This document shows positions 1-64,000 of a stretch of 64,000 bases of DNA, piece after piece. Each line of letters opens with the position of its first letter. Within the stretch, counting starts at the first letter, position 1. The notes under the pieces are model-generated. The model saw only the letters and a list, made by a program, of their open reading frames with translations. It was not told the DNA's origin and did not search any database. Position numbers and translations under genes: made by a program. The stretch lies in contig NZ_JABWQX020000007.1 in NCBI RefSeq assembly GCF_014268655.2, positions 1 to 64,000 on the forward strand, written 5' to 3'. The stretch comes from Pseudomonas marvdashtae. Its GTDB lineage: Bacteria; Pseudomonadota; Gammaproteobacteria; Pseudomonadales; Pseudomonadaceae.

Positions 1-2752
1 GTTCGCTGCCGTCGGGGTTGAGGCGGCGGCTGATCAGGTGCAGGTCGTCGGCGTATTCGTAGCGGGTGATGCGCCCCAGTTCGTCGCGTTCAGCGGTGAC
101 CTTGCCGTAGGCGTTGTAGCTCCAGGCGCGGGTCGCGCCGGTGGGCAAGGTGGTTTGCAGCAAGCGGCCGACGGCGTCCCATTGGTAATGGGTGATGGCG
201 CCGTGTTCGTCTTGACGACTGACCTGTCGGCCGAGCTCATCGTAGGTGTATTGAAGCAGGCTGTCGTCGGGCAGGCATTCCTCAACCAATTGGCCGAGCT
301 TGTTCCAGGCCAATGAATGGAGGCTACCGTCGGGGTGGGCAATGTGGATCAGGCGACCTTGGTCGCTGTAATGGTAGTCAGTGATGTTTCCATCTGGATC
401 GGTCTGCTGGGTGATGTCACCTTGTTGATTGCGGCGATATTTCCAGCTGGCTTCGCCACGGTGGACGTCACTTACGAATCCATTGATGTGCTCGTAAATC
501 ACCGCCTCTTCTTCTGGCGGAATGACCGCTATCAGCAAGCCGTCTTCGTCGTAGCGATATTCGGTCACGGCGCCCAGCGGGTCTTGCTCCGCGATCAACT
601 GACCCTTTTCGTTATAGGCCTTGCGATGCTGCGCACCGTCCGGATCGGTCTTGCTGGTCAGCCGCGCCTTGTCGTCGTGTGTATAGGTCTCCTTGCTGCC
701 GTCCGCATTGGTTACGGTGACGCTACCTTTATCGTCCCAGGCATAACGCGCTTGCATCTGGGAAAAACTGGCCCAGTGACGAGTGCAGCGGGCCAGCTTG
801 CCTTCGTTCTCCCAGTCCCAGAAAAAACTCGCACCGCCGGCCAGTTGTCGCTCAACGATGACGTGTTGCTCGTTGTAGCGGTAACGCTCGGTTTCCCCAG
901 CGGCATTGGTCGCCTCGACCAGACGGTGCTGGGCGTCATACTTGTATGAAACCAACGTCTGGACAGTCGTCCAGCACTGTTCCAGGGTGTCCGCCGGCTG
1001 GAACCGTTGGTAGTCGAGCGCGATGATGCGACGGTCGTCGTAACGCAAGAGCAGGCAGCGGCTTGCGCCGTTTTCCAGGCGTCTGATCTGCCCGCGACCA
1101 TCGCGGGTAATGTGCAACCGATTGCCGTAGCTGTCGCTGATGGCAACCAGGGGCGCTCCATCGTTGCGAAGCTGGAAATGGTAAAAGGAGGGGCGCTGAC
1201 CTGCTTGAGCAACGATCAGTTCGTTGGGATCGCTACCGAGGTAAATAGCTGCACGGGAGAGGCTGTTGGTAATCGTAGGACGCTGCTTGCTAGGACGGGG
1301 GAAGGGCGTCGACCGATTTTCGTGATCGGTCCAGATGACCTCGTTACCCTTGATTTCGAGCCGATGGGCCAGCGCATGGCTCCAGCCGTAGCCTAGGCCG
1401 CAGTCGACTTCCACCGCGCTGGTTCGGTACAGGCGTGTCCACTCGAAAGGCAGCAGACCGTCGAGTTGGCCATCGTTGAGCGTCAATAACTCTTCGCCGG
1501 TCACCATCGAGACCGGGCATTTGTCGGTGCAGGTACGGGCGGCGGGCTCGGCGCTGTTGCCGGTCGGTGTCGTTGCCTGCTTGGAGGCATCGTCGCCCGT
1601 TTTGCCAGCGACTAACCTGGCGTTTTTCTTGGCATCGATGCGTAGCTCGACCGCGCCTTTTTTCATCGGCGCGGCCATGCCCCGCACCGCCACCGGAATG
1701 TACTTGGCGACATAGCCCATGAAGCCATTGATGATGGCGAATACGGACTCTACGAAGCCTATTACCGCCTTGAAGATGATTTCCCCGTATTTCTTTACTC
1801 GCGCCGCGAGATAGATGACCCCGGATCCCTCGGCAACCAGTGTCAGGACAATCGCCACCACAATATCGATTACGACGCCCATGGCTGCGGCGGTGGTCAT
1901 CCTTGCGTAATCTTCGGCCGTTTGCATCGGCGGCAGGCTCGCCAGCCAGATCAGCGCGCAGCGCATCATCAGGAAAAGCGCGGCCTCGTCGCTGGCCAAC
2001 AGCATGGCCTTCTTCATGACCTCGGGTGTTTGTTTGGCCACCTCGATGAGACGAAGGGCCCCTTCGCCCAATTCATCTCCGAATTTCGCCGGGTTATTCA
2101 GGATTTCAAAGACCAGGCTGATGCCATCCCACACGCCTTTGATAGCTTCCCAGCCACCCTCGAGAATGCCGCTGCCCACCGCCAGGGCGGTACCGGACAA
2201 AGACAGGCTTGACCACTGCTGCCGGTATCCCGCTGGGCCTTCCCATTTGTTGCGCAGGAATTTTTCCAGCTCGCCTGTCAGCCCGTCATAACTACTGAAC
2301 AGCGCATCGATCTGAGCCGGGGTGACCTTGCTGTGCACGCGTATCTGGTAGTACTTGCCGGGAACACCGTCAGCCCAGCGGGCCTTTCCTTGAGCGTCCA
2401 GCTTGACGGTGCTGGTTGCCCCAGTGTCGACATCGACGATATCTACATCGATATCGCCAATCGGGATGTCGTAGACCGACTCGAACTTGCTTTCGATCAA
2501 CAAGGGCCCTTTCATAGGGCACCGCGCTACGTTCGAGTTGAAATCGCCGTCAGTCATGCCCACCGATTTCTGGCTGTCACCGATCTTGATGACGCGCTCC
2601 ATGCCCGTGAGGGAAGGCAGGTCCCTGAGTCGGCTGAAGTCATCGGCGCGTTGTGCATACCAGGCTTGGGTCTGCTCTTGATAACGCTTCAAACTGTCCT
2701 TGAATGTCGCCAGTTCCTCGTCGACGAAAGCAATGTGAGCCTTTGCTGACAT
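1..2752 (-). CDS. Rhs-family type VI secretion effector, N-terminal 917 residues (C-terminus off the window)
   Basis: The frame is open from ATG 2752 to the left edge, so this is a partial gene. Residues 1-280 are a variable N-terminal region. Residues about 282-360 are very hydrophobic (VVIDIVVAIVLTLVAEG and following), which suggests membrane-associating helices. From about residue 405 (CTDKCPVSMVTGEE) the sequence matches the DUF6531 start of Rhs cores, and from about 600 onward YD repeats of the type YRYNEQHVIVE or YDELGRQVSRQDEHG are frequent. Rhs proteins form a shell around a C-terminal toxin; that toxin and any immunity gene lie outside the window, so the activity is unknown. The start overlaps the stop of the DUF4123 gene (TGATG), the usual chaperone-effector arrangement. 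Contact-dependent type VI delivery is inferred from family and context. Confidence 0.9.
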   Translation of the reverse strand, partial: MSAKAHIAFVDEELATFKDSLKRYQEQTQAWYAQRADDFSRLRDLPSLTGMERVIKIGDSQKSVGMTDGDFNSNVARCPMKGPLLIESKFESVYDIPIGDIDVDIVDVDTGATSTVKLDAQGKARWADGVPGKYYQIRVHSKVTPAQIDALFSSYDGLTGELEKFLRNKWEGPAGYRQQWSSLSLSGTALAVGSGILEGGWEAIKGVWDGISLVFEILNNPAKFGDELGEGALRLIEVAKQTPEVMKKAMLLASDEAALFLMMRCALIWLASLPPMQTAEDYARMTTAAAMGVVIDIVVAIVLTLVAEGSGVIYLAARVKKYGEIIFKAVIGFVESVFAIINGFMGYVAKYIPVAVRGMAAPMKKGAVELRIDAKKNARLVAGKTGDDASKQATTPTGNSAEPAARTCTDKCPVSMVTGEELLTLNDGQLDGLLPFEWTRLYRTSAVEVDCGLGYGWSHALAHRLEIKGNEVIWTDHENRSTPFPRPSKQRPTITNSLSRAAIYLGSDPNELIVAQAGQRPSFYHFQLRNDGAPLVAISDSYGNRLHITRDGRGQIRRLENGASRCLLLRYDDRRIIALDYQRFQPADTLEQCWTTVQTLVSYKYDAQHRLVEATNAAGETERYRYNEQHVIVERQLAGGASFFWDWENEGKLARCTRHWASFSQMQARYAWDDKGSVTVTNADGSKETYTHDDKARLTSKTDPDGAQHRKAYNEKGQLIAEQDPLGAVTEYRYDEDGLLIAVIPPEEEAVIYEHINGFVSDVHRGEASWKYRRNQQGDITQQTDPDGNITDYHYSDQGRLIHIAHPDGSLHSLAWNKLGQLVEECLPDDSLLQYTYDELGRQVSRQDEHGAITHYQWDAVGRLLQTTLPTGATRAWSYNAYGKVTAERDELGRITRYEYADDLHLISRRLNPDGSE

Positions 2753-3498
2753 CAACCTTGCTCCTGAATCAAATCATTCAGCAGCGCTTCCCGAAGATTG
2801 TCCCGAGCACCCGCTTGCCGTACGTAGCGGCTGACTTTCAGTCGGAGATTGCTTTTGGGCCAAGCGGTAAACAGATACAGGTGTTCCTCTTCCAGCCACT
2901 GCATCAGGCCGTCCAGTGACACTGATGGGTTCTGCTTCGCCAATGCGTCAGACAAGTCCCTCGGCATCTCCCACCATGGCCAATCCCTCGCCGCCGGCAC
3001 TTTCCTGGGCGATGTCTCCAAGGGTTTGCCATTGATCAGATACCGCTCAAAGACCGGCAGCAGGTTTCCGGCTTCGGCGCCCAGGCCTTCAAGGATTTGC
3101 TGGAGGTATCGCCCATCCCAAAACCGGAAGAACACTTCATTGCCGTCCGGCATCTTTACTTGCGTAAGGCTGCGCAGGTGCGCCAGCACCGTTTCCGGCT
3201 CACAGCGGGATACCGCCAGCCAGCCCCAATCGAGGGCCTCGGTTTGTGCGATCCATGGCAAGAGCGCCGAGTCGGGTTCGAGCTGGGCGACATAGGGCAT
3301 CACTGGTTGCCAAGTGGCATAAGGTGTGTCGCCCCAGATGGGAAGCAATGGATGAGCGGGGCCGGACAGGCGAAAGGCTTTCATCGCATCTGATTCGCTC
3401 GCCGCGCTGATCACCAGATAAAGGTGCTCGTTTTCCTGCAGCGGCTGTTGGGCCAGCCATGCCACAGGATCGAGGGACATGAATGCCTGTGTTGCCAT
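2752..3498 (-). CDS. DUF4123 (Tap-type) type VI effector chaperone
   Basis: This 248-residue protein has the DUF4123 pattern: an N-terminal half with HLYLVISAASES and LPIWGDTPYA, and a central FFRFWDGRYLQQIL segment. Proteins of this family act in the cytoplasm and load a cognate effector onto the VgrG spike of the type VI secretion system. Its stop overlaps the start of the Rhs gene by one base, so the two are translationally coupled and it is very probably the loader of that effector. The start at 3498 has AAGGAAAG eight bases upstream. No VgrG gene lies in the window, so the spike partner must be encoded elsewhere. Confidence 0.85.
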   Translation of the reverse strand: MATQAFMSLDPVAWLAQQPLQENEHLYLVISAASESDAMKAFRLSGPAHPLLPIWGDTPYATWQPVMPYVAQLEPDSALLPWIAQTEALDWGWLAVSRCEPETVLAHLRSLTQVKMPDGNEVFFRFWDGRYLQQILEGLGAEAGNLLPVFERYLINGKPLETSPRKVPAARDWPWWEMPRDLSDALAKQNPSVSLDGLMQWLEEEHLYLFTAWPKSNLRLKVSRYVRQAGARDNLREALLNDLIQEQG

Positions 3499-3897
3499 TG
3501 AGGCTTTCCTTCGAAGGGGGGGAGGTCCGGGCTTTCACCCGGCGAAGACGACACTCAATCAAGGATCAAGCCAGGTTCTGCGAGGGCCCGTGAACCGGCG
3601 TTTCCGTGCGGTTTCAGACAGTTGAAGGCGGGGCGGCAGGGGATTCGGGCAAAAAATTGCCTGACAACTTGCGTAGTACTGCGTCAGATCTTGCGCATCT
3701 TGGTATGAGGAGGTTTCTTGCGGCGGTTTGCCTTGAATATCGGCGTTGCACAGACTGTTCTGCTGGCGAAAAGTCGTACTAGTGAAACTTTTTGCCCCGT
3801 TTCAATCTGGGCTTTAAATGCCTCAAATACTTTTTCATGGACGCAAATCCTGCACCTAATAGATTAGTCCGCTCAATGCAGTGGAGACCTATGAAAA
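3499..3897. other. Intergenic region between divergent Rhs and dioxygenase transcripts
   Basis: These 399 bases separate two divergently transcribed units and must hold both promoters. The half next to the dioxygenase is AT-richer (tract around 3770-3870). I found no RNA gene, long inverted repeat or convincing ORF. Confidence 0.5.
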
Positions 3898-4644
3898 ATG
3901 ATCGTTCTGAACAGGGAAGTGGGCGAAGCGCTAAGGCGTGACAAATACGTCAACGTCCGCGGTGGAGACTTCAACCTCTACGGTCATTTCGGCGACTTTG
4001 TCCGGCTGACCAAAAGCTGGGAAAACATGGAGCCCGACAGCTATTACGGCCAGGCCGAGTCAGGCATGCGTTTCCGCCGCTACAGCGATTTCGAATACAA
4101 CCCCACGACCCGCGAACTCAAGCAGCTTGAACACCGCGCCTATGTCCAGTCCAAAGCCAATAACAGCTACGTCGGCGGGCTGGAGCGACACTTCGAGGAT
4201 TTCTCCAACGAAGTGATCAATTCGCCCGTGATGCGCAGCCTGATCGACACGGACTTCGACGTATACAAAAACGTTCTGCCGCAGGAACTGCATGATGAAA
4301 TCTGGCAGTGCCAGATCCATCAGATCCGTATCGAGATCAAGCCGGGCAAGCAATTGGAGATCACTCCCGAAGGCATCCATTGCGATGGGTACCCTTTCAG
4401 TGGTGTGCATTTCTGGGGTCGCAATAACGTCGCTGGCGCGGAAAGCCGTCTCTACAGCGCCCAGGAAGAACAATTGGCGGCGACCACTTACGAGGACATC
4501 CTCGATACGACCTTTTTCCTTGATCGGGACATGCGCCACTATGTGACCCCCGCCCGCAACACCCACAGCCATGAAATGGCGTTCAGGCAAATCCTGGCGA
4601 TTTCGTTTTCGCGGCCCGGGACCGCTTTTGACATTGTTCGCTGA
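3898..4644 (+). CDS. 2-oxoglutarate/Fe(II) dioxygenase of the amino acid hydroxylase type (PF10014-like)
   Basis: The 248-residue protein has a jelly-roll iron triad: HCD at residues 161-163 (GIHCDGYPFSGVHFWGR) and a distal His in MRHYVTPA near residue 214, followed by a conserved ILAISFS strand. Length and motif spacing match the 2OG-Fe_Oxy_2 family, which includes the L-isoleucine 4-hydroxylase of Bacillus thuringiensis; members hydroxylate free amino acids using 2-oxoglutarate and O2. The substrate here is not known. The following GNAT and AzlC/AzlD genes lie on the same strand with overlaps, so an operon is likely. Start choice is uncertain: GGAG at 3883-3886 is 11 bases before 3898 but only 4 bases before an out-of-frame ATG at 3891 that opens a 16-codon ORF. 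Confidence 0.75.
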   Translation: MIVLNREVGEALRRDKYVNVRGGDFNLYGHFGDFVRLTKSWENMEPDSYYGQAESGMRFRRYSDFEYNPTTRELKQLEHRAYVQSKANNSYVGGLERHFEDFSNEVINSPVMRSLIDTDFDVYKNVLPQELHDEIWQCQIHQIRIEIKPGKQLEITPEGIHCDGYPFSGVHFWGRNNVAGAESRLYSAQEEQLAATTYEDILDTTFFLDRDMRHYVTPARNTHSHEMAFRQILAISFSRPGTAFDIVR

Positions 4645-4669
4645 ACAGCTCGAACCCATGGAGGACTCG

Positions 4670-5095
4670 GTGCCGCAGATCCTGTTGCGCCGAGCCATGG
4701 TCAGGGACGCCGAACGATTGGAGCAATTTTTTCGCGGTTTTGCCGAGGTGTCGTTCTGTGAATGGCAGGATGCGCGGTTCTTGCGTGGCGTGCTGTTGCA
4801 GGAAACCACCACCGCCTACATGGCTTTCGATGCGACGGGTGACGTCGTAGGCGCGGTCATCGGCGGTATGCTGGGCACTCGCGGGACAATCAATCACTTG
4901 GCAGTCAGCTCGAGGCATCGCACCCAAGGCCTGGGCCAGCGCCTGGTGGAAGCGGCATCCGCTGACATGAAACGGGTCGGCGTGCTGCGCATGTTCCTGT
5001 TTGTCGACGATACCAATCTGGCCGGCAAGCGCTTCTGGGCTGCCCAAGGGTTCTGTGAACCTCGGGGCGAAATCACTTTCGAGAGGGATCTATGA
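4670..5095 (+). CDS. GNAT-family N-acetyltransferase
   Basis: The protein shows the GNAT fold in order: an N-terminal strand (ILLRRAMVRDAERLEQFF), the beta4 strand INHLAVSSRHRTQGLGQRLV with the acetyl-CoA pyrophosphate loop RTQGLGQ, and the terminal GKRFWAAQGF helix-strand. I start it at GTG 4670 (141 residues) because GGAGG at 4660-4664 lies five bases upstream; ATG 4658 is an alternative. A longer frame back to 4571 would run into the dioxygenase gene by 74 bases and adds an unconserved arginine-rich stretch. Its stop overlaps the azlC start (ATGA). The substrate is unknown; given the neighbours, an amino acid or a hydroxy-amino acid is a reasonable inference. Confidence 0.82.
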   Translation: MPQILLRRAMVRDAERLEQFFRGFAEVSFCEWQDARFLRGVLLQETTTAYMAFDATGDVVGAVIGGMLGTRGTINHLAVSSRHRTQGLGQRLVEAASADMKRVGVLRMFLFVDDTNLAGKRFWAAQGFCEPRGEITFERDL

Positions 5096-5805
5096 ACAAG
5101 ACTTCCAGCCAGCCGCTGGCGGTCGAACCACAAGCCTCGCGAACCTTTGCTGAAGCCAGTCCGGTAGTAGCGGGTTATTTCACGGTTTCGTTTGTGTTCG
5201 GTCTGATGGCGGTCAACGCCGGGTTGCCATTGTGGCTCCCGGTGGCGATGTGCCTGTTCGTTTATGCAGGCGCCTCACAATTCGCGGCGTTGGCATTGAT
5301 CTCCAGCGGGGCGTCGTTGACTACTATTGTGCTCACCACGTTCCTGATCAATGCGCGCCACATGCTCATGTCGGTCTACATGGCCAAGGCCTTGCGGGCG
5401 TTGGGACTCAGTCGTTTCGAGCGCTGGTGCTACGCGGCGGGGCTCACGGATGAGTCGTTCGCCTTCCACAGCGTCAAGCTGGGCACCGGGGCACCGGTCA
5501 GTGTGCGCTACCTGATCGGTTTCAACCTTTTTTGCCACACGTCCTGGGTGCTGGGCGGCTTGTTGGGGGCCGTTTGTGCGCAATACGCGGCACACCTGAT
5601 CAAGTATCAGCTCGACTACGCCTTGACTGCCATGATGCTCTACGTGCTGGTTTCGTTGTGCAACACACGCAACAAGCTTATCGCGGCGCTGGCGGCAGTT
5701 ATCTGCATGGGCGCGCTGAGCCTGATAGGCAGCTCGCCATTCAACGTATTCATCGCCACGTTCGTTGGCTGCGGGGTGGGCGTATGCCTGACCAAACGTT
5801 CCTGA
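5092..5805 (+). CDS. azlC: AzlC-family amino acid exporter, large subunit
   Basis: This 237-residue membrane protein has the AzlC signature: FVFGLMAVNAGLPLWLPVAM, then FVYAGASQFAALALI, and INARHMLMSVYMAK. Several hydrophobic segments follow. AzlC with the small partner AzlD forms an inner-membrane exporter of branched-chain amino acids and their analogues (azaleucine resistance in Bacillus; the BrnFE and YgaZH systems belong to the same group). It overlaps the GNAT gene by four bases upstream and azlD by 22 bases downstream, so the three are probably co-translated. Placement behind an amino acid dioxygenase suggests that the exported molecule is the modified amino acid. Confidence 0.9.
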   Translation: MNKTSSQPLAVEPQASRTFAEASPVVAGYFTVSFVFGLMAVNAGLPLWLPVAMCLFVYAGASQFAALALISSGASLTTIVLTTFLINARHMLMSVYMAKALRALGLSRFERWCYAAGLTDESFAFHSVKLGTGAPVSVRYLIGFNLFCHTSWVLGGLLGAVCAQYAAHLIKYQLDYALTAMMLYVLVSLCNTRNKLIAALAAVICMGALSLIGSSPFNVFIATFVGCGVGVCLTKRS

Positions 5806-6101
5806 TCCTCGTCGTTGCCTTGATGATGGCCGTGACCTTCCTGCCCCGCGCCTTGCCGCTGCAGGTCAATACGGACAACTGGCCGCCGTTTGTCGCCCGT
5901 GCGCTGGAATACCTGCCGGTGGCGATCGTCGCCGCCATCAGCCTGACTCCGCTACTGATCAAGGACCAGCAGATACAGCTCGACCGTCCGGAGTTCTATG
6001 CCGCGATTCCGACGCTGTTATGTGCGTATTTCAGCCGCAACCTGTTTCTCAGTGTGGCGGTGGGCACGGCGGCGTACATCGCGCTCGGTTCGTTCCTGTA
6101 G
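5784..6101 (+). CDS. azlD: AzlD-family amino acid exporter, small subunit
   Basis: This 105-residue protein with about four hydrophobic segments has the AzlD pattern TFLPRALPLQVN near the N-terminus, LEYLPVAIVAAISLTPLLI in the middle, and AAIPTLLCAYFSRNLFLSVAVG. It is the partner of AzlC in the two-part exporter. ATG 5784 lies inside the end of azlC (22-base overlap). The last 84 bases (6018-6101) overlap in antisense the 3' end of the convergent LysR gene, which is a longer convergent overlap than usual. Confidence 0.88.
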   Translation: MPDQTFLILVVALMMAVTFLPRALPLQVNTDNWPPFVARALEYLPVAIVAAISLTPLLIKDQQIQLDRPEFYAAIPTLLCAYFSRNLFLSVAVGTAAYIALGSFL

Positions 6102-6941
6102 GGTCAGGTCGACGACATCGTGCAGCGCCTGGTCGGACAGCTCGGGATTGTTCACCGCCAGGCGTACTTCCAGGAAGTCCTCGAAGTCCGGGAATATCGC
6201 CAGTCCGTTGCGCATCGCCGCGTCCCGGGAGACAAGCCCCAAGCCGTCGAGCTGAGTGATCAAAGACAACGTCAGCGTTTCGCTGCAGGAGTAGATCATT
6301 CGCTGGCTCGGTCCGTACTCGCCGAGGCCCGCATCGAGGAAGCGCAGGAAACTGTGGGAATACGGACATTCTTCTGCCGGACGTACCTGGAATTTGTCGC
6401 CAAGCAGGCCAAGGGAATCGTCCTTGTCACCACAATGGGCGCCGACGACCTGCACCTGCACGCCCGGCATGGGGATGCTGGTAAAGCCATTTTGCTGCCC
6501 GATCAGGATCGCCAGGTCAAAATGCTCGTTCTTGAGCTTGCTCAGGTTCTCCATCGACTCGGCGTAACTGAACTCCAGTTGGTACTGGGGAAAAACCGCG
6601 ATCAGGCGATCAATTATCCGCCGGTTGAAATCCGCCGTCAGCGTGGTATTGAGCGCCACCTTCAGGCTGCGCTGCCTGGGCGTCTTGAGCGCCGCGACTT
6701 TTTCTTCCAGCTGTCGCGTGGCCGCCAGAACCTGATCCATGAACGGCGTCAGTTCAGAGCCTTGGCTCGTCAACGTCAGGCCTTTGTTCGAGCGTCGGAA
6801 CAACCGAAACCCGAACTGCTCCTCGACCTTGTTCAATTGCGCCGCCAGTGCCTGCACCGTGAGGCACGACTGTTCCGCTGCGGCCGACAACGAGCCGGTC
6901 TGCATGATGCGCATGAGGTTGCGTAAGGTTCTGCTATCCAT
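6018..6941 (-). CDS. LysR-family transcriptional regulator
   Basis: The 307-residue protein has an N-terminal winged helix-turn-helix (residues about 5-65; GSLSAAAEQSCLTVQALAAQLNKVEEQFG) followed by a typical effector-binding domain (LKVALNTTLTADFNRRIID onward). It is convergent with the dioxygenase-GNAT-azlCD cassette and overlaps azlD by 84 bases, so control of that cassette is possible but not shown by a shared promoter. The last 25 or so residues (ERTERDVRRRAHRHTEKQVAAEIRT) are unusually basic and lie in the overlap, so the C-terminus may be a recent run-on past an older stop. Confidence 0.85.
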   Translation of the reverse strand: MDSRTLRNLMRIMQTGSLSAAAEQSCLTVQALAAQLNKVEEQFGFRLFRRSNKGLTLTSQGSELTPFMDQVLAATRQLEEKVAALKTPRQRSLKVALNTTLTADFNRRIIDRLIAVFPQYQLEFSYAESMENLSKLKNEHFDLAILIGQQNGFTSIPMPGVQVQVVGAHCGDKDDSLGLLGDKFQVRPAEECPYSHSFLRFLDAGLGEYGPSQRMIYSCSETLTLSLITQLDGLGLVSRDAAMRNGLAIFPDFEDFLEVRLAVNNPELSDQALHDVVDLTLQERTERDVRRRAHRHTEKQVAAEIRT

Positions 6942-7280
6942 GAGGTAATGCCCTCTGCTTAAGTGGGCTCGCTGTTATTTATGCACCCGGCCCCGGCCTG
7001 GCGGGGCGATGGTCGCTATCATCAAGCACCTTGCCACGGTTGTCGCGGTTTTGTAGCGAAAAGCGCCGGCAGGCGATGATTGGAGCTTAAGTGGGATTTT
7101 CGGTTTCTGCTGGTTCGGCTTGTCTGTTGATACCGTTAATACAACGACAAGATGTTCCGTTGCAGCGAACCGGTCGGAAAATTATGGTTGCAGCTGTTCG
7201 CTTGCGAATTAAAACTTAAATTTTATACATATATGTACTACTCTCTACGCATCACCCAGTAACAAAGGAGCCCAAAGCTC
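6942..7280. promoter_or_regulatory. Divergent promoter region with a repeated GCTTAAGTGGG motif
   Basis: These 339 bases separate the LysR gene (minus) and the antitoxin gene (plus). GCTTAAGTGGG occurs at about 6957 and again near 7085 in the same orientation. The stretch 7200-7240 is strongly AT-rich and probably contains the toxin-antitoxin promoter. Function of the repeat is not known. Confidence 0.4.
7226..7237. promoter_or_regulatory. Palindrome TACATATATGTA, candidate antitoxin operator
   Basis: A perfect 12-base palindrome lies 43 bases before the antitoxin start inside an AT-rich promoter stretch. Xre/MbcA antitoxins usually repress their own operon at such palindromes, so autoregulation is inferred. 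Confidence 0.4.
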
Positions 7281-7691
7281 ATGGCGACTTCCTCCATCAA
7301 CCTCAGCGCCCAGCAACAACTGGATTCCCCGGATGCGGGTCGAGTCGCGTTGAAGTTTTTCTTCAATCTCATGGAGCTGTGGGGCTGCAGTGTCGAGCAG
7401 CAGCGCACGTTGTTGGGCAAAGTCGGAAATACGACCTTCTACAAATACAAACAATTGCCTGAAAACGTCAGGCTGCCGCGGGACACCCTCGAGCGTATTT
7501 CCTACCTCATGGGTATTCACAAGGCGCTGAGCATCATCTTCAGTAACAGCCGAGACCGCGTATATCAATGGGTCAGCAGCCCGAACACGGCGGCACCTTT
7601 CAACGGCCAGTCGGCGCTGTCGTACATGCTGGTGGGGCGGGTGGTAGACATTGCCGATGTGCGGCGATACCTCGACGGAGTGCGCGGTTGA
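7281..7691 (+). CDS. Xre/MbcA/ParS-type antitoxin
   Basis: This 136-residue protein has an N-terminal Xre-like helical DNA-binding part (FFNLMELWGCSVEQQRTLLG) and a C-terminal toxin-binding domain with LERISYLMGIHKALSIIF, RVYQWVSSPNTAAPFNGQS and the terminal VRRYLDGVRG. This is the standard antitoxin partner of RES-domain toxins, and the RES gene follows with stop and start sharing one base (TGATG). It should neutralise the toxin by covering its active site and repress the operon. Confidence 0.9.
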   Translation: MATSSINLSAQQQLDSPDAGRVALKFFFNLMELWGCSVEQQRTLLGKVGNTTFYKYKQLPENVRLPRDTLERISYLMGIHKALSIIFSNSRDRVYQWVSSPNTAAPFNGQSALSYMLVGRVVDIADVRRYLDGVRG

Positions 7692-8368
7692 TGACGCCAC
7701 CGCTGGCGGACCCGAAATGGAAGCGGGCCTATAGGATCGTCAACAGCAGCTTTCCGCCAATCACGCTGTTCGAAGATGTGCTTGACCCGGATGACCTGGC
7801 CACCGCCTACGCCCTGGAAGCCCTGACCAATGACCGGCTCATGGAAGAAGCCGGCGTGCTGTCCCGGGTACGCTCTGAAGATCGGGTCTCCGGTCCAGGT
7901 TCCTCGCCTGTGATGGCGGCGTTTACCCACATCGGTAAAAGCAGTCGCTTCAGCGATGGCACGTTCGGTGTCTATTACGCCGCCAGCAGCCAGGAAGCGG
8001 CCATTGCCGAGACGTGTTACCACCAGGCTCGGTTCTTGAATGCGACCAACGAGCCTGACCTGGAATTGACCATGCGCACCTACGTCAACCGCGTCGTCAA
8101 ACCCTTGCACGACATCCGCCACGATTATCCACACCTGCACAATCCAGACCCCACGGCCTACGGCCCGTCCCAGGTGTTCGCCCGGGAACTGCGCGCGACA
8201 TTGTCGTGGGGGCTTTTGTACAACAGCGTTCGGTTGCCCGGTCATGAGTGCGTCGCCGCTTTTCGACCGCCAGCGGTATCGATTCCGGTGCAAGGCAAAC
8301 ATATCCGCTACGTCTGGAGTGCCCAGAAGCGGGAGATTTCGTTTGTGTTCGAGGTGAATCGAGTGTGA
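7691..8368 (+). CDS. RES-domain toxin (NAD+-degrading)
   Basis: The 225-residue protein has the RES family hallmarks: Arg in KRAYRIV at the N-terminus, the FSDGTFGVYYAASSQEAAIAE region with the conserved Glu, and Ser in the C-terminal half (SWGLLYNSVRLPGHECVA). RES toxins bind NAD+ through the Arg-Glu-Ser set and break it down, stopping growth until the antitoxin is restored. I start it at ATG 7691, overlapping the antitoxin stop, rather than at 7568 where the frame remains open inside the antitoxin gene. Nothing suggests inactivation. Confidence 0.88.
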   Translation: MTPPLADPKWKRAYRIVNSSFPPITLFEDVLDPDDLATAYALEALTNDRLMEEAGVLSRVRSEDRVSGPGSSPVMAAFTHIGKSSRFSDGTFGVYYAASSQEAAIAETCYHQARFLNATNEPDLELTMRTYVNRVVKPLHDIRHDYPHLHNPDPTAYGPSQVFARELRATLSWGLLYNSVRLPGHECVAAFRPPAVSIPVQGKHIRYVWSAQKREISFVFEVNRV

Positions 8369-8407
8369 GGCTGAACGCAGAAAGTCTTGTTGTTCACGGC
8401 TTATGAA

Positions 8408-9565
8408 TCAAGTTGCCGCGATCAGCGCTTGTTCTTCCAGCCATAATTCCTGAACGAACGGATCAGTAATCGCGTAGATTCCATGCCCCCGACGCATGAT
8501 GATATTTTCGGCCACCAAGGCAATCACTACGGGTTGGATTTCTTCAATACGCACATCCCGACCTACGGCTTGAGAATATTCTGCTGCAGCGTCAACGGAA
8601 AAAATCCCGCGTGCATCCCCTGTCGTCGAGGCAATTTTGTTGAAGATAGCCTGAGCCAAACTGCCCAGTTGCTCTACCTTCTCAAGTTCAATATTTGCCG
8701 CGGCGGAACGCAAGGTACTGGCGATGACGGGCAAGAACAAATCCGGATCGCCCTCTTGCTGCAATATCTGCCTAAGGGCTTTAAGCATCTCTTCCGGGCG
8801 GTTGCCAAGTGTAGCGAATGCCTGGGTAGCGATATCAAGGGACGGCAATTTTTGCTGACTGACAGTCATCGCCAGGCGGTTTAGCAGGTACTCGACATAA
8901 TCGCCCTTCAAGACTGGATACGCCGTAGAAGTAGCTCCGGAGAAAGCCTGGTTACGTTTCGCTGTGAGTTCGCTGACCTGCGCTCGGTGAGAGCCGGTGC
9001 CGATGAACAGAAAGTAGCCCGGGGTATCGGGGCGGGGATTGATGGCGTCACGAGCGGCTTTCAGCGCGAGCAACATTTGATTGCCGTCTTCAGAGGCGAT
9101 CGCGTGTTGAACCTCATCGACGATAAGCACCAAATCAGTCTTGGTTTGATCAACCACTTCGGTGAATGCTTGCGCAAGCGTCGTGCCCCCGACGTCACCG
9201 ACTCCTTCAAGTTTGAACCCGAACTTGAACCCTGCCGCACCGATGTCGACGCCGCCGACCCGCTTGAATGTTTTAAGCAGGCCAGACGTAGGCGTTTGTA
9301 ATTCCTTTAATGTCTTGCGAACGGCGTCGTGCAGTAAGGTGGCCGGATTGGCGAGGGTATCGCTCCAAAGGTCGACGTAAATGACGAGCGCACCTTCCTT
9401 TTCCAGCGCCGGAATCAGGTCACTTCGCAAAAACGTGGTTTTACCGGTTCTGCGCAACCCGGACAGAAACAACCCGGAACGCAAGCCTTCGTCAAGAACC
9501 CCCGGATTGAGAAGCTGATTGGCCATGCTTTCAGCCAGTTCCGGACGCTGGAAAATGCTACTCAT
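8408..9565 (-). CDS. Orphan AAA ATPase with C-terminal winged-helix-like region
   Basis: This 385-residue protein contains Walker A (SGLRRTGKTTFLRSDL, about residues 35-50) and Walker B (DLVLIVDEVQHA, about 145-155). FLFIGTGSHRAQVSEL follows and is consistent with a sensor 1 strand. The C-terminal third is helical and ends in EENIIMRRG-like segments that resemble a winged helix, as in ORC1/Cdc6-like and archaeal-type ATPases. No enzyme domain is fused and no close partner gene is on the same strand; it converges with the RES toxin 39 bases away. It may belong to a defence or mobile-element system, but that is inference. Confidence 0.75.
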   Translation of the reverse strand: MSSIFQRPELAESMANQLLNPGVLDEGLRSGLFLSGLRRTGKTTFLRSDLIPALEKEGALVIYVDLWSDTLANPATLLHDAVRKTLKELQTPTSGLLKTFKRVGGVDIGAAGFKFGFKLEGVGDVGGTTLAQAFTEVVDQTKTDLVLIVDEVQHAIASEDGNQMLLALKAARDAINPRPDTPGYFLFIGTGSHRAQVSELTAKRNQAFSGATSTAYPVLKGDYVEYLLNRLAMTVSQQKLPSLDIATQAFATLGNRPEEMLKALRQILQQEGDPDLFLPVIASTLRSAAANIELEKVEQLGSLAQAIFNKIASTTGDARGIFSVDAAAEYSQAVGRDVRIEEIQPVVIALVAENIIMRRGHGIYAITDPFVQELWLEEQALIAAT

Positions 9566-9586
9566 GCAATTATCCTGTTTTATGGA

Positions 9587-9613
9587 TTAGCCATAATTAT
9601 TGCTGAGCCATAA
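9587..9613 (-). repeat. Direct repeat AGCCATAAT upstream of the AAA ATPase gene
   Basis: AGCCATAAT occurs twice, 18 bases apart start to start, between 9587 and 9613, just upstream of ATG 9565. It could be a binding site or part of overlapping promoter elements. Confidence 0.35.
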
Positions 9614-9736
9614 TCTAGCATAAGGTTCATCTCAGATAGGAGGCGAAACGTTTGCATGTTGACCAGGACGATTGGAAGGGCTGCAACGCAGCCGACAGAG
9701 GCGAACTCCCGTACCAATGGGCGCAGGCGCAACTGA

Positions 9737-11344
9737 TCAAATCTTGAACTGCTGCACCGAAGATTGCATTGACCCCGCGGCGTCATTCAACTCGTCTGCC
9801 GTGTGTTGCAGGTTGTGAATGGACAAAGTGTTGTCCCTGGATTGCGCTGCAATCGCTTCCACCCGCTGAGCCATTTCATCACTGGCCTTGGATTGCTCGG
9901 CGATGGTGTGGGAAATTTCCTCGACCACTTCCGCAGCATGCCGCGCACCGGTACGGATTTCGCTGATGGACACTCCGGCCTGCTGGGCCAGGTTCACGCC
10001 TTCGTCCACGCGGCTGACGCATGCTTGCATGTTCGCCACTGCATCCCGGGCGCTGGTCTGGATGCGTCCGATCATCGTAGTGATTTCCTGGGTGGATTGC
10101 GTGGTGCGGGCCGCCAGGTTGCGTACTTCATCGGCCACCACCGCAAAGCCGCGCCCGGCCTCACCGGCGCGGGCCGCTTCAATGGCGGCGTTCAGCGCCA
10201 GCAGGTTGGTTTGCTCGGCGATGCTCTTGATCACTTGGATGATCGAGTGAATGTCCTCGGAAGACGCATCCAGTGCGGTGATTTTGCCGGAGGACTGGTT
10301 GACCACCTCAGCGATCCGGTTCATGCCTTCCACCACGCCGAGAATCACCTGGCCGCCGCTGCTCGCCAGTTGCTCGGACTGCGCCGAAATCGTCCGGGCG
10401 CTGTCGGCATGCTGATTGATCTGGCTGATGTTGGCGATCATCTGCTCCATGCTCGCCGCCATGCTGGTGGCGCTGTGGGCTTGCTGGTCGGCGCTGGACA
10501 CAATTTGCCGCGCGGTATCGCCCAACGTGCGAGAGGTGCCATGCAAGCCATCGCTCTGACTGCGGATCGTCGCGATCATCTGCCGCAAGTTGGATTGCAT
10601 CTGCTCGATCACACTTTGCAGTTGCCCCAGCTCATCATCGCCATGAGCGCCCATTGAATGCTGCAAATCGCCTTGGGAAATCGCCTGGGTGTTGAGGATG
10701 ATTTTATTCAGCGGCGTGAGCACGGCTTTAAGCAGGCTCCACGACAACAGCGCCAGCGCCACGCAGGTCGCCAGCAACGTGACGATCAGCCAGCGTTCAG
10801 AAGTATGAATGCTGTGGTCCTGATGCTCGCGAGACGACTTCGCCTGGTCTTCGATCAGCTCGCTGACCGCCTCGTTGCGCTCCTCCAGGGCCTCAAAGGC
10901 CTTGTCGAACTCGGCCCGCAACGCCCGGCCATCCTGAGCGCCGCTCAGCGCCTTGCCAATCACCTGCTTGGCTGAAGCGATATAAGCGTCGGCCTGAGGC
11001 TTCAACTCGGCAATCGTCTGGGAAATCGTCCCCGGCAAACGAGCCTCGGCGTTCTCGGCGATCACCTTGCGCATCCGCTCCGAATGCTCATCGAATGCCT
11101 CGGTCACTTCCTTCGCGCCGGCGGCATCGCCTGGCGCAACCAGCAAAGCAGCCAACACATCGCCACGAATGGCGTCATGCATCATGTCCGCCTCCATGTG
11201 CTTGCGCATGGCTGAGATACTGGTCTCGTTCTGTGCCAAGGCGTCGATCATGGCGTTATAACCCCACAGCCCGATACCGCCCAGCAACAGGGCAAAAAAC
11301 AGACTGACCAACCCCGAACCTACAATCTTGGTGCGGATTTTCAT
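9737..11344 (-). CDS. Methyl-accepting chemotaxis protein
   Basis: The 535-residue protein has the order expected of a membrane chemoreceptor: TM1 at about 10-30 ([18 protein letters not shown]), a helical periplasmic ligand domain of about 150 residues, TM2 at about 185-205 ([21 protein letters not shown] without its last residues), HAMP, and a long cytoplasmic coiled coil. The signalling hairpin is clear ([31 protein letters not shown]). It lacks a C-terminal CheR-binding pentapeptide. I start it at MKIRTKIV (11344), which has AGGAG upstream; the longer frame to 11416 adds residues unlike a signal anchor. The helical-bundle sensor suggests small organic ligands, but the ligand is unknown. 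Confidence 0.93.
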
Positions 11345-11475
11345 CGTTTGCTGCTCCTGGAGCGGGGATTCTGGGCAAGTGTAGTTGAGCGCCAGCGGAG
11401 CCTTTGGACAGGCCATGCTCTTATTTGAGGGTATCGGCGGGGGAAAAAATTAGATGAATATCCACAAGCTCGGTG

Positions 11476-11530
11476 GACCATGAAACATGGTCAGCCCGTG
11501 GCGAGGGGCTTAGCGAAACGTCGCCACGGG
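11476..11530. repeat. Two adjacent inverted repeats
   Basis: GACCATG-AAA-CATGGTC at 11476-11492 is followed by CCCGTGGCGA...TCGCCACGGG at 11495-11530. A third hairpin, AATGCTGCC...GGCAGCATT, lies at 11560-11588. None has a T-run. The cluster lies between the chemoreceptor start and the end of the broken DUF3077 gene. Confidence 0.5.
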
Positions 11531-11599
11531 GTGTCCTTCCGTCCCTGCAGACGAAACTCAATGCTGCCGCGCTCAGCAAGGCAGCATTGCGCCAGCCGC

Positions 11600-11879
11600 T
11601 TAAGCCGGATTATTCCCCGGAGCTTCCAGCACCTTAACCACGTCATCAATGACGGCCTTGCTCATATCCTGCAAATAACACGACGCCCAGGCATACCGAT
11701 CCGCACCGCGAATCATCGCCGCGTCCTCGGCTAACAGCTTGGCAATGTGGAGCAGGTCGGAAGCGTGGGATAGGGCTTCGCCAAGGGGGGATGCCGCTGT
11801 TGACGCGGAATAGCGGGCGGTCGGAATGGTAGGAGAAGGGGGTTAGGCCTGGGGTTTTTAGGTCTTGCGGATTTGGCAT
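11600..11879 (-). pseudogene. DUF3077-type small protein, frameshifted
   Basis: From ATG 11879 (GGAG just upstream) the frame reads MPNPQDLKTPGLTPFSYHSD then RPLFRVNSGIP, a typical DUF3077 N-terminus. At a run of six C on the coding strand (plus positions 11785-11790) the conserved continuation LGEALSHASDLLHIAKLLAE then WASCYLQDMSKAVIDDVVK moves to the next frame and ends at TAA 11600. Removing one C would restore a single protein of about 92 residues. These small proteins are common in Pseudomonas and have no known function. Either the gene is freshly broken, slips at the C-run, or the assembly has one base too many. Confidence 0.72.
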
Positions 11880-12019
11880 TGTCTGGCTCCTTGACTGTAA
11901 GAGCCGCAACCGTCCTTTCCTACGGGATTGGGTCAGCAATCGTGGCGCGATGCTGGCAGCGTCCTTTCAGATCCCGGAAAATCAAAGCCAGGCATCTAGG
12001 CATTGGGAGTCCCATTGCC

Positions 12020-12081
12020 CCAGAAACAACAAAGCCCTCGCATTTCTGCGAGGGCTTTGTTTTGTATGGTGCCGGCACCAG
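12020..12081 (-). repeat. Direct repeat, distal copy (displaced tRNA-Thr 3' end plus terminator; attachment-site-like)
   Basis: These 62 bases match 14675-14736 with one difference (12044 against 14699). Read on the minus strand the copy contains the last bases of tRNA-Thr including CCA, then the terminator hairpin with stem AAGCCCTCGCA. This is the arrangement left when an element integrates at a tRNA 3' end and restores the gene with its own copy. The flanking gene-free stretches 11880-12019 and 12082-12250 show nothing else. Confidence 0.8.
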
Positions 12082-12251
12082 ACAGACGGTTTCTTGCTGC
12101 AAGGGTATGGGATTCGCGGGGCTGGAATTTGATGGATTTTCGGGCGTACCTCAAAGGGTCGCATAAATAAATCAGCTAGTTATGGCGTTTGGTGGAATCG
12201 AATCGGGAAGTATCTAAACCGGGTGGCCTTATAGCGCACCAAAAATCGAGA

Positions 12252-12270
12252 AGGAGGCCGAAGCGGCCTC
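12252..12270 (-). terminator. Hairpin downstream of the 48-residue gene
   Basis: GGAGGCCG-AAG-CGGCCTCC lies 20 bases after the stop of the small minus-strand gene and is followed on that strand by TTCTCGATTTTT. Confidence 0.6.
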
Positions 12271-12290
12271 CCCCCTTTTCCCTCTACCTC

Positions 12291-12437
12291 TCAGAAGTCA
12301 AAGGACAACTGTCCCGGCGGGCTACGGAAGTGATCGGTAACGTCTTCCCAGCGGCCGAAGCGGAAGCGCGGATAGCGACGGACGTAGACCGATTTGACGC
12401 GATTTGCCGGCGAACGGCGGTATTGTCTGGATGCCAT
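12291..12437 (-). CDS. Small basic protein, 48 residues, unknown function
   Basis: The ORF starts at ATG 12437 with AGGAGAT nine bases upstream and ends just before a terminator hairpin, so it looks like a real small gene. The protein is rich in Arg and aromatic residues (MASRQYRRSPANRVKSVYVR, then YPRFRFGRWEDVTDHF) and ends in LSFDF. It has no signal peptide or membrane segment. An RNA- or DNA-binding role would fit the charge but is only a guess. It is the first gene inside the tRNA-Thr element. Confidence 0.6.
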   Translation of the reverse strand: MASRQYRRSPANRVKSVYVRRYPRFRFGRWEDVTDHFRSPPGQLSFDF

Positions 12438-12603
12438 AGTGGCAGATCTCCTGTAGCTGTGTGGTGGCTGGAGAACTGCTCTTGGCTGGCCGGCTACGAC
12501 AAGCTTCCTTGCCACAGGCTGACACAGCTGATAGATTTCGAGCGCTAACCTGAAATCTGCAGAGCAGAGCAATGGCGCCAACCATCGCTTTTGTTTTTGT
12601 GTA

Positions 12604-12637
12604 AGGCCACTGAAGCGCCAACTTCAGTGGCCTTTTT
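12604..12637 (+). terminator. Strong hairpin with T-run
   Basis: AGGCCACTGAAG-CGCCAA-CTTCAGTGGCCT is followed by TTTT on the plus strand. No plus-strand gene is visible upstream, so it may end an unrecognised transcript or protect the downstream minus-strand genes from read-through. Confidence 0.65.
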
Positions 12638-12672
12638 CATTCGGGGTTACCCCTCGGGCTTAGTCATCCCCT

Positions 12673-13455
12673 CTATTCATCTTCAACTGCAAGCCGCTTT
12701 TCGACTTTTCTGAGCATCGCTTTCACGATGAGAAGGTCTTCCTCTTCGTTGATGACGATGAGCGAGTCCATCCCTGGACCCTTTATCCGTACTGTGAATT
12801 TCCCCTCGAGCTCCGGCTCACTGTGCCGATTATGTTCGAGGATCGGCTGGTTATTGACTGCTGGAGCGGAGCGGGTGGCCGATGTGGCGCTTGGCAGCGC
12901 TACTGTTTTTTCGATGGGCGCTGACTGTTCGCTGTCATCACCATTTTTTCCATTTTCGATCACTTCATTTGCTGCGTTTGGATGGGAACTGGACAGGACA
13001 TTGTCCTCTCCCAGTAGGCCGCATTGTTTCGCACCTTCGAGAAAGTAGCCTTCAACTCGAGAGGCGAACTGGTCAGGTACCCCAAACTCTCTGATCAAGA
13101 GCTTCTCGAAATGGGCCACGGGGAGCGTTTTGCTCTGGAATCGATCGTGAATAGCTCTGAAGAGTGGAGGCGAGAGAAAGGCCTTCATTCGGGCCTGCTT
13201 ACCCTCGTCCTCGTCATATGCAAGCGCTATATCACGAAAAAGTTGCGTAACCTTCAGTTGCCCCAATTTGTTGGTAATCAGTGAATACTTAACTGCGGCT
13301 CCAATTAAGCCTTTGAACGCTCCACTTGTATGCTGCTTGTTAAGCTTGTCTCCCGCCAAAGCTGAACTGCATTCGCCCCCAAGGTCGTTTACGGCTTGGG
13401 CGACTGCCAAACAGCTTTTCAGAGACGCCCTAGGGTAATCAATTTGCTTAGGCAT
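12673..13455 (-). CDS. Unknown 260-residue protein (possibly DUF5343-like N-terminal half)
   Basis: The start at ATG 13455 is supported by GAGGAGG about eight bases upstream; the longer frame to 13512 lacks a good site. Residues 1-150 are a compact helical region (YPRASLKSCLAVAQAVNDLG, GAFKGLIGAAVKYSLIT, HFEKLLIREFGVPDQFASRV) that recalls DUF5343, a match made from memory only. Residues about 165-215 are a low-complexity linker, and the C-terminal 45 residues (FTVRIKGPGMDSLIVINEEE) look like a small separate domain. It lies in the tRNA-Thr element, divergent from the BRCT gene. Function unknown. Confidence 0.7.
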   Translation of the reverse strand: MPKQIDYPRASLKSCLAVAQAVNDLGGECSSALAGDKLNKQHTSGAFKGLIGAAVKYSLITNKLGQLKVTQLFRDIALAYDEDEGKQARMKAFLSPPLFRAIHDRFQSKTLPVAHFEKLLIREFGVPDQFASRVEGYFLEGAKQCGLLGEDNVLSSSHPNAANEVIENGKNGDDSEQSAPIEKTVALPSATSATRSAPAVNNQPILEHNRHSEPELEGKFTVRIKGPGMDSLIVINEEEDLLIVKAMLRKVEKRLAVEDE

Positions 13456-13907
13456 GACCTGAGCCTCCTCTAGTGATGGCTGGATGGTAATTGAGCGGCC
13501 TTGGTTGCGCAAGAACTAGGAGTGCTAGATTTTGTGCTCTTATTTCTATCGGCGTGGCTTTTGACCTTTCGCTGCTTGCGGGTCCTGATCGCGAGGGGAG
13601 TCTGCGGATTTTTGAGGGGCTGGTAGTTGACGTCGCCGGCAAACTAAAGGCCCGTAGGCGCAAGGCGAAGGAACCTTAAGAGCCCCAATATGGACGATGT
13701 CGGAGCCCGCCTATGTGCTAAGCGCACATTAAACGACTGCCGCACCTGCGCGGAAAAAAGGGGACCGGAAAAAAGCGAAAAAAGGGGACGGATTTATTTT
13801 CTTATCAAAAAACGGGGTTCTGCGCGCAGGAATGCTAGGTTTGAACACACCATTCCTCAGGCAGCACCGCTTCAATGCCGGGCCAACACACCCGAAGGAG
13901 CCCCGTA
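13456..13907. other. Divergent intergenic region with a repeated A-rich/GGGGAC motif
   Basis: This 452-base stretch separates the unknown protein gene and the BRCT gene. At 13752-13800 the motif GGAAAAAAGGGGAC is repeated in near-tandem and runs into GGATTTATTTTC. Similar GGGGACGGATTTATTTT strings are scattered in Pseudomonas genomes, often near small transposase genes (recollection). No credible ORF was found. Confidence 0.4.
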
Positions 13908-14549
13908 ATGGACCTACACAACGAGTTCGAAAACAGCAAATTCTTTCACAACGCTCGTATTGATCGACGTGCTGCCGATGCCTTGGTCGGGCTGGCCGCT
14001 GGGATTACGGCCGACGGTGTCGTGAACGTCAACGAAGCGGTTTTTCTAAAGCAATGGTTGGAAAACAATCTCGCACATCTGAATGACCCGGTGATCAATC
14101 TGCTCTATTCGCGTTTGGCCTCCATGCTTCAGGACGATGCTCTGGACCCTGACGAAGCTCTTGAGCTGCTTAACATCCTGCGTAGTTTTTCTGGAGTAGG
14201 CATTGAGAAGTCGCAGGTCGGCGGAGCTATGGCTGTTGCTCCTACGGACCTTCCATTCAATTCACCGGCTCCTGGCTTGATGTGGGACGGCCGGTTGTTT
14301 GTATTTACAGGCGTAATGGCTTTTGGCCCGCGCAAAGATTGTCAGGCATTGGTCGAGGAGCGTGGCGGTTTGATTGGTGGTGGTGTGAGCAAGAAGGTGC
14401 ATTACCTGGTGGTCGGCAGCGTTGGTAATGAGCAGTGGCGCCACAGTACTTACGGAACGAAGATTATGAAGGCAGTGGAGCTGCGGGAGGCGGGGGCTTC
14501 GATTGCGATTGTGGGTGAGGACCACTGGCAAAAGATGCTGTTTGGTTGA
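13908..14549 (+). CDS. BRCT-domain protein with TerB-like N-terminal helical domain
   Basis: This 213-residue protein starts at ATG 13908 with AAGGAG nine bases upstream; the frame continues to 13875 without support. Residues 1-100 are helical and include GLAAGITADGVVNVNEAVFL, which resembles TerB-type sequences. Residues about 128-210 form a BRCT domain of the DNA-ligase type (GRLFVFTGVMAFGPRKDC, GVSKKVHYLVVGS, KAVELREAGASIAIV). Such single-BRCT proteins occur on mobile elements and next to exonuclease-like proteins; the activity is not known. It is the last gene before tRNA-Thr in the element. Confidence 0.8.
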   Translation: MDLHNEFENSKFFHNARIDRRAADALVGLAAGITADGVVNVNEAVFLKQWLENNLAHLNDPVINLLYSRLASMLQDDALDPDEALELLNILRSFSGVGIEKSQVGGAMAVAPTDLPFNSPAPGLMWDGRLFVFTGVMAFGPRKDCQALVEERGGLIGGGVSKKVHYLVVGSVGNEQWRHSTYGTKIMKAVELREAGASIAIVGEDHWQKMLFG

Positions 14550-14619
14550 GATTGCTTCCGTCGTGGTGTTCTAAAAGATTGCCCATCTTGGCCGAAAGAT
14601 TTTCGGTGGGTTGACGGCC

Positions 14620-14648
14620 TCATCGCGAGCAAGCTTGTTCCCGCAGGT
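14620..14648. repeat. REP-like sequence
   Basis: The bases TCGCGAGCAAGCTTGTTCCCGC match the Pseudomonas REP core (gcgagcaagct-type). It lies between the BRCT gene and the attachment-like repeat. Confidence 0.5.
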
Positions 14649-14674
14649 TTCAGCATGGGGTAAAAGTGGACGGT

Positions 14675-14721
14675 CCAGAAACAACAAAGCCCTCGCATCT
14701 CTGCGAGGGCTTTGTTTTGTA

Positions 14722-14736
<15 letters not shown>
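14675..14736 (-). repeat. Direct repeat, proximal copy, overlapping the tRNA-Thr 3' end and its terminator
   Basis: This copy contains the last 15 bases of tRNA-Thr plus the downstream hairpin with stem AAGCCCTCGCA and loop TCTC. It pairs with 12020-12081. Confidence 0.8.
14687..14716 (-). terminator. tRNA-Thr terminator
   Basis: Inverted repeat AAAGCCCTCGCA...TGCGAGGGCTTT directly downstream of the tRNA on the minus strand, followed there by TGTTGTTT. The second copy lies at 12032-12061. Confidence 0.7.
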
Positions 14737-14797
<61 letters not shown>

Positions 14798-15181
14798 GTG
14801 TGGGCGACGATTATAGCGATTGGGTGGTTTCTGTAAACCCCTGAATTCTGACTATTTTTAAGTAAGCCGCTGATCCTGGATGCAATTGCGGATGGGCGGT
14901 GTTTGCGGGGTGCGAAAAGTACGGCTGCTCGGTGCTAGCGATAAAGCGGAAAACTCACGTTCCGTTCCAATAAAACGCGCCTTTATATCGGTTTGTCCCG
15001 GCGCTTATGCACAATCGACACAACCCCGCCGGCCGCAATTTTCAATTTTGTGACAGCCTTCTCGTCCAGCCGCAAATACCTGTTTTCATGGTTTTTTATC
15101 CATGTGAACAAAAAATGAACAGCTTGGAAACGGTCAGGAAATTACGGTTTCGTTGGATCCAGGGCTATTTCATCAACAGAG
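14798..15181. other. Intergenic region upstream of tRNA-Thr
   Basis: These 384 bases must contain the tRNA promoter. One DnaA-box-like TTATCCACA occurs near 15181 but is isolated. A plus-strand 78-codon ORF (15007-15243) has no ribosome site or recognisable family. Nothing else is visible. Confidence 0.45.
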
Positions 15182-16408
15182 TTATCCACAGGCGGTTTGG
15201 TGTGGGTGCCGCTCCGCCAGCAGCATTATATTTCTCGGGGTGAGGGGTGTGTCGCAGAAGGTGCCCAGGCGAACTTCATAACCCTTTTGCACGAGGAAGA
15301 GCGCCCGATCCAGCGCCAGCCAAAGCTCCAGCGGCCGTCGGAAAAGGCTTCGCACCAGTTCAAGGTTGCGCACCTGCGCCAAACGCTGGTAACCCGCGGC
15401 CTCCAGTGCTTGCCAATCAGGCGAGCCGGCTGTGGATAAATGCTTGAGGGCCGCGAGATCGATGCAGTATTGGGCGAAGGTTTTTTCCAGCCAGGCGCTG
15501 GGGAGCGAGGGCGTGGGTAAGTACTCGTCGCGCCCCGTGATCTGCCGTTGCAGCTGGTCGAAAGCCAGGCGCCGGGCCATGGATGTGTCTCGTTGACGTC
15601 GGACGCGCTCGCCCGCGGTGACGGTTTCGGTCTGCGGCAGGCTGAGATCATCGAGCGATAGTTGTAGGGCAGAGCCTTTGGCTGCGTCGGACAGCGGCTG
15701 ATACTCCGAAGCGCTGATACGGTTGTAGCAGCACGGGGCGATCGCCATGTTTACGCAACCGCTGGTGCTCGCCAATTGCATGAGTCGCACGTGCAAGTCA
15801 CCGCAGGCGTGCAGCGCTACGGGTGTGTATTCGGGCTGAATCGCTTGGGCTGCATCCGCCGCCAGCACGTCTTGCTGCCGATGCGTGGCGGGCAAGTGGT
15901 GGCGTTGGCTCAGTTGCTGGCCGCTGGCGACCAGGGCTGGATCGTATTCCAGGCAGGTCAGTTGCTGGTCGCCCTGCAGCAGGCGTCGACCCAGGTGACC
16001 TTTACCGGCGCACCAGTCCAGCCAGTGAGTCGGTTGCGCGGCGAAGTGCAGGCGACTGGCGAAGGCTTCAATCTGTTGCCATTTGCGGCCAGGTACATCG
16101 ACGTTGAGACGGTGGATTGACGCTTGCAGCTTCTTGGTCGGCAACTCCGGAACGGCGCTCAAGGTGCAGGAAATGGCCGCCAGCTCAGGGAAGGGGGCTG
16201 GTGCATCTTCGATCAGCCAAGGTTGGTGATGGTCTGCTTCTGCATTCTCCAGCGAACGCTGGCGTAGCCATCGGGCCAATTCGGGGTGAGACGTTTCCCA
16301 AGGCAATTGCAGATGGGTGAATGGGCGCGGTTTCCAAAGGGCTTGGTGCGCGGTAAGAAAAGCATCCAGGGCCATGAAACGGGCGAGCAACGCCTCGCCC
16401 GTCAGCAC
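15182..16408 (-). CDS. Class I SAM-dependent methyltransferase (PF13679-like)
   Basis: The protein of about 408 residues has an SAM-binding motif in HWLDWCAGKGHLGRRLL (near residue 135), followed by LTCLEYDPALVASGQQL and VALHACGDLHVRLMQLA. The CCYNRI segment agrees with the PF13679 group of methyltransferases, whose substrate (RNA or protein) is not established. I place the start at GTG 16408, eight bases after the stop of the upstream permease gene; ATG 16435 would overlap that gene and ATG 16375 is also possible. It looks like the last gene of the ABC transporter transcript, although a functional link is not evident. Confidence 0.75.
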   Translation of the reverse strand: MLTGEALLARFMALDAFLTAHQALWKPRPFTHLQLPWETSHPELARWLRQRSLENAEADHHQPWLIEDAPAPFPELAAISCTLSAVPELPTKKLQASIHRLNVDVPGRKWQQIEAFASRLHFAAQPTHWLDWCAGKGHLGRRLLQGDQQLTCLEYDPALVASGQQLSQRHHLPATHRQQDVLAADAAQAIQPEYTPVALHACGDLHVRLMQLASTSGCVNMAIAPCCYNRISASEYQPLSDAAKGSALQLSLDDLSLPQTETVTAGERVRRQRDTSMARRLAFDQLQRQITGRDEYLPTPSLPSAWLEKTFAQYCIDLAALKHLSTAGSPDWQALEAAGYQRLAQVRNLELVRSLFRRPLELWLALDRALFLVQKGYEVRLGTFCDTPLTPRNIMLLAERHPHQTACG

Positions 16409-16415
16409 ACCCGCG

Positions 16416-17105
16416 TCAGCGTCCCTGGCAAGCATCGACGCGTAACCAGCGTTCCAACTGCTTGAAGCCTTGCACCAGGATGAAGGCCATTAGCAGATAG
16501 AACATGCCGGCCGCGAAAAAAATCTCTATCGGCATGTAGGTCCGGGCAATGATGGTGCGCGCCATGCCGGTGAGTTCCAGCAGGGTCACGGTGCTGGCCA
16601 GGGCGCTGGCCTTGAGCATCAGGATCACTTCGTTGCTGTACGCCGGCAGGCCGATGCGCGCGGCGCGCGGTAGGATGATGTAGAGCAATGCCTTGGGACG
16701 CGACATGCCCAAGGCCCGCGCGGCTTCGATCTCGCCCCGGGGGATGGCCTGGATCGCGCCGCGCAGGATCTCGGCAATGTAGGCGGCGGTGTGCAGGGTC
16801 ATGGTGGCCGTGGCGCACCAGAACGGGTCCCGCAGGTATGGCCACAACGCGCTGCTGCGTACGGCATCGAACTGCGCCAGGCCGTAGTAGACCAGGAACA
16901 GCTGAACCAGCAACGGAGTACCGCGGAAAAAGAAGATGTAGGCATAGGGCAATGCCCGCACGTACCACAAGCGCGATGAGCGGGCGATGCCCAGCGGAAT
17001 CGCCAGTAACAGGCCGGCGATCACGGCGATCGCTACCAGTTCAAGGGTCAATGTGGCGCCTTGGGCCAGTTTCGGCAGCCACTTGATGATGACGTCCCAG
17101 TTCAT
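16416..17105 (-). CDS. Basic amino acid ABC transporter permease (HisM-type)
   Basis: This 229-residue inner-membrane protein has about five hydrophobic segments and the permease EAA loop (EIEAARALGMSRPKALLYIILP) that contacts the ATPase. YIFFFRGTPLLVQLFLVYYG is characteristic of polar amino acid permeases. The start (MNWDVIIKW) at 17105 overlaps the stop of the other permease gene (ATGA). The two permeases form the channel of a binding-protein-dependent importer whose receptor is encoded two genes upstream. Confidence 0.92.
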   Translation of the reverse strand: MNWDVIIKWLPKLAQGATLTLELVAIAVIAGLLLAIPLGIARSSRLWYVRALPYAYIFFFRGTPLLVQLFLVYYGLAQFDAVRSSALWPYLRDPFWCATATMTLHTAAYIAEILRGAIQAIPRGEIEAARALGMSRPKALLYIILPRAARIGLPAYSNEVILMLKASALASTVTLLELTGMARTIIARTYMPIEIFFAAGMFYLLMAFILVQGFKQLERWLRVDACQGR

Positions 17106-17797
17106 TGGGCGCTCCTGGTAAATCCACGGGCGGCGCGTCGTTCCAGCAAGTGCATGCCGATCATGGCGAGCACGGTCAGGCCCAGGTACATGAGCGCGGC
17201 GACCATGTAGAAGGTGAAGGGCTGCTTGGAGATGGTCACGCCGATTTGCGCATGACGCATGATTTCTTCCAGGCCGATCACCGAGACCAGCGCGGTGTCC
17301 TTCATCAGGATCATGAACAGGTTGCCCAGGCCGGGCAAGGCGATGCGCCACATCTGCGGCAGGATCAGCTTGGTGAAGATCCGCCATTTCGACAGGCCCA
17401 AAGCGACGCCGGCCTCGCGATGGCCCTTGGGAATCGCCAGGATCGCGCCACGAAACACCTCCGTGGCATAGGCGCCGAAGCATAGGCCCAGGGCAATGAC
17501 GCCAGCGGCGAAGGCGTTGAGGGCAAGGTCGGGATTGCCGAAGTACTCACCCAAGGCACGCATCAGGTTGACGGTGCCGAAATAGATCAACAGCACCCAG
17601 AGCAATTCCGGGATGCCGCGAACCAGTGTTGAATAAGTGCCGCCCAGCCATTGCAGCGGCTTGTACGGTGAGGTCTTGGCCAAGGCGCCGAGCAGGCCGA
17701 GCACCAGCCCCAGGCAGAGGGCCGTGAGCGCCAGTTTGACGGTCATCAGCGCGCCAGCGGCGAGCGCCGGGCCGAATCCGTAGAGATCGATCATCAT
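17102..17797 (-). CDS. Basic amino acid ABC transporter permease (HisQ-type)
   Basis: This 231-residue inner-membrane protein has the EAA motif (HREAGVALGLSKWRIFTKLI) and the conserved TLVRGIPELLWVLLIYFG segment. It is the partner of the following permease, with which it overlaps by four bases. It starts with two Met codons (17797 or 17794). It is separated by 78 bases from the receptor gene upstream, so expression is probably from the same transcript. Confidence 0.92.
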   Translation of the reverse strand: MMIDLYGFGPALAAGALMTVKLALTALCLGLVLGLLGALAKTSPYKPLQWLGGTYSTLVRGIPELLWVLLIYFGTVNLMRALGEYFGNPDLALNAFAAGVIALGLCFGAYATEVFRGAILAIPKGHREAGVALGLSKWRIFTKLILPQMWRIALPGLGNLFMILMKDTALVSVIGLEEIMRHAQIGVTISKQPFTFYMVAALMYLGLTVLAMIGMHLLERRAARGFTRSAQ

Positions 17798-17875
17798 GGG
17801 TAAGAATTCATATCGCGGCAGGCTTTGCTAAGGGTCGGCGCTGCCAGATGGCTGCGCCGGCCAGGCACGTCAGGA

Positions 17876-18628
17876 TCAATAGATGCTGAACGGGAAGTAC
17901 TTGTCGTTGATCTTTTTATAAGTGCCGTCGGCAATGATTTCCTTGAGCGCGGCGTTCAGCTTGTTGCGCAGTTCATCGTTACCCTTGTGCACTGCGATGG
18001 CGATCTTGTCGCCCTCAACCACCGGATCACCCTTGAATTCGTAAGTACGGCCAGCTTCGGTTTTCAGCCAGTCGTAGTTCGCGTATTTGTCTGCCAGGAT
18101 CCCATCGAGACGGCCGGAGGTCAGGTCCAGGTAGGCGTTTTCCTGGGTGTCGTAGAGTTTCAGTTCGACGCCCTCCATGTTGTCTTCCATCCAGGTGCCG
18201 GCGAGCGTGGAGCGCTGTACCCCGATGACCTTACCCTGGAGAGACTCTTTATCGACTTTGAAATCAACGTTTTTCGGCGCAATGAATTGCAGTTTGTTTG
18301 AGTAGTACGGGTCGGTGAAGTCCACAGCTTGCTTGCGCTCTTCGTTGATCGACAACGAAGAGATCAGGAAATCGAACTTCTTGGCCATCAGGGCCGGAAT
18401 GATGCCGTCCCAGTCGGAAGTGACCACTTCGCACTCGACTTTCATCTTGGCGCACAGGGCGTCGCCGATGTCTTTGTCGAAACCCACGACTTGGCCACTG
18501 GCGTCCTTGTTGTTGAACGGTGGGTAGGCTGCTTCGATGCCCATTTTCAGTTTGTCGGCGGCCATGGCGCTGGCCGAGAAAACCAGGCTGGCAGCAGCGG
18601 CCAAGAGAACTTTCCTGTATGTCTGCAT
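17876..18628 (-). CDS. Periplasmic lysine/arginine/ornithine-type binding protein
   Basis: The 250-residue protein has a Sec signal peptide (MQTYRKVLLAAAASLVFSAS, cleavage after AMA) and a type II solute-binding fold: KLKMGIEAAYPPFNNKDASG, VGFDKDIGDALCAKM, DFLISSLSINEERKQAVDFT and GRLDGILADKYANYDWL. These motifs match the ArgT/HisJ/AotJ group, which binds basic amino acids. It lies between the ATPase gene and the permease genes of the same importer. The start at 18628 is chosen because it opens the signal peptide; the frame extends further upstream without a plausible start. Confidence 0.92.
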   Translation of the reverse strand: MQTYRKVLLAAAASLVFSASAMAADKLKMGIEAAYPPFNNKDASGQVVGFDKDIGDALCAKMKVECEVVTSDWDGIIPALMAKKFDFLISSLSINEERKQAVDFTDPYYSNKLQFIAPKNVDFKVDKESLQGKVIGVQRSTLAGTWMEDNMEGVELKLYDTQENAYLDLTSGRLDGILADKYANYDWLKTEAGRTYEFKGDPVVEGDKIAIAVHKGNDELRNKLNAALKEIIADGTYKKINDKYFPFSIY

Positions 18629-18641
18629 ATGTACTGCTCCG

Positions 18642-19415
18642 TTAGCGGTTGCTGGACATGAATTGTTTGCAGCGCGCCGAAAGCGGGTTTTCGAAGACCT
18701 GCTGTGGCGATCCTTGCTCCTCGACCAAGCCCTGATGAAGAAACACGACTTCGCTGGATACCTGACGAGCAAAACCCATCTCGTGGGTGACCAGCAGCAT
18801 GGTGCGGCCTTCTTCGGCCAGGGCGCGGATCACACTAAGTACTTCCTGGACCATTTCCGGGTCAAGGGCGGAAGTGGGCTCGTCAAACAGAATCACCTTG
18901 GGCTGCATCGCCAATGTACGGGCAATGGCAGCGCGTTGCTGCTGGCCGCCGGACAATTCGGCAGGGTAGGCGTGGCGCTTGTCGGCGATACCGACCTTGG
19001 CCAGCAGGGCTTCGGCGACTTCGATGGCTTCGGCCTTGCTCTGGCCGAGCACCCGGCGCGGGGCTTCGATGATGTTGTCCAACACGCTCATGTGCGGCCA
19101 AAGATTAAAGTTTTGAAATACAAAACCAATCTCGCTGCGAATGCGGTTGATCTGCTTGCCGTCGGCGGCTATCAGCTCACCATTTTTCGCGGCCTTGAGT
19201 TTGAGCTCTTCACCTGCCACCAGGATCTGGCCCTGATTGGGGTTTTCCAGCAGGTTTATGCAGCGCAGGAAAGTGGACTTGCCGGAGCCGGAGGAGCCCA
19301 GGATCGAGATCACGTCGCCGTCGCGAGCGGTCAGCGAGACGCCTTTGAGCACCTCCAGCTGTCCGTAGCGTTTGTGCAAGTTGCGGATTTCAAGCGCGGG
19401 CGTGGCCTGGGCCAT
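18642..19415 (-). CDS. Amino acid ABC transporter ATP-binding protein (HisP-type)
   Basis: The 257-residue cytoplasmic ATPase has Walker A (ILGSSGSGKSTFLRC), Q-loop (FVFQNFNLWPHM), signature (LSGGQQQRAAIAR), Walker B (VILFDEPTSALDPE) and H-loop (LLVTHEMGFARQV). It energises import by the two permeases and the binding protein that follow. It is the first gene of the five-gene transcript (ATPase, receptor, two permeases, methyltransferase). GAGGACC precedes the start. Confidence 0.93.
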   Translation of the reverse strand: MAQATPALEIRNLHKRYGQLEVLKGVSLTARDGDVISILGSSGSGKSTFLRCINLLENPNQGQILVAGEELKLKAAKNGELIAADGKQINRIRSEIGFVFQNFNLWPHMSVLDNIIEAPRRVLGQSKAEAIEVAEALLAKVGIADKRHAYPAELSGGQQQRAAIARTLAMQPKVILFDEPTSALDPEMVQEVLSVIRALAEEGRTMLLVTHEMGFARQVSSEVVFLHQGLVEEQGSPQQVFENPLSARCKQFMSSNR

Positions 19416-19786
19416 GTGCGGTCCTCATGATATGTGCTCCCTTGCTGTTGGCAGCCTTCCTGGCGAGGCGGCCAAGCTAGCATGCGCCCCAATGGCAGCC
19501 AACAGCGCTTCAGACGGTAAGCCGGCGTTGTGTGGCAGGTTGTCGCATCGGCGCAGCAGACTGTCGCGCCATCAACAACCTAACGGCCGTTTGAACCTGG
19601 TTTGCCGGTGAAAAGTCCGGGGGGTCGCGTAAAAAAAGGCGCGATGGTGCCAGCTTTGGGCGGGGGTTGGAAGGGTTAATCGGATGAGCGTATTCCGATC
19701 CGCAGTCAACTCAACTTCCAATCGATCTAAACCCCGCGTCCGTGGACCCATCAAATGAGGGCATCCCGGAATTAGGAGTGGTTGCC
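19416..19786. other. Divergent intergenic region
   Basis: The 371 bases hold the promoters of the ABC transporter operon (minus) and the small secreted protein gene (plus). No clear inverted repeat, RNA or ORF was found. Confidence 0.45.
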
Positions 19787-20224
19787 ATGAACTCGTTATA
19801 CCGCCTCATCGTTTTAGGCGCGCTGTTAATCCCCTCCATGCTCAACGCCACCAACCTCGCGCCCATAGACAATACAGGCGTCCAGGTCCAGCCAACGCAG
19901 CAGAACGGCGTCACTTATCTGTCCGGCGGTATCGGCGAGGACGAAGCCCGGGCCATCGGTCAGGCTCAGGGTTACAACCTGCATATGACCTTCGCGATCG
20001 GTCCGGAGAACAAATACGTCCCGGATGTAGACGTGACCGTTCAGAAGACTTCAGGACAGACATTGCTGACGCTCAGTGACGCCGGGCCGCTGGTTTATGT
20101 GCAACTGCCACCGGGCAAATACACAGTGGTGGCAATTCGCAACGGCGAGGAGCGACGCGACACCGCCGAGGTAGGCAGCGGGGCCGCACGCAAGCTGGTT
20201 TTTCACTGGAACAATAGCGAGTAG
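19787..20224 (+). CDS. Small secreted protein with carboxypeptidase-regulatory-like fold
   Basis: The 145-residue protein starts at ATG 19787 (TAGGAG ten bases upstream) with a signal peptide (MNSLYRLIVLGALLIPSMLN). The mature part reads as a small beta-sandwich: VPDVDVTVQKTSGQTLLTLS, GPLVYVQLPPGKYTVVAIRN and a terminal KLVFHW strand. This pattern is seen in carboxypeptidase regulatory-like domain proteins of Pseudomonas, which are periplasmic and of unknown function. It stands alone, and converges with the next gene. Confidence 0.72.
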   Translation: MNSLYRLIVLGALLIPSMLNATNLAPIDNTGVQVQPTQQNGVTYLSGGIGEDEARAIGQAQGYNLHMTFAIGPENKYVPDVDVTVQKTSGQTLLTLSDAGPLVYVQLPPGKYTVVAIRNGEERRDTAEVGSGAARKLVFHWNNSE

Positions 20225-20233
20225 CGAGTTGAC

Positions 20234-20680
20234 TCACTCGCCCGCGGCTTCTTCCATCGATTGGCGGTAACGGTCCAGTGCTTCGCTGAAGTCCTTGATG
20301 AACTCCGGGGTGCTGAGCCAGCGCTGCGCCGCCTCGCGGTCCATGTCGTCGGCCCACATGCGGTAGTCCACCAGCATATCGGCCGCCAGGTTGGTGGCGG
20401 CCATGCTTTCGTTTTCTGCGCTCTTCAGGTCCAACAGGCCCGGGCGCTCGATGATCATTTCGCTGACGTTCGCCAGCAGCGTGTCGAGCATCTCGCTGCG
20501 GCTTATGGCCTCGGCTTCGCGCAGTTTGGCGAACAGCTCCAGCACGTAGACCGGCGGCTGGGCGGTGGCATGCGCCGGATCGCCGTACATGGGGGTGGAT
20601 TTACGTCCGGTCATGCGCAGCTGCTTGGCTTTGTCTTTGGCGCGCTTGGCGCGTTTTTGCTGTTTGTTCAGGGAGGCCAT
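20234..20680 (-). CDS. Unknown protein with basic N-terminal tail, paralogue 1
   Basis: The 148-residue protein begins MASLNKQQKRAKRAKDKAKQ, a Lys/Arg/Gln-rich helix, followed by an acidic helical domain of about 100 residues. The gene at 24914-25315 encodes a paralogue with the same tail (MASVNKQQKRNQRAKAKAKQ) and a similar domain (both have LFxLxxAEKIS- or LREAEAIS-type helices and end in a short W..(S/F)..F segment). It starts 40 bases after the bphP stop on the same strand and may be co-transcribed with bphOP. The tail suggests nucleic-acid or ribosome contact; no function is known. Confidence 0.75.
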   Translation of the reverse strand: MASLNKQQKRAKRAKDKAKQLRMTGRKSTPMYGDPAHATAQPPVYVLELFAKLREAEAISRSEMLDTLLANVSEMIIERPGLLDLKSAENESMAATNLAADMLVDYRMWADDMDREAAQRWLSTPEFIKDFSEALDRYRQSMEEAAGE

Positions 20681-20720
20681 TGGGCTTCGGTTTCCAGTTC
20701 GTTAGGGGACGGTGCCCGGC

Positions 20721-22955
20721 TCAATTGATTTTTGGCACGGTGAAGCGGAATTCGCTGCCCTTGCCTGGTTGGCTTTCGGCGAGCAGTTTACCGCCATGGG
20801 CCTGCACAATCCCCTTGGAAATGTACAACCCAAGGCCGGTACCGTTCGGGTTGCCTTCCTTGTTGGTCCAGTATCGATCGAACACATGGGGCAATTGCTC
20901 TGGTGCGATACCTTCGCCGGTGTCCCGGACGCAAAATACAATTTCATCGCCCACGGACATTGCGCTGATGCCCACGAACCCTTGATGCGGCGTGAATTTG
21001 ATGGCATTGCCGATCAAATTGGACAGCACCTGGAATATCCGCTCGGGATCGGCGTTGATTCTCAGGTTGGGTTCGGCGTGGAAAGAGATATCGATAGTCT
21101 TGGCAGAGGCCAGCGGCGTCAGCAGCGAGCACGCGTCCTCGAATATCTGGCTGACGTCCATCGGCTGGGGATGGATGGTGTAGCGCCCAGCGTCGATGCG
21201 CGAAGTATCCAGCAGGTCTTCCAATAGCGCGTTCATCCGGCTGGCGGCCTGTTGCATGGTGTCGATGGCTGAGGCAATTCGCTTTGAACTGTGGGAGCCG
21301 TCGGAGCTGAAGGCCTTTTGCATCATGCCGCAAAGCATGGAAATGACCGTCATCGGATTGCGCAAGTCATGGGATACGACCGCCACCAGTTCATCGCGCG
21401 CCTGCACCGCCTGGCGTTCCTTGCTTACTTGCCGGGCGAGATCATTTTCCAAGGCTGAGCGACGCAGGTCATTGGCGGCGAACAGGTCGCCATGGCTCCA
21501 TTTGGCGCTGATGCCGGCCATCTCGACTTTCCAGATTTCGAACGATGTGCGTGGTTGCAGGCGTAGCCCGGTCTCGCTGTTTTCCAGGTCGAGGGGTTTT
21601 TGTGGGTCGCCGCTCCAATGTATGGTCTGCTTCACTTCGGGACGAAACCACAGCACGCCGTTGTCCACAGGTTTGGGCAGGTGGATCGCCAGCACACCGC
21701 TCGCGACGTCTTGATAAGCCTTGGCCGGGGCGTAAACGTTGCCCAGGTTGTGGTGAGAAAATACCGGTTGGCCTGTCTCCATTATCCACTTGTGCAATTC
21801 ACGGATCTGTTCAGGTTCCGGGCATTGGCCGTGGCGATGCAGTTTATTGTTTTCGAAGATCGCGACGCCGTGGGCGCCGGTGAGACCTATCAGTCGTTGC
21901 GGCTCGCGAGACAAACCGTCGAAGACGTTGTCGCTGGATTCGGCCATGACAGCAGCAAGGGCCTGGAGATCTTCCAACTTGGCGTCCCGTTGGCGGGACA
22001 GCTCAAGGGCTTCCATCGCGCTGATCTGCAGTGACAAGATCTGGCCGATGTTCTGGCAGGCCATGCGCATTTCGTGCGGCACATGCAGCGGCTGGCGATT
22101 GCCGCAACTGATCAGCCCCCACAGTCGTTCACCTTCCATCAGCGAAATGCTCATGGACGACAATACGCCCATGTTCTTCATGTATTGGCGATGGATCGGC
22201 GAGACGCTGCGCAGCGTGGAAAAACTCAGGTCCAGCGGCGCCTGTGTGTCGGGGCGCAACTCGGGCACTAGCGGTATCGGCGCATAGTCGGCGTTAGGAA
22301 TGATGCGCAGCCAGTTGGTGCGATAGAGCTCACGCGCCTGCTCGGGAATGTCCGACGCGGGAAAGAACAGACCCTTATAGAGTTCCATCGATGGCGCGCT
22401 GGCCTCGGCAATGACCTGCCCGTGACCTTCGTCCTCGAAGCGATAGATCAGGACACGGTCGTAGCCGGTCATGGCCTGGATTTCCCGCACGCTGATTTCG
22501 TACAGGGCTTGAAGTGTCTCCGCGCTTTGCAGGCGCTGCAGCATACGGCCCAGGTTGGCCTCGCCGCTGACGCCTTCGGGACGGTAATCGCTCAGGTGTT
22601 GTTCCAATTCAACGATCAAGGCGCCTTGATGACGGTGGATCAGCGCGTCGAAGCGCTGCTGGTTTACGACGACTTCAAGGGGGACATTGTCCGTTTCGGC
22701 GTCGGTGCGACAAGCGTCCAGAAGGATTGCAGCCTGTTCTTGCCCAAACAGTGCGTCCAATGTCTGTCCCAGTAACCCGTGGGGCGCGTGCCCCATCAAT
22801 AGCTCTGCGTTGGCACTGACCTGTCGGATCACGAAGTCAGGTTCGGACAGCATCAGCAACACACCATGAGGCTGAATGGCGCCGGGGAAGCGAATCGGCT
22901 CGTCTGCACAATTGGCCAGCAACTCTTCGAAGGCTTCTTGGTTTTCCGGGTTCAT
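20721..22955 (-). CDS. bphP: Bacteriophytochrome histidine kinase
   Basis: The 744-residue protein has a PAS domain with the biliverdin-binding Cys16 (NCADEPIRFPG), a GAF domain with the phytochrome PASDIPEQARELY motif, a PHY domain with the PRTSFEIW tongue motif, and a histidine kinase core: H-box AVVSHDLRNPMTVISML, N-box NLIGNAIKFTP, G boxes RDTGEGIAP and GTGLGLYISKG. It senses red and far-red light through a biliverdin IX-alpha chromophore and autophosphorylates; no response regulator gene is adjacent. The start (GGAGG upstream) overlaps the bphO stop by four bases, coupling it to the chromophore-producing enzyme. Confidence 0.95.
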   Translation of the reverse strand: MNPENQEAFEELLANCADEPIRFPGAIQPHGVLLMLSEPDFVIRQVSANAELLMGHAPHGLLGQTLDALFGQEQAAILLDACRTDAETDNVPLEVVVNQQRFDALIHRHQGALIVELEQHLSDYRPEGVSGEANLGRMLQRLQSAETLQALYEISVREIQAMTGYDRVLIYRFEDEGHGQVIAEASAPSMELYKGLFFPASDIPEQARELYRTNWLRIIPNADYAPIPLVPELRPDTQAPLDLSFSTLRSVSPIHRQYMKNMGVLSSMSISLMEGERLWGLISCGNRQPLHVPHEMRMACQNIGQILSLQISAMEALELSRQRDAKLEDLQALAAVMAESSDNVFDGLSREPQRLIGLTGAHGVAIFENNKLHRHGQCPEPEQIRELHKWIMETGQPVFSHHNLGNVYAPAKAYQDVASGVLAIHLPKPVDNGVLWFRPEVKQTIHWSGDPQKPLDLENSETGLRLQPRTSFEIWKVEMAGISAKWSHGDLFAANDLRRSALENDLARQVSKERQAVQARDELVAVVSHDLRNPMTVISMLCGMMQKAFSSDGSHSSKRIASAIDTMQQAASRMNALLEDLLDTSRIDAGRYTIHPQPMDVSQIFEDACSLLTPLASAKTIDISFHAEPNLRINADPERIFQVLSNLIGNAIKFTPHQGFVGISAMSVGDEIVFCVRDTGEGIAPEQLPHVFDRYWTNKEGNPNGTGLGLYISKGIVQAHGGKLLAESQPGKGSEFRFTVPKIN

Positions 22956-23560
22956 AACAGGACCTCCTGACTGTCCAGCCAGCGTTCAAAGCAGATAAAA
23001 GTCGCCTTGGCGGCGTGTGTGGCTTCGAGCATCTGGCTGTCGCCGAGGTTCCGGTCGGCCAGGTATTGAAGGAAATCTTTCCAACGCCGGCCGGTGAGGT
23101 CGCCATAAACGTTTAGGAACGCTGCGCCGCTGGATGCGTCCAGGTCAAGCTGCTCGGCCACTCTGCGCCGCAGAATCTGCCCACCCAGCGTTGCGCCTTC
23201 CAGAACGTAGGAAACGCCGAGTGCCGCCGCCGGTGAGTTGATCTGCGGCAGGAGTTCGCAGGTGGGCAATGTATCGACCGTCGCTTCGTCCAGGCCTAAC
23301 GCCATGAGATCTGCCCGCAACACCGGCAGCTTGATGCGTAGGGATTGATCCAGCCCGGTCGGCGTGTGCGCCAGAACGTGAAGCAGCTGTTCCAACGGCT
23401 TATAAAAGCCGTGATAGGCCGCCATCAACCGTCGGTACCACTCAAGATCCAGGCGCTCGGAAAAAAATGGCAGGCGTTTCTCCAAGGCAACGTGCAGCTC
23501 CGCGGTTTCGGTCCGCAGGGCCTGGATAAGCGAGGAAGGGCGAGCGGCCGATGAAAACAT
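22952..23560 (-). CDS. bphO: Heme oxygenase BphO
   Basis: This 202-residue protein matches bacterial heme oxygenases: the N-terminal ELHVALE carries the proximal heme-ligand His, and GVSYVLEGATLGGQIL gives the glycine-rich distal helix. It cleaves heme to biliverdin, CO and iron. Biliverdin is the chromophore of BphP, encoded immediately downstream with a four-base overlap. Length agrees with the family. Confidence 0.93.
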   Translation of the reverse strand: MFSSAARPSSLIQALRTETAELHVALEKRLPFFSERLDLEWYRRLMAAYHGFYKPLEQLLHVLAHTPTGLDQSLRIKLPVLRADLMALGLDEATVDTLPTCELLPQINSPAAALGVSYVLEGATLGGQILRRRVAEQLDLDASSGAAFLNVYGDLTGRRWKDFLQYLADRNLGDSQMLEATHAAKATFICFERWLDSQEVLL

Positions 23561-23611
23561 GCAGGATAGAGCTCTTCGAATGAAGCATTGCAGAAAAAAA
23601 GCGCATCAATC

Positions 23612-24709
23612 TTACACAGATTTCTTGGGCGGACGGTCGCCAATTGATGGCTTTGTCGCGTCAGTTGTCTGGCTTGGTTGCCGCTCTTCAAGCCGTGCGC
23701 GCTCGCGATCAAGCTCATTGCGCAGCTCTTCTTCGGTGGGAAGTACTAGTTTGTACTGGCTGGCGAACAGTTGTTCATTGCCCTGCAACACCGAATAACG
23801 TACCACTGACTCATCCTTCTGGGCGCAGAGAATGATGCCCACGGTGGGTTTGTCGTCGGGGCCGCGCTTGAGGTCATCGTAGAGGCGCACGTACATGTCC
23901 ATCTGGCCGATGTCCTGGTGACTCAGCTCACCGCGCTTTAGGTCGACAATGACAAAGCACTTGAGCACATAGTTATAGAAAACCAGGTCGAGGTAGAAGT
24001 CCTTGCTTTCGGTGCTGATACGCTGCTGGCGGGCTATGAAAGCGAAGCCTTTCCCCAACTCAAGGAGGAAGCCCTGCAGTTGATTGATCAGGGCTTGTTC
24101 AAGGTCGGTTTCCTGCAATATGCCGGCGTTTGGCAGCCCTAGAAACTCAAGGACCACCGGGTCCCTGACTATGTCTCTAGGACCAAGATCAAGTTTTTCA
24201 ATATTGGTAAAAGCCTCCTGCTCCACGGCAGGCCGGTCGCGGCTTGCCAGGAGGCGTTCGTAATAGAAGGTGCCAATCTGGCGTTCCAGGGCGCGGGTCG
24301 ACCAGTTTTGGGCGACGGCTTCGTTCATGTACCAGCGGCGTGCATTCGCATTTTCGACGCGAAGCAGCGTTCGATAGTGAGTCCAGCTCAATTCGTGACG
24401 CAGTGCGTCACAGATCGGAAATGCCTGATAAAACAGACGCATGTAGCGCAAATTCGAAGCGTCAAAGCCTTTCCCAAACCGCGCCGTCAGCACCTTCGCC
24501 AAAGACGGTAGCAGCCGTGCTCCGTAAGCCGCCCGCTCGGCACCGCCTTGCTCGAATTCGACGATGTGTCGACCGATCTGCCAACAGGTTTGTACCTGGA
24601 GCGTATCAACGGCACGCAGAACTTTCTGGCGTGCCTGGCGGATCAACTCGCCCAGGTCATTGATCAAGGGGGCGAGCTGTGGATCATCTTGGGGCAGCGT
24701 TGGCGTCAT
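23612..24709 (-). CDS. YhcG-type PDDEXK nuclease-domain protein (DUF1016)
   Basis: The protein of about 365 residues has the N-terminal DUF1016 region (VQTCWQIGRHIVEFEQGG, NLRYMRLFYQAFP, LSWTHYRTLLRVENANARRW) and a C-terminal PDDEXK-like core (STESKDFYLDLVFYNYVLKC followed by FVIVDLKRGELSHQDIGQMD). The family is thought to be nuclease-like and appears beside restriction genes or alone; the biological role is unsettled. Here it stands alone between bphO and a small basic protein gene. ATG 24709 is chosen because the family begins near it; the frame is open to 24889 and no strong ribosome site decides. Confidence 0.85.
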   Translation of the reverse strand: MTPTLPQDDPQLAPLINDLGELIRQARQKVLRAVDTLQVQTCWQIGRHIVEFEQGGAERAAYGARLLPSLAKVLTARFGKGFDASNLRYMRLFYQAFPICDALRHELSWTHYRTLLRVENANARRWYMNEAVAQNWSTRALERQIGTFYYERLLASRDRPAVEQEAFTNIEKLDLGPRDIVRDPVVLEFLGLPNAGILQETDLEQALINQLQGFLLELGKGFAFIARQQRISTESKDFYLDLVFYNYVLKCFVIVDLKRGELSHQDIGQMDMYVRLYDDLKRGPDDKPTVGIILCAQKDESVVRYSVLQGNEQLFASQYKLVLPTEEELRNELDRERARLEERQPSQTTDATKPSIGDRPPKKSV

Positions 24710-24913
24710 CGAAATGTCCGGTCGTGGAAGGGAGCGGACCAGAGCATGCTGCAAAGGAAGTTTCGATGATGCCGGACGGCGCTGATAGGTTGGAGGGAAA
24801 AATACCTGGTTTATGCAGGATGGGTATGACGCCGTTGCATGTTGGTTGACCTTGGCTTGTAGGAACTCTCCCCCCAAGCTGTCAGCCATCGCAAGCCCGA
24901 CGTGACGTCAGGC

Positions 24914-25315
24914 TTATCCTTGCGCCAGCGCCTGGGATGCAGCCACATAGTCAGCCTGGAACTGCTTGCTCTCGACCCAGTCCAGTGCGGTCTGCTCGTC
25001 GACACCCTTGGTCATCTGGCGATACTCGATCAGGGCCGTAATGATGAAGTCAGTGGCGGCTTCCTCGCCTTCCTGTTCCAGCACCAACTCCAGCAGCGGA
25101 TGCCCCAGGAAGGCCGTGCACATGGCCTGCTGGCTGATTTTTTCCGCAGCGCTCATGAGTTGGAACAGGTCCGATAAATCCACGGTTTCCAGATCGATGC
25201 GGTCATCGTTCGGGTCGAGGAAGTGCTCAGGCGTAGCGGCGCGTTGAATCCTGTTCTGCTTGGCTTTCGCCTTGGCACGCTGGTTTCGCTTCTGTTGTTT
25301 GTTGACCGATGCCAT
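24914..25315 (-). CDS. Unknown protein with basic N-terminal tail, paralogue 2
   Basis: The 133-residue protein begins MASVNKQQKRNQRAKAKAKQ, almost the same tail as the 20234-20680 product, followed by an acidic helical domain (LSDLFQLMSAAEKISQQAM, TALIEYRQMTKGVDEQTALD). The two genes flank bphO-bphP and the YhcG-type gene in the same orientation. Pairwise identity is high in the tail and weak beyond it. No known function; no signal peptide or membrane segment. Confidence 0.72.
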   Translation of the reverse strand: MASVNKQQKRNQRAKAKAKQNRIQRAATPEHFLDPNDDRIDLETVDLSDLFQLMSAAEKISQQAMCTAFLGHPLLELVLEQEGEEAATDFIITALIEYRQMTKGVDEQTALDWVESKQFQADYVAASQALAQG

Positions 25316-25379
25316 GGGTCGGTTCCTTGCTGGAAAATAAGGCCATCTATCCTACAGCTTCAAGGTGATCGCTTCGATC

Positions 25380-25709
25380 TCAATCCACCACGAACAAGGT
25401 GGCGCCAAGAGAGGTTGAAGAACGATGGGGCTCGGCCTTGTCAGCCACCTGATAGCTCATGCCTGGCTTGAGCAAGAATTGTCGGCCGTCTTCGAGTTCG
25501 GTGTTCAATTCACCCTTGAGGCAAAACAGGATGTGGCCCTTGGTGCACCAATGGTCAGCCAGATAACCCGCCGTATATTCCACCATCCGCACCCGAATGT
25601 TGCCGAATCGCTGGGTGCGCCAATAAGCGGTTCCGGTGACGCCTTTGTGTTCGGTGGGCTCGATGCTTGACCAATCGGTGGTGCCGAAGGGGATGCCGGT
25701 GATATCCAT
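25380..25709 (-). CDS. DHCW-motif cupin protein
   Basis: The 109-residue protein starts at MDITGIPFG and contains the eponymous motif in YLADHWCTKGHILFCLKGEL, followed by LEDGRQFLLKPGMSYQVAD, the second cupin motif. This small single-domain cupin family has no established activity. I prefer ATG 25709 to the frame start at 25784 because the family begins with MDI-type sequences and the extra 25 residues would lie in the terminator region of tRNA-Phe. Confidence 0.83.
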   Translation of the reverse strand: MDITGIPFGTTDWSSIEPTEHKGVTGTAYWRTQRFGNIRVRMVEYTAGYLADHWCTKGHILFCLKGELNTELEDGRQFLLKPGMSYQVADKAEPHRSSTSLGATLFVVD

Positions 25710-25788
25710 GGCGACTCGCTTGCAGGAGAGGGAGCGAACGAATGTAGCTGAGTCGACGAGGCCCGGGAAGAAAATCCCAGGCAATAAA

Positions 25789-25817
25789 AAACCCGATCAA
25801 TTTCTTGATCGGGTTTT
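25789..25817 (-). terminator. tRNA-Phe terminator
   Basis: Inverted repeat AAACCCGATCAA-TTTC-TTGATCGGGTTT lies nine bases after the tRNA 3' end on the minus strand and is followed by TTATTG. Confidence 0.75.
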
Positions 25818-25825
25818 TCGGTATT

Positions 25826-25901
25826 TGGTGCCCAGAGACGGAATCGAACCGCCGACACGGGGATTTTCAATCCCCTGCTCTACCGACTGAGCTATCTGGG
25901 C
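25826..25901 (-). tRNA. tRNA-Phe (anticodon GAA)
   Basis: The 76-base minus-strand sequence forms a cloverleaf: acceptor GCCCAGA pairs with TCTGGGC, D-arm AGCTCAGTCGGTAGAGC, anticodon stem GGGGA/TCCCC with loop TTGAAAA, T-arm GGTTCGATTCC, and an encoded CCA. Confidence 0.97.
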
Positions 25902-26003
25902 AACGGGGCGCATTAAACGGGTTTTTCAGGGGGGCGTCAAGCAAGTTATCAAAAAATATTTAACTATTACCGTCGCTTACGATCCGCTCCCGCTCCGGAC
26001 AGC

Positions 26004-26276
26004 TTATTCGGACGGCGGCACGTAGCCTTCGGCCTTGGCGTATTCTTCGCCCGAAAAGAACTTTTCCATTTCGCCCTGGAGATACTTTCGGTCCTCGGCG
26101 TTCATCATGTTCAAGCGTTTTTCATTGATCAGCAGCGTCTGGTGTTTTTGCCAGTCGCCCCAGGCCTTGGCCGATACATTGTCGTAGATGTCCTGGCCTT
26201 TGGCGCCGGGAAATGGGGCACGTTCCAGGCCTTCCAGTTGTTCTTTGTACTTGCGGCACATGATGGTGCGGGTCAT
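26004..26276 (-). CDS. yggX: YggX-type oxidative damage protection / Fe(II) trafficking protein
   Basis: The 90-residue protein begins [21 protein letters not shown] and contains [20 protein letters not shown], standard for YggX. In Salmonella and E. coli it protects iron-sulphur proteins against oxidative damage and is proposed to carry iron. It overlaps mutY by four bases (ATGA), an arrangement shared with enterobacteria, and MutY itself is an iron-sulphur enzyme. Confidence 0.95.
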
Positions 26277-27340
26277 TGCAACTCTCCTGCGTTCAATACG
26301 GCGGCCGCGCGTGCGAGCAAGGTTTTAACCGGGGCGGCAAGGCCCAGGCGCGGCGGGGTGGCGAGGTTATACCAGAGCCAGTCGGCCTCGGCCACGTGAT
26401 GGCCGGTATCCCGGACCCGGACCAGCCAGGGTTCGATTGCCAACTGGAAGTGGCTGAAGGTGTGTATCAGGCTTGGCATTTGCTGTTGCTGGCCTAGCTC
26501 CAGTGAATGTTGCAGGGCCAGGTGTTGCAGATCATCGAGGTCATCGAGTTCCGGCAGGCTCCACAAGCCGCCCCACAAACCGATGGAAGGGCGGCGGTAA
26601 AGCAAGATGGCGCCTTCGCGATTGGCCAGCATGGGCATCAAGGTGCGCTTCTTCGGCACTTCCTTGCGTGGCTTGGGAATCGGATAACGTGTCTCCAGGC
26701 CCAGCATGTGGGCCTCGCAGCCTTTTTCCAGCGGGCAGACCAGGCAACTGGGTTTGCTGCGGGTACAGAGCGTGGCGCCCAGGTCCATCATCGCCTGGGT
26801 GTAGGCGTTGACTCTATCCTGGGGGGTGAAGCGCTCGGCAGTGGCCCAAAGCTGTTTCGCCACCTTGGGTTCGCCCGGGTAGCCCTCTTGAGCGGTAAAG
26901 CGCGCCAGCACCCGTTTGACATTGCCGTCGAGGATCGGCGCCCGCAGGCCCATGCTGATGCTAGCAATTGCACCTGCGGTCGAAAGACCGATCCCGGGCA
27001 GTTCGGTAAGCTTCTCAACGTCCCGGGGAAATTCGCCGCCATATTGCTCGACGACGATTTTCGCGGTTTTCTGCAGATTGCGCGCGCGGGTGTAGTAACC
27101 CAGTCCCGTCCACAGGTGCAGTACTTCATCCTCCGGCGCGGCCGCGAGAGCCTGGACGGTGGGCAGGGACGCCATGAACCGGTCGAAATAATTGAGCACG
27201 GTGCTCACTTGGGTCTGTTGCAACATGATTTCCGAAACCCACACCCGATAAGGGTTGATGCCCTGTTGCCAGGGCAAGTCGTGGCGTCCGTGGCGGTCGA
27301 ACCAGTCCAGTACCGCGGTGGAGAATTGCTCGGATGTCAT
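26273..27340 (-). CDS. mutY: A/G-specific adenine DNA glycosylase
   Basis: The 355-residue protein has the helix-hairpin-helix ([15 protein letters not shown]) with catalytic Asp in [10 protein letters not shown], the N-terminal catalytic [13 protein letters not shown] (Glu), and four Cys for the 4Fe-4S cluster in [20 protein letters not shown]. The C-terminal NUDIX-like domain ([18 protein letters not shown]) recognises 8-oxoG. It removes A mispaired with 8-oxoG. It overlaps asmA upstream and yggX downstream, four bases each, so the three form one operon. Confidence 0.97.
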
Positions 27341-29562
27341 CGCTTGAACAGCCCCTTGAGCGCGTCTTTCAGCTCGGGGCTGACCTTGTCGCCCAGCTTC
27401 TCGTCAATTTTGTCGCCGAGGCGGTCGCCGGCCAGTTTCGCCGCGACCTTGCCCAGGCCATCGTTGTCCAGGCGGCAGGCTTTCGCGCCCAATTCCAGCG
27501 GACCTCGGCAGCGCAACGGCCATTCGACATCGACGTAGCGTTCGTTGACCTGGCAGGCCGGATCGGGCATGTCGCTCTTGTCGCCTTCGACGATGACGCC
27601 GACGCGGTAATCCATACCCAGTACGCGCAAGTCGATGTCGCCGTTGCCATTGACCGTCATCCCGGGAATGCGCACTTTCAGGTCGGGGTTGCTGGCAACG
27701 CCGTTGTTGAAAGTGAGATTGCCGTTGAGCTGCTGGAATGGCGTGTCCTTGCCTCGCGGTTCGCCACTGAGGGACTTGCGGTTCAGCGTGGCGATGCCTT
27801 TGCACAATTGCTGTTCAAGGTTGGCGTTGAGCAGCATGCCATCGTTGATGACGAACCCGGCGTTGCCATTCAGGCTGTCGATCAGGGCTTTCTGGCTGTT
27901 GCCGCTGGCGGTCACGGCGCTGTTGAGCGTCACCAGGCCCTTGACGGGAGGATTCTTACCCTGGCTTTCGATGATTTTTTCTACCGGCACGCGATTGATG
28001 CGGGTTTGCAGGCTCAGCTGCGGCGTGGGCTGGCGTACATCCAGGGTGCCCTTGGCTTCGAAGTTGCCGTTGTACAGATCGCCACGCAGGTTCTCCAAGG
28101 TCAGCAGGCCGCCTTGGCCGTTGGCCTTGAGGGAGGCATTCTGGATGGGCAGCTTGTCGAGGGTCAGCTGGCCGAAAGTCAGGTCGGCATCGACGTCCAG
28201 CTTGCTCAGGCGCTCCACCGGAAAGAGCCGGTCGTTGCTCCAGGCGCCTTGGGTCGGGGCGCTTGGCAACGGTGTGCTGCCGGCGCCGGCCATGGCGCTG
28301 GCCTCGGTGTTGCTGACCTCGGCCTCGCGGGCGGCCCTGGAGCTGTCGGCTTCGGCGGATTTTGGCGGCAGGTAGCGATCGACATTGAACGTGTCGGCCT
28401 TGAGCTGGACACGCAGGGATTGCTTGGCGATATCCTCTACGGCAACGCGACCGCTGAAATTGCTGTCGTCGATTTTGAAGTTGATGTCGTTGAGCTCGAT
28501 GGTTGCTGGCGTGGCTGCAATGCGGCTTGCCAGTTCGACTTTGCTCAGGCTGCCTTCCGCCATGGCCGGAAGTGTCTGGCCGATGCTGTCGACGAACTTC
28601 GCCAAGTCGAACTGGGCGATCGAAATTCCACCGTTCAGTTGCGGTGTTTTGTCGAGGTCGTTGACTTTCAACTCGCCCAAGGCACGCAATTGATTGACGG
28701 ACAGCTTGATGCCGGTCCATTCGGCGACGTTTGCAGCTTTATCCAGGAAGAGTTGCCCTTGTGCCGCGAAGCTCACGGTCTTGCCCTGCAGTGGATCGCC
28801 AGTGGCTTCGCCGGAAAGCTTCAGGTCTTCGAATCTATAGCGCTGCAAGGCACGTTCGAAGCGCAGCTCGCCAGTGGCCTCGGTGCGCACGCGAACGGCA
28901 GGCTGGTTGCTGGACAGGAACGCCGTGAGGGTAACCGGGATGTTGGTGGAGTCGTGGATCGGGCCGGTGCTCAGCTGGATGCTTTCGGCGGTGAACTGCT
29001 TGCCGGTCTGCTCGTCGGTGTATTCCACCCGCGCGTTGTTCACGGTCAGGCTGTCGATGTCCAGGCGAGTTGGCTGGGCCGGTTTTTCCGCCGGTGTGCT
29101 GGCAGGCGGGGAAGGTTGCTCGACGGGAGCCAGCGTGTCCGTGGTCGATGCGACCGCTGGAGCCTTGCCGATGTCTTCCCAATTGCCGTGGCCGCTCTTG
29201 TCGCGGTTGAGCCGCAGATTCAAGCCTTCGACGCGGACATCGCTCATCTGCACTTCGCGGCGCAGCAGCGGCATGACCCGGACTGACAGTCCAAGCATCT
29301 GCAGGTCGGCGAAAGGTTGCGTGGGGTTGGCCAGGGTGGCGACGCTGGCTTCGTGCAGTTCAAGACCCAGCCACGGAAACAGGCTCCAGCCAATGTCCCC
29401 ATTGAGGGTCAGCTCGATGTGGGCCTTGTCGCGGGCTATCTGGCGGATCTCTTCCTTATAGTCGTTGGGATCGAAGAGGTGGGTCAGGGCAAAGCCCAGG
29501 GCCACAATGATCAGCAACAGCCCGAGAAGTACCAGACCCAGGATTTTGCCGAACGCTTTCAT
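27337..29562 (-). CDS. AsmA-family envelope protein
   Basis: The 741-residue protein starts with a single membrane anchor (ILGLVLLGLLLIIVALGFAL, residues about 6-27) followed by the AsmA sequence FDPNDYKEEIRQIARDKAHI and a long periplasmic beta-rich region ending in the typical C-terminal domain (NGDIDLRVLGMDYRVGVIVE). AsmA-like proteins are bridge-like and are linked to phospholipid transport and outer membrane homeostasis. Residues 300-400 include a low-complexity linker with Ala/Pro. ATG 29562 has AAGGA eight bases upstream. It is the first gene of the asmA-mutY-yggX operon. Confidence 0.9.
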   Translation of the reverse strand: MKAFGKILGLVLLGLLLIIVALGFALTHLFDPNDYKEEIRQIARDKAHIELTLNGDIGWSLFPWLGLELHEASVATLANPTQPFADLQMLGLSVRVMPLLRREVQMSDVRVEGLNLRLNRDKSGHGNWEDIGKAPAVASTTDTLAPVEQPSPPASTPAEKPAQPTRLDIDSLTVNNARVEYTDEQTGKQFTAESIQLSTGPIHDSTNIPVTLTAFLSSNQPAVRVRTEATGELRFERALQRYRFEDLKLSGEATGDPLQGKTVSFAAQGQLFLDKAANVAEWTGIKLSVNQLRALGELKVNDLDKTPQLNGGISIAQFDLAKFVDSIGQTLPAMAEGSLSKVELASRIAATPATIELNDINFKIDDSNFSGRVAVEDIAKQSLRVQLKADTFNVDRYLPPKSAEADSSRAAREAEVSNTEASAMAGAGSTPLPSAPTQGAWSNDRLFPVERLSKLDVDADLTFGQLTLDKLPIQNASLKANGQGGLLTLENLRGDLYNGNFEAKGTLDVRQPTPQLSLQTRINRVPVEKIIESQGKNPPVKGLVTLNSAVTASGNSQKALIDSLNGNAGFVINDGMLLNANLEQQLCKGIATLNRKSLSGEPRGKDTPFQQLNGNLTFNNGVASNPDLKVRIPGMTVNGNGDIDLRVLGMDYRVGVIVEGDKSDMPDPACQVNERYVDVEWPLRCRGPLELGAKACRLDNDGLGKVAAKLAGDRLGDKIDEKLGDKVSPELKDALKGLFKR

Positions 29563-29585
29563 GGGCGAATCCTTGTAGGTTGAGT

Positions 29586-30071
29586 TCAAATTTTGCCCGG
29601 GAGTATAACGTCCCGGGTCGATGGAGCGTTGGGTGATCTGTCTTGCCGCAGACTTGCCGGGCATAGACCTGGCTGGCCAACATCCAAGGGCAACTTGAGC
29701 TTCGCCGCCAATGCCTGGGCCTCCAGGTGCCCGGCCGGTGCAGAGAGTCGAAGCTCGACATGATCGTGCCGGGCCATCCTCAGCGCTTCGCTCACCAGCC
29801 GCTCGGCCACGCCACGGCGGCGTGTGATCTTTCGCACGCACATCTGTGACAAGTGCCAGGCGTCCTGGTGCCGTTGAAGGCGTGCCGCACCGAGCAGCCG
29901 ATCATTGAAACGGGCCGTGATCAGCGAGCCTTCTGCCAGGCAAACGCTGATCAATTGCGCTGCATCGCAGAACGGCTCCAACAGCCAGGTTGGCGCGTCC
30001 TGGTAGATTTTCTGCAGGTCCTGCTGATCCTGACCAGTGGCGTCATTCAGGTGCTCGACAACGATAGGCAT
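29586..30071 (-). CDS. GNAT acetyltransferase, PanM/PanZ-like
   Basis: The 161-residue protein has the small acetyltransferase fold: IYQDAPTWLLEPFCDA, FNDRLLGAARLQRH, and the CoA loop CVRKITRRRGVAERLV. This pattern resembles PanM/PanZ, which bind acetyl-CoA and activate aspartate decarboxylase (PanD) maturation, but the assignment is by memory. The last 30 residues (after KLKLPLDV) are unlike the family, whose members end there, so the 3' end may be a run-on after a frameshift. It stands alone, divergent from the MFS gene. Confidence 0.72.
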   Translation of the reverse strand: MPIVVEHLNDATGQDQQDLQKIYQDAPTWLLEPFCDAAQLISVCLAEGSLITARFNDRLLGAARLQRHQDAWHLSQMCVRKITRRRGVAERLVSEALRMARHDHVELRLSAPAGHLEAQALAAKLKLPLDVGQPGLCPASLRQDRSPNAPSTRDVILPGKI

Positions 30072-30135
30072 GGAAAATCCTGAAAAATAAACTAATTAAC
30101 CCCTACAGAAAGCGGGCGGAGGCGCGATAAGACGA

Positions 30136-30176
30136 GTGACAGGAAAAAGGTGATATCACTTTGGTTTTTCTGTCAC
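30136..30176. promoter_or_regulatory. 41-base inverted repeat in the divergent promoter region
   Basis: GTGACAGGAAAAA at 30136 pairs with TTTTTCTGTCAC ending at 30176, and the centre itself is a GTGATATCAC palindrome. A related TGTGACGTGATGTCGCA lies at about 30213. It sits between the GNAT gene (minus) and the MFS gene (plus), so it is a good operator candidate. Confidence 0.5.
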
Positions 30177-30332
30177 GAGCAAATGTTAACCTTTGTCAGT
30201 TCGCCCGTCCTTCTGTGACGTGATGTCGCACTAAAATGGAGCTTCACCACAAAATACAGCCGTGCCTGCGTGCAATGGAGGCTGAGGGTGATGCATGGCT
30301 GGCGAACCATTCCAATAACTGGGGGATACACA

Positions 30333-31994
30333 ATGAGCACGAGCATCACGGCAGGCGGCATTGCCGACCAGCCAGCGTTCCTCTCCAAGGAACGCATCAT
30401 CGCCAAGCCCGGGTTCAACCGGTGGCTGGTTCCACCGGCCGCATTGGCCATTCACCTCTGCATCGGCATGGCCTACGGCTTTTCGGTGTTCTGGTTGCCA
30501 CTGTCCAAGGCCTTGGGTGTCACCAAGCCCGTGGCCTGTGCACCGGACATGAGCTTCATCGCGCAAATCTTCTCGTCCCAATGCGACTGGCCGATCTCGA
30601 TGCTCGGCTGGATCTACACGCTGTTCTTCATCTTCCTGGGTTGCTCGGCAGCCATCTGGGGTGGCTGGCTTGAACACGCCGGGCCACGCAAGGCTGGCGT
30701 TGTATCGGCCTTGTGCTGGTGCGGTGGCTTGCTGATTTCCGCGTTGGGTATCTATACCCACCAGATCTGGCTGATGTGGGTCGGCTCTGGTGTCATCGGC
30801 GGTATCGGCCTGGGCCTGGGCTACATTTCCCCGGTCTCGACCCTGATCAAGTGGTTCCCGGACAAGCGCGGCATGGCGACCGGCATGGCGATCATGGGTT
30901 TTGGCGGTGGCGCGATGGTGGGTGCTCCACTGGCTGCGGCGCTGATGAGCCATTTCGCTTCGCCAACTGAAGTGGGCGTATGGCAGAGCTTCCTGGTCAT
31001 GGCCGCGATCTACTTCGTGTTCATGATCGGTGGCGCCCTGTCGTACCGCGTTCCGCCGACCGGCTGGAAGCCTGAAGGCTGGGCGCCGGCGCCGAAAAAA
31101 GCCGCGAACGCAATGATCACCCATCGCCACGTTCACGTGAACACTGCCTGGAAAACCCCGCAGTTCCGTCTGGTATGGCTGGTGCTGTGCCTGAACGTAT
31201 CTGCCGGTATCGGCATCATCGGCATGGCATCGCCACTGTTGCAGGAAGTGTTCGGCGGCAAATTGCTCGGCAATGACCTACCTTTCGGTCAGCTGGACGC
31301 TGCGCAACTGGGCCAGATCGCGGCCATCGCGGCCGGTTTCACTGGCCTGCTGAGCCTGTTCAACATCGGCGGCCGGTTCTTCTGGGCATCCTGCTCGGAT
31401 TACCTGGGCCGTAAAAACACCTATTTCGTGTTCTTCGCCCTGGGCTTTGCCCTGTACGCGCTGATCCCGAACCTCGGTCACCTGGGCAGCGTCGCGCTGT
31501 TCGTGGCGGCGTTCTGCATCATCCTGTCGATGTACGGCGGCGGTTTCGCCACTGTGCCGGCCTACCTGGCGGACCTGTTCGGTACGCAAATGGTCGGCGC
31601 GATCCACGGTCGCCTGCTGACCGCGTGGGCTGCGGCGGGCGTGCTGGGTCCGGTACTGGTGAACTACCTGCGTGAATATCAGTTGAGCATCGGCGTTGAA
31701 CGTGCCGCGGCCTATGACATCACCCTGTATATCCTCGCCGGCCTGCTGGTACTGGGCTTCCTGTGCAACCTGATGGTTCGCCCGGTCGCCGACAAGTACT
31801 TCATGACCGACGCCGAACTGGCCGCCGAACAGGCGCTGGGCCATGACAAGGGCGCCGACAGCACCACTTCGCTGGAATGGAAAGCCGCACCGGGCACCAA
31901 GCCCCTGGCGATCGCCGCCTGGCTGGTGGTGGGCATTCCGTTGGCGTGGGGTGTGTGGGTAACCTTGCAGAAGACGGCGGTGTTGTTCCGCTAA
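30333..31994 (+). CDS. OFA-family MFS transporter (oxalate/formate antiporter type)
   Basis: The 553-residue protein has twelve or more hydrophobic segments, the MFS loop GYISPVSTLIKWFPDKRGMA with the OFA-type GMAIMGFGGGAMVGAP after it, and ISMYGGGFATVPAYLADLFG in the second half, all characteristic of the OFA group. The substrate is probably an organic anion. It is longer than OxlT (about 420), with an insertion after TM2 (VACAPDMSFIAQIFSSQ) and an extra C-terminal membrane helix. ATG 30333 has GGGGGA nine bases upstream. Confidence 0.9.
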   Translation: MSTSITAGGIADQPAFLSKERIIAKPGFNRWLVPPAALAIHLCIGMAYGFSVFWLPLSKALGVTKPVACAPDMSFIAQIFSSQCDWPISMLGWIYTLFFIFLGCSAAIWGGWLEHAGPRKAGVVSALCWCGGLLISALGIYTHQIWLMWVGSGVIGGIGLGLGYISPVSTLIKWFPDKRGMATGMAIMGFGGGAMVGAPLAAALMSHFASPTEVGVWQSFLVMAAIYFVFMIGGALSYRVPPTGWKPEGWAPAPKKAANAMITHRHVHVNTAWKTPQFRLVWLVLCLNVSAGIGIIGMASPLLQEVFGGKLLGNDLPFGQLDAAQLGQIAAIAAGFTGLLSLFNIGGRFFWASCSDYLGRKNTYFVFFALGFALYALIPNLGHLGSVALFVAAFCIILSMYGGGFATVPAYLADLFGTQMVGAIHGRLLTAWAAAGVLGPVLVNYLREYQLSIGVERAAAYDITLYILAGLLVLGFLCNLMVRPVADKYFMTDAELAAEQALGHDKGADSTTSLEWKAAPGTKPLAIAAWLVVGIPLAWGVWVTLQKTAVLFR

Positions 31995-32001
31995 GACAGT
32001 T

Positions 32002-32023
32002 GCCCTGACCATTGCGTCAGGGC
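32002..32023 (+). terminator. Hairpin after the MFS gene
   Basis: GCCCTGAC-CATTGC-GTCAGGGC immediately follows the stop. It has no T-run, so it may act as an RNA-stabilising hairpin rather than a terminator. Confidence 0.5.
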
Positions 32024-32029
32024 GACCCT

Positions 32030-32116
32030 TGTGGGGGCGGGCTTGCTCGCGATAATGGCGTTCAGTCGACATCAGTCTGCTGGCCTCCGCTATCGGGAGC
32101 GAGCTCCGCTCCCACA
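32030..32116. repeat. REP pair (REPIN-like)
   Basis: TGTGGGGGCGGGCTTGCTCG at 32030 and, facing it, GAGCGAGCTCCGCTCCCACA ending at 32116 form an inverted pair of Pseudomonas REP sequences. It separates the MFS gene from the hisB operon. Confidence 0.65.
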
Positions 32117-32270
32117 GTCGTTTTGGGCGATGGCAAAGAGTTGTATGGACATGTCTAACGCCGACGGCACCGAATTCAACCCGTCATCGATGTCACCTCT
32201 TTGTTTCTGTTTGCCGCTCGCGCCCCTATAATGGCTGCCTTTTTCGCCCAATGATTTTGCGGAGCTGGTG

Positions 32271-32864
32271 ATGGCCGAACGTAAGGCGTCTGTCGAGCGC
32301 GACACTCTGGAAACCCAGATCAAAGCCTCGATCAACCTGGATGGCACCGGAAAGGCCCGATTTGATATCGGCGTGCCTTTTCTTGAGCACATGCTTGACC
32401 AGATCGCCCGTCACGGGCTGATCGACCTGGACATCGTCAGCAAGGGCGACCTGCATATCGACGACCACCACACGGTGGAAGATGTCGGTATCACTTTGGG
32501 CCAGGCCTTTACCAAGGCCATCGGCGACAAGAAGGGCATCCGTCGCTATGGCCATGCCTACGTGCCGCTCGATGAGGCGCTGTCGCGCGTGGTCATCGAC
32601 TTCTCCGGCCGTCCTGGCCTGCAGATGCACGTGCCGTACACCCGTGCCACCGTTGGCGGCTTCGACGTTGACCTGTTCCAGGAATTCTTCCAGGGCTTCG
32701 TCAACCACGCCAACGTGACCCTGCACATCGACAACCTGCGCGGGCACAACACCCACCACCAGATCGAAACCGTGTTCAAGGCGTTCGGCCGCGCGCTGCG
32801 CATGGCCGTCGAGCTCGATGACCGCATGGCCGGCCAGATGCCTTCCACCAAGGGCGTCCTGTAA
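32271..32864 (+). CDS. hisB: Imidazoleglycerol-phosphate dehydratase
   Basis: The 197-residue protein has both IGPD metal motifs: [12 protein letters not shown] and [16 protein letters not shown]. It removes water from imidazole-glycerol phosphate in histidine synthesis. The length shows the monofunctional form, without the phosphatase domain found in enterobacteria. ATG 32271 is preceded by GCGGAG. It opens the transcript hisB-hisH-DUF2164-hisA-hisF, with the hisH start overlapping the stop (TAATG). Confidence 0.97.
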
Positions 32865-33502
32865 TGCAGACGGTCGCGGTTATCGACTACGGCATGGGCA
32901 ACCTGCACTCGGTGGCCAAGGCCCTCGAGCACGTGGGCGCCGGCAAGGTGCTGATCACCAGCGATGCCGACGTGATTCGTGAAGCCGACCGGGTGGTGTT
33001 CCCCGGCGTCGGCGCGATTCGCGATTGCATGGCCGAGATTCGTCGCTTGGGTTTCGACAAACTGGTGCACGAAGTCAGTCAGGACCGCCCGTTCCTCGGC
33101 ATCTGTGTCGGCATGCAAGCCTTGCTCGAGCGCAGCGAAGAGAACGACGGTGTCGATTGCATCTCCCTGTTCCCAGGCCAGGTAAAGTTCTTTGGCAAGG
33201 GGCTGCATGAAGACGGCGAGCACTTGAAAGTCCCGCACATGGGCTGGAACGAAGTGAAGCAGACGGTGAATCACCCGCTGTGGCACGACATCCCGGACCT
33301 GGCGCGCTTCTACTTCGTGCACAGCTATTACATCGCCGCCGGCAATGCCCGGCAGGTGGTGGGTGGTGGCCACTATGGCGTCGATTTCGCCGCGGCCCTG
33401 GCCGACGGCTCGCGCTTCGCCGTGCAGTTCCACCCGGAGAAGAGCCATACCCATGGCCTGCAACTGTTGCAGAACTTCGCGGCATGGGACGGGCGCTGGT
33501 AA
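32864..33502 (+). CDS. hisH: Imidazole glycerol phosphate synthase, glutaminase subunit
   Basis: The 212-residue class I glutamine amidotransferase has the nucleophile Cys in [13 protein letters not shown] and the catalytic His-Glu in [15 protein letters not shown]. It makes ammonia that tunnels to HisF. The start overlaps the hisB stop by one base, and its own stop overlaps the DUF2164 start (TAATG). Confidence 0.97.
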
Positions 33503-33756
33503 TGGCGCGCAAGAAACCGCCGATCCTCACCCTCACGCCCGAGCAGGAGAGTGAAGCGAACCGCAAGATCCAGCGGTTCATGGAGGAGCGTTTCGAGCTG
33601 GACCTGGGGTCGTTCGAAGCGGCGGAAATTCTTGACCTGTTTACCCGCGAAATTGCTCCGCACTATTACAACAGGGCGATTTTCGATGTGCAGGCGCACC
33701 TTAAAGAAAGGTTCGAAAGCATTGAAAGCGACTTGTGGGCGCTCGAGAAAAACTGA
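33502..33756 (+). CDS. DUF2164-family small protein
   Basis: The 84-residue protein ([20 protein letters not shown] and IQRFMEERFELDLGSFEAAE) has the DUF2164 motif FELDLGSFEAAEILDLFTRE followed by IAPHYYNRAIFDVQAHL. The function is unknown. It is translationally coupled to hisH by the TAATG overlap and followed by hisA 42 bases later, so it is an established member of this his operon and may be related to it. Confidence 0.88.
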   Translation: MARKKPPILTLTPEQESEANRKIQRFMEERFELDLGSFEAAEILDLFTREIAPHYYNRAIFDVQAHLKERFESIESDLWALEKN

Positions 33757-33798
33757 TTCCCGAGCCAAGCTGAATACTCGTATTTAAGGGTTTGCCAG

Positions 33799-34536
33799 AT
33801 GTTGATTATCCCCGCTATCGATCTCAAGGACGGAGCTTGCGTACGTCTGCGCCAGGGCCGCATGGAAGACTCCACGGTGTTTTCCGATGACCCGGTGAGC
33901 ATGGCCGCCAAGTGGGTAGAGGGCGGCTGCCGTCGCCTGCATCTGGTCGACCTGAACGGCGCCTTCGAAGGCCAGCCGGTCAATGGCGAAGTGGTCACGG
34001 CCATTGCCAAGCGCTACCCGAACCTGCCGATCCAGATCGGCGGCGGCATTCGCTCGCTGGAAACCATCGAGCACTACGTCAAGGCCGGCGTCAGTTACGT
34101 GATCATTGGCACCAAGGCCGTGAAAGACCCGGCTTTCGTCGCCGAAGCCTGCCGCGCGTTCCCTGGCAAAATCATCGTCGGCCTGGATGCCAAAGACGGT
34201 TTCGTCGCAACCGATGGCTGGGCTGAAATCAGCACCGTGCAAGTCATCGATCTGGCCAAGCAGTTTGAAGCCGACGGCGTGTCCTCGATCGTTTATACCG
34301 ACATCGCCAAAGACGGCATGATGCAGGGCTGCAACGTGCCGTTCACCGCTGCGTTGGCCGCTGCCACCAAGATCCCGGTGATCGCTTCCGGTGGCATTCA
34401 TAACCTGGGTGACATCAAGTCGCTGCTCGACGCCAAGGCGCCGGGCATCATCGGCGCAATCACCGGTCGCGCGATTTATGAAGGCACCCTCGACGTCGCT
34501 GAAGCGCAAGCTTTCTGCGATTCGTACAAAGGCTGA
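33799..34536 (+). CDS. hisA: ProFAR isomerase
   Basis: The 245-residue TIM barrel begins [20 protein letters not shown] with catalytic Asp in the first strand (AIDLKDG), contains VQIGGG-like ([13 protein letters not shown]) phosphate-binding loop and the second Asp in [14 protein letters not shown]. It performs the Amadori rearrangement before HisF. It sits between DUF2164 and hisF (9-base gap). Confidence 0.97.
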
Positions 34537-34545
34537 GGACTGACC

Positions 34546-35316
34546 ATGGCGCTGGCCAAACGCATCATCCCTTGCCTGGACGTGGACAACGGCCGGGTGG
34601 TCAAGGGCGTCAAGTTCGAGAACATCCGTGATGCCGGCGACCCGGTGGAAATCGCCCGTCGCTACGACGAGCAGGGTGCCGACGAGATTACCTTCCTGGA
34701 CATCACGGCCAGCGTCGATGGCCGCGACACCACGCTGCATACCGTCGAGCGCATGGCCAGCCAGGTATTCATCCCGCTGACCGTGGGCGGTGGCGTGCGC
34801 ACCGTGCAGGACATCCGCAACCTGCTCAATGCCGGCGCGGACAAGGTGTCGATCAACACGGCGGCGGTGTTCAACCCGGAATTCGTTGGCGAAGCGGCCC
34901 AGCACTTCGGCTCGCAGTGCATCGTCGTGGCCATTGATGCAAAGAAGGTCTCCGGCCCGGGCGAAACCCCGCGCTGGGAAATCTTCACCCACGGCGGGCG
35001 CAAACCCACAGGCCTGGATGCTGTCGAGTGGGCGAAGAAAATGGAAGGCCTGGGTGCCGGTGAAATCCTGCTGACCAGCATGGACCAGGACGGCATGAAA
35101 AACGGCTTCGACCTTGGCGTCACCCGCGCCATCAGCGATGCCTTGGGCATCCCGGTGATCGCTTCCGGCGGCGTCGGCAACCTGCAACACCTGGCCGACG
35201 GCATCCTGGAAGGCCATGCCAGTGCGGTGCTGGCGGCGAGCATTTTCCACTTTGGCGAATACACCGTGCCGGAAGCCAAGGCCTATATGGCCCATCGCGG
35301 TATCTGCATTCGCTGA
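34546..35316 (+). CDS. hisF: Imidazole glycerol phosphate synthase, cyclase subunit
   Basis: The 256-residue TIM barrel has the catalytic Asp in [15 protein letters not shown] and the second Asp in VVAIDAKKV, with phosphate loops [11 protein letters not shown] and [14 protein letters not shown]. It uses ammonia from HisH to make imidazole-glycerol phosphate and AICAR. It is the last his gene of the transcript. Confidence 0.97.
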
Positions 35317-35335
35317 CCGCTGGACACCATGGCGA

Positions 35336-35354
35336 GCCCAAGGCACTCTTGGGC
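35336..35354 (+). terminator. Hairpin after hisF
   Basis: GCCCAAG-GCACT-CTTGGGC lies 20 bases after the hisF stop. It has no T-run, and the next gene starts 26 bases later, so read-through is possible. Confidence 0.45.
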
Positions 35355-35379
35355 ACACCATGGATTGCGGTAGCCCGAC

Positions 35380-36126
35380 ATGCTCAAACGCCTTGTTCTT
35401 GCCTTTGCCGGTGCCACGTTGCTGCTCGTCGGCACCGCACGCGCCACAGACACCTCGCTGGTGCTGCTGACGGAAAACTTTCCGCCATACAACATGGCAA
35501 AGAACGGCAAGAACTTCGCCCAGGACGAGAATATCCATGGCATTGCCGTGGACATCGTTCGCGAAATCTTCAAGCGCGCCGACATCACCTATAGCCTCAC
35601 GCTGCGCTTTCCCTGGGAGCGAATCTACAAGCTTGCCTTGGAGAACCCCGGCTACGGAGTGTTCGTCATGGCGCGGTTGCCGGAGCGCGAGAAACTCTTC
35701 AAATGGGTCGGTCCCATCGGCCCGGACGACTGGGTCATGCTTGCCAAGACTGACAGCAAGATCACCCTCGACTCGCTGGATCAAGCGCGCCAATACAAGA
35801 TCGGTGCCTACAAGGGCGATGCGATTGCCGAGACGTTGGCCAAGCAGGGTTTGAATCCGATCGTTGTGTTACGCGACCAGGACAACGCCAGAAAGCTGAT
35901 GAATGGCCAGATCGACCTATGGGCTACCGGCGACCCTGCCGGCCGTTACCTGGCGCGCCAGGAAGGCGTCAGCGACCTGCGGACTGTATTGCGATTCAAC
36001 AGCGCCGAGCTGTATTTGGCGTTGAACAAGGACGTACCGGACGAGGTGGTTGCCCGGTTGCAGAACGCCTTGGATGAATTGCGCAAGGAAGGTGCAGTGG
36101 ATGCGATCATGGCGCGGTATCTCTGA
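35380..36126 (+). CDS. Periplasmic SBP_bac_3-type substrate-binding protein
   Basis: The 248-residue protein has a signal peptide (MLKRLVLAFAGATLLLVGTA) and a type II binding fold: LTENFPPYNMAKNG, GIAVDIVREIFKRA, ITYSLTLRFPWERIYKL, with the later GQIDLWATGDPAGRYLA. Proteins of this sub-type usually act without an adjacent transporter and the ligand is unknown. It follows hisF on the same strand with a 63-base gap, so it may be co-transcribed in part with the his genes. Confidence 0.86.
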   Translation: MLKRLVLAFAGATLLLVGTARATDTSLVLLTENFPPYNMAKNGKNFAQDENIHGIAVDIVREIFKRADITYSLTLRFPWERIYKLALENPGYGVFVMARLPEREKLFKWVGPIGPDDWVMLAKTDSKITLDSLDQARQYKIGAYKGDAIAETLAKQGLNPIVVLRDQDNARKLMNGQIDLWATGDPAGRYLARQEGVSDLRTVLRFNSAELYLALNKDVPDEVVARLQNALDELRKEGAVDAIMARYL

Positions 36127-36147
36127 GGGTCGCGCCAGCCCCGCTGG

Positions 36148-36927
36148 CTACCGATAAACCCCATCCTTCCCATGCCCGGCCATCGCCTGATTGCTGCGCA
36201 GGCTGATCATCGACCTTATGTCGATCCACTCGATGCCCTGGGCCTTGAGCCGAGGCAGTTCGCGTTCGAGCACGGCGAGGGTCTGCGGATAGGGATGCCC
36301 GATCATCACTGCCGAGCCCTGCCGCCGAGCCAATTCGATGGCGACTTGAAGCTGGCCGGCAATGGCCGCTTCGGTACGCTCGTCATCCAGGAATACATCC
36401 CGTGACACGCTGGCGAGGCCGATCTTTTGCGCTTCGGCGGCGGCGACTGTCCGGGCGCTGGTGCGGCTGTCGACAAAGAACTTGTGTCGTTGCTGCAAGT
36501 TCGCCATCAGCCACGCCATGGCTTGGGGCTGGGCGGTCATGCGGCTACCCATGTGGTTGTTGATGCCGCTGGTGTAGGGCACGGCAGCGAACGCGGCGTC
36601 GAGGCGCCTGCCCAGTTCTTCGATGGGCAATTCCGGATGCCAGGCGAACGGCCCGGTGGCCGGGTCCATGGGCATGTGCAACATGACCAGCTTGCCGGCG
36701 CGATGGGCTTCGCGGGCGACTTCGGCGGCGTGGGGCGTGTCGGGCATGATCGCGGCGGTGACCGGACCGGGGAGGGCAAGTACCTGGCGATCCCGGGGCA
36801 GGTTTTGCCCCAGGTCGTCGATGATCAGGCTCAGGTACGCCTTGTGCGGCGAAGAAGGCGTGGCGGGCGCCGCATTAACGGCCCCCGCCAGCAGGCACAG
36901 CAGGACGAAGGTAAATCGCAGGACCAT
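36148..36927 (-). CDS. Divergent polysaccharide deacetylase family protein (YibQ-like)
   Basis: The 259-residue protein has a signal peptide (VLRFTFVLLCLLAGAVNAAP) and the NodB-like barrel of the divergent polysaccharide deacetylase group: LSLIIDDLGQNLPRDRQVL, AAIMPDTPHAAEVAREAHRA, KLVMLHMPMDPATG and GINNHMGSRMTAQ. Substrate and activity of this group are not settled. It starts one base after the ctpA stop, so it is co-transcribed with envC-like and ctpA genes, pointing to a role in envelope or peptidoglycan work. Confidence 0.88.
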   Translation of the reverse strand: MVLRFTFVLLCLLAGAVNAAPATPSSPHKAYLSLIIDDLGQNLPRDRQVLALPGPVTAAIMPDTPHAAEVAREAHRAGKLVMLHMPMDPATGPFAWHPELPIEELGRRLDAAFAAVPYTSGINNHMGSRMTAQPQAMAWLMANLQQRHKFFVDSRTSARTVAAAEAQKIGLASVSRDVFLDDERTEAAIAGQLQVAIELARRQGSAVMIGHPYPQTLAVLERELPRLKAQGIEWIDIRSMISLRSNQAMAGHGKDGVYR

Positions 36928-36928
36928 C

Positions 36929-38245
36929 TCAGCGGCCGGACGTGATGTTCAACCCCTTGAGCAAGCTCAAGGCCTGGGCCAACTGGTAATCGTCATCCTG
37001 CGGCATTGGCTTGGCCTTGGCGCCGGAGCCGGTCGGCCTGTCCGCACCGCCGTTGCCATTGCCCAGGTGACCTTGCAGGTCGGCTTCCTTGAAGTATTCG
37101 CCGTCCGCCTCGCTGGTGATCTTGGCCTTGCGCACTTCGATGTCCGGGACGATGCCCTGGGCCTGGATGGAGCGGCCGTTAGGCGTGAAGTACAGCGCGG
37201 TGGTGATCTTCAAGGCGCGGTCGTTGTTCAGCGGCAACACGGTCTGCACCGAGCCCTTGCCGAAACTGGTGGTACCCATGACGACACCGCGTTTCTGGTC
37301 CTGCAGGGCGCCGGCGACGATTTCCGATGCCGAGGCGCTGCCGCCGTTGATCAGCACCACCAGTGGCACGGCTTCGCTCAGGTCGTTGCCGGTGGCCGAG
37401 AAGCGCAGCTCGGAATTGGCGATGCGACCCTTGGTGTAGACGATCAGGCCCTTGGTGATGAAATGGTCAACCACTTCCACGGCCGATTGCAGGACGCCGC
37501 CGGGGTTGTTGCGCAGGTCCAGGACCAGGCCGTTGAGTTTCTTGCCGTTGTCCTTGCGCAGCTTGGCCAGGGACTTGGCGACTTCTTCGCCGGTCTTGAC
37601 CTGGAACTGGGTGATACGGATGTAGCCGTAGCCCGATTCCAGCAACTGGCTTTTTACACTTTTGACCTGGATGACGGCGCGGGTCAACGTCACGTCGAAT
37701 GGCGTACCACCGTCGCGCACCAGGGTCAGGGTGATCTTTTCGCCGATCTTGCCGCGCATCTTGTCCACGGCTTCGGTCATGCTCTGGCCGCGAGTCGGCT
37801 GGCCGTTGATCTTGACGATGAAGTCGCCAGCCTGGATGCCGGCCTTGGAGGCAGGCGTGTCGTCGATTGGCGAGACCACCTTGACGAAACCGTCTTCGCT
37901 GCCGACTTCGATCCCAAGGCCGCCGAACTCGCCGCTGGTGCTTTCTTGCAGCTCGGCGAAATCTTCCGGCCCCAGGTAGGCGGAGTGCGGGTCGAGGTTG
38001 CTGAGCATGCCTTTGATGGCGTTCTCCAGCAGCATCTTGTCGTCCACCGGTTCCACATACGCGGCTTTGATCCGATCCATGACTTCGGCGAAGGTGCGCA
38101 GCTCATCCAATGGCAGCGGCGCCTTGGTGGTAACGGTCGTGGCGGTTGTTGGCGACGGCGCGGGTTGCGCGGCGAAAGCCAGGGGCGCACCGATCACGAG
38201 GGCGATCGTCAGGGCCAGCGAGGTGAGGCGGGACAAATGCAGCAT
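36929..38245 (-). CDS. ctpA: Carboxy-terminal processing protease CtpA
   Basis: The 438-residue periplasmic protease has a signal peptide (MLHLSRLTSLALTIALVIGA), a PDZ domain (about 100-170, GLGIEVGSEDGFVKVVSPID with DFIVKINGQPT) and an S41 domain with the nucleophile Ser in INGGSASASEIVAGAL and the catalytic Lys in TTSFGKGSVQTVLPL. CtpA of P. aeruginosa degrades peptidoglycan hydrolases together with an adaptor lipoprotein. It lies between the EnvC-like activator gene and the deacetylase gene. ATG 38245 is chosen because it opens the signal peptide. Confidence 0.95.
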   Translation of the reverse strand: MLHLSRLTSLALTIALVIGAPLAFAAQPAPSPTTATTVTTKAPLPLDELRTFAEVMDRIKAAYVEPVDDKMLLENAIKGMLSNLDPHSAYLGPEDFAELQESTSGEFGGLGIEVGSEDGFVKVVSPIDDTPASKAGIQAGDFIVKINGQPTRGQSMTEAVDKMRGKIGEKITLTLVRDGGTPFDVTLTRAVIQVKSVKSQLLESGYGYIRITQFQVKTGEEVAKSLAKLRKDNGKKLNGLVLDLRNNPGGVLQSAVEVVDHFITKGLIVYTKGRIANSELRFSATGNDLSEAVPLVVLINGGSASASEIVAGALQDQKRGVVMGTTSFGKGSVQTVLPLNNDRALKITTALYFTPNGRSIQAQGIVPDIEVRKAKITSEADGEYFKEADLQGHLGNGNGGADRPTGSGAKAKPMPQDDDYQLAQALSLLKGLNITSGR

Positions 38246-38277
38246 GTCGAACGAACTCCTGAGTTGGATGGGCGCGC

Positions 38278-39570
38278 TTATCCTTGCGCACGACACCATT
38301 GGGCCGGATCACTGGGGCGACCCTGCTGGCGAATAGCAAAATACAGTGCTGGCGTGTCCTGCCCGCCACTGTTGCCGACCGTGGAGATGGACTCGCCGGC
38401 CTTGACCACATCCCCCGCCGACTTGAGCAGCGTCTGATTATGGCCATAAAGGCTCAGGTATCCGTTGCCGTGATCCAGGATCACCAGCAGGCCGGCACCG
38501 CGCAGCCAGTCGGCAAACACCACGCGCCCGCCATGTACGGCGTGCACCTGGCTACCGGCGGAGGCGCTGATCATCACGCCGTCCCATTTGGTGCGAGTGT
38601 CGTCGCCGCGGGTTTCACCGAAGCGCGCAAGTAATCGACCATTGACTGGCCATGGAAGTTTGCCTCGAGCCGAACCAAAAGCGCCGCCGAAGGTTTCGCC
38701 ATCACTGGAAACCAGTGCGCCGGGGCTGGATTTTGCCGGTTTGCGCGGTGCTTCGCCGGCATCAGCGTCGGCCTGGGCTTCACGTAAACGCTTTTTTTCG
38801 GCTTCCTGCTGGGCGATCAGCGCTTTCTGGCGCGCCTCTTCCGCCTCACGAGCCTGGCGGGCCAGGGTTTCCTCAATGGTCTTCAAGACTTTTGCCAGTT
38901 CGGCCTGGTCCTGCTCGCGGGCCTTGAGCTTGCTGTCGCGAGCCTTCACGTCGTCGTTGAGCTTGGCCAGGGCGACCTGGCGCTCCTTGCGGACCTTCTC
39001 GAGTTCTTCACGCTGGGTGTCGAGGCTGCTTTTCTGAACCAACAACTGGGCTTGCTGCAACTCGATGTCTTTTTCGACATTGGCCAGTTGGCGCAGGGTT
39101 TCGTTGAAGCTCTTGAGTTGTTCCAGGCGTGCCTGGCTCAGATAATCGTAATAAGTCAGGGTACGGGCGAATTTTTCGGGGTTCTGCTGGTTGAGCAGCA
39201 GCTTGAGATATTCCTGGCGACCGTTCTGGTAGGCGGCCCGGGCCTGGATGGCGATCAGCTTTTGCTGTTCAGTGCGCGCGCTCTGGAGTTTTTTTTTCTC
39301 TCCATCGAGCCGTTGCAGCTCGGATTCGCTTTTCTTCAGCTCTTTCTGCAAGGCGTCGACCTGCTTCTCCAGCTTGCCCATCTCGGTCTCGGTGCCGCGC
39401 AGGTCTTTCTGTACGCTGGATTTCTCTTCCTGCAGCTTGTTCAGCAGTTTTTTCAGCTCGGCAATGTCCTGACGCGTGGCGTCCAACTGTTGTTGGGTTT
39501 GCGCGCGCTCGTCAGCGAAGGCCGGTTGGAGCAGGCAGGTCAGAGCAAGGGCTATCAGGACGCGAAGCAT
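38278..39570 (-). CDS. envC: EnvC-type murein hydrolase activator
   Basis: The 430-residue protein has a signal peptide (MLRVLIALALTCLLQPAFAD), a long coiled coil (about residues 25-260, rich in E, K, Q, L) and a C-terminal LytM/M23-like domain (GTRTKWDGVMISASAGSQVH-like region; HAVHGGRVVFADWLRGAGLL, ILDHGNGYLSLYGHN). The zinc-binding set HxxxD...HxH is incomplete, as in EnvC, which activates amidases AmiA/AmiB at the septum instead of cutting peptidoglycan. I start at 39570 because this opens the signal peptide. It is followed by ctpA 33 bases downstream. Confidence 0.92.
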   Translation of the reverse strand: MLRVLIALALTCLLQPAFADERAQTQQQLDATRQDIAELKKLLNKLQEEKSSVQKDLRGTETEMGKLEKQVDALQKELKKSESELQRLDGEKKKLQSARTEQQKLIAIQARAAYQNGRQEYLKLLLNQQNPEKFARTLTYYDYLSQARLEQLKSFNETLRQLANVEKDIELQQAQLLVQKSSLDTQREELEKVRKERQVALAKLNDDVKARDSKLKAREQDQAELAKVLKTIEETLARQAREAEEARQKALIAQQEAEKKRLREAQADADAGEAPRKPAKSSPGALVSSDGETFGGAFGSARGKLPWPVNGRLLARFGETRGDDTRTKWDGVMISASAGSQVHAVHGGRVVFADWLRGAGLLVILDHGNGYLSLYGHNQTLLKSAGDVVKAGESISTVGNSGGQDTPALYFAIRQQGRPSDPAQWCRAQG

Positions 39571-39677
39571 AGAGGCGGGCGACACCAGGGAAAGGGACGG
39601 CCTAGTATGCCCGCCCCACGCTGCAAAAAAAACGCCCATTTGGGGCTGTGTGATAACTGGCCGAAAAAACACCTGGA

Positions 39678-39712
39678 CCAATGCGGGAGCAACCTTGCTC
39701 CCGCATTGGGGC
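39678..39712 (-). terminator. Perfect hairpin downstream of gpmI (REP-like)
   Basis: CAATGCGGGAGCAA-CC-TTGCTCCCGCATTG lies just after the gpmI stop on the minus strand. The GCGGGAGCAA-core matches Pseudomonas REP sequence, so it may be both a REP element and the terminator. Confidence 0.6.
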
Positions 39713-39717
39713 GCTGG

Positions 39718-41247
39718 TCAGACCAGGATCGAAGTGCCGGTCATCTCCGCCGGTTTTTCCATGCCCAGCAGCATCAGCATCGTTGGGGCGACGTCAGCCA
39801 GCACGCCGCCGTCGCGGACCTTGAAGTCACGCTTGCCGACATAGATGAACGGCACCGGCTCGGTGGTGTGGGCAGTATGGGCCTGACCGGTGGACGCGTC
39901 GGACATCTGCTCGACGTTACCGTGGTCGGCGGTGATCAGGGCTTCGCCGCCGACTTTTGCCAGCGCGTCAACGATGCGGCCGACGCAGACGTCGAGGCAT
40001 TCCACGGCCTTGACTGCCGCGTCGAACACGCCGCTGTGGCCGACCATGTCGCCGTTGGCATAGTTGACCACAATCACGTCGTAACGCTGGTGTTCAATGG
40101 CGTCGACGATGCGGTCGGTCACTTCCGGCGCACTCATTTCCGGTTGCAAGTCGTAGGTGGCGACTTTCGGCGATGGGATCAGGATGCGCTCTTCGCCCGG
40201 GAAGGGCTCTTCACGACCACCGGAGAAAAAGAAGGTCACGTGGGCGTATTTTTCGGTTTCGGCGATGCGTAGCTGGGTCTTGCCGTTTTTTGCCAGGTAA
40301 TCGCCCAACACGTTTTCCAGGCTGCCGGCGGCGAAGGCCGATGGCGCGGGGATGCTGGCGGCGTATTGGGTCAGCATCACGAAGCCGGCCAGTTTCGGCT
40401 GGCGGGCGCGCTCGAATTCCTTGAAGTCGTCCTCGACAAACACGCGGGTCAGCTCGCGGGCGCGGTCGGCGCGGAAGTTCATGAACACCACGGCGTCGCC
40501 GTCTTCAACCTTCACCGGCTCGCCAATGGTGGTGGCCTTGACGAATTCATCGCTTTCGCCGCGCTCGTAGGCGGCTTGCAGGCCTTCCTGGGCGGAGGCG
40601 GCGTTGAATTCGGCGTTGCCGTCGACGATCAGGTTGTAGGCCTGGGCGACGCGGTCCCAGCGGTTATCGCGGTCCATGGCAAAGTAGCGGCCGATCAGGC
40701 TGGCGATCCGGCCCTTGCCCAGCGCCTTGAACGTTTCGTCCAGCAGCTTGATCGACGACTCGGCGCTCTTGGGCGGCGTGTCGCGGCCGTCGAGAAAGGC
40801 GTGCAGATAAATATGCGTGGCGCCGCGTTTGGCGGCGAGCTCGGCCATGGCGATCAGGTGATCCTGATGGCTATGCACGCCACCGTCCGAGAGCAGACCC
40901 ATGAAGTGCACGGCCTTGCCGGCAGCCACGGCTTTGTCCACGGCTGCGCAGATGGTCGAGTTTTCGAAGAACTCGCCGTCGCGGATCGATTTGGTCACGC
41001 GGGTGAAATCCTGATACACCACGCGACCCGCGCCGAGGTTCATGTGGCCGACCTCGGAGTTGCCCATCTGCCCGTCTGGCAGGCCGACGTCCATGCCGCT
41101 GCCGGAGATCAGGCCGTTCGGCACGCTGGCCCACAAGCGGTCCAGGACAGGCTTCTTCGCCGCGTACACGGCGTTGGATTCGTGGCTGTCACTGTGACCG
41201 AAGCCGTCCAGAATCATCAGGACCAAAGGTTTAGGCGTGGTAGTCAT
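39718..41247 (-). CDS. gpmI: Cofactor-independent phosphoglycerate mutase
   Basis: The 509-residue enzyme has the Mn-binding N-terminus ([20 protein letters not shown]), the catalytic Ser in [18 protein letters not shown], and the C-terminal metal set including [20 protein letters not shown] and [11 protein letters not shown]. It interconverts 3- and 2-phosphoglycerate in glycolysis. I start at MTTTPKPL (41247); the frame is open to 41325 without support. Divergent from the rhodanese-grxC-secB operon. Confidence 0.96.
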
Positions 41248-41399
41248 GGAATCCACTCGTGGCTGATTAAAAGAAGACGATGGAAAAGGGACGGGCAGTT
41301 TAAAGGTAAGTTCCGGTGCCGTCACCGCCGGGCGGGGTTTGGCCGGCCTTGCGTGCTGTGTATACTGGCCGACATTTTAACGCCCTGGAACCTCCTTCG

Positions 41400-41813
41400 A
41401 TGGTTGCTCACCTGATTGAATTTGCCACTAACCACTACATTCTCGTCGGTATCTTCGTCGTACTGCTGGCGTTGCTGGTTGCCCATACGATGCAGGGCGG
41501 CGGACGCAGCCTGAGCACAGGCGAGCTGACCGCGCTGGTCAACAAGGATGCCGGCGTGGTGGTCGATATCCGCCCGAGCAAGGATTTCGCCGCTGGTCAC
41601 ATTGTCGGCGCGCTGAACATTCCCCAGGACAAACTGATCGCACGCGTGGGCGAACTGGAAAAGCACAAGGCCAAGACGCTGATCCTGGTCGACGCCCAAG
41701 GCCAGCAGGCCGGCACCCTTGCCCGCGAACTGATGAAGTCCGGCTTCACCGCCGCCAAGCTGTCCGGTGGCGTTGCGAGCTGGAAAGCCGACAATCTGCC
41801 CCTGGTGAAGTGA
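41400..41813 (+). CDS. Membrane-anchored rhodanese-like protein lacking the catalytic cysteine (YibN-like)
   Basis: The 137-residue protein has one N-terminal membrane helix (HYILVGIFVVLLALLVAHTM) and a rhodanese domain (VVVDIRPSKDFAAGHIVGAL, TLILVDAQGQQAGTLARELM). The position of the persulfide Cys reads DAQGQQ, and there is no Cys anywhere in the protein, so sulfurtransferase activity is not expected. Length and anchor match E. coli YibN, which stands before grxC and secB there as well. The grxC start lies two bases after the stop. Confidence 0.92.
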   Translation: MVAHLIEFATNHYILVGIFVVLLALLVAHTMQGGGRSLSTGELTALVNKDAGVVVDIRPSKDFAAGHIVGALNIPQDKLIARVGELEKHKAKTLILVDAQGQQAGTLARELMKSGFTAAKLSGGVASWKADNLPLVK

Positions 41814-41814
41814 G

Positions 41815-42069
41815 ATGCCCCACGTTGTTGTCTATTCCAGCGATTACTGCCCCTATTGCTCCAGAGCCAAGATGCTGCTCAAGAACAAAGGCGTAGGGTT
41901 CGAAGAGATCAAGGTCGACGGCAAGCCGCAACTGCGCGCCGAAATGACCAAGAAGGCCGGACGTACCTCCGTGCCGCAAATCTGGATCGGCGACACCCAC
42001 GTGGGCGGTTGCGATGATCTGTTCGCCCTGGAGCGCGCCGGCAAGCTCGACGCGCTGCTCAAGGCCTGA
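41815..42069 (+). CDS. grxC: Glutaredoxin 3
   Basis: The 84-residue protein has the CPYC active site (SDYCPYCSRAKMLLKNKG), TSVPQIWIGDTHVGGCDDLF for glutathione binding, and family length. It reduces protein and glutathione disulfides in the cytoplasm. It lies between the rhodanese gene (two-base gap) and secB. Confidence 0.96.
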   Translation: MPHVVVYSSDYCPYCSRAKMLLKNKGVGFEEIKVDGKPQLRAEMTKKAGRTSVPQIWIGDTHVGGCDDLFALERAGKLDALLKA

Positions 42070-42108
42070 ATTCCTATTAATAGAACCTGAAAGTAAGAAG
42101 GATCTGCG

Positions 42109-42591
42109 ATGACTGACCAACAGAACACAGCTGCCAGCGAAGAAAAAGCCGCACCGCAATTCTCCTTGCAGCGCATTTATGTTCGCGACCTGTCCTTCGA
42201 AGCCCCGAAAAGCCCGGCGATCTTTCGCCAGCAATGGGAGCCGAGCGTGGCCTTGGACCTGAACACCCGCCAGAAGGCCTTGGAAGAAGACTTCCACGAA
42301 GTGGTGTTGACCCTGTCGGTGACCGTGAAGAACGGTGACGAAGTGGCGTTCATCGCCGAGGTTCAGCAGGCCGGCATCTTCCTGATCAAGAATCTGGATG
42401 CCGCTTCGATGAGCCACACCCTGGGCGCGTTCTGCCCGAACATCCTGTTCCCCTACGCCCGCGAAACCCTGGACAGCCTGGTGACTCGTGGTTCGTTCCC
42501 GGCCCTGATGCTGGCCCCGGTGAACTTCGATGCCTTGTACGCCCAAGAGCTGCAGCGCATGCAGGAAGCGGGTGAAGCGACCGTTCAGTAA
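42109..42591 (+). CDS. secB: Protein-export chaperone SecB
   Basis: The 160-residue protein has the SecB core ([40 protein letters not shown] and [20 protein letters not shown]) and the C-terminal [12 protein letters not shown]. It forms a tetramer that keeps precursor proteins unfolded and delivers them to SecA. Upstream GAAGGA precedes the ATG. A terminator follows. Confidence 0.97.
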
Positions 42592-42609
42592 GCGGTCGAT
42601 GAAACGTTG

Positions 42610-42637
42610 AAAAGCGCCCTGATAGGCGCTTTTTTTC
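42610..42637. terminator. Bidirectional terminator between secB and trmL
   Basis: AAGCGCC-CTGATA-GGCGCTT with a T-run on the plus strand and A-rich sequence on the other side. Confidence 0.7.
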
Positions 42638-42657
42638 TTAGGCTGATTCGAATCGGG

Positions 42658-43113
42658 TTATCTGAAGCCGTTCTGCCGCCAGGCCTCGTAGACCGCCACC
42701 GCCACGGTGTTGGACAGGTTCAGGCTCCGGCAGCCTTCGCGCATCGGCAAGCGCAAGCGTTGCTCCGCCGGTAGTGCGTCCAGCACGTCTGCCGGCAGGC
42801 CACGGCTTTCCGGTCCGAACAGGAATGCATCACCGGCGACGAAGCTGGCGTCATGAAACGGCCGAGAGCCTTTCGTGGTGAAGGCAAACAGACGCGGTTG
42901 CCCCAGGCTTTCAAGACAACTCGCCAAGTCGGCGTGTCGCTGCAAGGTGGCATACTCGTGGTAGTCGAGGCCGGCGCGGCGCAGGCGCTTGTCGTCCATC
43001 TCGAAGCCCAGCGGTTCGATCAAATGCAGGTGGCAGCCGCTGTTGGCGCACAGTCTGATGACGTTGCCGGTATTGGGCGGTATTTCCGGTTGAAAAAGGA
43101 TGACGTGAAACAT
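42658..43113 (-). CDS. trmL: tRNA (cytidine/uridine-34 2'-O)-methyltransferase
   Basis: The 151-residue SPOUT protein begins [20 protein letters not shown] and has the trefoil-knot motifs [13 protein letters not shown] and [20 protein letters not shown], which bind SAM. It methylates the wobble base of leucine tRNAs. I start at 43113, not at 43446, because this is the family start and because the initiation codon shares CATG with the divergent gene. Confidence 0.95.
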
Positions 43114-43552
43114 GCACGGCTCCGCAGATAAAGATGAGCGGCATTCTACGCCGCAAACCGATCGACGTTCGAAGCTAATACCTCGGGTGATGGGGTCCTT
43201 GGCGCTTTTCGGGATGATGGTCGGGCTGATGATCGGTCGCATCACCACGCCCGAGCCGAGCGAGCTGCAGCAGGTCGAAGTCCTCGACGGGGCGCTGGTG
43301 GCGTGGTTCAACAATGAGCCGAAGCTGCACGGGGAAATCATCGACGGCTCGGTCGCGTTGTTGTTCCAGGCAAAGGGCAAGGCGCAGAAGGGCCAGCTCA
43401 AGCTCAACGGCAGGGATGTGAACTGGCGGGTTCGCTTGAGTGACAAGGGCTTGTTGCTGACGCTGGTGGCGGCGCGTCCGTTGCGGGGAGAGTGGGCCGG
43501 CAGCGAAGTCGATGACCGCTGGCGGCTGGAGGTCCGTCTCCAGGAGCAATAA
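43112..43552 (+). CDS. Hypothetical membrane-anchored protein between trmL and nrsZ
   Basis: The 146-residue protein has a cytoplasmic basic N-terminus, one membrane helix ([16 protein letters not shown], residues about 29-45) and a soluble beta-rich C-terminal region with [18 protein letters not shown] and [17 protein letters not shown]. It probably corresponds to the gene between ntrC and trmL in P. aeruginosa. ATG 43112 shares CATG with the start of trmL; ATG 43190 is an alternative that still keeps the helix. No known domain. Confidence 0.72.
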
Positions 43553-43749
43553 AAGAGGGAATCCCCGGCCTGCCTGTACCAAGGTCCCCAAAACGGGAGG
43601 GCTCGCCGCGAAGGTCCAGCCCTGGTGTAAAGAAGGGAAACCTTGACCTGCCTGTATCAAGGCCCCCAAAACAGTGGGCTCGATGAGCCCGGTATAAAAG
43701 AGGGGAATCCCCGGCCTGCCTGTACCAAGGTCCCCAAAACTGGGTAGTG
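43546..43749 (-). ncRNA. nrsZ: NrsZ-like nitrogen-regulated small RNA with three repeats
   Basis: Three near-identical units (43554-43594, 43631-43672, 43698-43740; on the minus strand each begins GTTTTGGGG and continues ACCTTGGTACAGGCAGG) fill the region between the convergent ntrC and the hypothetical gene. On the minus strand a sigma-54 motif lies directly upstream at 43760-43776, and tandem NtrC boxes lie further up. The last unit ends in a G/C hairpin followed by CTCTTTTATT. This matches NrsZ of P. aeruginosa in location, promoter type and modular structure; there NrsZ is processed and controls swarming through rhamnolipid synthesis. Ends are estimated; there may be further processing. 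Confidence 0.78.
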
Positions 43750-43759
43750 ACTGGGTTAT

Positions 43760-43776
43760 TGCAGAGGGCGTGCCAG
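43760..43776 (-). promoter_or_regulatory. Sigma-54 promoter of the NrsZ-like RNA
   Basis: The minus strand reads CTGGCACGCCCTCTGCA, with GG and GC exactly ten bases apart (-24/-12) and one mismatch to the TTGC element. Expected start near 43749, just before the first repeat. Confidence 0.75.
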
Positions 43777-43814
43777 TTTCGAATAATTTGTCACAAAAAG
43801 ATGGTCGTGAAGCG

Positions 43815-43843
43815 AAAAGCCCCGTAAAACGGGGCTTTTGCGT
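43815..43843 (-). terminator. ntrC terminator
   Basis: AAAAGCCCCGT-AAA-ACGGGGCTTTT forms a strong hairpin with flanking A and T runs, so it can act on both strands; ntrC ends 130 bases upstream. Confidence 0.75.
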
Positions 43844-43903
43844 TGTGCGGGTTTGGTTTTCCGAGACGGAGCGCTGGGTTCAGCGCTCGCATTACATGCG
43901 CAA

Positions 43904-43933
43904 TTGCAGTTCATGGTGCATTGATGCGGTGCA
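43904..43933 (-). promoter_or_regulatory. Two overlapping NtrC boxes
   Basis: TTGCAGTTCATGGTGCA (43904-43920) and TGCATTGATGCGGTGCA (43917-43933) both fit TGCAC(C/T)-N5-GGTGCA. They lie about 140 bases upstream of the sigma-54 promoter, normal spacing for an enhancer. Confidence 0.65.
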
Positions 43934-43971
43934 TCGCCCCCGGGTGGGGGCTGGCGCAAAGCCAAGGACTG

Positions 43972-45408
43972 TCAGCCCTCATCCCCTTCATCATCATCGC
44001 CACCGTCGACCTTCATGCCCAATTCCTTGATCTTGCGGGTCAAGGTGTTGCGGCCCCAGCCCAGCAGCACGGCGGCGTCGCGACGGCGACCGGCGGTGTG
44101 CTTGAGGGCGGTTTCGATCATGATGCGCTCGAAGGCCGGGACGGCACTGTCGAGCAGGCTCGATTGGCCGCGTGCCAGGGCCTGGTCGGCCCATTGGCGC
44201 AGGGCCTGCTCCCAGTTGGTCACCGGTGCCGAATCTTGTGGCAGGCTCAACAGTTCCGGCGGCAGGTCGCTGATATGCACTTCGCGACCGGACGCCATTA
44301 CGGTGATCCAGCGGCAGGTGTTCTCCAGTTGGCGCACGTTGCCCGGCCACGGCAAGTTCTTGAGGTATTCCTCGGTTTCACTCTTGAGCAGCTTCGGCTC
44401 CACCGCAAGTTCCTGGGCTGCACGGCCGAGGAAGTGGCGCGCCAGGGTCGGGATGTCTTCACGCCGGTCCGCCAGGCGCGGGATGTGGATGCGGATCACG
44501 TTCAGGCGGTGGAACAAGTCTTCGCGGAATTTGCCGGCGTGAACCAGTGTTTCCAAGTTCTGATGGGTGGCGGCGATGATGCGAACATCGACCTTGACCG
44601 GCGTATGTCCACCGACTCGGTAGAACTCGCCGTCGGCCAAGACACGGAGCAAGCGAGTCTGGGTATCGGCCGGCATGTCGCCGATTTCATCGAGGAACAG
44701 CGTACCGCCATCGGCTTGTTCGAAGCGTCCGCGGCGCAGGTTGGCCGCGCCGGTGAAGGCGCCTTTTTCATGGCCGAACAACTCCGATTCCATCAAGTCC
44801 TTGGGAATCGCCGCCATGTTCAGCGCAATGAACGGCGACGCCGCCCGTGGGCTGTGGCGGTGCAGGGCATGGGCCACCAACTCTTTACCGGTGCCAGATT
44901 CGCCGTTGATCAGCACGGTGATGTTGGAATGGCTCAGGCGCCCGATGGCGCGAAACACTTCCTGCATCGCCGGCGCTTCGCCGATGATTTCCGGCGTGCG
45001 GGCCAGGGCGGGCACTTCTTCCAGGCCTTGTTGTTCCTGGGCGTGTTGGTTGGCGCGCTTGACCAGCGACACGGCTTCGTCGACATCGAACGGCTTGGGC
45101 AGGTATTCGAACGCACCGCCCTGGTAGGACGCCACGGCGCTGTCCAGGTCGGAATGAGCGGTCATGATGATCACCGGCAAACGCGGGTGCTGCTCGCGAA
45201 TCCGCGCCAGCAAATCCAGGCCACTGGCGCCGGGCATGCGAATGTCGGAAATGATGACGTCCGGCTGCTGACGGGCCAGGCGGCTCATCACCCCGTCGGC
45301 GCTGTCGAAGCTCTGGGTGGTCATGCCTTCCTGCTGCAAGGCTTTTTCCAGGACCCAGCGGATAGAACGGTCGTCATCGACGATCCACACGGTTTCACTA
45401 CGGCTCAT
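43972..45408 (-). CDS. ntrC: Nitrogen regulation response regulator NtrC
   Basis: The 478-residue sigma-54 activator has a receiver domain (WIVDDDRSIRWVLEKAL, phospho-acceptor Asp in DVIISDIRMPGASGLDL), an AAA+ domain with Walker A (NGESGTGKELVAHALH) and the GAFTGA loop (ELFGHEKGAFTGAANLRRG), and a Fis-type helix-turn-helix at the C-terminus (RRRDAAVLLGWGRNTLTRKI). Phosphorylated NtrC opens sigma-54 promoters at glnA and the small RNA in this locus. It overlaps ntrB by four bases. Confidence 0.97.
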   Translation of the reverse strand: MSRSETVWIVDDDRSIRWVLEKALQQEGMTTQSFDSADGVMSRLARQQPDVIISDIRMPGASGLDLLARIREQHPRLPVIIMTAHSDLDSAVASYQGGAFEYLPKPFDVDEAVSLVKRANQHAQEQQGLEEVPALARTPEIIGEAPAMQEVFRAIGRLSHSNITVLINGESGTGKELVAHALHRHSPRAASPFIALNMAAIPKDLMESELFGHEKGAFTGAANLRRGRFEQADGGTLFLDEIGDMPADTQTRLLRVLADGEFYRVGGHTPVKVDVRIIAATHQNLETLVHAGKFREDLFHRLNVIRIHIPRLADRREDIPTLARHFLGRAAQELAVEPKLLKSETEEYLKNLPWPGNVRQLENTCRWITVMASGREVHISDLPPELLSLPQDSAPVTNWEQALRQWADQALARGQSSLLDSAVPAFERIMIETALKHTAGRRRDAAVLLGWGRNTLTRKIKELGMKVDGGDDDEGDEG

Positions 45409-46490
45409 GTCGATGTGGCTCCTTGTTCCAGTGGCAGGAAGATCGAGAAAGTGGTGTGGCCGGGGTGGCTTTCACATTCGATCAAGCCCTGGTGCTGACT
45501 GATGATGTTCTGGGTGATGGACAGGCCCAGCCCGGTACCGTCCGGACGGCCGCTGACCATGGGAAAGAAAATGGTTTCCTGCAATTCCGAAGGGATGCCC
45601 GGCCCGTTGTCGATGATTTCGATCTTGGTCACCAGGCGATGGCGTACATGGCCGATGGTGAACTGGCGCATGGCGCGGGTGCGCAGGCTGATGCGGCCCA
45701 GGCGAAGCTCGTTCTGGCTGCTGATGGCTTGCATGGCGTTGCGCACGATGTTCAGCACCGCCTGGATCATCTGCTCGCGGTCGATCAGGACGTCGGGAAT
45801 GCTTGGGTCATAGTCACGCACCAAAGTGATGCACCCTTGGCTCTCGGCTTCCACCAGGCTGCTGACCCGCTCCAGCACTTCATGGACGTTGCACAGCGCC
45901 AGGGACGGCAGCTTGTTCGAGCCGAGCATGCGGTCCACCAGGTTTCGCAGGCGGTCGGCTTCCTCGATGATGACGTTGGTGTAGTCCTTGAGGCTCTCTT
46001 CCGGCAGTTCCCGGGCAAGCAATTGCGCCGCGCCGCGAATACCGCCGAGTGGATTCTTGATCTCATGGGCCAGGCCGCGCACCAGCATCTTGCTGGTTTC
46101 CTGCTTGGATAGTTGGGCTTCTTCCTTGGTGATGCGCAGCAGGCGATCGCGAGGATGAACCTCCAGCAACAGGAGCGTGGTGCCGTTGTTCAGGATTGGC
46201 GTAACTGCGTAATCAACCGTAAGGGTCTGGCCGGCGAGGGCGGTGAGCATCGCTTCGCGCTTGGTGAACGGGTGGGCCTGTTCAACGGCCTGGCGCAGGG
46301 AGTTGAGCGCCTCGGCGGACTCGGTGAACAGTTCGCTGATGAATTGCCCGTGACTGCGCTGGCCACTGACGGCCAAGAGCATTTCGGCCGCCGGGTTCAT
46401 GTACTCCAGACGCAATTCGGCGTCGAGCAGGATGGTCGCGGTGGTGAGGTTGTCGAGCAGCAAGCGGTGTAGTGCGTCGCTAATGGTCAT
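45405..46490 (-). CDS. ntrB: Nitrogen regulation sensor histidine kinase NtrB
   Basis: The 361-residue cytoplasmic kinase has an N-terminal PAS domain (LLLDNLTTATILLDAELRLE), the H-box RGLAHEIKNPLGGIRGAAQLL (shortened here to RGLAHEIKNPLGGIRG), N-box VLNIVRNAMQAIS and G boxes EIIDNGPGIPSE, RPDGTGLGLSITQNI. It phosphorylates NtrC under nitrogen limitation and is controlled by PII. The downstream ntrC start overlaps its stop. Confidence 0.96.
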   Translation of the reverse strand: MTISDALHRLLLDNLTTATILLDAELRLEYMNPAAEMLLAVSGQRSHGQFISELFTESAEALNSLRQAVEQAHPFTKREAMLTALAGQTLTVDYAVTPILNNGTTLLLLEVHPRDRLLRITKEEAQLSKQETSKMLVRGLAHEIKNPLGGIRGAAQLLARELPEESLKDYTNVIIEEADRLRNLVDRMLGSNKLPSLALCNVHEVLERVSSLVEAESQGCITLVRDYDPSIPDVLIDREQMIQAVLNIVRNAMQAISSQNELRLGRISLRTRAMRQFTIGHVRHRLVTKIEIIDNGPGIPSELQETIFFPMVSGRPDGTGLGLSITQNIISQHQGLIECESHPGHTTFSIFLPLEQGATST

Positions 46491-46712
46491 CAGGACCTCT
46501 TTTAAAGCGTAGCAATCGGGGGCAAGCCCTCAAATTGCGCGCGCGATTAATGCGCTGATACCAGGAAAATGCAAAAACCAAACCAAGGCTCCGAAAAGAA
46601 GCGTTTAAAGCCTCAAATAGCCTTTTTACGCCCGTTTCCGTGGCGTTCCGCCAGCTTGATCGGGTAGTTTCGAACCAGAATGGGTTGGGGTTTGGGGTGA
46701 GGTGCTGATTTT

Positions 46713-46729
46713 TGCACTGATATGGTGCG
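46713..46729 (-). promoter_or_regulatory. NtrC box upstream of ntrB
   Basis: TGCACTGATATGGTGCG fits the NtrC consensus with one mismatch. It lies 223 bases before the ntrB start and 16 bases after the stop of the upstream DUF4124 gene. No clear sigma-54 promoter was found below it, so the box may also act by repressing. Confidence 0.55.
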
Positions 46730-46744
46730 TCATCCGGATGAGCA

Positions 46745-47371
46745 TTAAAAGAAGGGGAGGATGCTGCTTTCTTCTTCCTTGGGCTTGTCGGAAAGCGGGC
46801 ACTCCGGGCGTTGGCCATAGTCAGCCTTGGCGCACGGTTTGACGCGGCGCTTCTGTGCCAGGGACACGCGTTGCATGTGGAATGGCTGGTTGGCGGTGCG
46901 TTCGACGATGCGATCCTGCTCATCAAGGATCTCCACCGCCAGATGGTGGGTGCCTCGATCAATGTTCTCCAGGGCAAACACCGGGCTGGGCCTCGGTTCG
47001 CCGGTGGATTTGCCGTCCAGCAGCAAGCGATAGCGGTGGCCTTTCTGCAGGCCGGGTTCGCTGGTCGCGGTGACGATCATCTCCCCTGCGGTACTGCGTA
47101 TCGTCGCGTCCGGTTCGGGAATCAACAGCCGGAGCATCTCATAACGGAACAAGGGCTCGGCGGGCGGTTTTTCGGACGTCGCCGTCGAGGTGGTGGCGGA
47201 CGGTGGTGTCGCCATCCGGTTGCCGGGCGGTACTTCAACCTTCGTTGCATTGCCCGGGCGCGGCTGGTCGGTAAAGACCCGGTTGCCCTGGGCGTCGATG
47301 TACGTATAGACCTGTGCCGCCCCAGGCAAGGCTGCCAGCGTCAGGCCCAGCGCGACCAGCCAGCGGATCAT
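46745..47371 (-). CDS. DUF4124-domain periplasmic protein, copy 2
   Basis: The 208-residue protein has a signal peptide (MIRWLVALGLTLAALPGAAQ), the DUF4124 motif VYTYIDAQGNRVFTDQPRPG at the mature N-terminus, a Pro/Thr/Ser linker, and a beta-rich C-terminal part (YRLLLDGKSTGEPRPSPVF with NIDRGTHHLAVEILD). It is a paralogue of the gene immediately upstream, with which it overlaps by four bases. The family is exported and of unknown function; its position before ntrBC is conserved in Pseudomonas (recollection). Confidence 0.9.
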   Translation of the reverse strand: MIRWLVALGLTLAALPGAAQVYTYIDAQGNRVFTDQPRPGNATKVEVPPGNRMATPPSATTSTATSEKPPAEPLFRYEMLRLLIPEPDATIRSTAGEMIVTATSEPGLQKGHRYRLLLDGKSTGEPRPSPVFALENIDRGTHHLAVEILDEQDRIVERTANQPFHMQRVSLAQKRRVKPCAKADYGQRPECPLSDKPKEEESSILPFF

Positions 47372-47886
47372 GGAAGGTGGACTCGCTGGACGGTAAAGGT
47401 CACGGTTTCGCTCTGCTGCACCAGGTTTTCTCCGTCAATGACCTGGACCGCCAGGCTGTGCTCACCGCGGTCGATGTTCACCAATTGCAAGCGTGGCACA
47501 TTGGTCGGCTGACCGTAGGGCTGGCCGTCCAGCAACAGTCTGAACAGATGTGGGCTGCGCAGGCGCGGCTGGGTCCGGACGCCAACGGTGAACGTGCCGT
47601 TATTGGCGCGCAGGGCTTCTTCGGTGGGGATGTCGGTTAGCTCCAGTATGTCGTAGGCATTGCGTGGCTCGTCGCTGCTTTCTGAATGGGGGGTCGTCTC
47701 GGGGCTGGCCGGAGATTGGCGTTCAATGCTGTTGAGCGGCGGCAATTCCACGGTCTGGGCCGGCACGCCATCGGGCGGCTGGTTGCTGTAGGCGGTGTTG
47801 CCGTCGGCATCGGTGTATTTGTAGATCTGCGCGGCGGCGGGCAGCGCCAACAGCAACAGCAGGATGATTGAAAAACAACGACCCAT
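47368..47886 (-). CDS. DUF4124-domain periplasmic protein, copy 1
   Basis: The 172-residue protein starts at MGRCFSIILLLLLALPAAAQ (signal peptide) and continues with the DUF4124 motif IYKYTDADGNTAYSNQPPDG. Its C-terminal part (FRLLLDGQPYGQPTNVPRLQ, NIDRGEHSLAVQVIDG) parallels that of the next gene. The pair is a tandem duplication that has diverged in the linker. ATG 47886 is preferred to the frame start 47967 because it opens the signal peptide. Confidence 0.88.
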   Translation of the reverse strand: MGRCFSIILLLLLALPAAAQIYKYTDADGNTAYSNQPPDGVPAQTVELPPLNSIERQSPASPETTPHSESSDEPRNAYDILELTDIPTEEALRANNGTFTVGVRTQPRLRSPHLFRLLLDGQPYGQPTNVPRLQLVNIDRGEHSLAVQVIDGENLVQQSETVTFTVQRVHLP

Positions 47887-47967
47887 GGAAAAACGACCGA
47901 AAACGAAAGTGATGGGTTCCAGCATAGGCCAGGGGAGGCGGTTGGCCCAATTTGTTCCCCCGGTCAC

Positions 47968-47999
47968 CTGCGAGCGAGCTTGCTTGCGACGGCGGTTCG
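47968..47999. repeat. REP-like sequence
   Basis: CCTGCGAGCGAGCTTGCTTGCG and following bases match the Pseudomonas REP core. It lies between the DUF4124 genes and the chorismate mutase gene. Confidence 0.5.
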
Positions 48000-48013
48000 T
48001 CGGCCATTTTGAT

Positions 48014-48577
48014 TCAGGTTTTCGGGTAGATACACAGTTCCGCCGTTGCTCGGATCAACGCCAGTCGGTGTACCGGGTGTTGCTTGTTGTGGTGGGTGGC
48101 TCGGGCCAGCCATTGTGGGCATTGCGGATCGGTGCGATAGGGGGCGAAGTCGGCCAGTTGTTGCAACAGGCGTTTTTGCAGCCGGTCGAGTTGTGGACGA
48201 ATCTGTCCCACCAGGTCCGGACGTGGGAGGTCCGGAGCTTTGCCATCCAGGGCCCAGTCGGACAGGTTGATGTATTGCACCAGTTTGTTGGCTTCAATCT
48301 GGGCGGCGAAAAACGCTTCCACGGTTTCGCCAGTCAGTTTGTAGGCCGGTGCCTGGGCGACGGCAGCGGCGATGACTTCACGCTCGCGCTGACGGTCTTC
48401 CACGGGTTTATGGCTGTCCCATTTGCTCAGCGCCACTTGGTCTGCAAGCGCCAGGCGTTCGCCGATGGCGTTTAGCAGTGGCGTAAGGGCCTCAGGGGCG
48501 GGGGTTGAGGTGGCTTGGGCGGTAGAGGCCAGCAACGCGGCAGACAGGGCGAGGCAGAGCTTGAAGCGCAAAGTCAT
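48014..48577 (-). CDS. Secreted chorismate mutase, gamma-class AroQ
   Basis: The 187-residue protein has a signal peptide (MTLRFKLCLALSAALLASTA) and an all-helical AroQ fold: LLNAIGERLALADQVALSKW (Arg and Lys of the active site), VEDRQREREVIAAAVAQA, and VEAFFAAQIEANKLVQYINL. Its C-terminal half with two Cys (PQCPQWLA and AELCIYPKT) fits the secreted gamma class. It converts chorismate to prephenate in the periplasm, a role that is not understood. It stands alone between glnA and the DUF4124 genes. Confidence 0.9.
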   Translation of the reverse strand: MTLRFKLCLALSAALLASTAQATSTPAPEALTPLLNAIGERLALADQVALSKWDSHKPVEDRQREREVIAAAVAQAPAYKLTGETVEAFFAAQIEANKLVQYINLSDWALDGKAPDLPRPDLVGQIRPQLDRLQKRLLQQLADFAPYRTDPQCPQWLARATHHNKQHPVHRLALIRATAELCIYPKT

Positions 48578-48639
48578 GGGCAGTCTCGTCTTCTATGGGG
48601 GAGCGACGAGGCATCATGCGCTTAACCTGCGCCCATGAA

Positions 48640-48666
48640 AAAGGCCTCCCGAAAGGAGGCCTCTTT
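48640..48666. terminator. glnA terminator
   Basis: AGGCCTCC-CGAAA-GGAGGCCT has A and T runs on its two sides, so it acts on both strands; it lies 38 bases after the glnA stop. Confidence 0.8.
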
Positions 48667-48700
48667 TTATTTCACGCCGTGCGGGGCGGCGCTTACCGGA

Positions 48701-50107
48701 TCAGCAGCTGTAGTACAGCTCATATTCCAGTGGGTGTACGAAGGTGCGAACCTTGATTTCTTCTTCGCTCTTCAATGCGATGTAGGCATCGATGAAGTCG
48801 TCGGAGAACACGCCGCCCTTGGTCAGGAACGCGCGGCCCTTGTCCAGCTCTTCCAGGGCTTCTTTCAGGCTGCCACAAACCTGTGGGATTTCCTTGGCCT
48901 CTTCAGGCGGCAGGTCATACAGGTTCTTGTCGGCGGCATCGCCAGGGTGGATCTTGTTCTGGATACCGTCCAGGCCAGCCATCATCAGAGCAGCGAAGGC
49001 CAGGTAAGGGTTGGCGGCCGGATCCGGGAAGCGTGCTTCGATACGACGAGCCTTAGGGCTGTTGACGTAAGGAATACGGATCGAGGCGGAGCGGTTGCGA
49101 GCCGAGTAGGCCAGCATGACCGGAGCTTCGAAGCCTGGCACCAAACGCTTGTAGGAGTTGGTCGACGGGTTGGTGAAGCCGTTCAGGGCCTTACCGTGCT
49201 TGATGATACCGCCGATGAAGTACAGGGCAGTGTCCGACAGGCCGGCATAACCTTCGCCTGCGAAAGTGTTCTTGCCGTCCTTGGAGATCGACATGTGGAC
49301 GTGCATGCCCGAACCGTTGTCGCCGTACAGCGGCTTCGGCATGAAGGTCGCGGTGCGGCCGTAGGCGTCGGCAACGTTGTGCACGCAGTACTTCAGGGTC
49401 TGGACTTCGTCAGCCTTCTTGACCAGCGTGTTGAATTTCACGCCGATTTCGTTCTGGCCGGCAGTCGCCACTTCGTGGTGGTGAACTTCGACGGTCTGGC
49501 CCATTTCTTCCAGTGCGTTGCACATGGAGGTACGGATTTCGTGGTCGAAGTCGAACGGAGGAACCGGGAAGTAGCCGCCCTTGACGCCAGGACGGTGGCC
49601 TTTGTTGCCGCCTTCCACGTCCTGGTCGGACATCCACGAACCCTGTTCGGAGAAGATCTTGAACATGGAACCGGAGATGTCGGACTTGAATTTGACCGAG
49701 TCGAAGATGAAGAACTCAGGCTCAGGACCGAAGAATGCAGTGTCGCCGATGCCGGTGGACTTCAGGTATTCCTCGGCACGGTGGGCGATGGCGCGTGGGT
49801 CGCGGTCATAGCCTTGCATGGTCGAAGGTTCGATGATGTCGCAAACCAGGATCAGGGTCGGCTCTTCGGTGAACGGGTCCAGGACGGCAGTTTCGTCGTC
49901 CGGCATCAGGATCATGTCGGAGGCTTCGATGCCTTTCCAGCCGGAGATGGAGGAACCGTCGAACATCTTGCCGATTTCGAAGAATTCGTCGTCCAGCGCA
50001 TCACGGGCCGGCATGGTCACGTGATGTTGAGTGCCCTTGGTGTCAGTGAAGCGCAGATCAATCCACTTGACGTCATGATCTTTGATGAGTTGAACCGACT
50101 TCGACAT
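48701..50107 (-). CDS. glnA: Type I glutamine synthetase
   Basis: The 468-residue enzyme has the family motifs: [17 protein letters not shown], the metal site [15 protein letters not shown] site [20 protein letters not shown], and the adenylylation Tyr in [19 protein letters not shown]. It makes glutamine from glutamate and ammonia and is inactivated by AMP addition when nitrogen is plentiful. The start [20 protein letters not shown] at 50107 has GGAGG upstream. Transcription is probably driven by the sigma-54 promoter at 50203-50219 with NtrC. Confidence 0.98.
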
Positions 50108-50202
50108 ATGTCCTCCGGGTGGCTTCGGGCGGTAATGGTGTGCCCTTAGATATGGGTGATGCCGGCGCGAATACTCTGCCAAGGCAACCTGCCTCACAAG
50201 GG

Positions 50203-50219
50203 AGCAATTTGCATGCCAG
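50203..50219 (-). promoter_or_regulatory. Sigma-54 promoter of glnA
   Basis: The minus strand reads CTGGCATGCAAATTGCT, a full match to YTGGCAYG-N4-TTGCW with GG and GC ten bases apart. It lies about 96 bases upstream of the glnA start. Confidence 0.85.
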
Positions 50220-50321
50220 TGCCCCAGCATGGGTTTTTTGCACCAAATACACGCTTTTAAACGCCGGGAATGCGGATTGTCGAACAATTGCGCACTGCAA
50301 TGTGGCGCTTTTCGTCATTAA

Positions 50322-50338
50322 TGAACCGTTTTGGTGCA
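50322..50338 (-). promoter_or_regulatory. NtrC box upstream of glnA
   Basis: TGAACCGTTTTGGTGCA fits TGCACC-N5-GGTGCA with one mismatch and lies about 105 bases above the sigma-54 promoter. Weaker matches occur near 50239 (TGCACCAAATACACG) and 50289. The thiI transcript must leave from the other side of the same 327-base region. Confidence 0.6.
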
Positions 50339-50434
50339 TGCAAAACCGCTCGCACATTAACTGGTCAAACCTTGAGCAATTTCCGCTATAATCCGCGCCC
50401 CCCTTTTTCGGCTGGCCGATCGCGCGCTGTTTTC

Positions 50435-51889
50435 ATGAAACTAATCGTAAAAGTCTTCCCCGAGATCACCATCAAGAGCCGCCCGGTACGGATGCGTTTC
50501 ATCCGCCAGTTGGCCAAGAACATCCGCGCCGTGCTCCGAGATCTGGACCCGGCCGTGGTGGTGAACGGTGTGTGGGACAATCTCGAATTGGAAACTCGCG
50601 TCAGCGATCCCAAGCTCCTGAAGGAAATGACCGAGCGCCTGAGCTGCATGCCGGGCATCGCGCATTTCCTGCAAGTCGACGAATACCCGCTGGGGGATTT
50701 CGACGACATCCTGGCCAAATGCATGCTTCATTATGGTGACGCGCTGGCCGGGAAGATCTTTTCGGTGCGCTGCAAGCGTGCCGGCAAGCACCCGTTCAGT
50801 TCGATGGACGTGGAAAGTTATGTCGGCAGCCAGTTGCGCCGGCAGTGCGGTGCCGCGGGTATCTCGCTGAAAGAGCCACAGATTGAAGTACGCATTGAAA
50901 TTCGCGACCAACGGTTGTTCGTGATCCACAGCCAGCACGACAGCATCGGCGGCTATCCGCTGGGGTCGCTGGAACAGACACTGGTACTGATGTCCGGTGG
51001 CTTCGACTCCACTGTCGCCGCCTACCAGATCATGCGTCGCGGGCTGATGAGCCATTTCTGCTTCTTCAACCTCGGCGGGCGCGCCCACGAATTGGGCGTG
51101 ATGGAAGTGGCGCACTTCATCTGGAAGAAGTACGGCAGCTCCCAACGCGTGTTATTTGTGAGCGTGCCGTTCGAGGAAGTCCTGGGGGAGATTCTCGGCA
51201 AAGTCGATAACAGTCATATGGGCGTCATTTTGAAGCGTATGATGTTGCGGGCCGCGTCGAACATCGCCGACCGCCTGCAGATCGACGCGCTGGTGACTGG
51301 CGAGGCGATTTCCCAGGTGTCGAGCCAGACGTTGCCGAACCTGTCGGTCATTGACTGCGTCACTGAAAAACTCGTGCTGCGCCCACTGATTGCCAGCCAC
51401 AAGCAGGACATCATCGACCAGGCCAATGAAATCGGCACCGCCGATTTTGCCCGGCACATGCCTGAGTACTGCGGGGTCATCTCGGTCAATCCGAAGACGG
51501 CGGCCAAGCGCGGACGCGTGGAGCACGAAGAGAAAGCATTCGACATGGCGGTCCTCGAGCGTGCGATCGAGAACGCCAGGCTGGTGCCAATTGATCGGGT
51601 CATCGATGAGTTGGGCCAGGACATACAGATTGAGGAAGTCGGCGAAGCATTGGCCGGTCAGATCATCATCGACATCCGTCACCCGGATGAAGCTGAGGAC
51701 GACCCGCTGGATGTCGCCGGCATCGAGGTACAAACGATGCCGTTCTATGCAGTGAACGCGCGTTTCAAGGAACTGGACTCTACTCGCCAGTACCTGCTGT
51801 ATTGCGACAAAGGCGTGATGAGTCGCCTGCATGCCCACCATTTGCTCAGTGAGGGGCATGCCAATGTGCGCGTTTATCGACCGAGCTAA
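50435..51889 (+). CDS. thiI: tRNA 4-thiouridine synthetase ThiI
   Basis: The 484-residue protein has an N-terminal ferredoxin-like/THUMP region (residues about 1-165), the PP-loop ATPase motif [17 protein letters not shown], and a C-terminal rhodanese domain with the sulfur-carrying Cys in [19 protein letters not shown]. It adds sulfur to U8 of tRNA and provides sulfur for thiazole. The rhodanese domain marks the long, proteobacterial form. ATG 50435 begins [20 protein letters not shown], the family start; the frame is open upstream to 50270. Confidence 0.96.
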
Positions 51890-52023
51890 GTGCCCGGGGC
51901 TGTTTGCCTGTGGCCTGCGTCACCGGCCCCCCGACGCCGCCGACACGCTGTAATTGTCGGACTCTACTGTAAATCGCTGCCACGACCTGTCAGCACACCG
52001 AATCCTCTGATCGAGATACACAA

Positions 52024-53844
52024 GTGATCGAAAATCTACGCAACATCGCCATCATTGCTCACGTTGACCATGGTAAGACCACCCTGGTAGACAAACTCTT
52101 GCGTCAATCCGGCACCCTGGAGCGCAACGAGCTCAACGACGAGCGCGTGATGGACTCCAACGACCAGGAAAAAGAGCGCGGTATTACCATCCTGGCGAAA
52201 AACACCGCCATCAACTGGAACGGCTACCACATCAACATCGTGGATACCCCGGGCCACGCCGACTTCGGCGGTGAAGTAGAGCGCGTGATGTCGATGGTCG
52301 ACTCCGTGCTGCTGCTGGTCGACGCCCAGGACGGCCCTATGCCGCAAACCCGTTTCGTGACCAAGAAGGCTTTCGAAGCCGGCCTGCGTCCGATCGTGGT
52401 CATCAACAAGGTTGACCGTCCAGGCGCGCGTCCGGATTGGGTTCTGGACCAGATCTTCGACCTGTTCGACAACCTCGGTGCCACCGAAGAACAGCTGGAC
52501 TTCAAAGTCGTCTACGCCTCGGCCCTGAACGGCATTGCCGGTCTGGACCACACCGCCATGGCTGAAGACATGACCCCGCTGTACCAGTCGATCGTCGACG
52601 ACGTACCTGCGCCGAAAGTCGACCGTGACGGTCCGTTCCAGATGCAGATCTCGGCACTGGACTACAACAGCTTCCTGGGTGTTATCGGTGTTGGCCGTAT
52701 CGCCCGTGGTCGCATCAAGCCGAACACCCCGGTGGTCGCCATCGACGCCGACGGCAAGCGCCGCAACGGTCGTATCCTCAAGCTGATGGGTCACCACGGC
52801 CTGCACCGCATCGACGTTGAAGAAGCAGCGGCCGGCGACATCGTCTGCATCAGCGGCTTCGACCAGCTGTTCATCTCCGACACCCTGTGCGACCCACTGA
52901 ACGTCGAAGCGATGAAGCCGCTGACCGTTGACGAACCTACCGTTTCGATGACCTTTCAGGTTAACGACTCGCCGTTCTGCGGCCGCGAAGGCAAGTTCGT
53001 GACCAGCCGTAACATCAAGGAACGCCTGGACAAGGAACTGCTCTACAACGTTGCCCTGCGCGTTGAAGAAGGCGACTCGGCCGACAAGTTCAAAGTGTCT
53101 GGCCGTGGTGAGCTGCACCTCTCGGTACTGATCGAAACCATGCGTCGCGAAGGCTTCGAAATGGGTGTAGGTCGTCCTGAAGTGATCATCCGCATGGTTG
53201 ATGGCGTCAAGCACGAACCGTACGAAAACGTGACCATCGACCTGCCGGAAGAATCCCAGGGCGCGATCATGGAGCAAATGGGCCTGCGTAAAGGCGACCT
53301 GACCAACATGGTTCCGGATGGCAAGGGCCGTGTGCGCCTTGAGTACAACATCCCGGCCCGTGGCCTGATCGGTTTCCGTAACGAATTCCTGACCCTGACC
53401 TCCGGCGGCGGCATCCTGACTTCGATCTTCGATCGTTACGACGTGATGAAGTCCGGCGACATGTCCGGCCGTCAGAACGGCGTGCTGGTATCGGTTGCGA
53501 CCGGCAAGGCACTGACCTATTCGTTGGAAACCCTGCAAGCGCGCGGCAAGCTGTTCGTCGAGCACGGCCAGGATATCTACGAAGGTCAAATCGTCGGCCT
53601 CAACAGCCGCGACAACGACCTGGGCGTGAACCCGACCAAGGGCAAGAAGCTCGACAACATGCGTGCTTCGGGCAAAGACGAAACCATCGCACTGGTTCCG
53701 CCGGTCAAGTTCACCCTGGAGCAAGCTCTGGAGTTCGTACAAGAAGACGAACTCTGTGAAGTGACGCCGAAGTCGATTCGCCTGCGTAAGAAAATCCTTG
53801 GCGAAAGCGAGCGTACCCGCGCTGCCAAGAAAAGCGGTAACTGA
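52024..53844 (+). CDS. typA: Translational GTPase TypA/BipA
   Basis: The 606-residue GTPase has G1 ([17 protein letters not shown]), G2/G3 ([34 protein letters not shown]), G4 ([16 protein letters not shown]), then the EF-like domains and the BipA-specific C-terminal region ([20 protein letters not shown]). It binds the ribosome and helps 50S assembly and growth at low temperature or stress. It starts 135 bases after thiI. A strong terminator follows at 53868-53905. Confidence 0.98.
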
Positions 53845-53867
53845 GTTTCGACTTAGTTGACGGCTGA

Positions 53868-53906
53868 AAAAAACGCCCCCGGTCGCGAGACAGGGGGCGT
53901 TTTTTT
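53868..53906 (+). terminator. typA terminator
   Basis: AAACGCCCCC-GGTCGCGAGACA-GGGGGCGTTT followed by TTTTT, shared with the convergent YkgJ gene. Confidence 0.8.
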
Positions 53907-53972
53907 ATGTCTGGGTTTAACGGTGTAGCAAAGCGGCAATCGCGAGTGGATGCCAGGAAAGCTAGCGTCCGA

Positions 53973-54407
53973 TCAAAATTTGTCCAGCGTCCGTGGATTA
54001 CGCTCGCGTTCCACTTCCTTGGGCTTGTAGGCGCAGAAACCCGGCCGTGGTCCGACCCGCGGGTGATTGCGGCAGGTGTCCGGGCGTTTCTCGTAAATGG
54101 TGCACAGCCGGCTCTTGCGGTCCAGATACAGGCAATCGTTGTTACTCATGCGCTGGAGCGTGAAGATTTCCGACTTCTGGTTGTAGCGCTCGACGATCCC
54201 CTCCTTTTGCAGGCGCTTGGCGATGTTTTTCGGCGGGTCGCCCAGCTCGAACTCATCGACGATGCCGATGCGGATCAGGTCCTTGATCTTGACCTCTACC
54301 GGCAGCGTGCAGCAGCTCGACACGCAGGAACCGCACATCGGGGCGGAGTACTTGGCCCAGGTATCGAGTCGGTCGATCTCCGCGGCGGCGATCAGGTTGG
54401 GCTTCAT
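53973..54407 (-). CDS. YkgJ-family cysteine cluster protein
   Basis: The 144-residue protein has the eight-Cys zinc/iron-binding arrangement of YkgJ: CGSCVSSCC near residue 25, then NNDCLYLDRKSRLCTIYEKR, PDTCRNHPR and FCAYKP. The activity is unknown. Starts at MKPNL (54407), two residues after the first Met. Convergent with typA. Confidence 0.88.
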   Translation of the reverse strand: MKPNLIAAAEIDRLDTWAKYSAPMCGSCVSSCCTLPVEVKIKDLIRIGIVDEFELGDPPKNIAKRLQKEGIVERYNQKSEIFTLQRMSNNDCLYLDRKSRLCTIYEKRPDTCRNHPRVGPRPGFCAYKPKEVERERNPRTLDKF

Positions 54408-54662
54408 CATCAAGGTTTACCAGCATGCATCAGGGCGCGCGATCATACCGGGACTGGTGAAATTTTGAACGACCATCCGCCGGTTTTTTTTCTGGTCCGA
54501 CAAAACTCCCCGAGACCGGCACGGCCCCTGCATTGATGCCCTTAATTGGCATTTCTTTGGCGACGAATCTCCGACGCCTTGGAAAAACACCGAACCAGAG
54601 CCAGTACCGTCTGTCAGACCGACTAGGCTCAGACAATTCCATGCTCGTTCGAGGTCTCATCA

Positions 54663-57113
54663 ATGACTCAAGAACCACTTGTTCGCGAAGCGGAGGTTGC
54701 CGCGTTTCGCGACGCCGTGTTGACCAAACTCACTTATGCCGTCGGCAAGGATCCCGATCATGCGTTTGATCACGATTGGTTCGAAGCCATAGCCCTTGCC
54801 GCCCGCGATCACATGGTCGAACACTGGATGGACCACACGCGGCAGATCTACCGCAAGGGCCAGAAGCGGGTCTATTACCTCTCCCTGGAATTTCTCATCG
54901 GTCGCCTGCTCTATGACAGCCTCAGCAACCTCGGCCTTCTGGACACCGCCCGCGAGGCGTTGACCGAGCTGGGCGTGGACCTGGAGCGCATCCGCCTGCT
55001 GGAGCCCGACGCGGCCTTGGGCAACGGTGGCCTCGGTCGCTTGGCGGCGTGCTTCATGGAAAGCATGTCGACCTTGGGCATTGCTGGCCATGGCTATGGC
55101 ATCCGCTATGAGCACGGCCTGTTCCGCCAGGCGATTGTCGATGGCTGGCAGCAGGAGCAGACCGAGCACTGGCTGGATTTCGGCAACCCCTGGGAGTTCG
55201 AGCGGCCGGAGGTGGCCTACCCGATCGGCTTTGGCGGCAGCGTCGAGACCGTCACCGACGACGCCGGCAAGACCCGCCAGGTCTGGTCCCCGGCAGAAAC
55301 CGTACGGGCCATCGCCTACGACACACCGGTAGTGGGCTGGCGCGGTGCCAGCGTCAATACCCTGCGCCTGTGGCGCGCCCGCGCTGTGGAAGACCTGCAC
55401 CTGGAGCGCTTCAACGCTGGCGACCACCTCGGCGCAGTGGCCGAAGTGGCCCGGGCCGAGAGTATTTCCCGCGTGCTGTACCCGGCTGATAGCACCGAGG
55501 CTGGCCAGGAGTTGCGCCTGCGTCAGGAGTATTTTTTCGTCGCCGCTTCGTTGCAGGATTTGCTGCGCCGTCATCGCAACATGCACACCTCGGTACTGAC
55601 CCTGGGCGATCACGCCGCCATCCAACTCAACGACACCCACCCATCGATTGCCGTGGCCGAGTTGATGCGCCAGTTGGTAGACGTCTACGACGTGGCATGG
55701 GACGCTGCCTGGCAGGTCACCCAGGACACGCTGTCCTACACCAACCACACACTGCTGCCTGAAGCCCTGGAAACCTGGCCCGTGGGTCTGATGGAGCGCA
55801 TGTTGCCGCGGCACATGCAGATCATCTACCTGATTAACGCCCAGCACATCGATTCGCTGCGGGCCAAGGGCGTGCACGACTTCGACGTGCTGCGTTCGGT
55901 GTCGCTGATCGAGGAAGACAACGGCCGTCGGGTGCGCATGGGTAACCTCGCGTTCCTGGGTTCCCACAGCGTCAACGGCGTATCCGCACTGCACACGCAA
56001 TTGATGCGCAGCACTGTGTTCTCCGAGATGCACAAGCTTTACCCGGACCGGATCAACAACAAGACCAACGGCATCACCTTCCGCCGCTGGCTGTTCCAAG
56101 CCAACGCCGAATTGACCTCGATGATGGTCGACGCCCTCGGCCCGAGCGTGCTCGACAACCCCGAGGAGCGCCTGATCGAGCTGGAACCGTTCGCTGACAA
56201 GCCGGCGTTCCGCAAGCAGTTCGCCGAACAGCGCCTGCACAGCAAGAAGGCCTTGGCCTACCTGATCCACGAGCGGCTGGGCATCGCCGTCAACCCGGCG
56301 GCGATGTTCGACGTGCAGGTCAAGCGGATCCACGAATACAAGCGCCAATTGCTCAACCTGATGCACACCGTGGCGCTGTACCAGGCGATCCGCGCCGAGC
56401 CGGAAGTGGACTGGGTACCACGGGTGAAGATCTTCGCCGGCAAGGCCGCCGCCAGTTATCACCAGGCCAAGCTGATCATCAAACTGACCAACGACATCGC
56501 CCGCGTGGTCAACAACGACCCGACCGTGCGCGGCCTGCTCAAGGTGGTGTTCCTGCCTAACTACAACGTCAGCCTGGCCGAGAGCATCATCCCGGCGGCT
56601 GACCTGTCGGAGCAGATTTCCACCGCCGGTTTCGAGGCGTCGGGTACCAGCAACATGAAGTTCGGCCTCAACGGCGCGTTGACCATCGGCACCATGGACG
56701 GCGCCAACGTGGAAATGCACGAGCGGGTCGGTGGCGAGCACATGTTCATATTCGGCCTGACCGCCGAGCAGGTGGAAGCGCGCAAGCGCAACGGTGAATT
56801 CAGCGCCGCGCCGGACGTCGCCGCGTCCCACAGGCTCAACGACGTGCTGCAGGCGATTCGTGGCGGCGTGTTCTCGCCGGACGATCCGATGCGCTACACC
56901 GGGCTGGTGGACTCGCTGGTGGATTATGACCGCTTCCTGGTCTGCGCCGATTTCGACGCGTATTGGAACGCCCAGGCCAAGGTCGAGGAGCGTTGGCACG
57001 ACTCCAAGCAGTGGTGGCGTTCGGCGGTGCTCAACACCGCGCGCATGGGCTGGTTCTCCTCCGACCGGACCATTCGCGAATACGCCACCGACATCTGGAA
57101 GGCCCTGGACTGA
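54663..57113 (+). CDS. glgP: Glycogen phosphorylase
   Basis: The 816-residue enzyme has the PLP site (EASGTSNMKFGLNGALTIG, Lys in NMKFG), AALGNGGLGRLAACFMESM, and family length (about 815). It releases glucose-1-phosphate from glycogen or other alpha-1,4-glucans. No other glycogen gene is near, unlike in many gamma-proteobacteria. ATG 54663 follows a gene-free gap of 255 bases. Confidence 0.96.
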   Translation: MTQEPLVREAEVAAFRDAVLTKLTYAVGKDPDHAFDHDWFEAIALAARDHMVEHWMDHTRQIYRKGQKRVYYLSLEFLIGRLLYDSLSNLGLLDTAREALTELGVDLERIRLLEPDAALGNGGLGRLAACFMESMSTLGIAGHGYGIRYEHGLFRQAIVDGWQQEQTEHWLDFGNPWEFERPEVAYPIGFGGSVETVTDDAGKTRQVWSPAETVRAIAYDTPVVGWRGASVNTLRLWRARAVEDLHLERFNAGDHLGAVAEVARAESISRVLYPADSTEAGQELRLRQEYFFVAASLQDLLRRHRNMHTSVLTLGDHAAIQLNDTHPSIAVAELMRQLVDVYDVAWDAAWQVTQDTLSYTNHTLLPEALETWPVGLMERMLPRHMQIIYLINAQHIDSLRAKGVHDFDVLRSVSLIEEDNGRRVRMGNLAFLGSHSVNGVSALHTQLMRSTVFSEMHKLYPDRINNKTNGITFRRWLFQANAELTSMMVDALGPSVLDNPEERLIELEPFADKPAFRKQFAEQRLHSKKALAYLIHERLGIAVNPAAMFDVQVKRIHEYKRQLLNLMHTVALYQAIRAEPEVDWVPRVKIFAGKAAASYHQAKLIIKLTNDIARVVNNDPTVRGLLKVVFLPNYNVSLAESIIPAADLSEQISTAGFEASGTSNMKFGLNGALTIGTMDGANVEMHERVGGEHMFIFGLTAEQVEARKRNGEFSAAPDVAASHRLNDVLQAIRGGVFSPDDPMRYTGLVDSLVDYDRFLVCADFDAYWNAQAKVEERWHDSKQWWRSAVLNTARMGWFSSDRTIREYATDIWKALD

Positions 57114-57131
57114 TCTGTTGCAAGAAATGTG

Positions 57132-57160
57132 AGCGAAGCCCAGCGGTCGTTGGGCTTCGT
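57132..57160 (+). terminator. Hairpin after glgP
   Basis: CGAAGCCCA-GCGGTCGT-TGGGCTTCG lies 20 bases after the glgP stop. No T-run follows. Confidence 0.5.
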
Positions 57161-57319
57161 CGATATACTAGGCGCCAGTTTCGCCGGGCTTGATGGTCGC
57201 CGGGCCCAGCACTGGGAATACCGACAATCCGACAGGGTTTGGACGGTTTCGCCAGGCTGGCCCGGGCACCGCATCATCCCGGTCATGCCCGCAACGGGTG
57301 GCTTAGGGATATCGACCAT

Positions 57320-60300
57320 ATGCAATGGATTTTGACGCTGTTGGGCCTGGCCCTTGGCTGGGTGGTGGATGAGTCGTTCGCCGATGCGCTGGTCGGGGCG
57401 TTGGTGGGGCTCGGCGTCGCCCAGGCGTATCGATTGGGACGACTGGGTATCCAGGTCGCCAAGCAACAGCTCTTGTTGCAAGACGCCCAGCAGAGCGTGC
57501 TCACATTGGAAGCGCGTCTGGCGGCCCTCGAAAGCGGCACCGTTGTCGCGCCGAGTGATCCGACTCCGGCGCCCGAATCTGTAGTGCCCCAGGCCGCAAG
57601 GCCCGAAGCCCGCACCGGGCCGGAGCTCGTCTGGGATCTGCCACCCGAGCTCGAACCCGTCTCCGTCATGGCCACCCAGGCCAGCCAGCCGTTGCCGGAT
57701 GAAATCTGGAGCCCTGCGCCAGCAGTCTCCAGCCGGCGCGCTGACCGCGACTTTGAGCCTCTCCCTATGGAGCCGAGGGTTGCGGAACCGGCAGCCCCTC
57801 GTGGCCCGAATCTGTTCGACCGTGCCTGGACCGGCGCGCGCAACTGGCTGTTCGGCGGCAACACCGTGCTGCGAGTGGGTGTGGTGTTGCTGTTCCTTGG
57901 CCTGGCCTTTTTGCTGCGCTACGCCACCGAAGGCATGATCGTGCCGATCGAGGTGCGTTACGCCGGCGTCGCGGCCAGCGCCTTGGGCCTGCTGGGCCTG
58001 GGCTGGTGGTTGCGCCAACGCAACAGCAACTATGCGCTGATGTTGCAGGGCACGGGGATTGCGGTGCTGTACCTGACCGTATTTGCTGCCATGCGCTTGC
58101 ATCCGTTGCTCGACTCCAAGGCTGCCTTGGGCCTGCTGGTGGCGGTCACGGTGTTTTCGGCGATCCTGGCCGTTACCCAAAACGCCCTGGGTTTGGCCGC
58201 GGCCGCGGCATTGGGCGGGTTCGCCGCGCCGATCCTGACGTCCACCGGCAGCGGTAACCATGTCGCGCTGTTCAGCTATTTCATTTTGCTCAATACCGGG
58301 ATCTTCGCCATTGCCTGGTTCAAGGCCTGGCGCCTGCTCAACCTGATTGGCTTCGTTGGCACCTTCGGCATCGGTTTTGCCTGGGGCCTGCGTTCCTATG
58401 CGCCGGAACTGTTGTGGAGCACGGAACCGTTCCTGATTGTTTTCTTCCTGATGTACCTGGCGATCGGCTTGCTGTTCACCCGGCGCAAACTGCAGGAAAT
58501 GAGCGATGCCCCCGAAGATGACAGCCGCGATGCCGTGCTGCGCTGGTCGGCGCGCAAGGGCGACTACGTGGACGGCACCATGCTGTTCGGCCCGCCGTTG
58601 GTAGGCTTCGGCTTGCAATTGGCATTGGTGCAGCATCTGGAATTCGCCGCAGCGTTCAGTGCCCTGGCCCTGGGCATGATCTACATGGGGCTGGCTCGGG
58701 TACTGATGGGCGGTCGCGCCGTGCTGCTGGCTGAAACCTGCCTGGCCCTGGGTGTGATTTTCACCAGCCTGGCCATTCCGCTTGGCCTTGATGCCCGCTG
58801 GACTGCCGCGGCATGGGCGGTGGAAGGTGCCGGGATCTTCTGGCTGGGCCTGCGCCAGCAGCGGTCGTTCGCGCGAATCTTTGCGCTGTTGCTGCAATTG
58901 GGCTCGGCACTGGCCTTCATCAGCGAACTGAGTACCGGCGAAAGCAGCCTGCTCGAAGGCGCGCCGCTGGGCGCGTTGATGCTTGGCATGGCCTTGCTGT
59001 TCAGCTTCTATCAGCTGCGCAAGGCTGACCCTGGGCACACTGCAAGCTGGGAGCGCCGCGGGCAGTCCGTGCTGGCGGTGCTGGGGCTGGGCTTCCTTTA
59101 TCTGTTGGCGCCGCTGTTCTTCTTCATCCACGGCACAGCCATCGCCTGGGCGCTGGCCGGCCTGGCGACGCTGGTTGTTGGCCTGCGCCTGCAATCGCGC
59201 GCGTTCCTGTTTACCGCGTTTGCCGTGCAACTGCTGGGCGGCGCGCTGTTCCTGCTGCGCTTGCAAGGCGCCGAAGGCGATTCGGCAGCGGTGCTCAATG
59301 CCGGTTGGAGCGGTCTGCTCAGCGCCTCGCTGATCGGCCTGGCATTGATTGGCGGCATGTTGCTGGCGGCGCGCGACGACATGGTGCGCAACGACGTCCG
59401 GTTGCTGCGCGGCTTGTCAGTGGTGTTGCTGGCCGGGTTGGTGCTGATCAACCTTGCCGTGCTGTTCGTGCTGCCCTGGCAAACGGCGAGCGGGGTGTGG
59501 GCGGCCAGCGGCCTGCTGATCATCTGGCTGAGCCTGTACCTCAAACAACGCGTGAGCTTTGTCTTTGGCCTGTTGCTGCAAGTGCTTGGTGGTGCGTCGT
59601 TCCTGCTGGCAGGGCCAGCACTGCTGGGCCCGCTCAATGCCGAGGACCTGCGACCCCTGGCCCACAGCGGTTTCTGGACGCCGCTGGTGCTGGGACTGGC
59701 AGCGCTGGTGGGCGCTTGGCGCCTGCAACGGGCGCACGCGGCGCAGGAACTCGACGCCTTGAGCTTGCAGCGCTTGTCCGAGTTGTTGCTGATCTGGGGT
59801 GGCGGTTGGTGGGCGCTGGCGTGGGTCAGCGAAGTGCTGCGCTTTGCCCCGCAACACCTGCAAGGCACTTTGTTGTTGATTGTCGCGGCCGCCAGCGTGG
59901 CGGTGTGGAGCGTATTGTCGCTGCGGTTGAAATGGCCGGCGCTGGGGCTGCTGTGCACCTTGCTGATTCCAGCAGCAGGCTGTGTGCTGGTGGCTACGGG
60001 GCACAGTCACTATCACCCGGCGGCGAACTTTGGCTGGCTGGCTTGGCTGGCGGTATTTGCCGTGCATTTCCTGTCTCTGAAACGCCTGGCCGCGACGCTG
60101 CCGGCCCAGGCGCGCAGTACCGCTCATGTGCTCGGTTGCTGGTTGCTGATGGCGGTGCTGATGTTGGAGTTGCGTTACGGCCTGCTGTTGCTGTCCGAGC
60201 AGTACAACGCCTGGCGCTGGCTGGCCTGGGCGATCCTGCCAGGCCTTTACCTGGTGCTGATGGCCACGCCGCGTACCTTGCCGTGGCCGGTATCGGCCCA

Positions 60301-60943
60301 ACCGCGCGAATATCGTGTCTACGCGGCGGCGCCCATGGCGCTGTTGATGCTCGGTTGGTTCTGGATGACCAACACCTTCAGTGACGGCAACTCAGAGCCA
60401 CTGCCTTACGTGCCGTTGCTCAATCCCTTGGAGCTGGGCCTGCTGTTCGCCTTGTTCGGCATCTATGTGTGGGCCCGCAACGCCGTGGAGCAATCGACGA
60501 ACCGCTGGAATCGCATTGGACAGATCGCCCAGTTGATCGCCGGTGTGTCGCTGTTCGCGTTCTTTACCGCCTTGGTGATGCGCGTTGCCCACCAGTGGAT
60601 GGAGGTCCCGTACGAGTTGGACGCGCTACTTGAGTCCATGTTCGTGCAGGCCGGCTTGTCCATCGTCTGGACCTTGATTGCCCTCGGCCTGATGATTGGC
60701 GGGCATCTGCGGCATCGGCGTGAAGTGTGGTTGATCGGCGCGGCGCTGATCGCCGTGGTGGTCGCCAAGTTGTTCTTTGTCGAATTGAGTAACCGTGGCG
60801 GTCTGGCGCGGATCGTGTCGTTTATCGGCGTGGGGGTCTTGTTGTTGGTGGTGGGCTACTTTGCGCCGCTGCCACCGAAACGCCCGGAAACGGTCTCGGG
60901 AACCGAACCGCCGATGCCTGTCAGTGAGGGAGTGTCGTCTTGA
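57320..60943 (+). CDS. DUF2339 polytopic membrane protein
   Basis: The 1207-residue protein starts at MQWILTLLGLALGWVVDESF, has a cytoplasmic linker of about 120 residues rich in Pro and Ala, and then more than 25 hydrophobic segments, beginning with NTVLRVGVVLLFLGLAFLLR. This is the layout of DUF2339 proteins, which have no established activity. It overlaps the DUF3999 gene by four bases (TTGA), a standard pair in Pseudomonas. The frame runs upstream to 57239 but lacks a start signal there. Confidence 0.9.
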   Translation: MQWILTLLGLALGWVVDESFADALVGALVGLGVAQAYRLGRLGIQVAKQQLLLQDAQQSVLTLEARLAALESGTVVAPSDPTPAPESVVPQAARPEARTGPELVWDLPPELEPVSVMATQASQPLPDEIWSPAPAVSSRRADRDFEPLPMEPRVAEPAAPRGPNLFDRAWTGARNWLFGGNTVLRVGVVLLFLGLAFLLRYATEGMIVPIEVRYAGVAASALGLLGLGWWLRQRNSNYALMLQGTGIAVLYLTVFAAMRLHPLLDSKAALGLLVAVTVFSAILAVTQNALGLAAAAALGGFAAPILTSTGSGNHVALFSYFILLNTGIFAIAWFKAWRLLNLIGFVGTFGIGFAWGLRSYAPELLWSTEPFLIVFFLMYLAIGLLFTRRKLQEMSDAPEDDSRDAVLRWSARKGDYVDGTMLFGPPLVGFGLQLALVQHLEFAAAFSALALGMIYMGLARVLMGGRAVLLAETCLALGVIFTSLAIPLGLDARWTAAAWAVEGAGIFWLGLRQQRSFARIFALLLQLGSALAFISELSTGESSLLEGAPLGALMLGMALLFSFYQLRKADPGHTASWERRGQSVLAVLGLGFLYLLAPLFFFIHGTAIAWALAGLATLVVGLRLQSRAFLFTAFAVQLLGGALFLLRLQGAEGDSAAVLNAGWSGLLSASLIGLALIGGMLLAARDDMVRNDVRLLRGLSVVLLAGLVLINLAVLFVLPWQTASGVWAASGLLIIWLSLYLKQRVSFVFGLLLQVLGGASFLLAGPALLGPLNAEDLRPLAHSGFWTPLVLGLAALVGAWRLQRAHAAQELDALSLQRLSELLLIWGGGWWALAWVSEVLRFAPQHLQGTLLLIVAAASVAVWSVLSLRLKWPALGLLCTLLIPAAGCVLVATGHSHYHPAANFGWLAWLAVFAVHFLSLKRLAATLPAQARSTAHVLGCWLLMAVLMLELRYGLLLLSEQYNAWRWLAWAILPGLYLVLMATPRTLPWPVSAQPREYRVYAAAPMALLMLGWFWMTNTFSDGNSEPLPYVPLLNPLELGLLFALFGIYVWARNAVEQSTNRWNRIGQIAQLIAGVSLFAFFTALVMRVAHQWMEVPYELDALLESMFVQAGLSIVWTLIALGLMIGGHLRHRREVWLIGAALIAVVVAKLFFVELSNRGGLARIVSFIGVGVLLLVVGYFAPLPPKRPETVSGTEPPMPVSEGVSS

Positions 60944-62310
60944 GTCGCAAGTTGAATCGGATCGGGCTGGGTGTGGTCGGGTTGTGGGTGGCGCTGTCGG
61001 CCACCGCCCAGGAAAAACCGGCGGACTTCGCCCATCAGGTGCCTCTGGCCTTGAGCGGGGAGGGGCCTTGGTATCGCCTGCCGTTGCCGCTTGACGTCCA
61101 ATTGCAGGCGCGGCAGACCGACCTCAGCGACCTTCGGGTCTTCAACGCGGCCGGACAGCCTCAAGCGTATGCGATGGTTCGTGAATCGGCGCAGAGCCGG
61201 GAGAACCGCACCCTCACCGACGTGAAGTGGTTTCCGCTCTACAACGCTGCCGATGACAGCGAGCGAGCGCCCAGCGTGCGCGTGCAATCGAACGCCAACG
61301 GCACGTTGGTCGAAGTCCAGCCGTCCAGTCGGCTCGAAGCGGGCGAAGAAGAGCTGCGTGGCTGGTTGCTGGATGCCAGCGCGATCAAGGCGCCTTTGCA
61401 GCAATTGATCCTCGACTGGACCAGCGAACGCGACGGCTTCCAGCGCTTCACCATCGAAGCCAGTGACGATTTGCAACACTGGCAAGCATGGGGCGAAGGC
61501 CAGATTGCGCGACTGACCTTCGCCGACGAGCGGGTCGAGCAGCATGAAGTAAACTTGCCCGGGCAATCGGCGCGGTATTTGCGGTTGCTGTGGGATTCGC
61601 CTTCCTCGGCGCCGGTGCTGACCTCGGCTCAGTTGCAAAGCGCCAGCCGCGAGAGCCTGCCGTTGCCGTTGGTGTGGTCGCGGCCTTTGGCCGGTAGTAC
61701 GACGAAGGCCGGTGAATACACTTGGCAGTTGCCCATGGGGTTGAATATCGAGCAGGTGCAGGTGGAACTGAGCCAGGCCAACAGCCTGGCGCCGGTGACC
61801 CTGGCCGGCCGCCGTGAAAGCAGCCAGTCTTGGCAGCCGATGGGCAGCGGTTTGCTCTATCGCTTGACCCAGAACGGCCAGGACGTGCTGCAAAACCATC
61901 TGCAACTGTCCGGACAGACTGTCCAGCAGTTGAAACTGACCGTGGATGAACGCGGCGGTGGCTTGGGCGTCGAAGCCCCGGCCCTGCGTTTTGCCGTGCG
62001 CCCGACGCAGGTGGTGTTCCTGGCGCGTGGCGAAGGCCCGTACAGCCTGGCGCTGGGCAGCGCGACGGTGAAAGCGGCGAGCCTGCCGTTGACAACATTG
62101 GTGCCGGATTACAAACCGTCGCGGCTGACGACGTTGGGAACGGCGACAGTGAACGGTGCGGCCACCTCGACCCCGGCGGCTGAAACCACGCCCGCGACCG
62201 TCGAGACCAACTGGAAAAAAATCGGCCTGTGGGTGGTATTGCTGCTGGGCGTGCTGTTCCTCGCGGCGATGGCGTTCAGCCTGCTGCGCAAGCCGCCGGT
62301 CAATAACTGA
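60940..62310 (+). CDS. DUF3999 protein with C-terminal membrane anchor
   Basis: The 456-residue protein has an N-terminal signal peptide (KLNRIGLGVVGLWVALSATA), a long periplasmic beta-rich region (two jelly-roll-like domains, PLPLDVQLQARQTDLSDLRV and DGFQRFTIEASDDLQHWQAW) and a C-terminal membrane helix (IGLWVVLLLGVLFLAAMAFS). The start is TTG at 60940, overlapping the DUF2339 stop; GAGGGAG lies eight bases upstream and supports it. The periplasmic part presumably works with the DUF2339 membrane protein; the substrate is unknown. Confidence 0.88.
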   Translation: MSRKLNRIGLGVVGLWVALSATAQEKPADFAHQVPLALSGEGPWYRLPLPLDVQLQARQTDLSDLRVFNAAGQPQAYAMVRESAQSRENRTLTDVKWFPLYNAADDSERAPSVRVQSNANGTLVEVQPSSRLEAGEEELRGWLLDASAIKAPLQQLILDWTSERDGFQRFTIEASDDLQHWQAWGEGQIARLTFADERVEQHEVNLPGQSARYLRLLWDSPSSAPVLTSAQLQSASRESLPLPLVWSRPLAGSTTKAGEYTWQLPMGLNIEQVQVELSQANSLAPVTLAGRRESSQSWQPMGSGLLYRLTQNGQDVLQNHLQLSGQTVQQLKLTVDERGGGLGVEAPALRFAVRPTQVVFLARGEGPYSLALGSATVKAASLPLTTLVPDYKPSRLTTLGTATVNGAATSTPAAETTPATVETNWKKIGLWVVLLLGVLFLAAMAFSLLRKPPVNN

Positions 62311-62506
62311 AGCGCCTGCTCATGGACAGGCTCGCTTCCATAACGGGCGAGCCAGTTGGTGATGCCTCCCCTTTATCAACATAAACACCGAAGCGAGCCC
62401 CAGCCCGTGAACTCAATCCTCCATATCCCGTCTCATAGGAGGAATTAAGTCCCGACTCGCGCTAAACTGCGCGGGTTTTTCCGCCCCCTATTCTTCGGAG
62501 CCGTCC

Positions 62507-63517
62507 ATGTCCCGCGTTACCTTGAGTCGCTATTTGATTGAGCAGACCCGCAGCAACAATACCCCTGCCGATCTGCGCTTTTTGATCGAAGTGGTGGCGC
62601 GTGCGTGCAAAGAGATCAGCCACGCCGTCTCCAAAGGCGCGTTGGGTGGTGTCCTGGGCAGCATGGGCACCGAAAACGTGCAGGGCGAAGTGCAGAAGAA
62701 ACTCGACGTGCTGTCGAACGAAATCCTGCTCGAAGCCAACGAATGGGGCGGCCACCTGGCTGGCATGGCGTCCGAAGAAATGGACAACGCCTACCAGATC
62801 CCGGGCAAATACCCCAAGGGTGCCTATCTGCTGGTGTTCGACCCACTGGACGGTTCGTCGAACATCGACATCAACGCGCCGGTCGGCACCATCTTCTCGG
62901 TGCTGCGTTGCCCGAACGAGTACCTGAGCCAGAACGAAGCCCTGAATGAAAAGGCCTTCCTGCAGCCGGGCACCGAACAGGTCGCCGCCGGTTATGCCAT
63001 TTACGGTCCTCAGACAATGCTGGTGTTGACCCTGGGCGACGGCGTGAAGGGTTTCACCCTGGACCGTGAGATGGGCAGCTTCGTGCTGACCCACGAAGAC
63101 ATCACCATTCCTGAAACCACCCAGGAATTCGCCATCAACATGTCCAACCAGCGTCACTGGGAAGCCCCGGTACAACGCTACGTCAACGAGTTGTTGGCCG
63201 GTGAAGAAGGTCCGCTGAAAAAGAACTACAACATGCGCTGGGTCGCCGCGATGGTTGCCGATGTGCACCGTATCCTGACCCGTGGCGGTCTGTTCATGTA
63301 CCCGCGTGACAGCCGTGAGCCGTCCAAGCCGGGCAAGCTGCGCCTGATGTACGAAGCCAACCCGATGTCGTTCCTGGTGGAGCAGGCCGGTGGCGCTTCC
63401 ACCGACGGGCACCAGCGCATCCTCGATATCCAGCCTGAAGGCCTGCACCAGCGCGTAGCAGTGTTCCTTGGCTCGAAAGAAGAAGTGGCCCGCGCCACGG
63501 CCTACCACAAGGAATAA
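62507..63517 (+). CDS. fbp: Class I fructose-1,6-bisphosphatase
   Basis: The 336-residue enzyme has the FBPase signatures: metal site [20 protein letters not shown] (Asp and Glu) and the sugar-phosphate motif [20 protein letters not shown]. It converts fructose-1,6-bisphosphate to fructose-6-phosphate, essential for gluconeogenesis in Pseudomonas. Upstream 62311-62506 holds GAGGA-type sequences and an AATCCTCC...AGGAGGAATT inverted repeat. The DUF924 gene starts four bases after the stop. Confidence 0.97.
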
Positions 63518-63520
63518 ATC

Positions 63521-64000
63521 ATGGCCGAGCCCTGGCAGCCGTTGCTCGATTGGTGGTTTGGTACAGCCCAGACGCCGGACGAAATAGCGGCTGACAAGGG
63601 CAAGCTGTGGTTCGGCAAAGGCCATGATCGCCAGGCGCAAGAGCGCTTCGGCGATCAGGTCGAGCAGGCACTGGCCGGCGGATTGACCGATTGGGCGCAA
63701 CGCTCGGAAGGTTGGCTGGCCCTGGTGCTGCTACTGGATCAACTCCCGCGGATGATCTATCGCAACACGCCCAAGAGCTTTTCCGGTGACCTGCGTGCCC
63801 AAGCGCTGGTCGCCCAAGGCCTGGCGGCAGGGTTTGACCGGCAACTCAAGCCGATCCAGCGGGTATTCATCTACCTCGTGCTCGAACACTGCGAAAACCT
63901 CGCGGTACAGAACGAAGCCGTGTCGCGGTTCATCGAGCTGGTCCGAGAACAGCCGCAGGCGCAGCGGGCGGTGTTTGAAGACAACCTGGATTATGCCGAA
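63521..64000 (+). CDS. DUF924-family protein (partial, cut by the right edge)
   Basis: The frame starts at ATG 63521 and is open to the edge (160 codons). The sequence MAEPWQPLLDWWFGTAQTPD, KLWFGKGHDRQAQERFGDQV and LALVLLLDQLPRMIYRN is typical of DUF924, a family of tetratricopeptide-like helical proteins with no known activity. It follows fbp by three bases and is probably co-transcribed. Confidence 0.9.
   Translation, partial: MAEPWQPLLDWWFGTAQTPDEIAADKGKLWFGKGHDRQAQERFGDQVEQALAGGLTDWAQRSEGWLALVLLLDQLPRMIYRNTPKSFSGDLRAQALVAQGLAAGFDRQLKPIQRVFIYLVLEHCENLAVQNEAVSRFIELVREQPQAQRAVFEDNLDYAE

Follow-up and report, generated by a model that had tools for sequence, protein, structure and literature searches.

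A tRNA-Thr(TGT) locus in Pseudomonas marvdashtae that probably derives from an integrative island stripped of its integrase and ending in a BRCT-gene segment

The DNA analysed here, referred to as the window, is a stretch of 64,000 nucleotides from Pseudomonas marvdashtae. It contains an intact tRNA-Thr(TGT) gene on the minus strand (positions 14722..14797, identified by ARAGORN), and beside it lies a small group of genes bounded by a direct repeat. Both copies of the repeat, read on the plus strand, join a terminator hairpin to 15 nt of the tRNA 3′ end, and they will be called att copies. The proximal copy (14675..14736; repeat and ARAGORN) comprises the last 15 nt of the tRNA gene and the 47 nt downstream that hold the hairpin, and the distal copy is found at 12020..12081 (repeat and genome search). 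They are identical at 61 of 62 positions and spaced 2655 bp apart, which bears out the description in an earlier sequence-only reading of a 62 bp direct repeat, with one mismatch, covering the tRNA 3′ end and terminator. That reading had also allowed that the repeat might be a general terminator duplicated at many loci. This can be discarded: a search of the genome (5.9 Mb in 18 contigs; E up to 0.001) returned four matches, namely the two copies themselves and the reverse complement of the hairpin at both sites, so that just two copies exist in the genome.

Two rare genes next to the distal copy make up the cargo, both on the minus strand. The first, bas48 (12291..12437), is part of a longer listed open reading frame and encodes a basic protein of 48 amino acids. 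Among 5.8 billion proteins it has 7 protein clusters, the best six of which are 80–98% identical, and one that is listed without a source is probably the window's own. The second, hel260 (12673..13455), is an open reading frame for a protein of 260 amino acids, with a predicted folded N-terminal part that gives weak winged-helix matches, a disordered linker and a small C-terminal beta-alpha part. There are 171 homologues in the 5.8 billion proteins. A search of 398 family genomes gave one full-length match (G824, 47%), and in 321 genomes of the class there was none besides the window's own; no relatives were found in plasmids, phages or viral contigs, and PADLOC, Pfam and NCBIfam gave no family match. 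The structure model of hel260 (mean pLDDT 81) had no match in the PDB at E 0.001; the best structural matches, mostly to regulators and methyltransferases, had E values of 0.024 and up and TM scores of 0.18–0.24 to the query, and are so weak that we claim no function from them. Source contigs with lengths of 6307666 and 4904 recur for homologues of both hel260 and bas48, which suggests that the two genes may be linked.

On the plus strand, between the cargo and the proximal att copy, lies a gene of the BRCT family (13875..14549; open reading frame, Pfam and NCBIfam), encoding 224 amino acids, or 213 if translation starts at the ATG at 13908. The Pfam match is weak (E 0.0028, under the curated cut-off) and is backed by NCBIfam, where models for DNA ligase and for polymerase III epsilon are matched in their BRCT end at E 2e-5 to 3e-10, all under the whole-protein cut-offs. 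It also gave a partial PADLOC match to the candidate family PDC-S48 (E 7e-6) and a weak one, far under the cut-off, to NCBIfam GapS2 (E 0.0026); neither the BRCT protein nor hel260 qualified as a match to a known anti-phage system. The structure model of the BRCT protein was poor (pLDDT 58) and was set aside. Two further features accompany the gene: a constant left end of 24 bp, AAAAAAGGGGACGGATTTATTTTC (13778..13801, plus strand), and a 3′ flank (14600..14674, plus strand) with a stretch that we take to be REP-like. The flank is found beside the BRCT gene in relatives as well.

The sequence-only reading held that no recombinase lies between the repeats, and this stands. Pfam identified neither recombinase domains nor transfer genes in the three proteins, and tblastn (E 1e-3) with integrase genes of relatives matched nothing in the initial 16.5 kb of the window. 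In the genome as a whole, the single homologue of the P4-type integrases (E 1e-10) is 31% identical and resides at the tmRNA gene, and the single Int1 homologue (E up to 1e-5) lies next to the tmRNA island, at C1.

The setting of the locus becomes clearer in relatives. We read 35 same-genus genomes around tRNA-Thr(TGT), over 4 to 18 kb per stretch on the island side, and their contents differ. A P4-type tyrosine recombinase lies at most 350 bp from the tRNA in 8 of them, a further att copy (at least 35 nt, 0.6 to 13 kb out) occurs in 9 and the BRCT gene in 4; in the stretches read, 24 had neither att copy nor P4-type integrase, and one genome (G008) has att copies 30–44 kb out, past its stretch. 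No close strain with an integrase-bearing version or an empty site was seen. From the tRNA outwards, intact islands have the order P4-type integrase (P4int), p126, a second recombinase (Pfam Integrase_1), p98, cargo and far att copy. These observations fit the view that tRNA-Thr(TGT) is a hot spot for islands that combine a P4-type integrase with another tyrosine recombinase and in many cases bring cargo resembling defence genes, and they agree with the decayed island and the hot spot that the sequence-only reading had put forward among its options. Our literature search on tRNA-Thr islands turned up no account that describes this hot spot for the P. fluorescens group.

The att copies of the integrase-bearing islands differ in length at their two ends. 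Among the 8 genomes in which a P4-type integrase lies at the tRNA, six match the repeat of the window over 17–20 nt on the tRNA side and two stay below the threshold, whereas the far copy is 58–62 nt long in six of the eight; L057 has its arm after a bare GGCACCAG, with the terminator absent, and L056 shows no far copy in the part read. Similarly, an IMG/VR contig that carries all the island genes (L178) has 15 nt beside its integrase and, at the far end, 62 nt (90%) followed by arm A, described below. Because the match is short on the tRNA side and long at the far copy, the integration core is short, with the terminator usually carried to the far end. The proposal that all 62 bp are the exact footprint of a recombinase is not supported, since the integrase-bearing islands share some 15–20 nt with the tRNA side and have their terminator copy at the far end.

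An alignment of 23 att flanks distinguished two types of inner arm, and the window has type A: an arm of about 125 bp (12082..12211, plus strand) that is common to islands with an integrase of the P4int488 type. It is 89% identical over 123 nt (E 1e-40) to the arm of L057, a locus with an integrase frame sharing 90% identity with P4int488, and 74–78% identical over 89–123 nt to the arms of L044, L109 and L148. Among 84 fetched stretches arm A occurs in 13, the window included, and in 13 of 13 it directly follows the GCACCAG of the att core. It pairs with P4int488 in all four loci that show both an intact integrase and this arm, with L109 having supplied both queries. Arm B pairs with P4int448 in five of five such loci, as assigned by eye from the alignment, and by BLAST an arm B query was matched by no locus other than L043 and the two that supplied the queries. 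In L056 and L116 an integrase is present, and the stretch read shows no arm. The window therefore begins as a type A tRNA-Thr island does, with the far att copy and then arm A. No P4int488 integrase lies beside its tRNA, which makes the locus a derivative rather than a member of this type, and the p126, Int1 and p98 genes of type A islands are also absent from the locus (tblastn with the genes of relatives). The position of the integrase is taken by a segment of about 1 kb consisting of the BRCT gene, the terminator and the tRNA 3′ end.

Homologues of the BRCT protein were found in 62 of 398 genus genomes (E 1e-10). Fourteen other genomes have a full-length homologue that is at least 87% identical, and in 13 of these an att copy follows 80–135 bp after the gene (the exception is L114); this copy is present also where a second one was not seen. 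A second long att copy across the BRCT gene lies within the stretch in eight of the fourteen, with one decayed (L046). The BRCT gene is accordingly not ordinary cargo, and the terminator half of the repeat belongs with the BRCT segment. More distant relatives behave differently: the 14 homologues of 59–69% identity that were fetched (L125–L138, out of the 62 genomes with a match) have different surroundings and lack both these integrases and the motif described below, and four are near tRNA-Ser(tga), so the BRCT gene is not generally tied to tRNA-Thr or to these islands. There are also eight matches to viral contigs, which may be chromosomal stretches filed as virus. A search of literature on BRCT and defence did not find the term ‘BRCT domain’ there.

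Between the far att copy and the BRCT gene the DNA varies among relatives. In a set of 10 cargo proteins picked by hand, rather than a survey, eight had PADLOC matches (E 0.01): an RT-protease (L115), HEC-06 (L111), LmuA (L112, partial), PDC-M70A (L105), SoFic (L106), a retron I-B type RT and an ATPase-Toprim (both L107), and PDC-S15 (L143). A 661 aa protein of L143 and a 671 aa protein of L036 had no match at this threshold. For the cargo genes of L112 and L036, a far att copy left of the BRCT gene was not seen. L108 has nothing between its att copy and the BRCT gene; it carries an Abi_2 protein (Pfam) beyond its two att copies, and homologues of this protein occur in L035, L036, L065 and L110. 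The cargo is not all defence-like, as L110 has, by eye, genes for a regulator, an oxidoreductase and a methyltransferase.

Set against this variable DNA, the left end of the BRCT segment is constant. A motif, GACRGATYTATTT, follows a purine tract about 115–135 bp before the BRCT start and is clear in 13 of 20 BRCT loci. Seven loci have recognisable island DNA to the left of the BRCT gene, and in each the homology stops between −14 and +3 bp from the motif tract, within the P4-type integrase (L111, L112), the second recombinase (L105, L107, L143), p98 (L110) or arm A (L108). An eighth locus, L114, differs in that its weak p98 match, 58 nt long, ends 59 bp before the tract is reached. L109 has the motif 17 bp before the BRCT start and lacks the usual upstream stretch. 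The motif is absent from L035, L113, L148 and L153, is without a clear copy in L106, is at most degenerate in L046 and L160, and was not found in four BRCT homologues of 75–78% identity at tRNA-Thr (L116–L119). We considered and rejected the idea that it is a dispersed repeat of the genome, where it occurs at 4 places with at most 2 mismatches, against 0 for a backward control; inspection by eye of the reading frames near the other three sites showed no gene in common. A literature search for the motif found nothing related.

The segment that begins at this motif has moved recently. From 13778 to 14824, the window is 99% identical to P. frederiksbergensis SI8 (L143), with 7 substitutions and 1 indel. 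To the left of 13778 the two are unrelated, and to the right they are 67–92% identical in 200 bp bins; bins from 8408 to 11808 are 67–91% identical. Given 99% identity against flanks of mostly 67–92%, it follows that the segment of about 1 kb moved recently between species. When identities of BRCT were compared with those of a neighbouring 417 aa open reading frame (153 pairs, 18 genomes), the window and SI8 formed the top outlier, with 99.3% for BRCT against 80.1% for the neighbour (+2.67 sd). The fit of this comparison is poor (r 0.38), with the lowest pair at −2.66 sd, and the claim of exchange is therefore carried by a tree test and by the sharp ends of the segment. The BRCT tree joins the window and SI8 (100/100), whereas the tree of the 417 aa frame places SI8 with L105 and L107 (99/98), and a clade of window and SI8 is rejected on that frame (AU p 0.009, for a pair named after its identity had been seen). 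Left of the far att copy of SI8 there is a BRCT 3′ flank that is 95–96% identical to those of L105 and L107 over 57–59 nt, and 88% identical over 51 nt to SI8's own near copy. This looks as though SI8 lost the BRCT gene native to it and took up a segment from elsewhere, an argument drawn from under 60 nt of flank.

From these comparisons it appears probable that the locus in the window is a composite: an integrase-stripped type A island at the hot spot, ending in the BRCT segment. Four elements of this reading are shown by the sequences: the window has a left end of the kind found in integrase-bearing islands, no integrase is present, the BRCT segment keeps one and the same left end while the island DNA abutting it differs among relatives, and the segment was recently exchanged between species. 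A type A island, with P4-type integrase, second tyrosine recombinase and cargo, would once have been inserted at tRNA-Thr(TGT). Of this island, the left end, with att copy and inner arm, would have been kept together with the two cargo genes, and the integrase end lost; for the window locus this loss rests on the shared left arm and on the relatives, because no integrase remnant was found in the window. The cargo would have become joined to the segment of about 1 kb that brings the constant left end, BRCT gene, terminator and tRNA 3′ end. Segment exchange may have achieved this: homologous recombination within the tRNA would form one junction, and joining at the 24 bp motif the other. The tRNA would keep its terminator, and the cargo should be frozen in place, perhaps retained for a benefit such as defence.

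The route to the composite is less sure than the composite itself, and both of the routes considered should fix the cargo. Within the composite reading, a sizeable minority share goes to a route in which the island entered the left att copy of an old mini-element (att, BRCT, att) and its integrase was then deleted up to the left end of the BRCT segment, so that the composite needs no segment exchange. In favour of this route, L108 shows in succession an att copy, a piece of arm A of about 85 bp (47 nt of it at 87%), the motif, BRCT and a further att copy, and decayed att copies lie left of the BRCT gene in L160 (by eye) and just left of it in L046 (77% over 48 nt). The left flank of the window also resembles the DNA left of BRCT in L036 (81% over 269 nt, 89% over 35 nt), and the same stretch matches inside the L036 island too. 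Against this route, SI8 has a kin BRCT flank at its far att copy and a window-like BRCT segment at its near one, for which exchange is needed, and a complete P4-type integrase left of BRCT was found in no locus read. L036 in turn counts against the composite reading as such: it has 62 nt at both ends, yet its island retains the second recombinase. Exchange could also be of a more active kind. The segment might be a moving cassette, with the motif as its active left end and the att core as its right end, that repeatedly lands on integrative islands, removes the integrase and fixes the cargo, often defence genes; we regard this as doubtful.

The near identity of the att copies, the kept arm A and the lack of an integrase would also suit a live non-autonomous element of 2.6 kb, in which att copies and cargo excise and move as a unit with an integrase supplied in trans. 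We think this quite unlikely, and the very small element suggested by the sequence-only reading was not encountered as a unit in any other genome examined. The 398 genus genomes have three weak, partial hel260 matches besides the window's own, and the 20 kb around hel260 in G824, the sole full-length match in the family draw, have no bas48, tRNA genes or integrases of these kinds, with one partial att match of 25 nt. The recent transfer covers the right 1 kb only, and the one resident P4-type homologue is the distant one at the tmRNA. A local duplication of the tRNA end and terminator, without any island, deserves next to no credence: it would account for the repeat itself and nothing further, and the inner arm of the distal copy is that of integrase-bearing islands, following the att core at every locus where it occurs. 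The composite reading implies that a long att-like repeat at a tRNA gene is not necessarily the footprint of a single integration. More broadly, mobile islands may become fixed host loci when the integrase end goes and the gene neighbouring the tRNA replaces it, which seems to have happened more than a few times within a single genus. New defence genes can be sought at the hot spot, and hel260 and bas48 may be among them.

Several described systems resemble this locus in part. It may be likened to a remnant of a cis-mobilizable element (CIME), which is described as att-bounded, with integration genes lost, in an accretion hot spot (PMC5704250); the locus similarly has att sites at both ends, no integrase (Pfam, tblastn) and a hot-spot location, and differs in that its right end is the BRCT–terminator segment. 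At tRNA-Thr, P. aeruginosa has the P4-integrase element pHS87b, which according to PMC4739549 retains its integrase, has free and integrated forms and an att of 45 bp, whereas the locus described here lacks an integrase and has other cargo. Islands I23, I44 and I55 of P. fluorescens SBW25 (23–55 kb, with a 14 bp repeat and with alpA and integrase present) resemble the hot-spot islands in that an RNA gene has a tyrosine integrase beside it and the cargo is predicted to serve defence, as described in PMC12595487; their target is tmRNA rather than tRNA-Thr, and their integrase is present whereas that of the present locus is absent. The core defence hot spots of P. aeruginosa described in PMC10250203 are likewise fixed chromosomal sites with exchangeable defence genes, although they are flanked by core genes and have medians of 6 and 26 kb, whereas the present locus is an att site. 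Of like size is Prophage 05 of P. fluorescens Pf-5, a remnant of 2.6 kb that adjoins a tRNA gene and is enclosed by long direct repeats of 84 bp, which differs, in the description of PMC2647930, in lying at tRNA-Cys and in having a truncated integrase and a phage tail gene.

In the relatives, the oriented stretch 3035-10333 of the fetched locus L110 carries three consecutive att copies with the BRCT-family gene between the first and second, and this att-BRCT-att-att array is a tandem of modules. The gene also decays in place, since the BRCT match before att at ~10001-10060 in L161 and L162 is limited to the last 19-20 codons.

The P4-type integrase frame begins 27 bp past the tRNA and on the same strand in L044 and L056, compared with 161-173 bp in six other loci, and from this arrangement tRNA transcription may read into the integrase in these two loci once the terminator is displaced. 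In the genome of the window itself, a homologue of the second recombinase (73%) adjoins a P4-type homologue (31%) beside tmRNA (L167, L168; G000:C1:732842-735473), possibly representing an island like I55, found at tmRNA in P. fluorescens SBW25.

The hot spot may extend out to an ATPase gene (8408-9565, − strand; Pfam AAA_22). This gene lies ~190-245 bp from tRNA-Thr in L048, L113, L114, L118, and L160, and 5 kb from it in the window, past a chemotaxis-receptor-like frame assigned by eye. A small DUF3077-like gene (11618-11880, − strand) is conserved in relatives, and by eye the window copy has an apparent frameshift.
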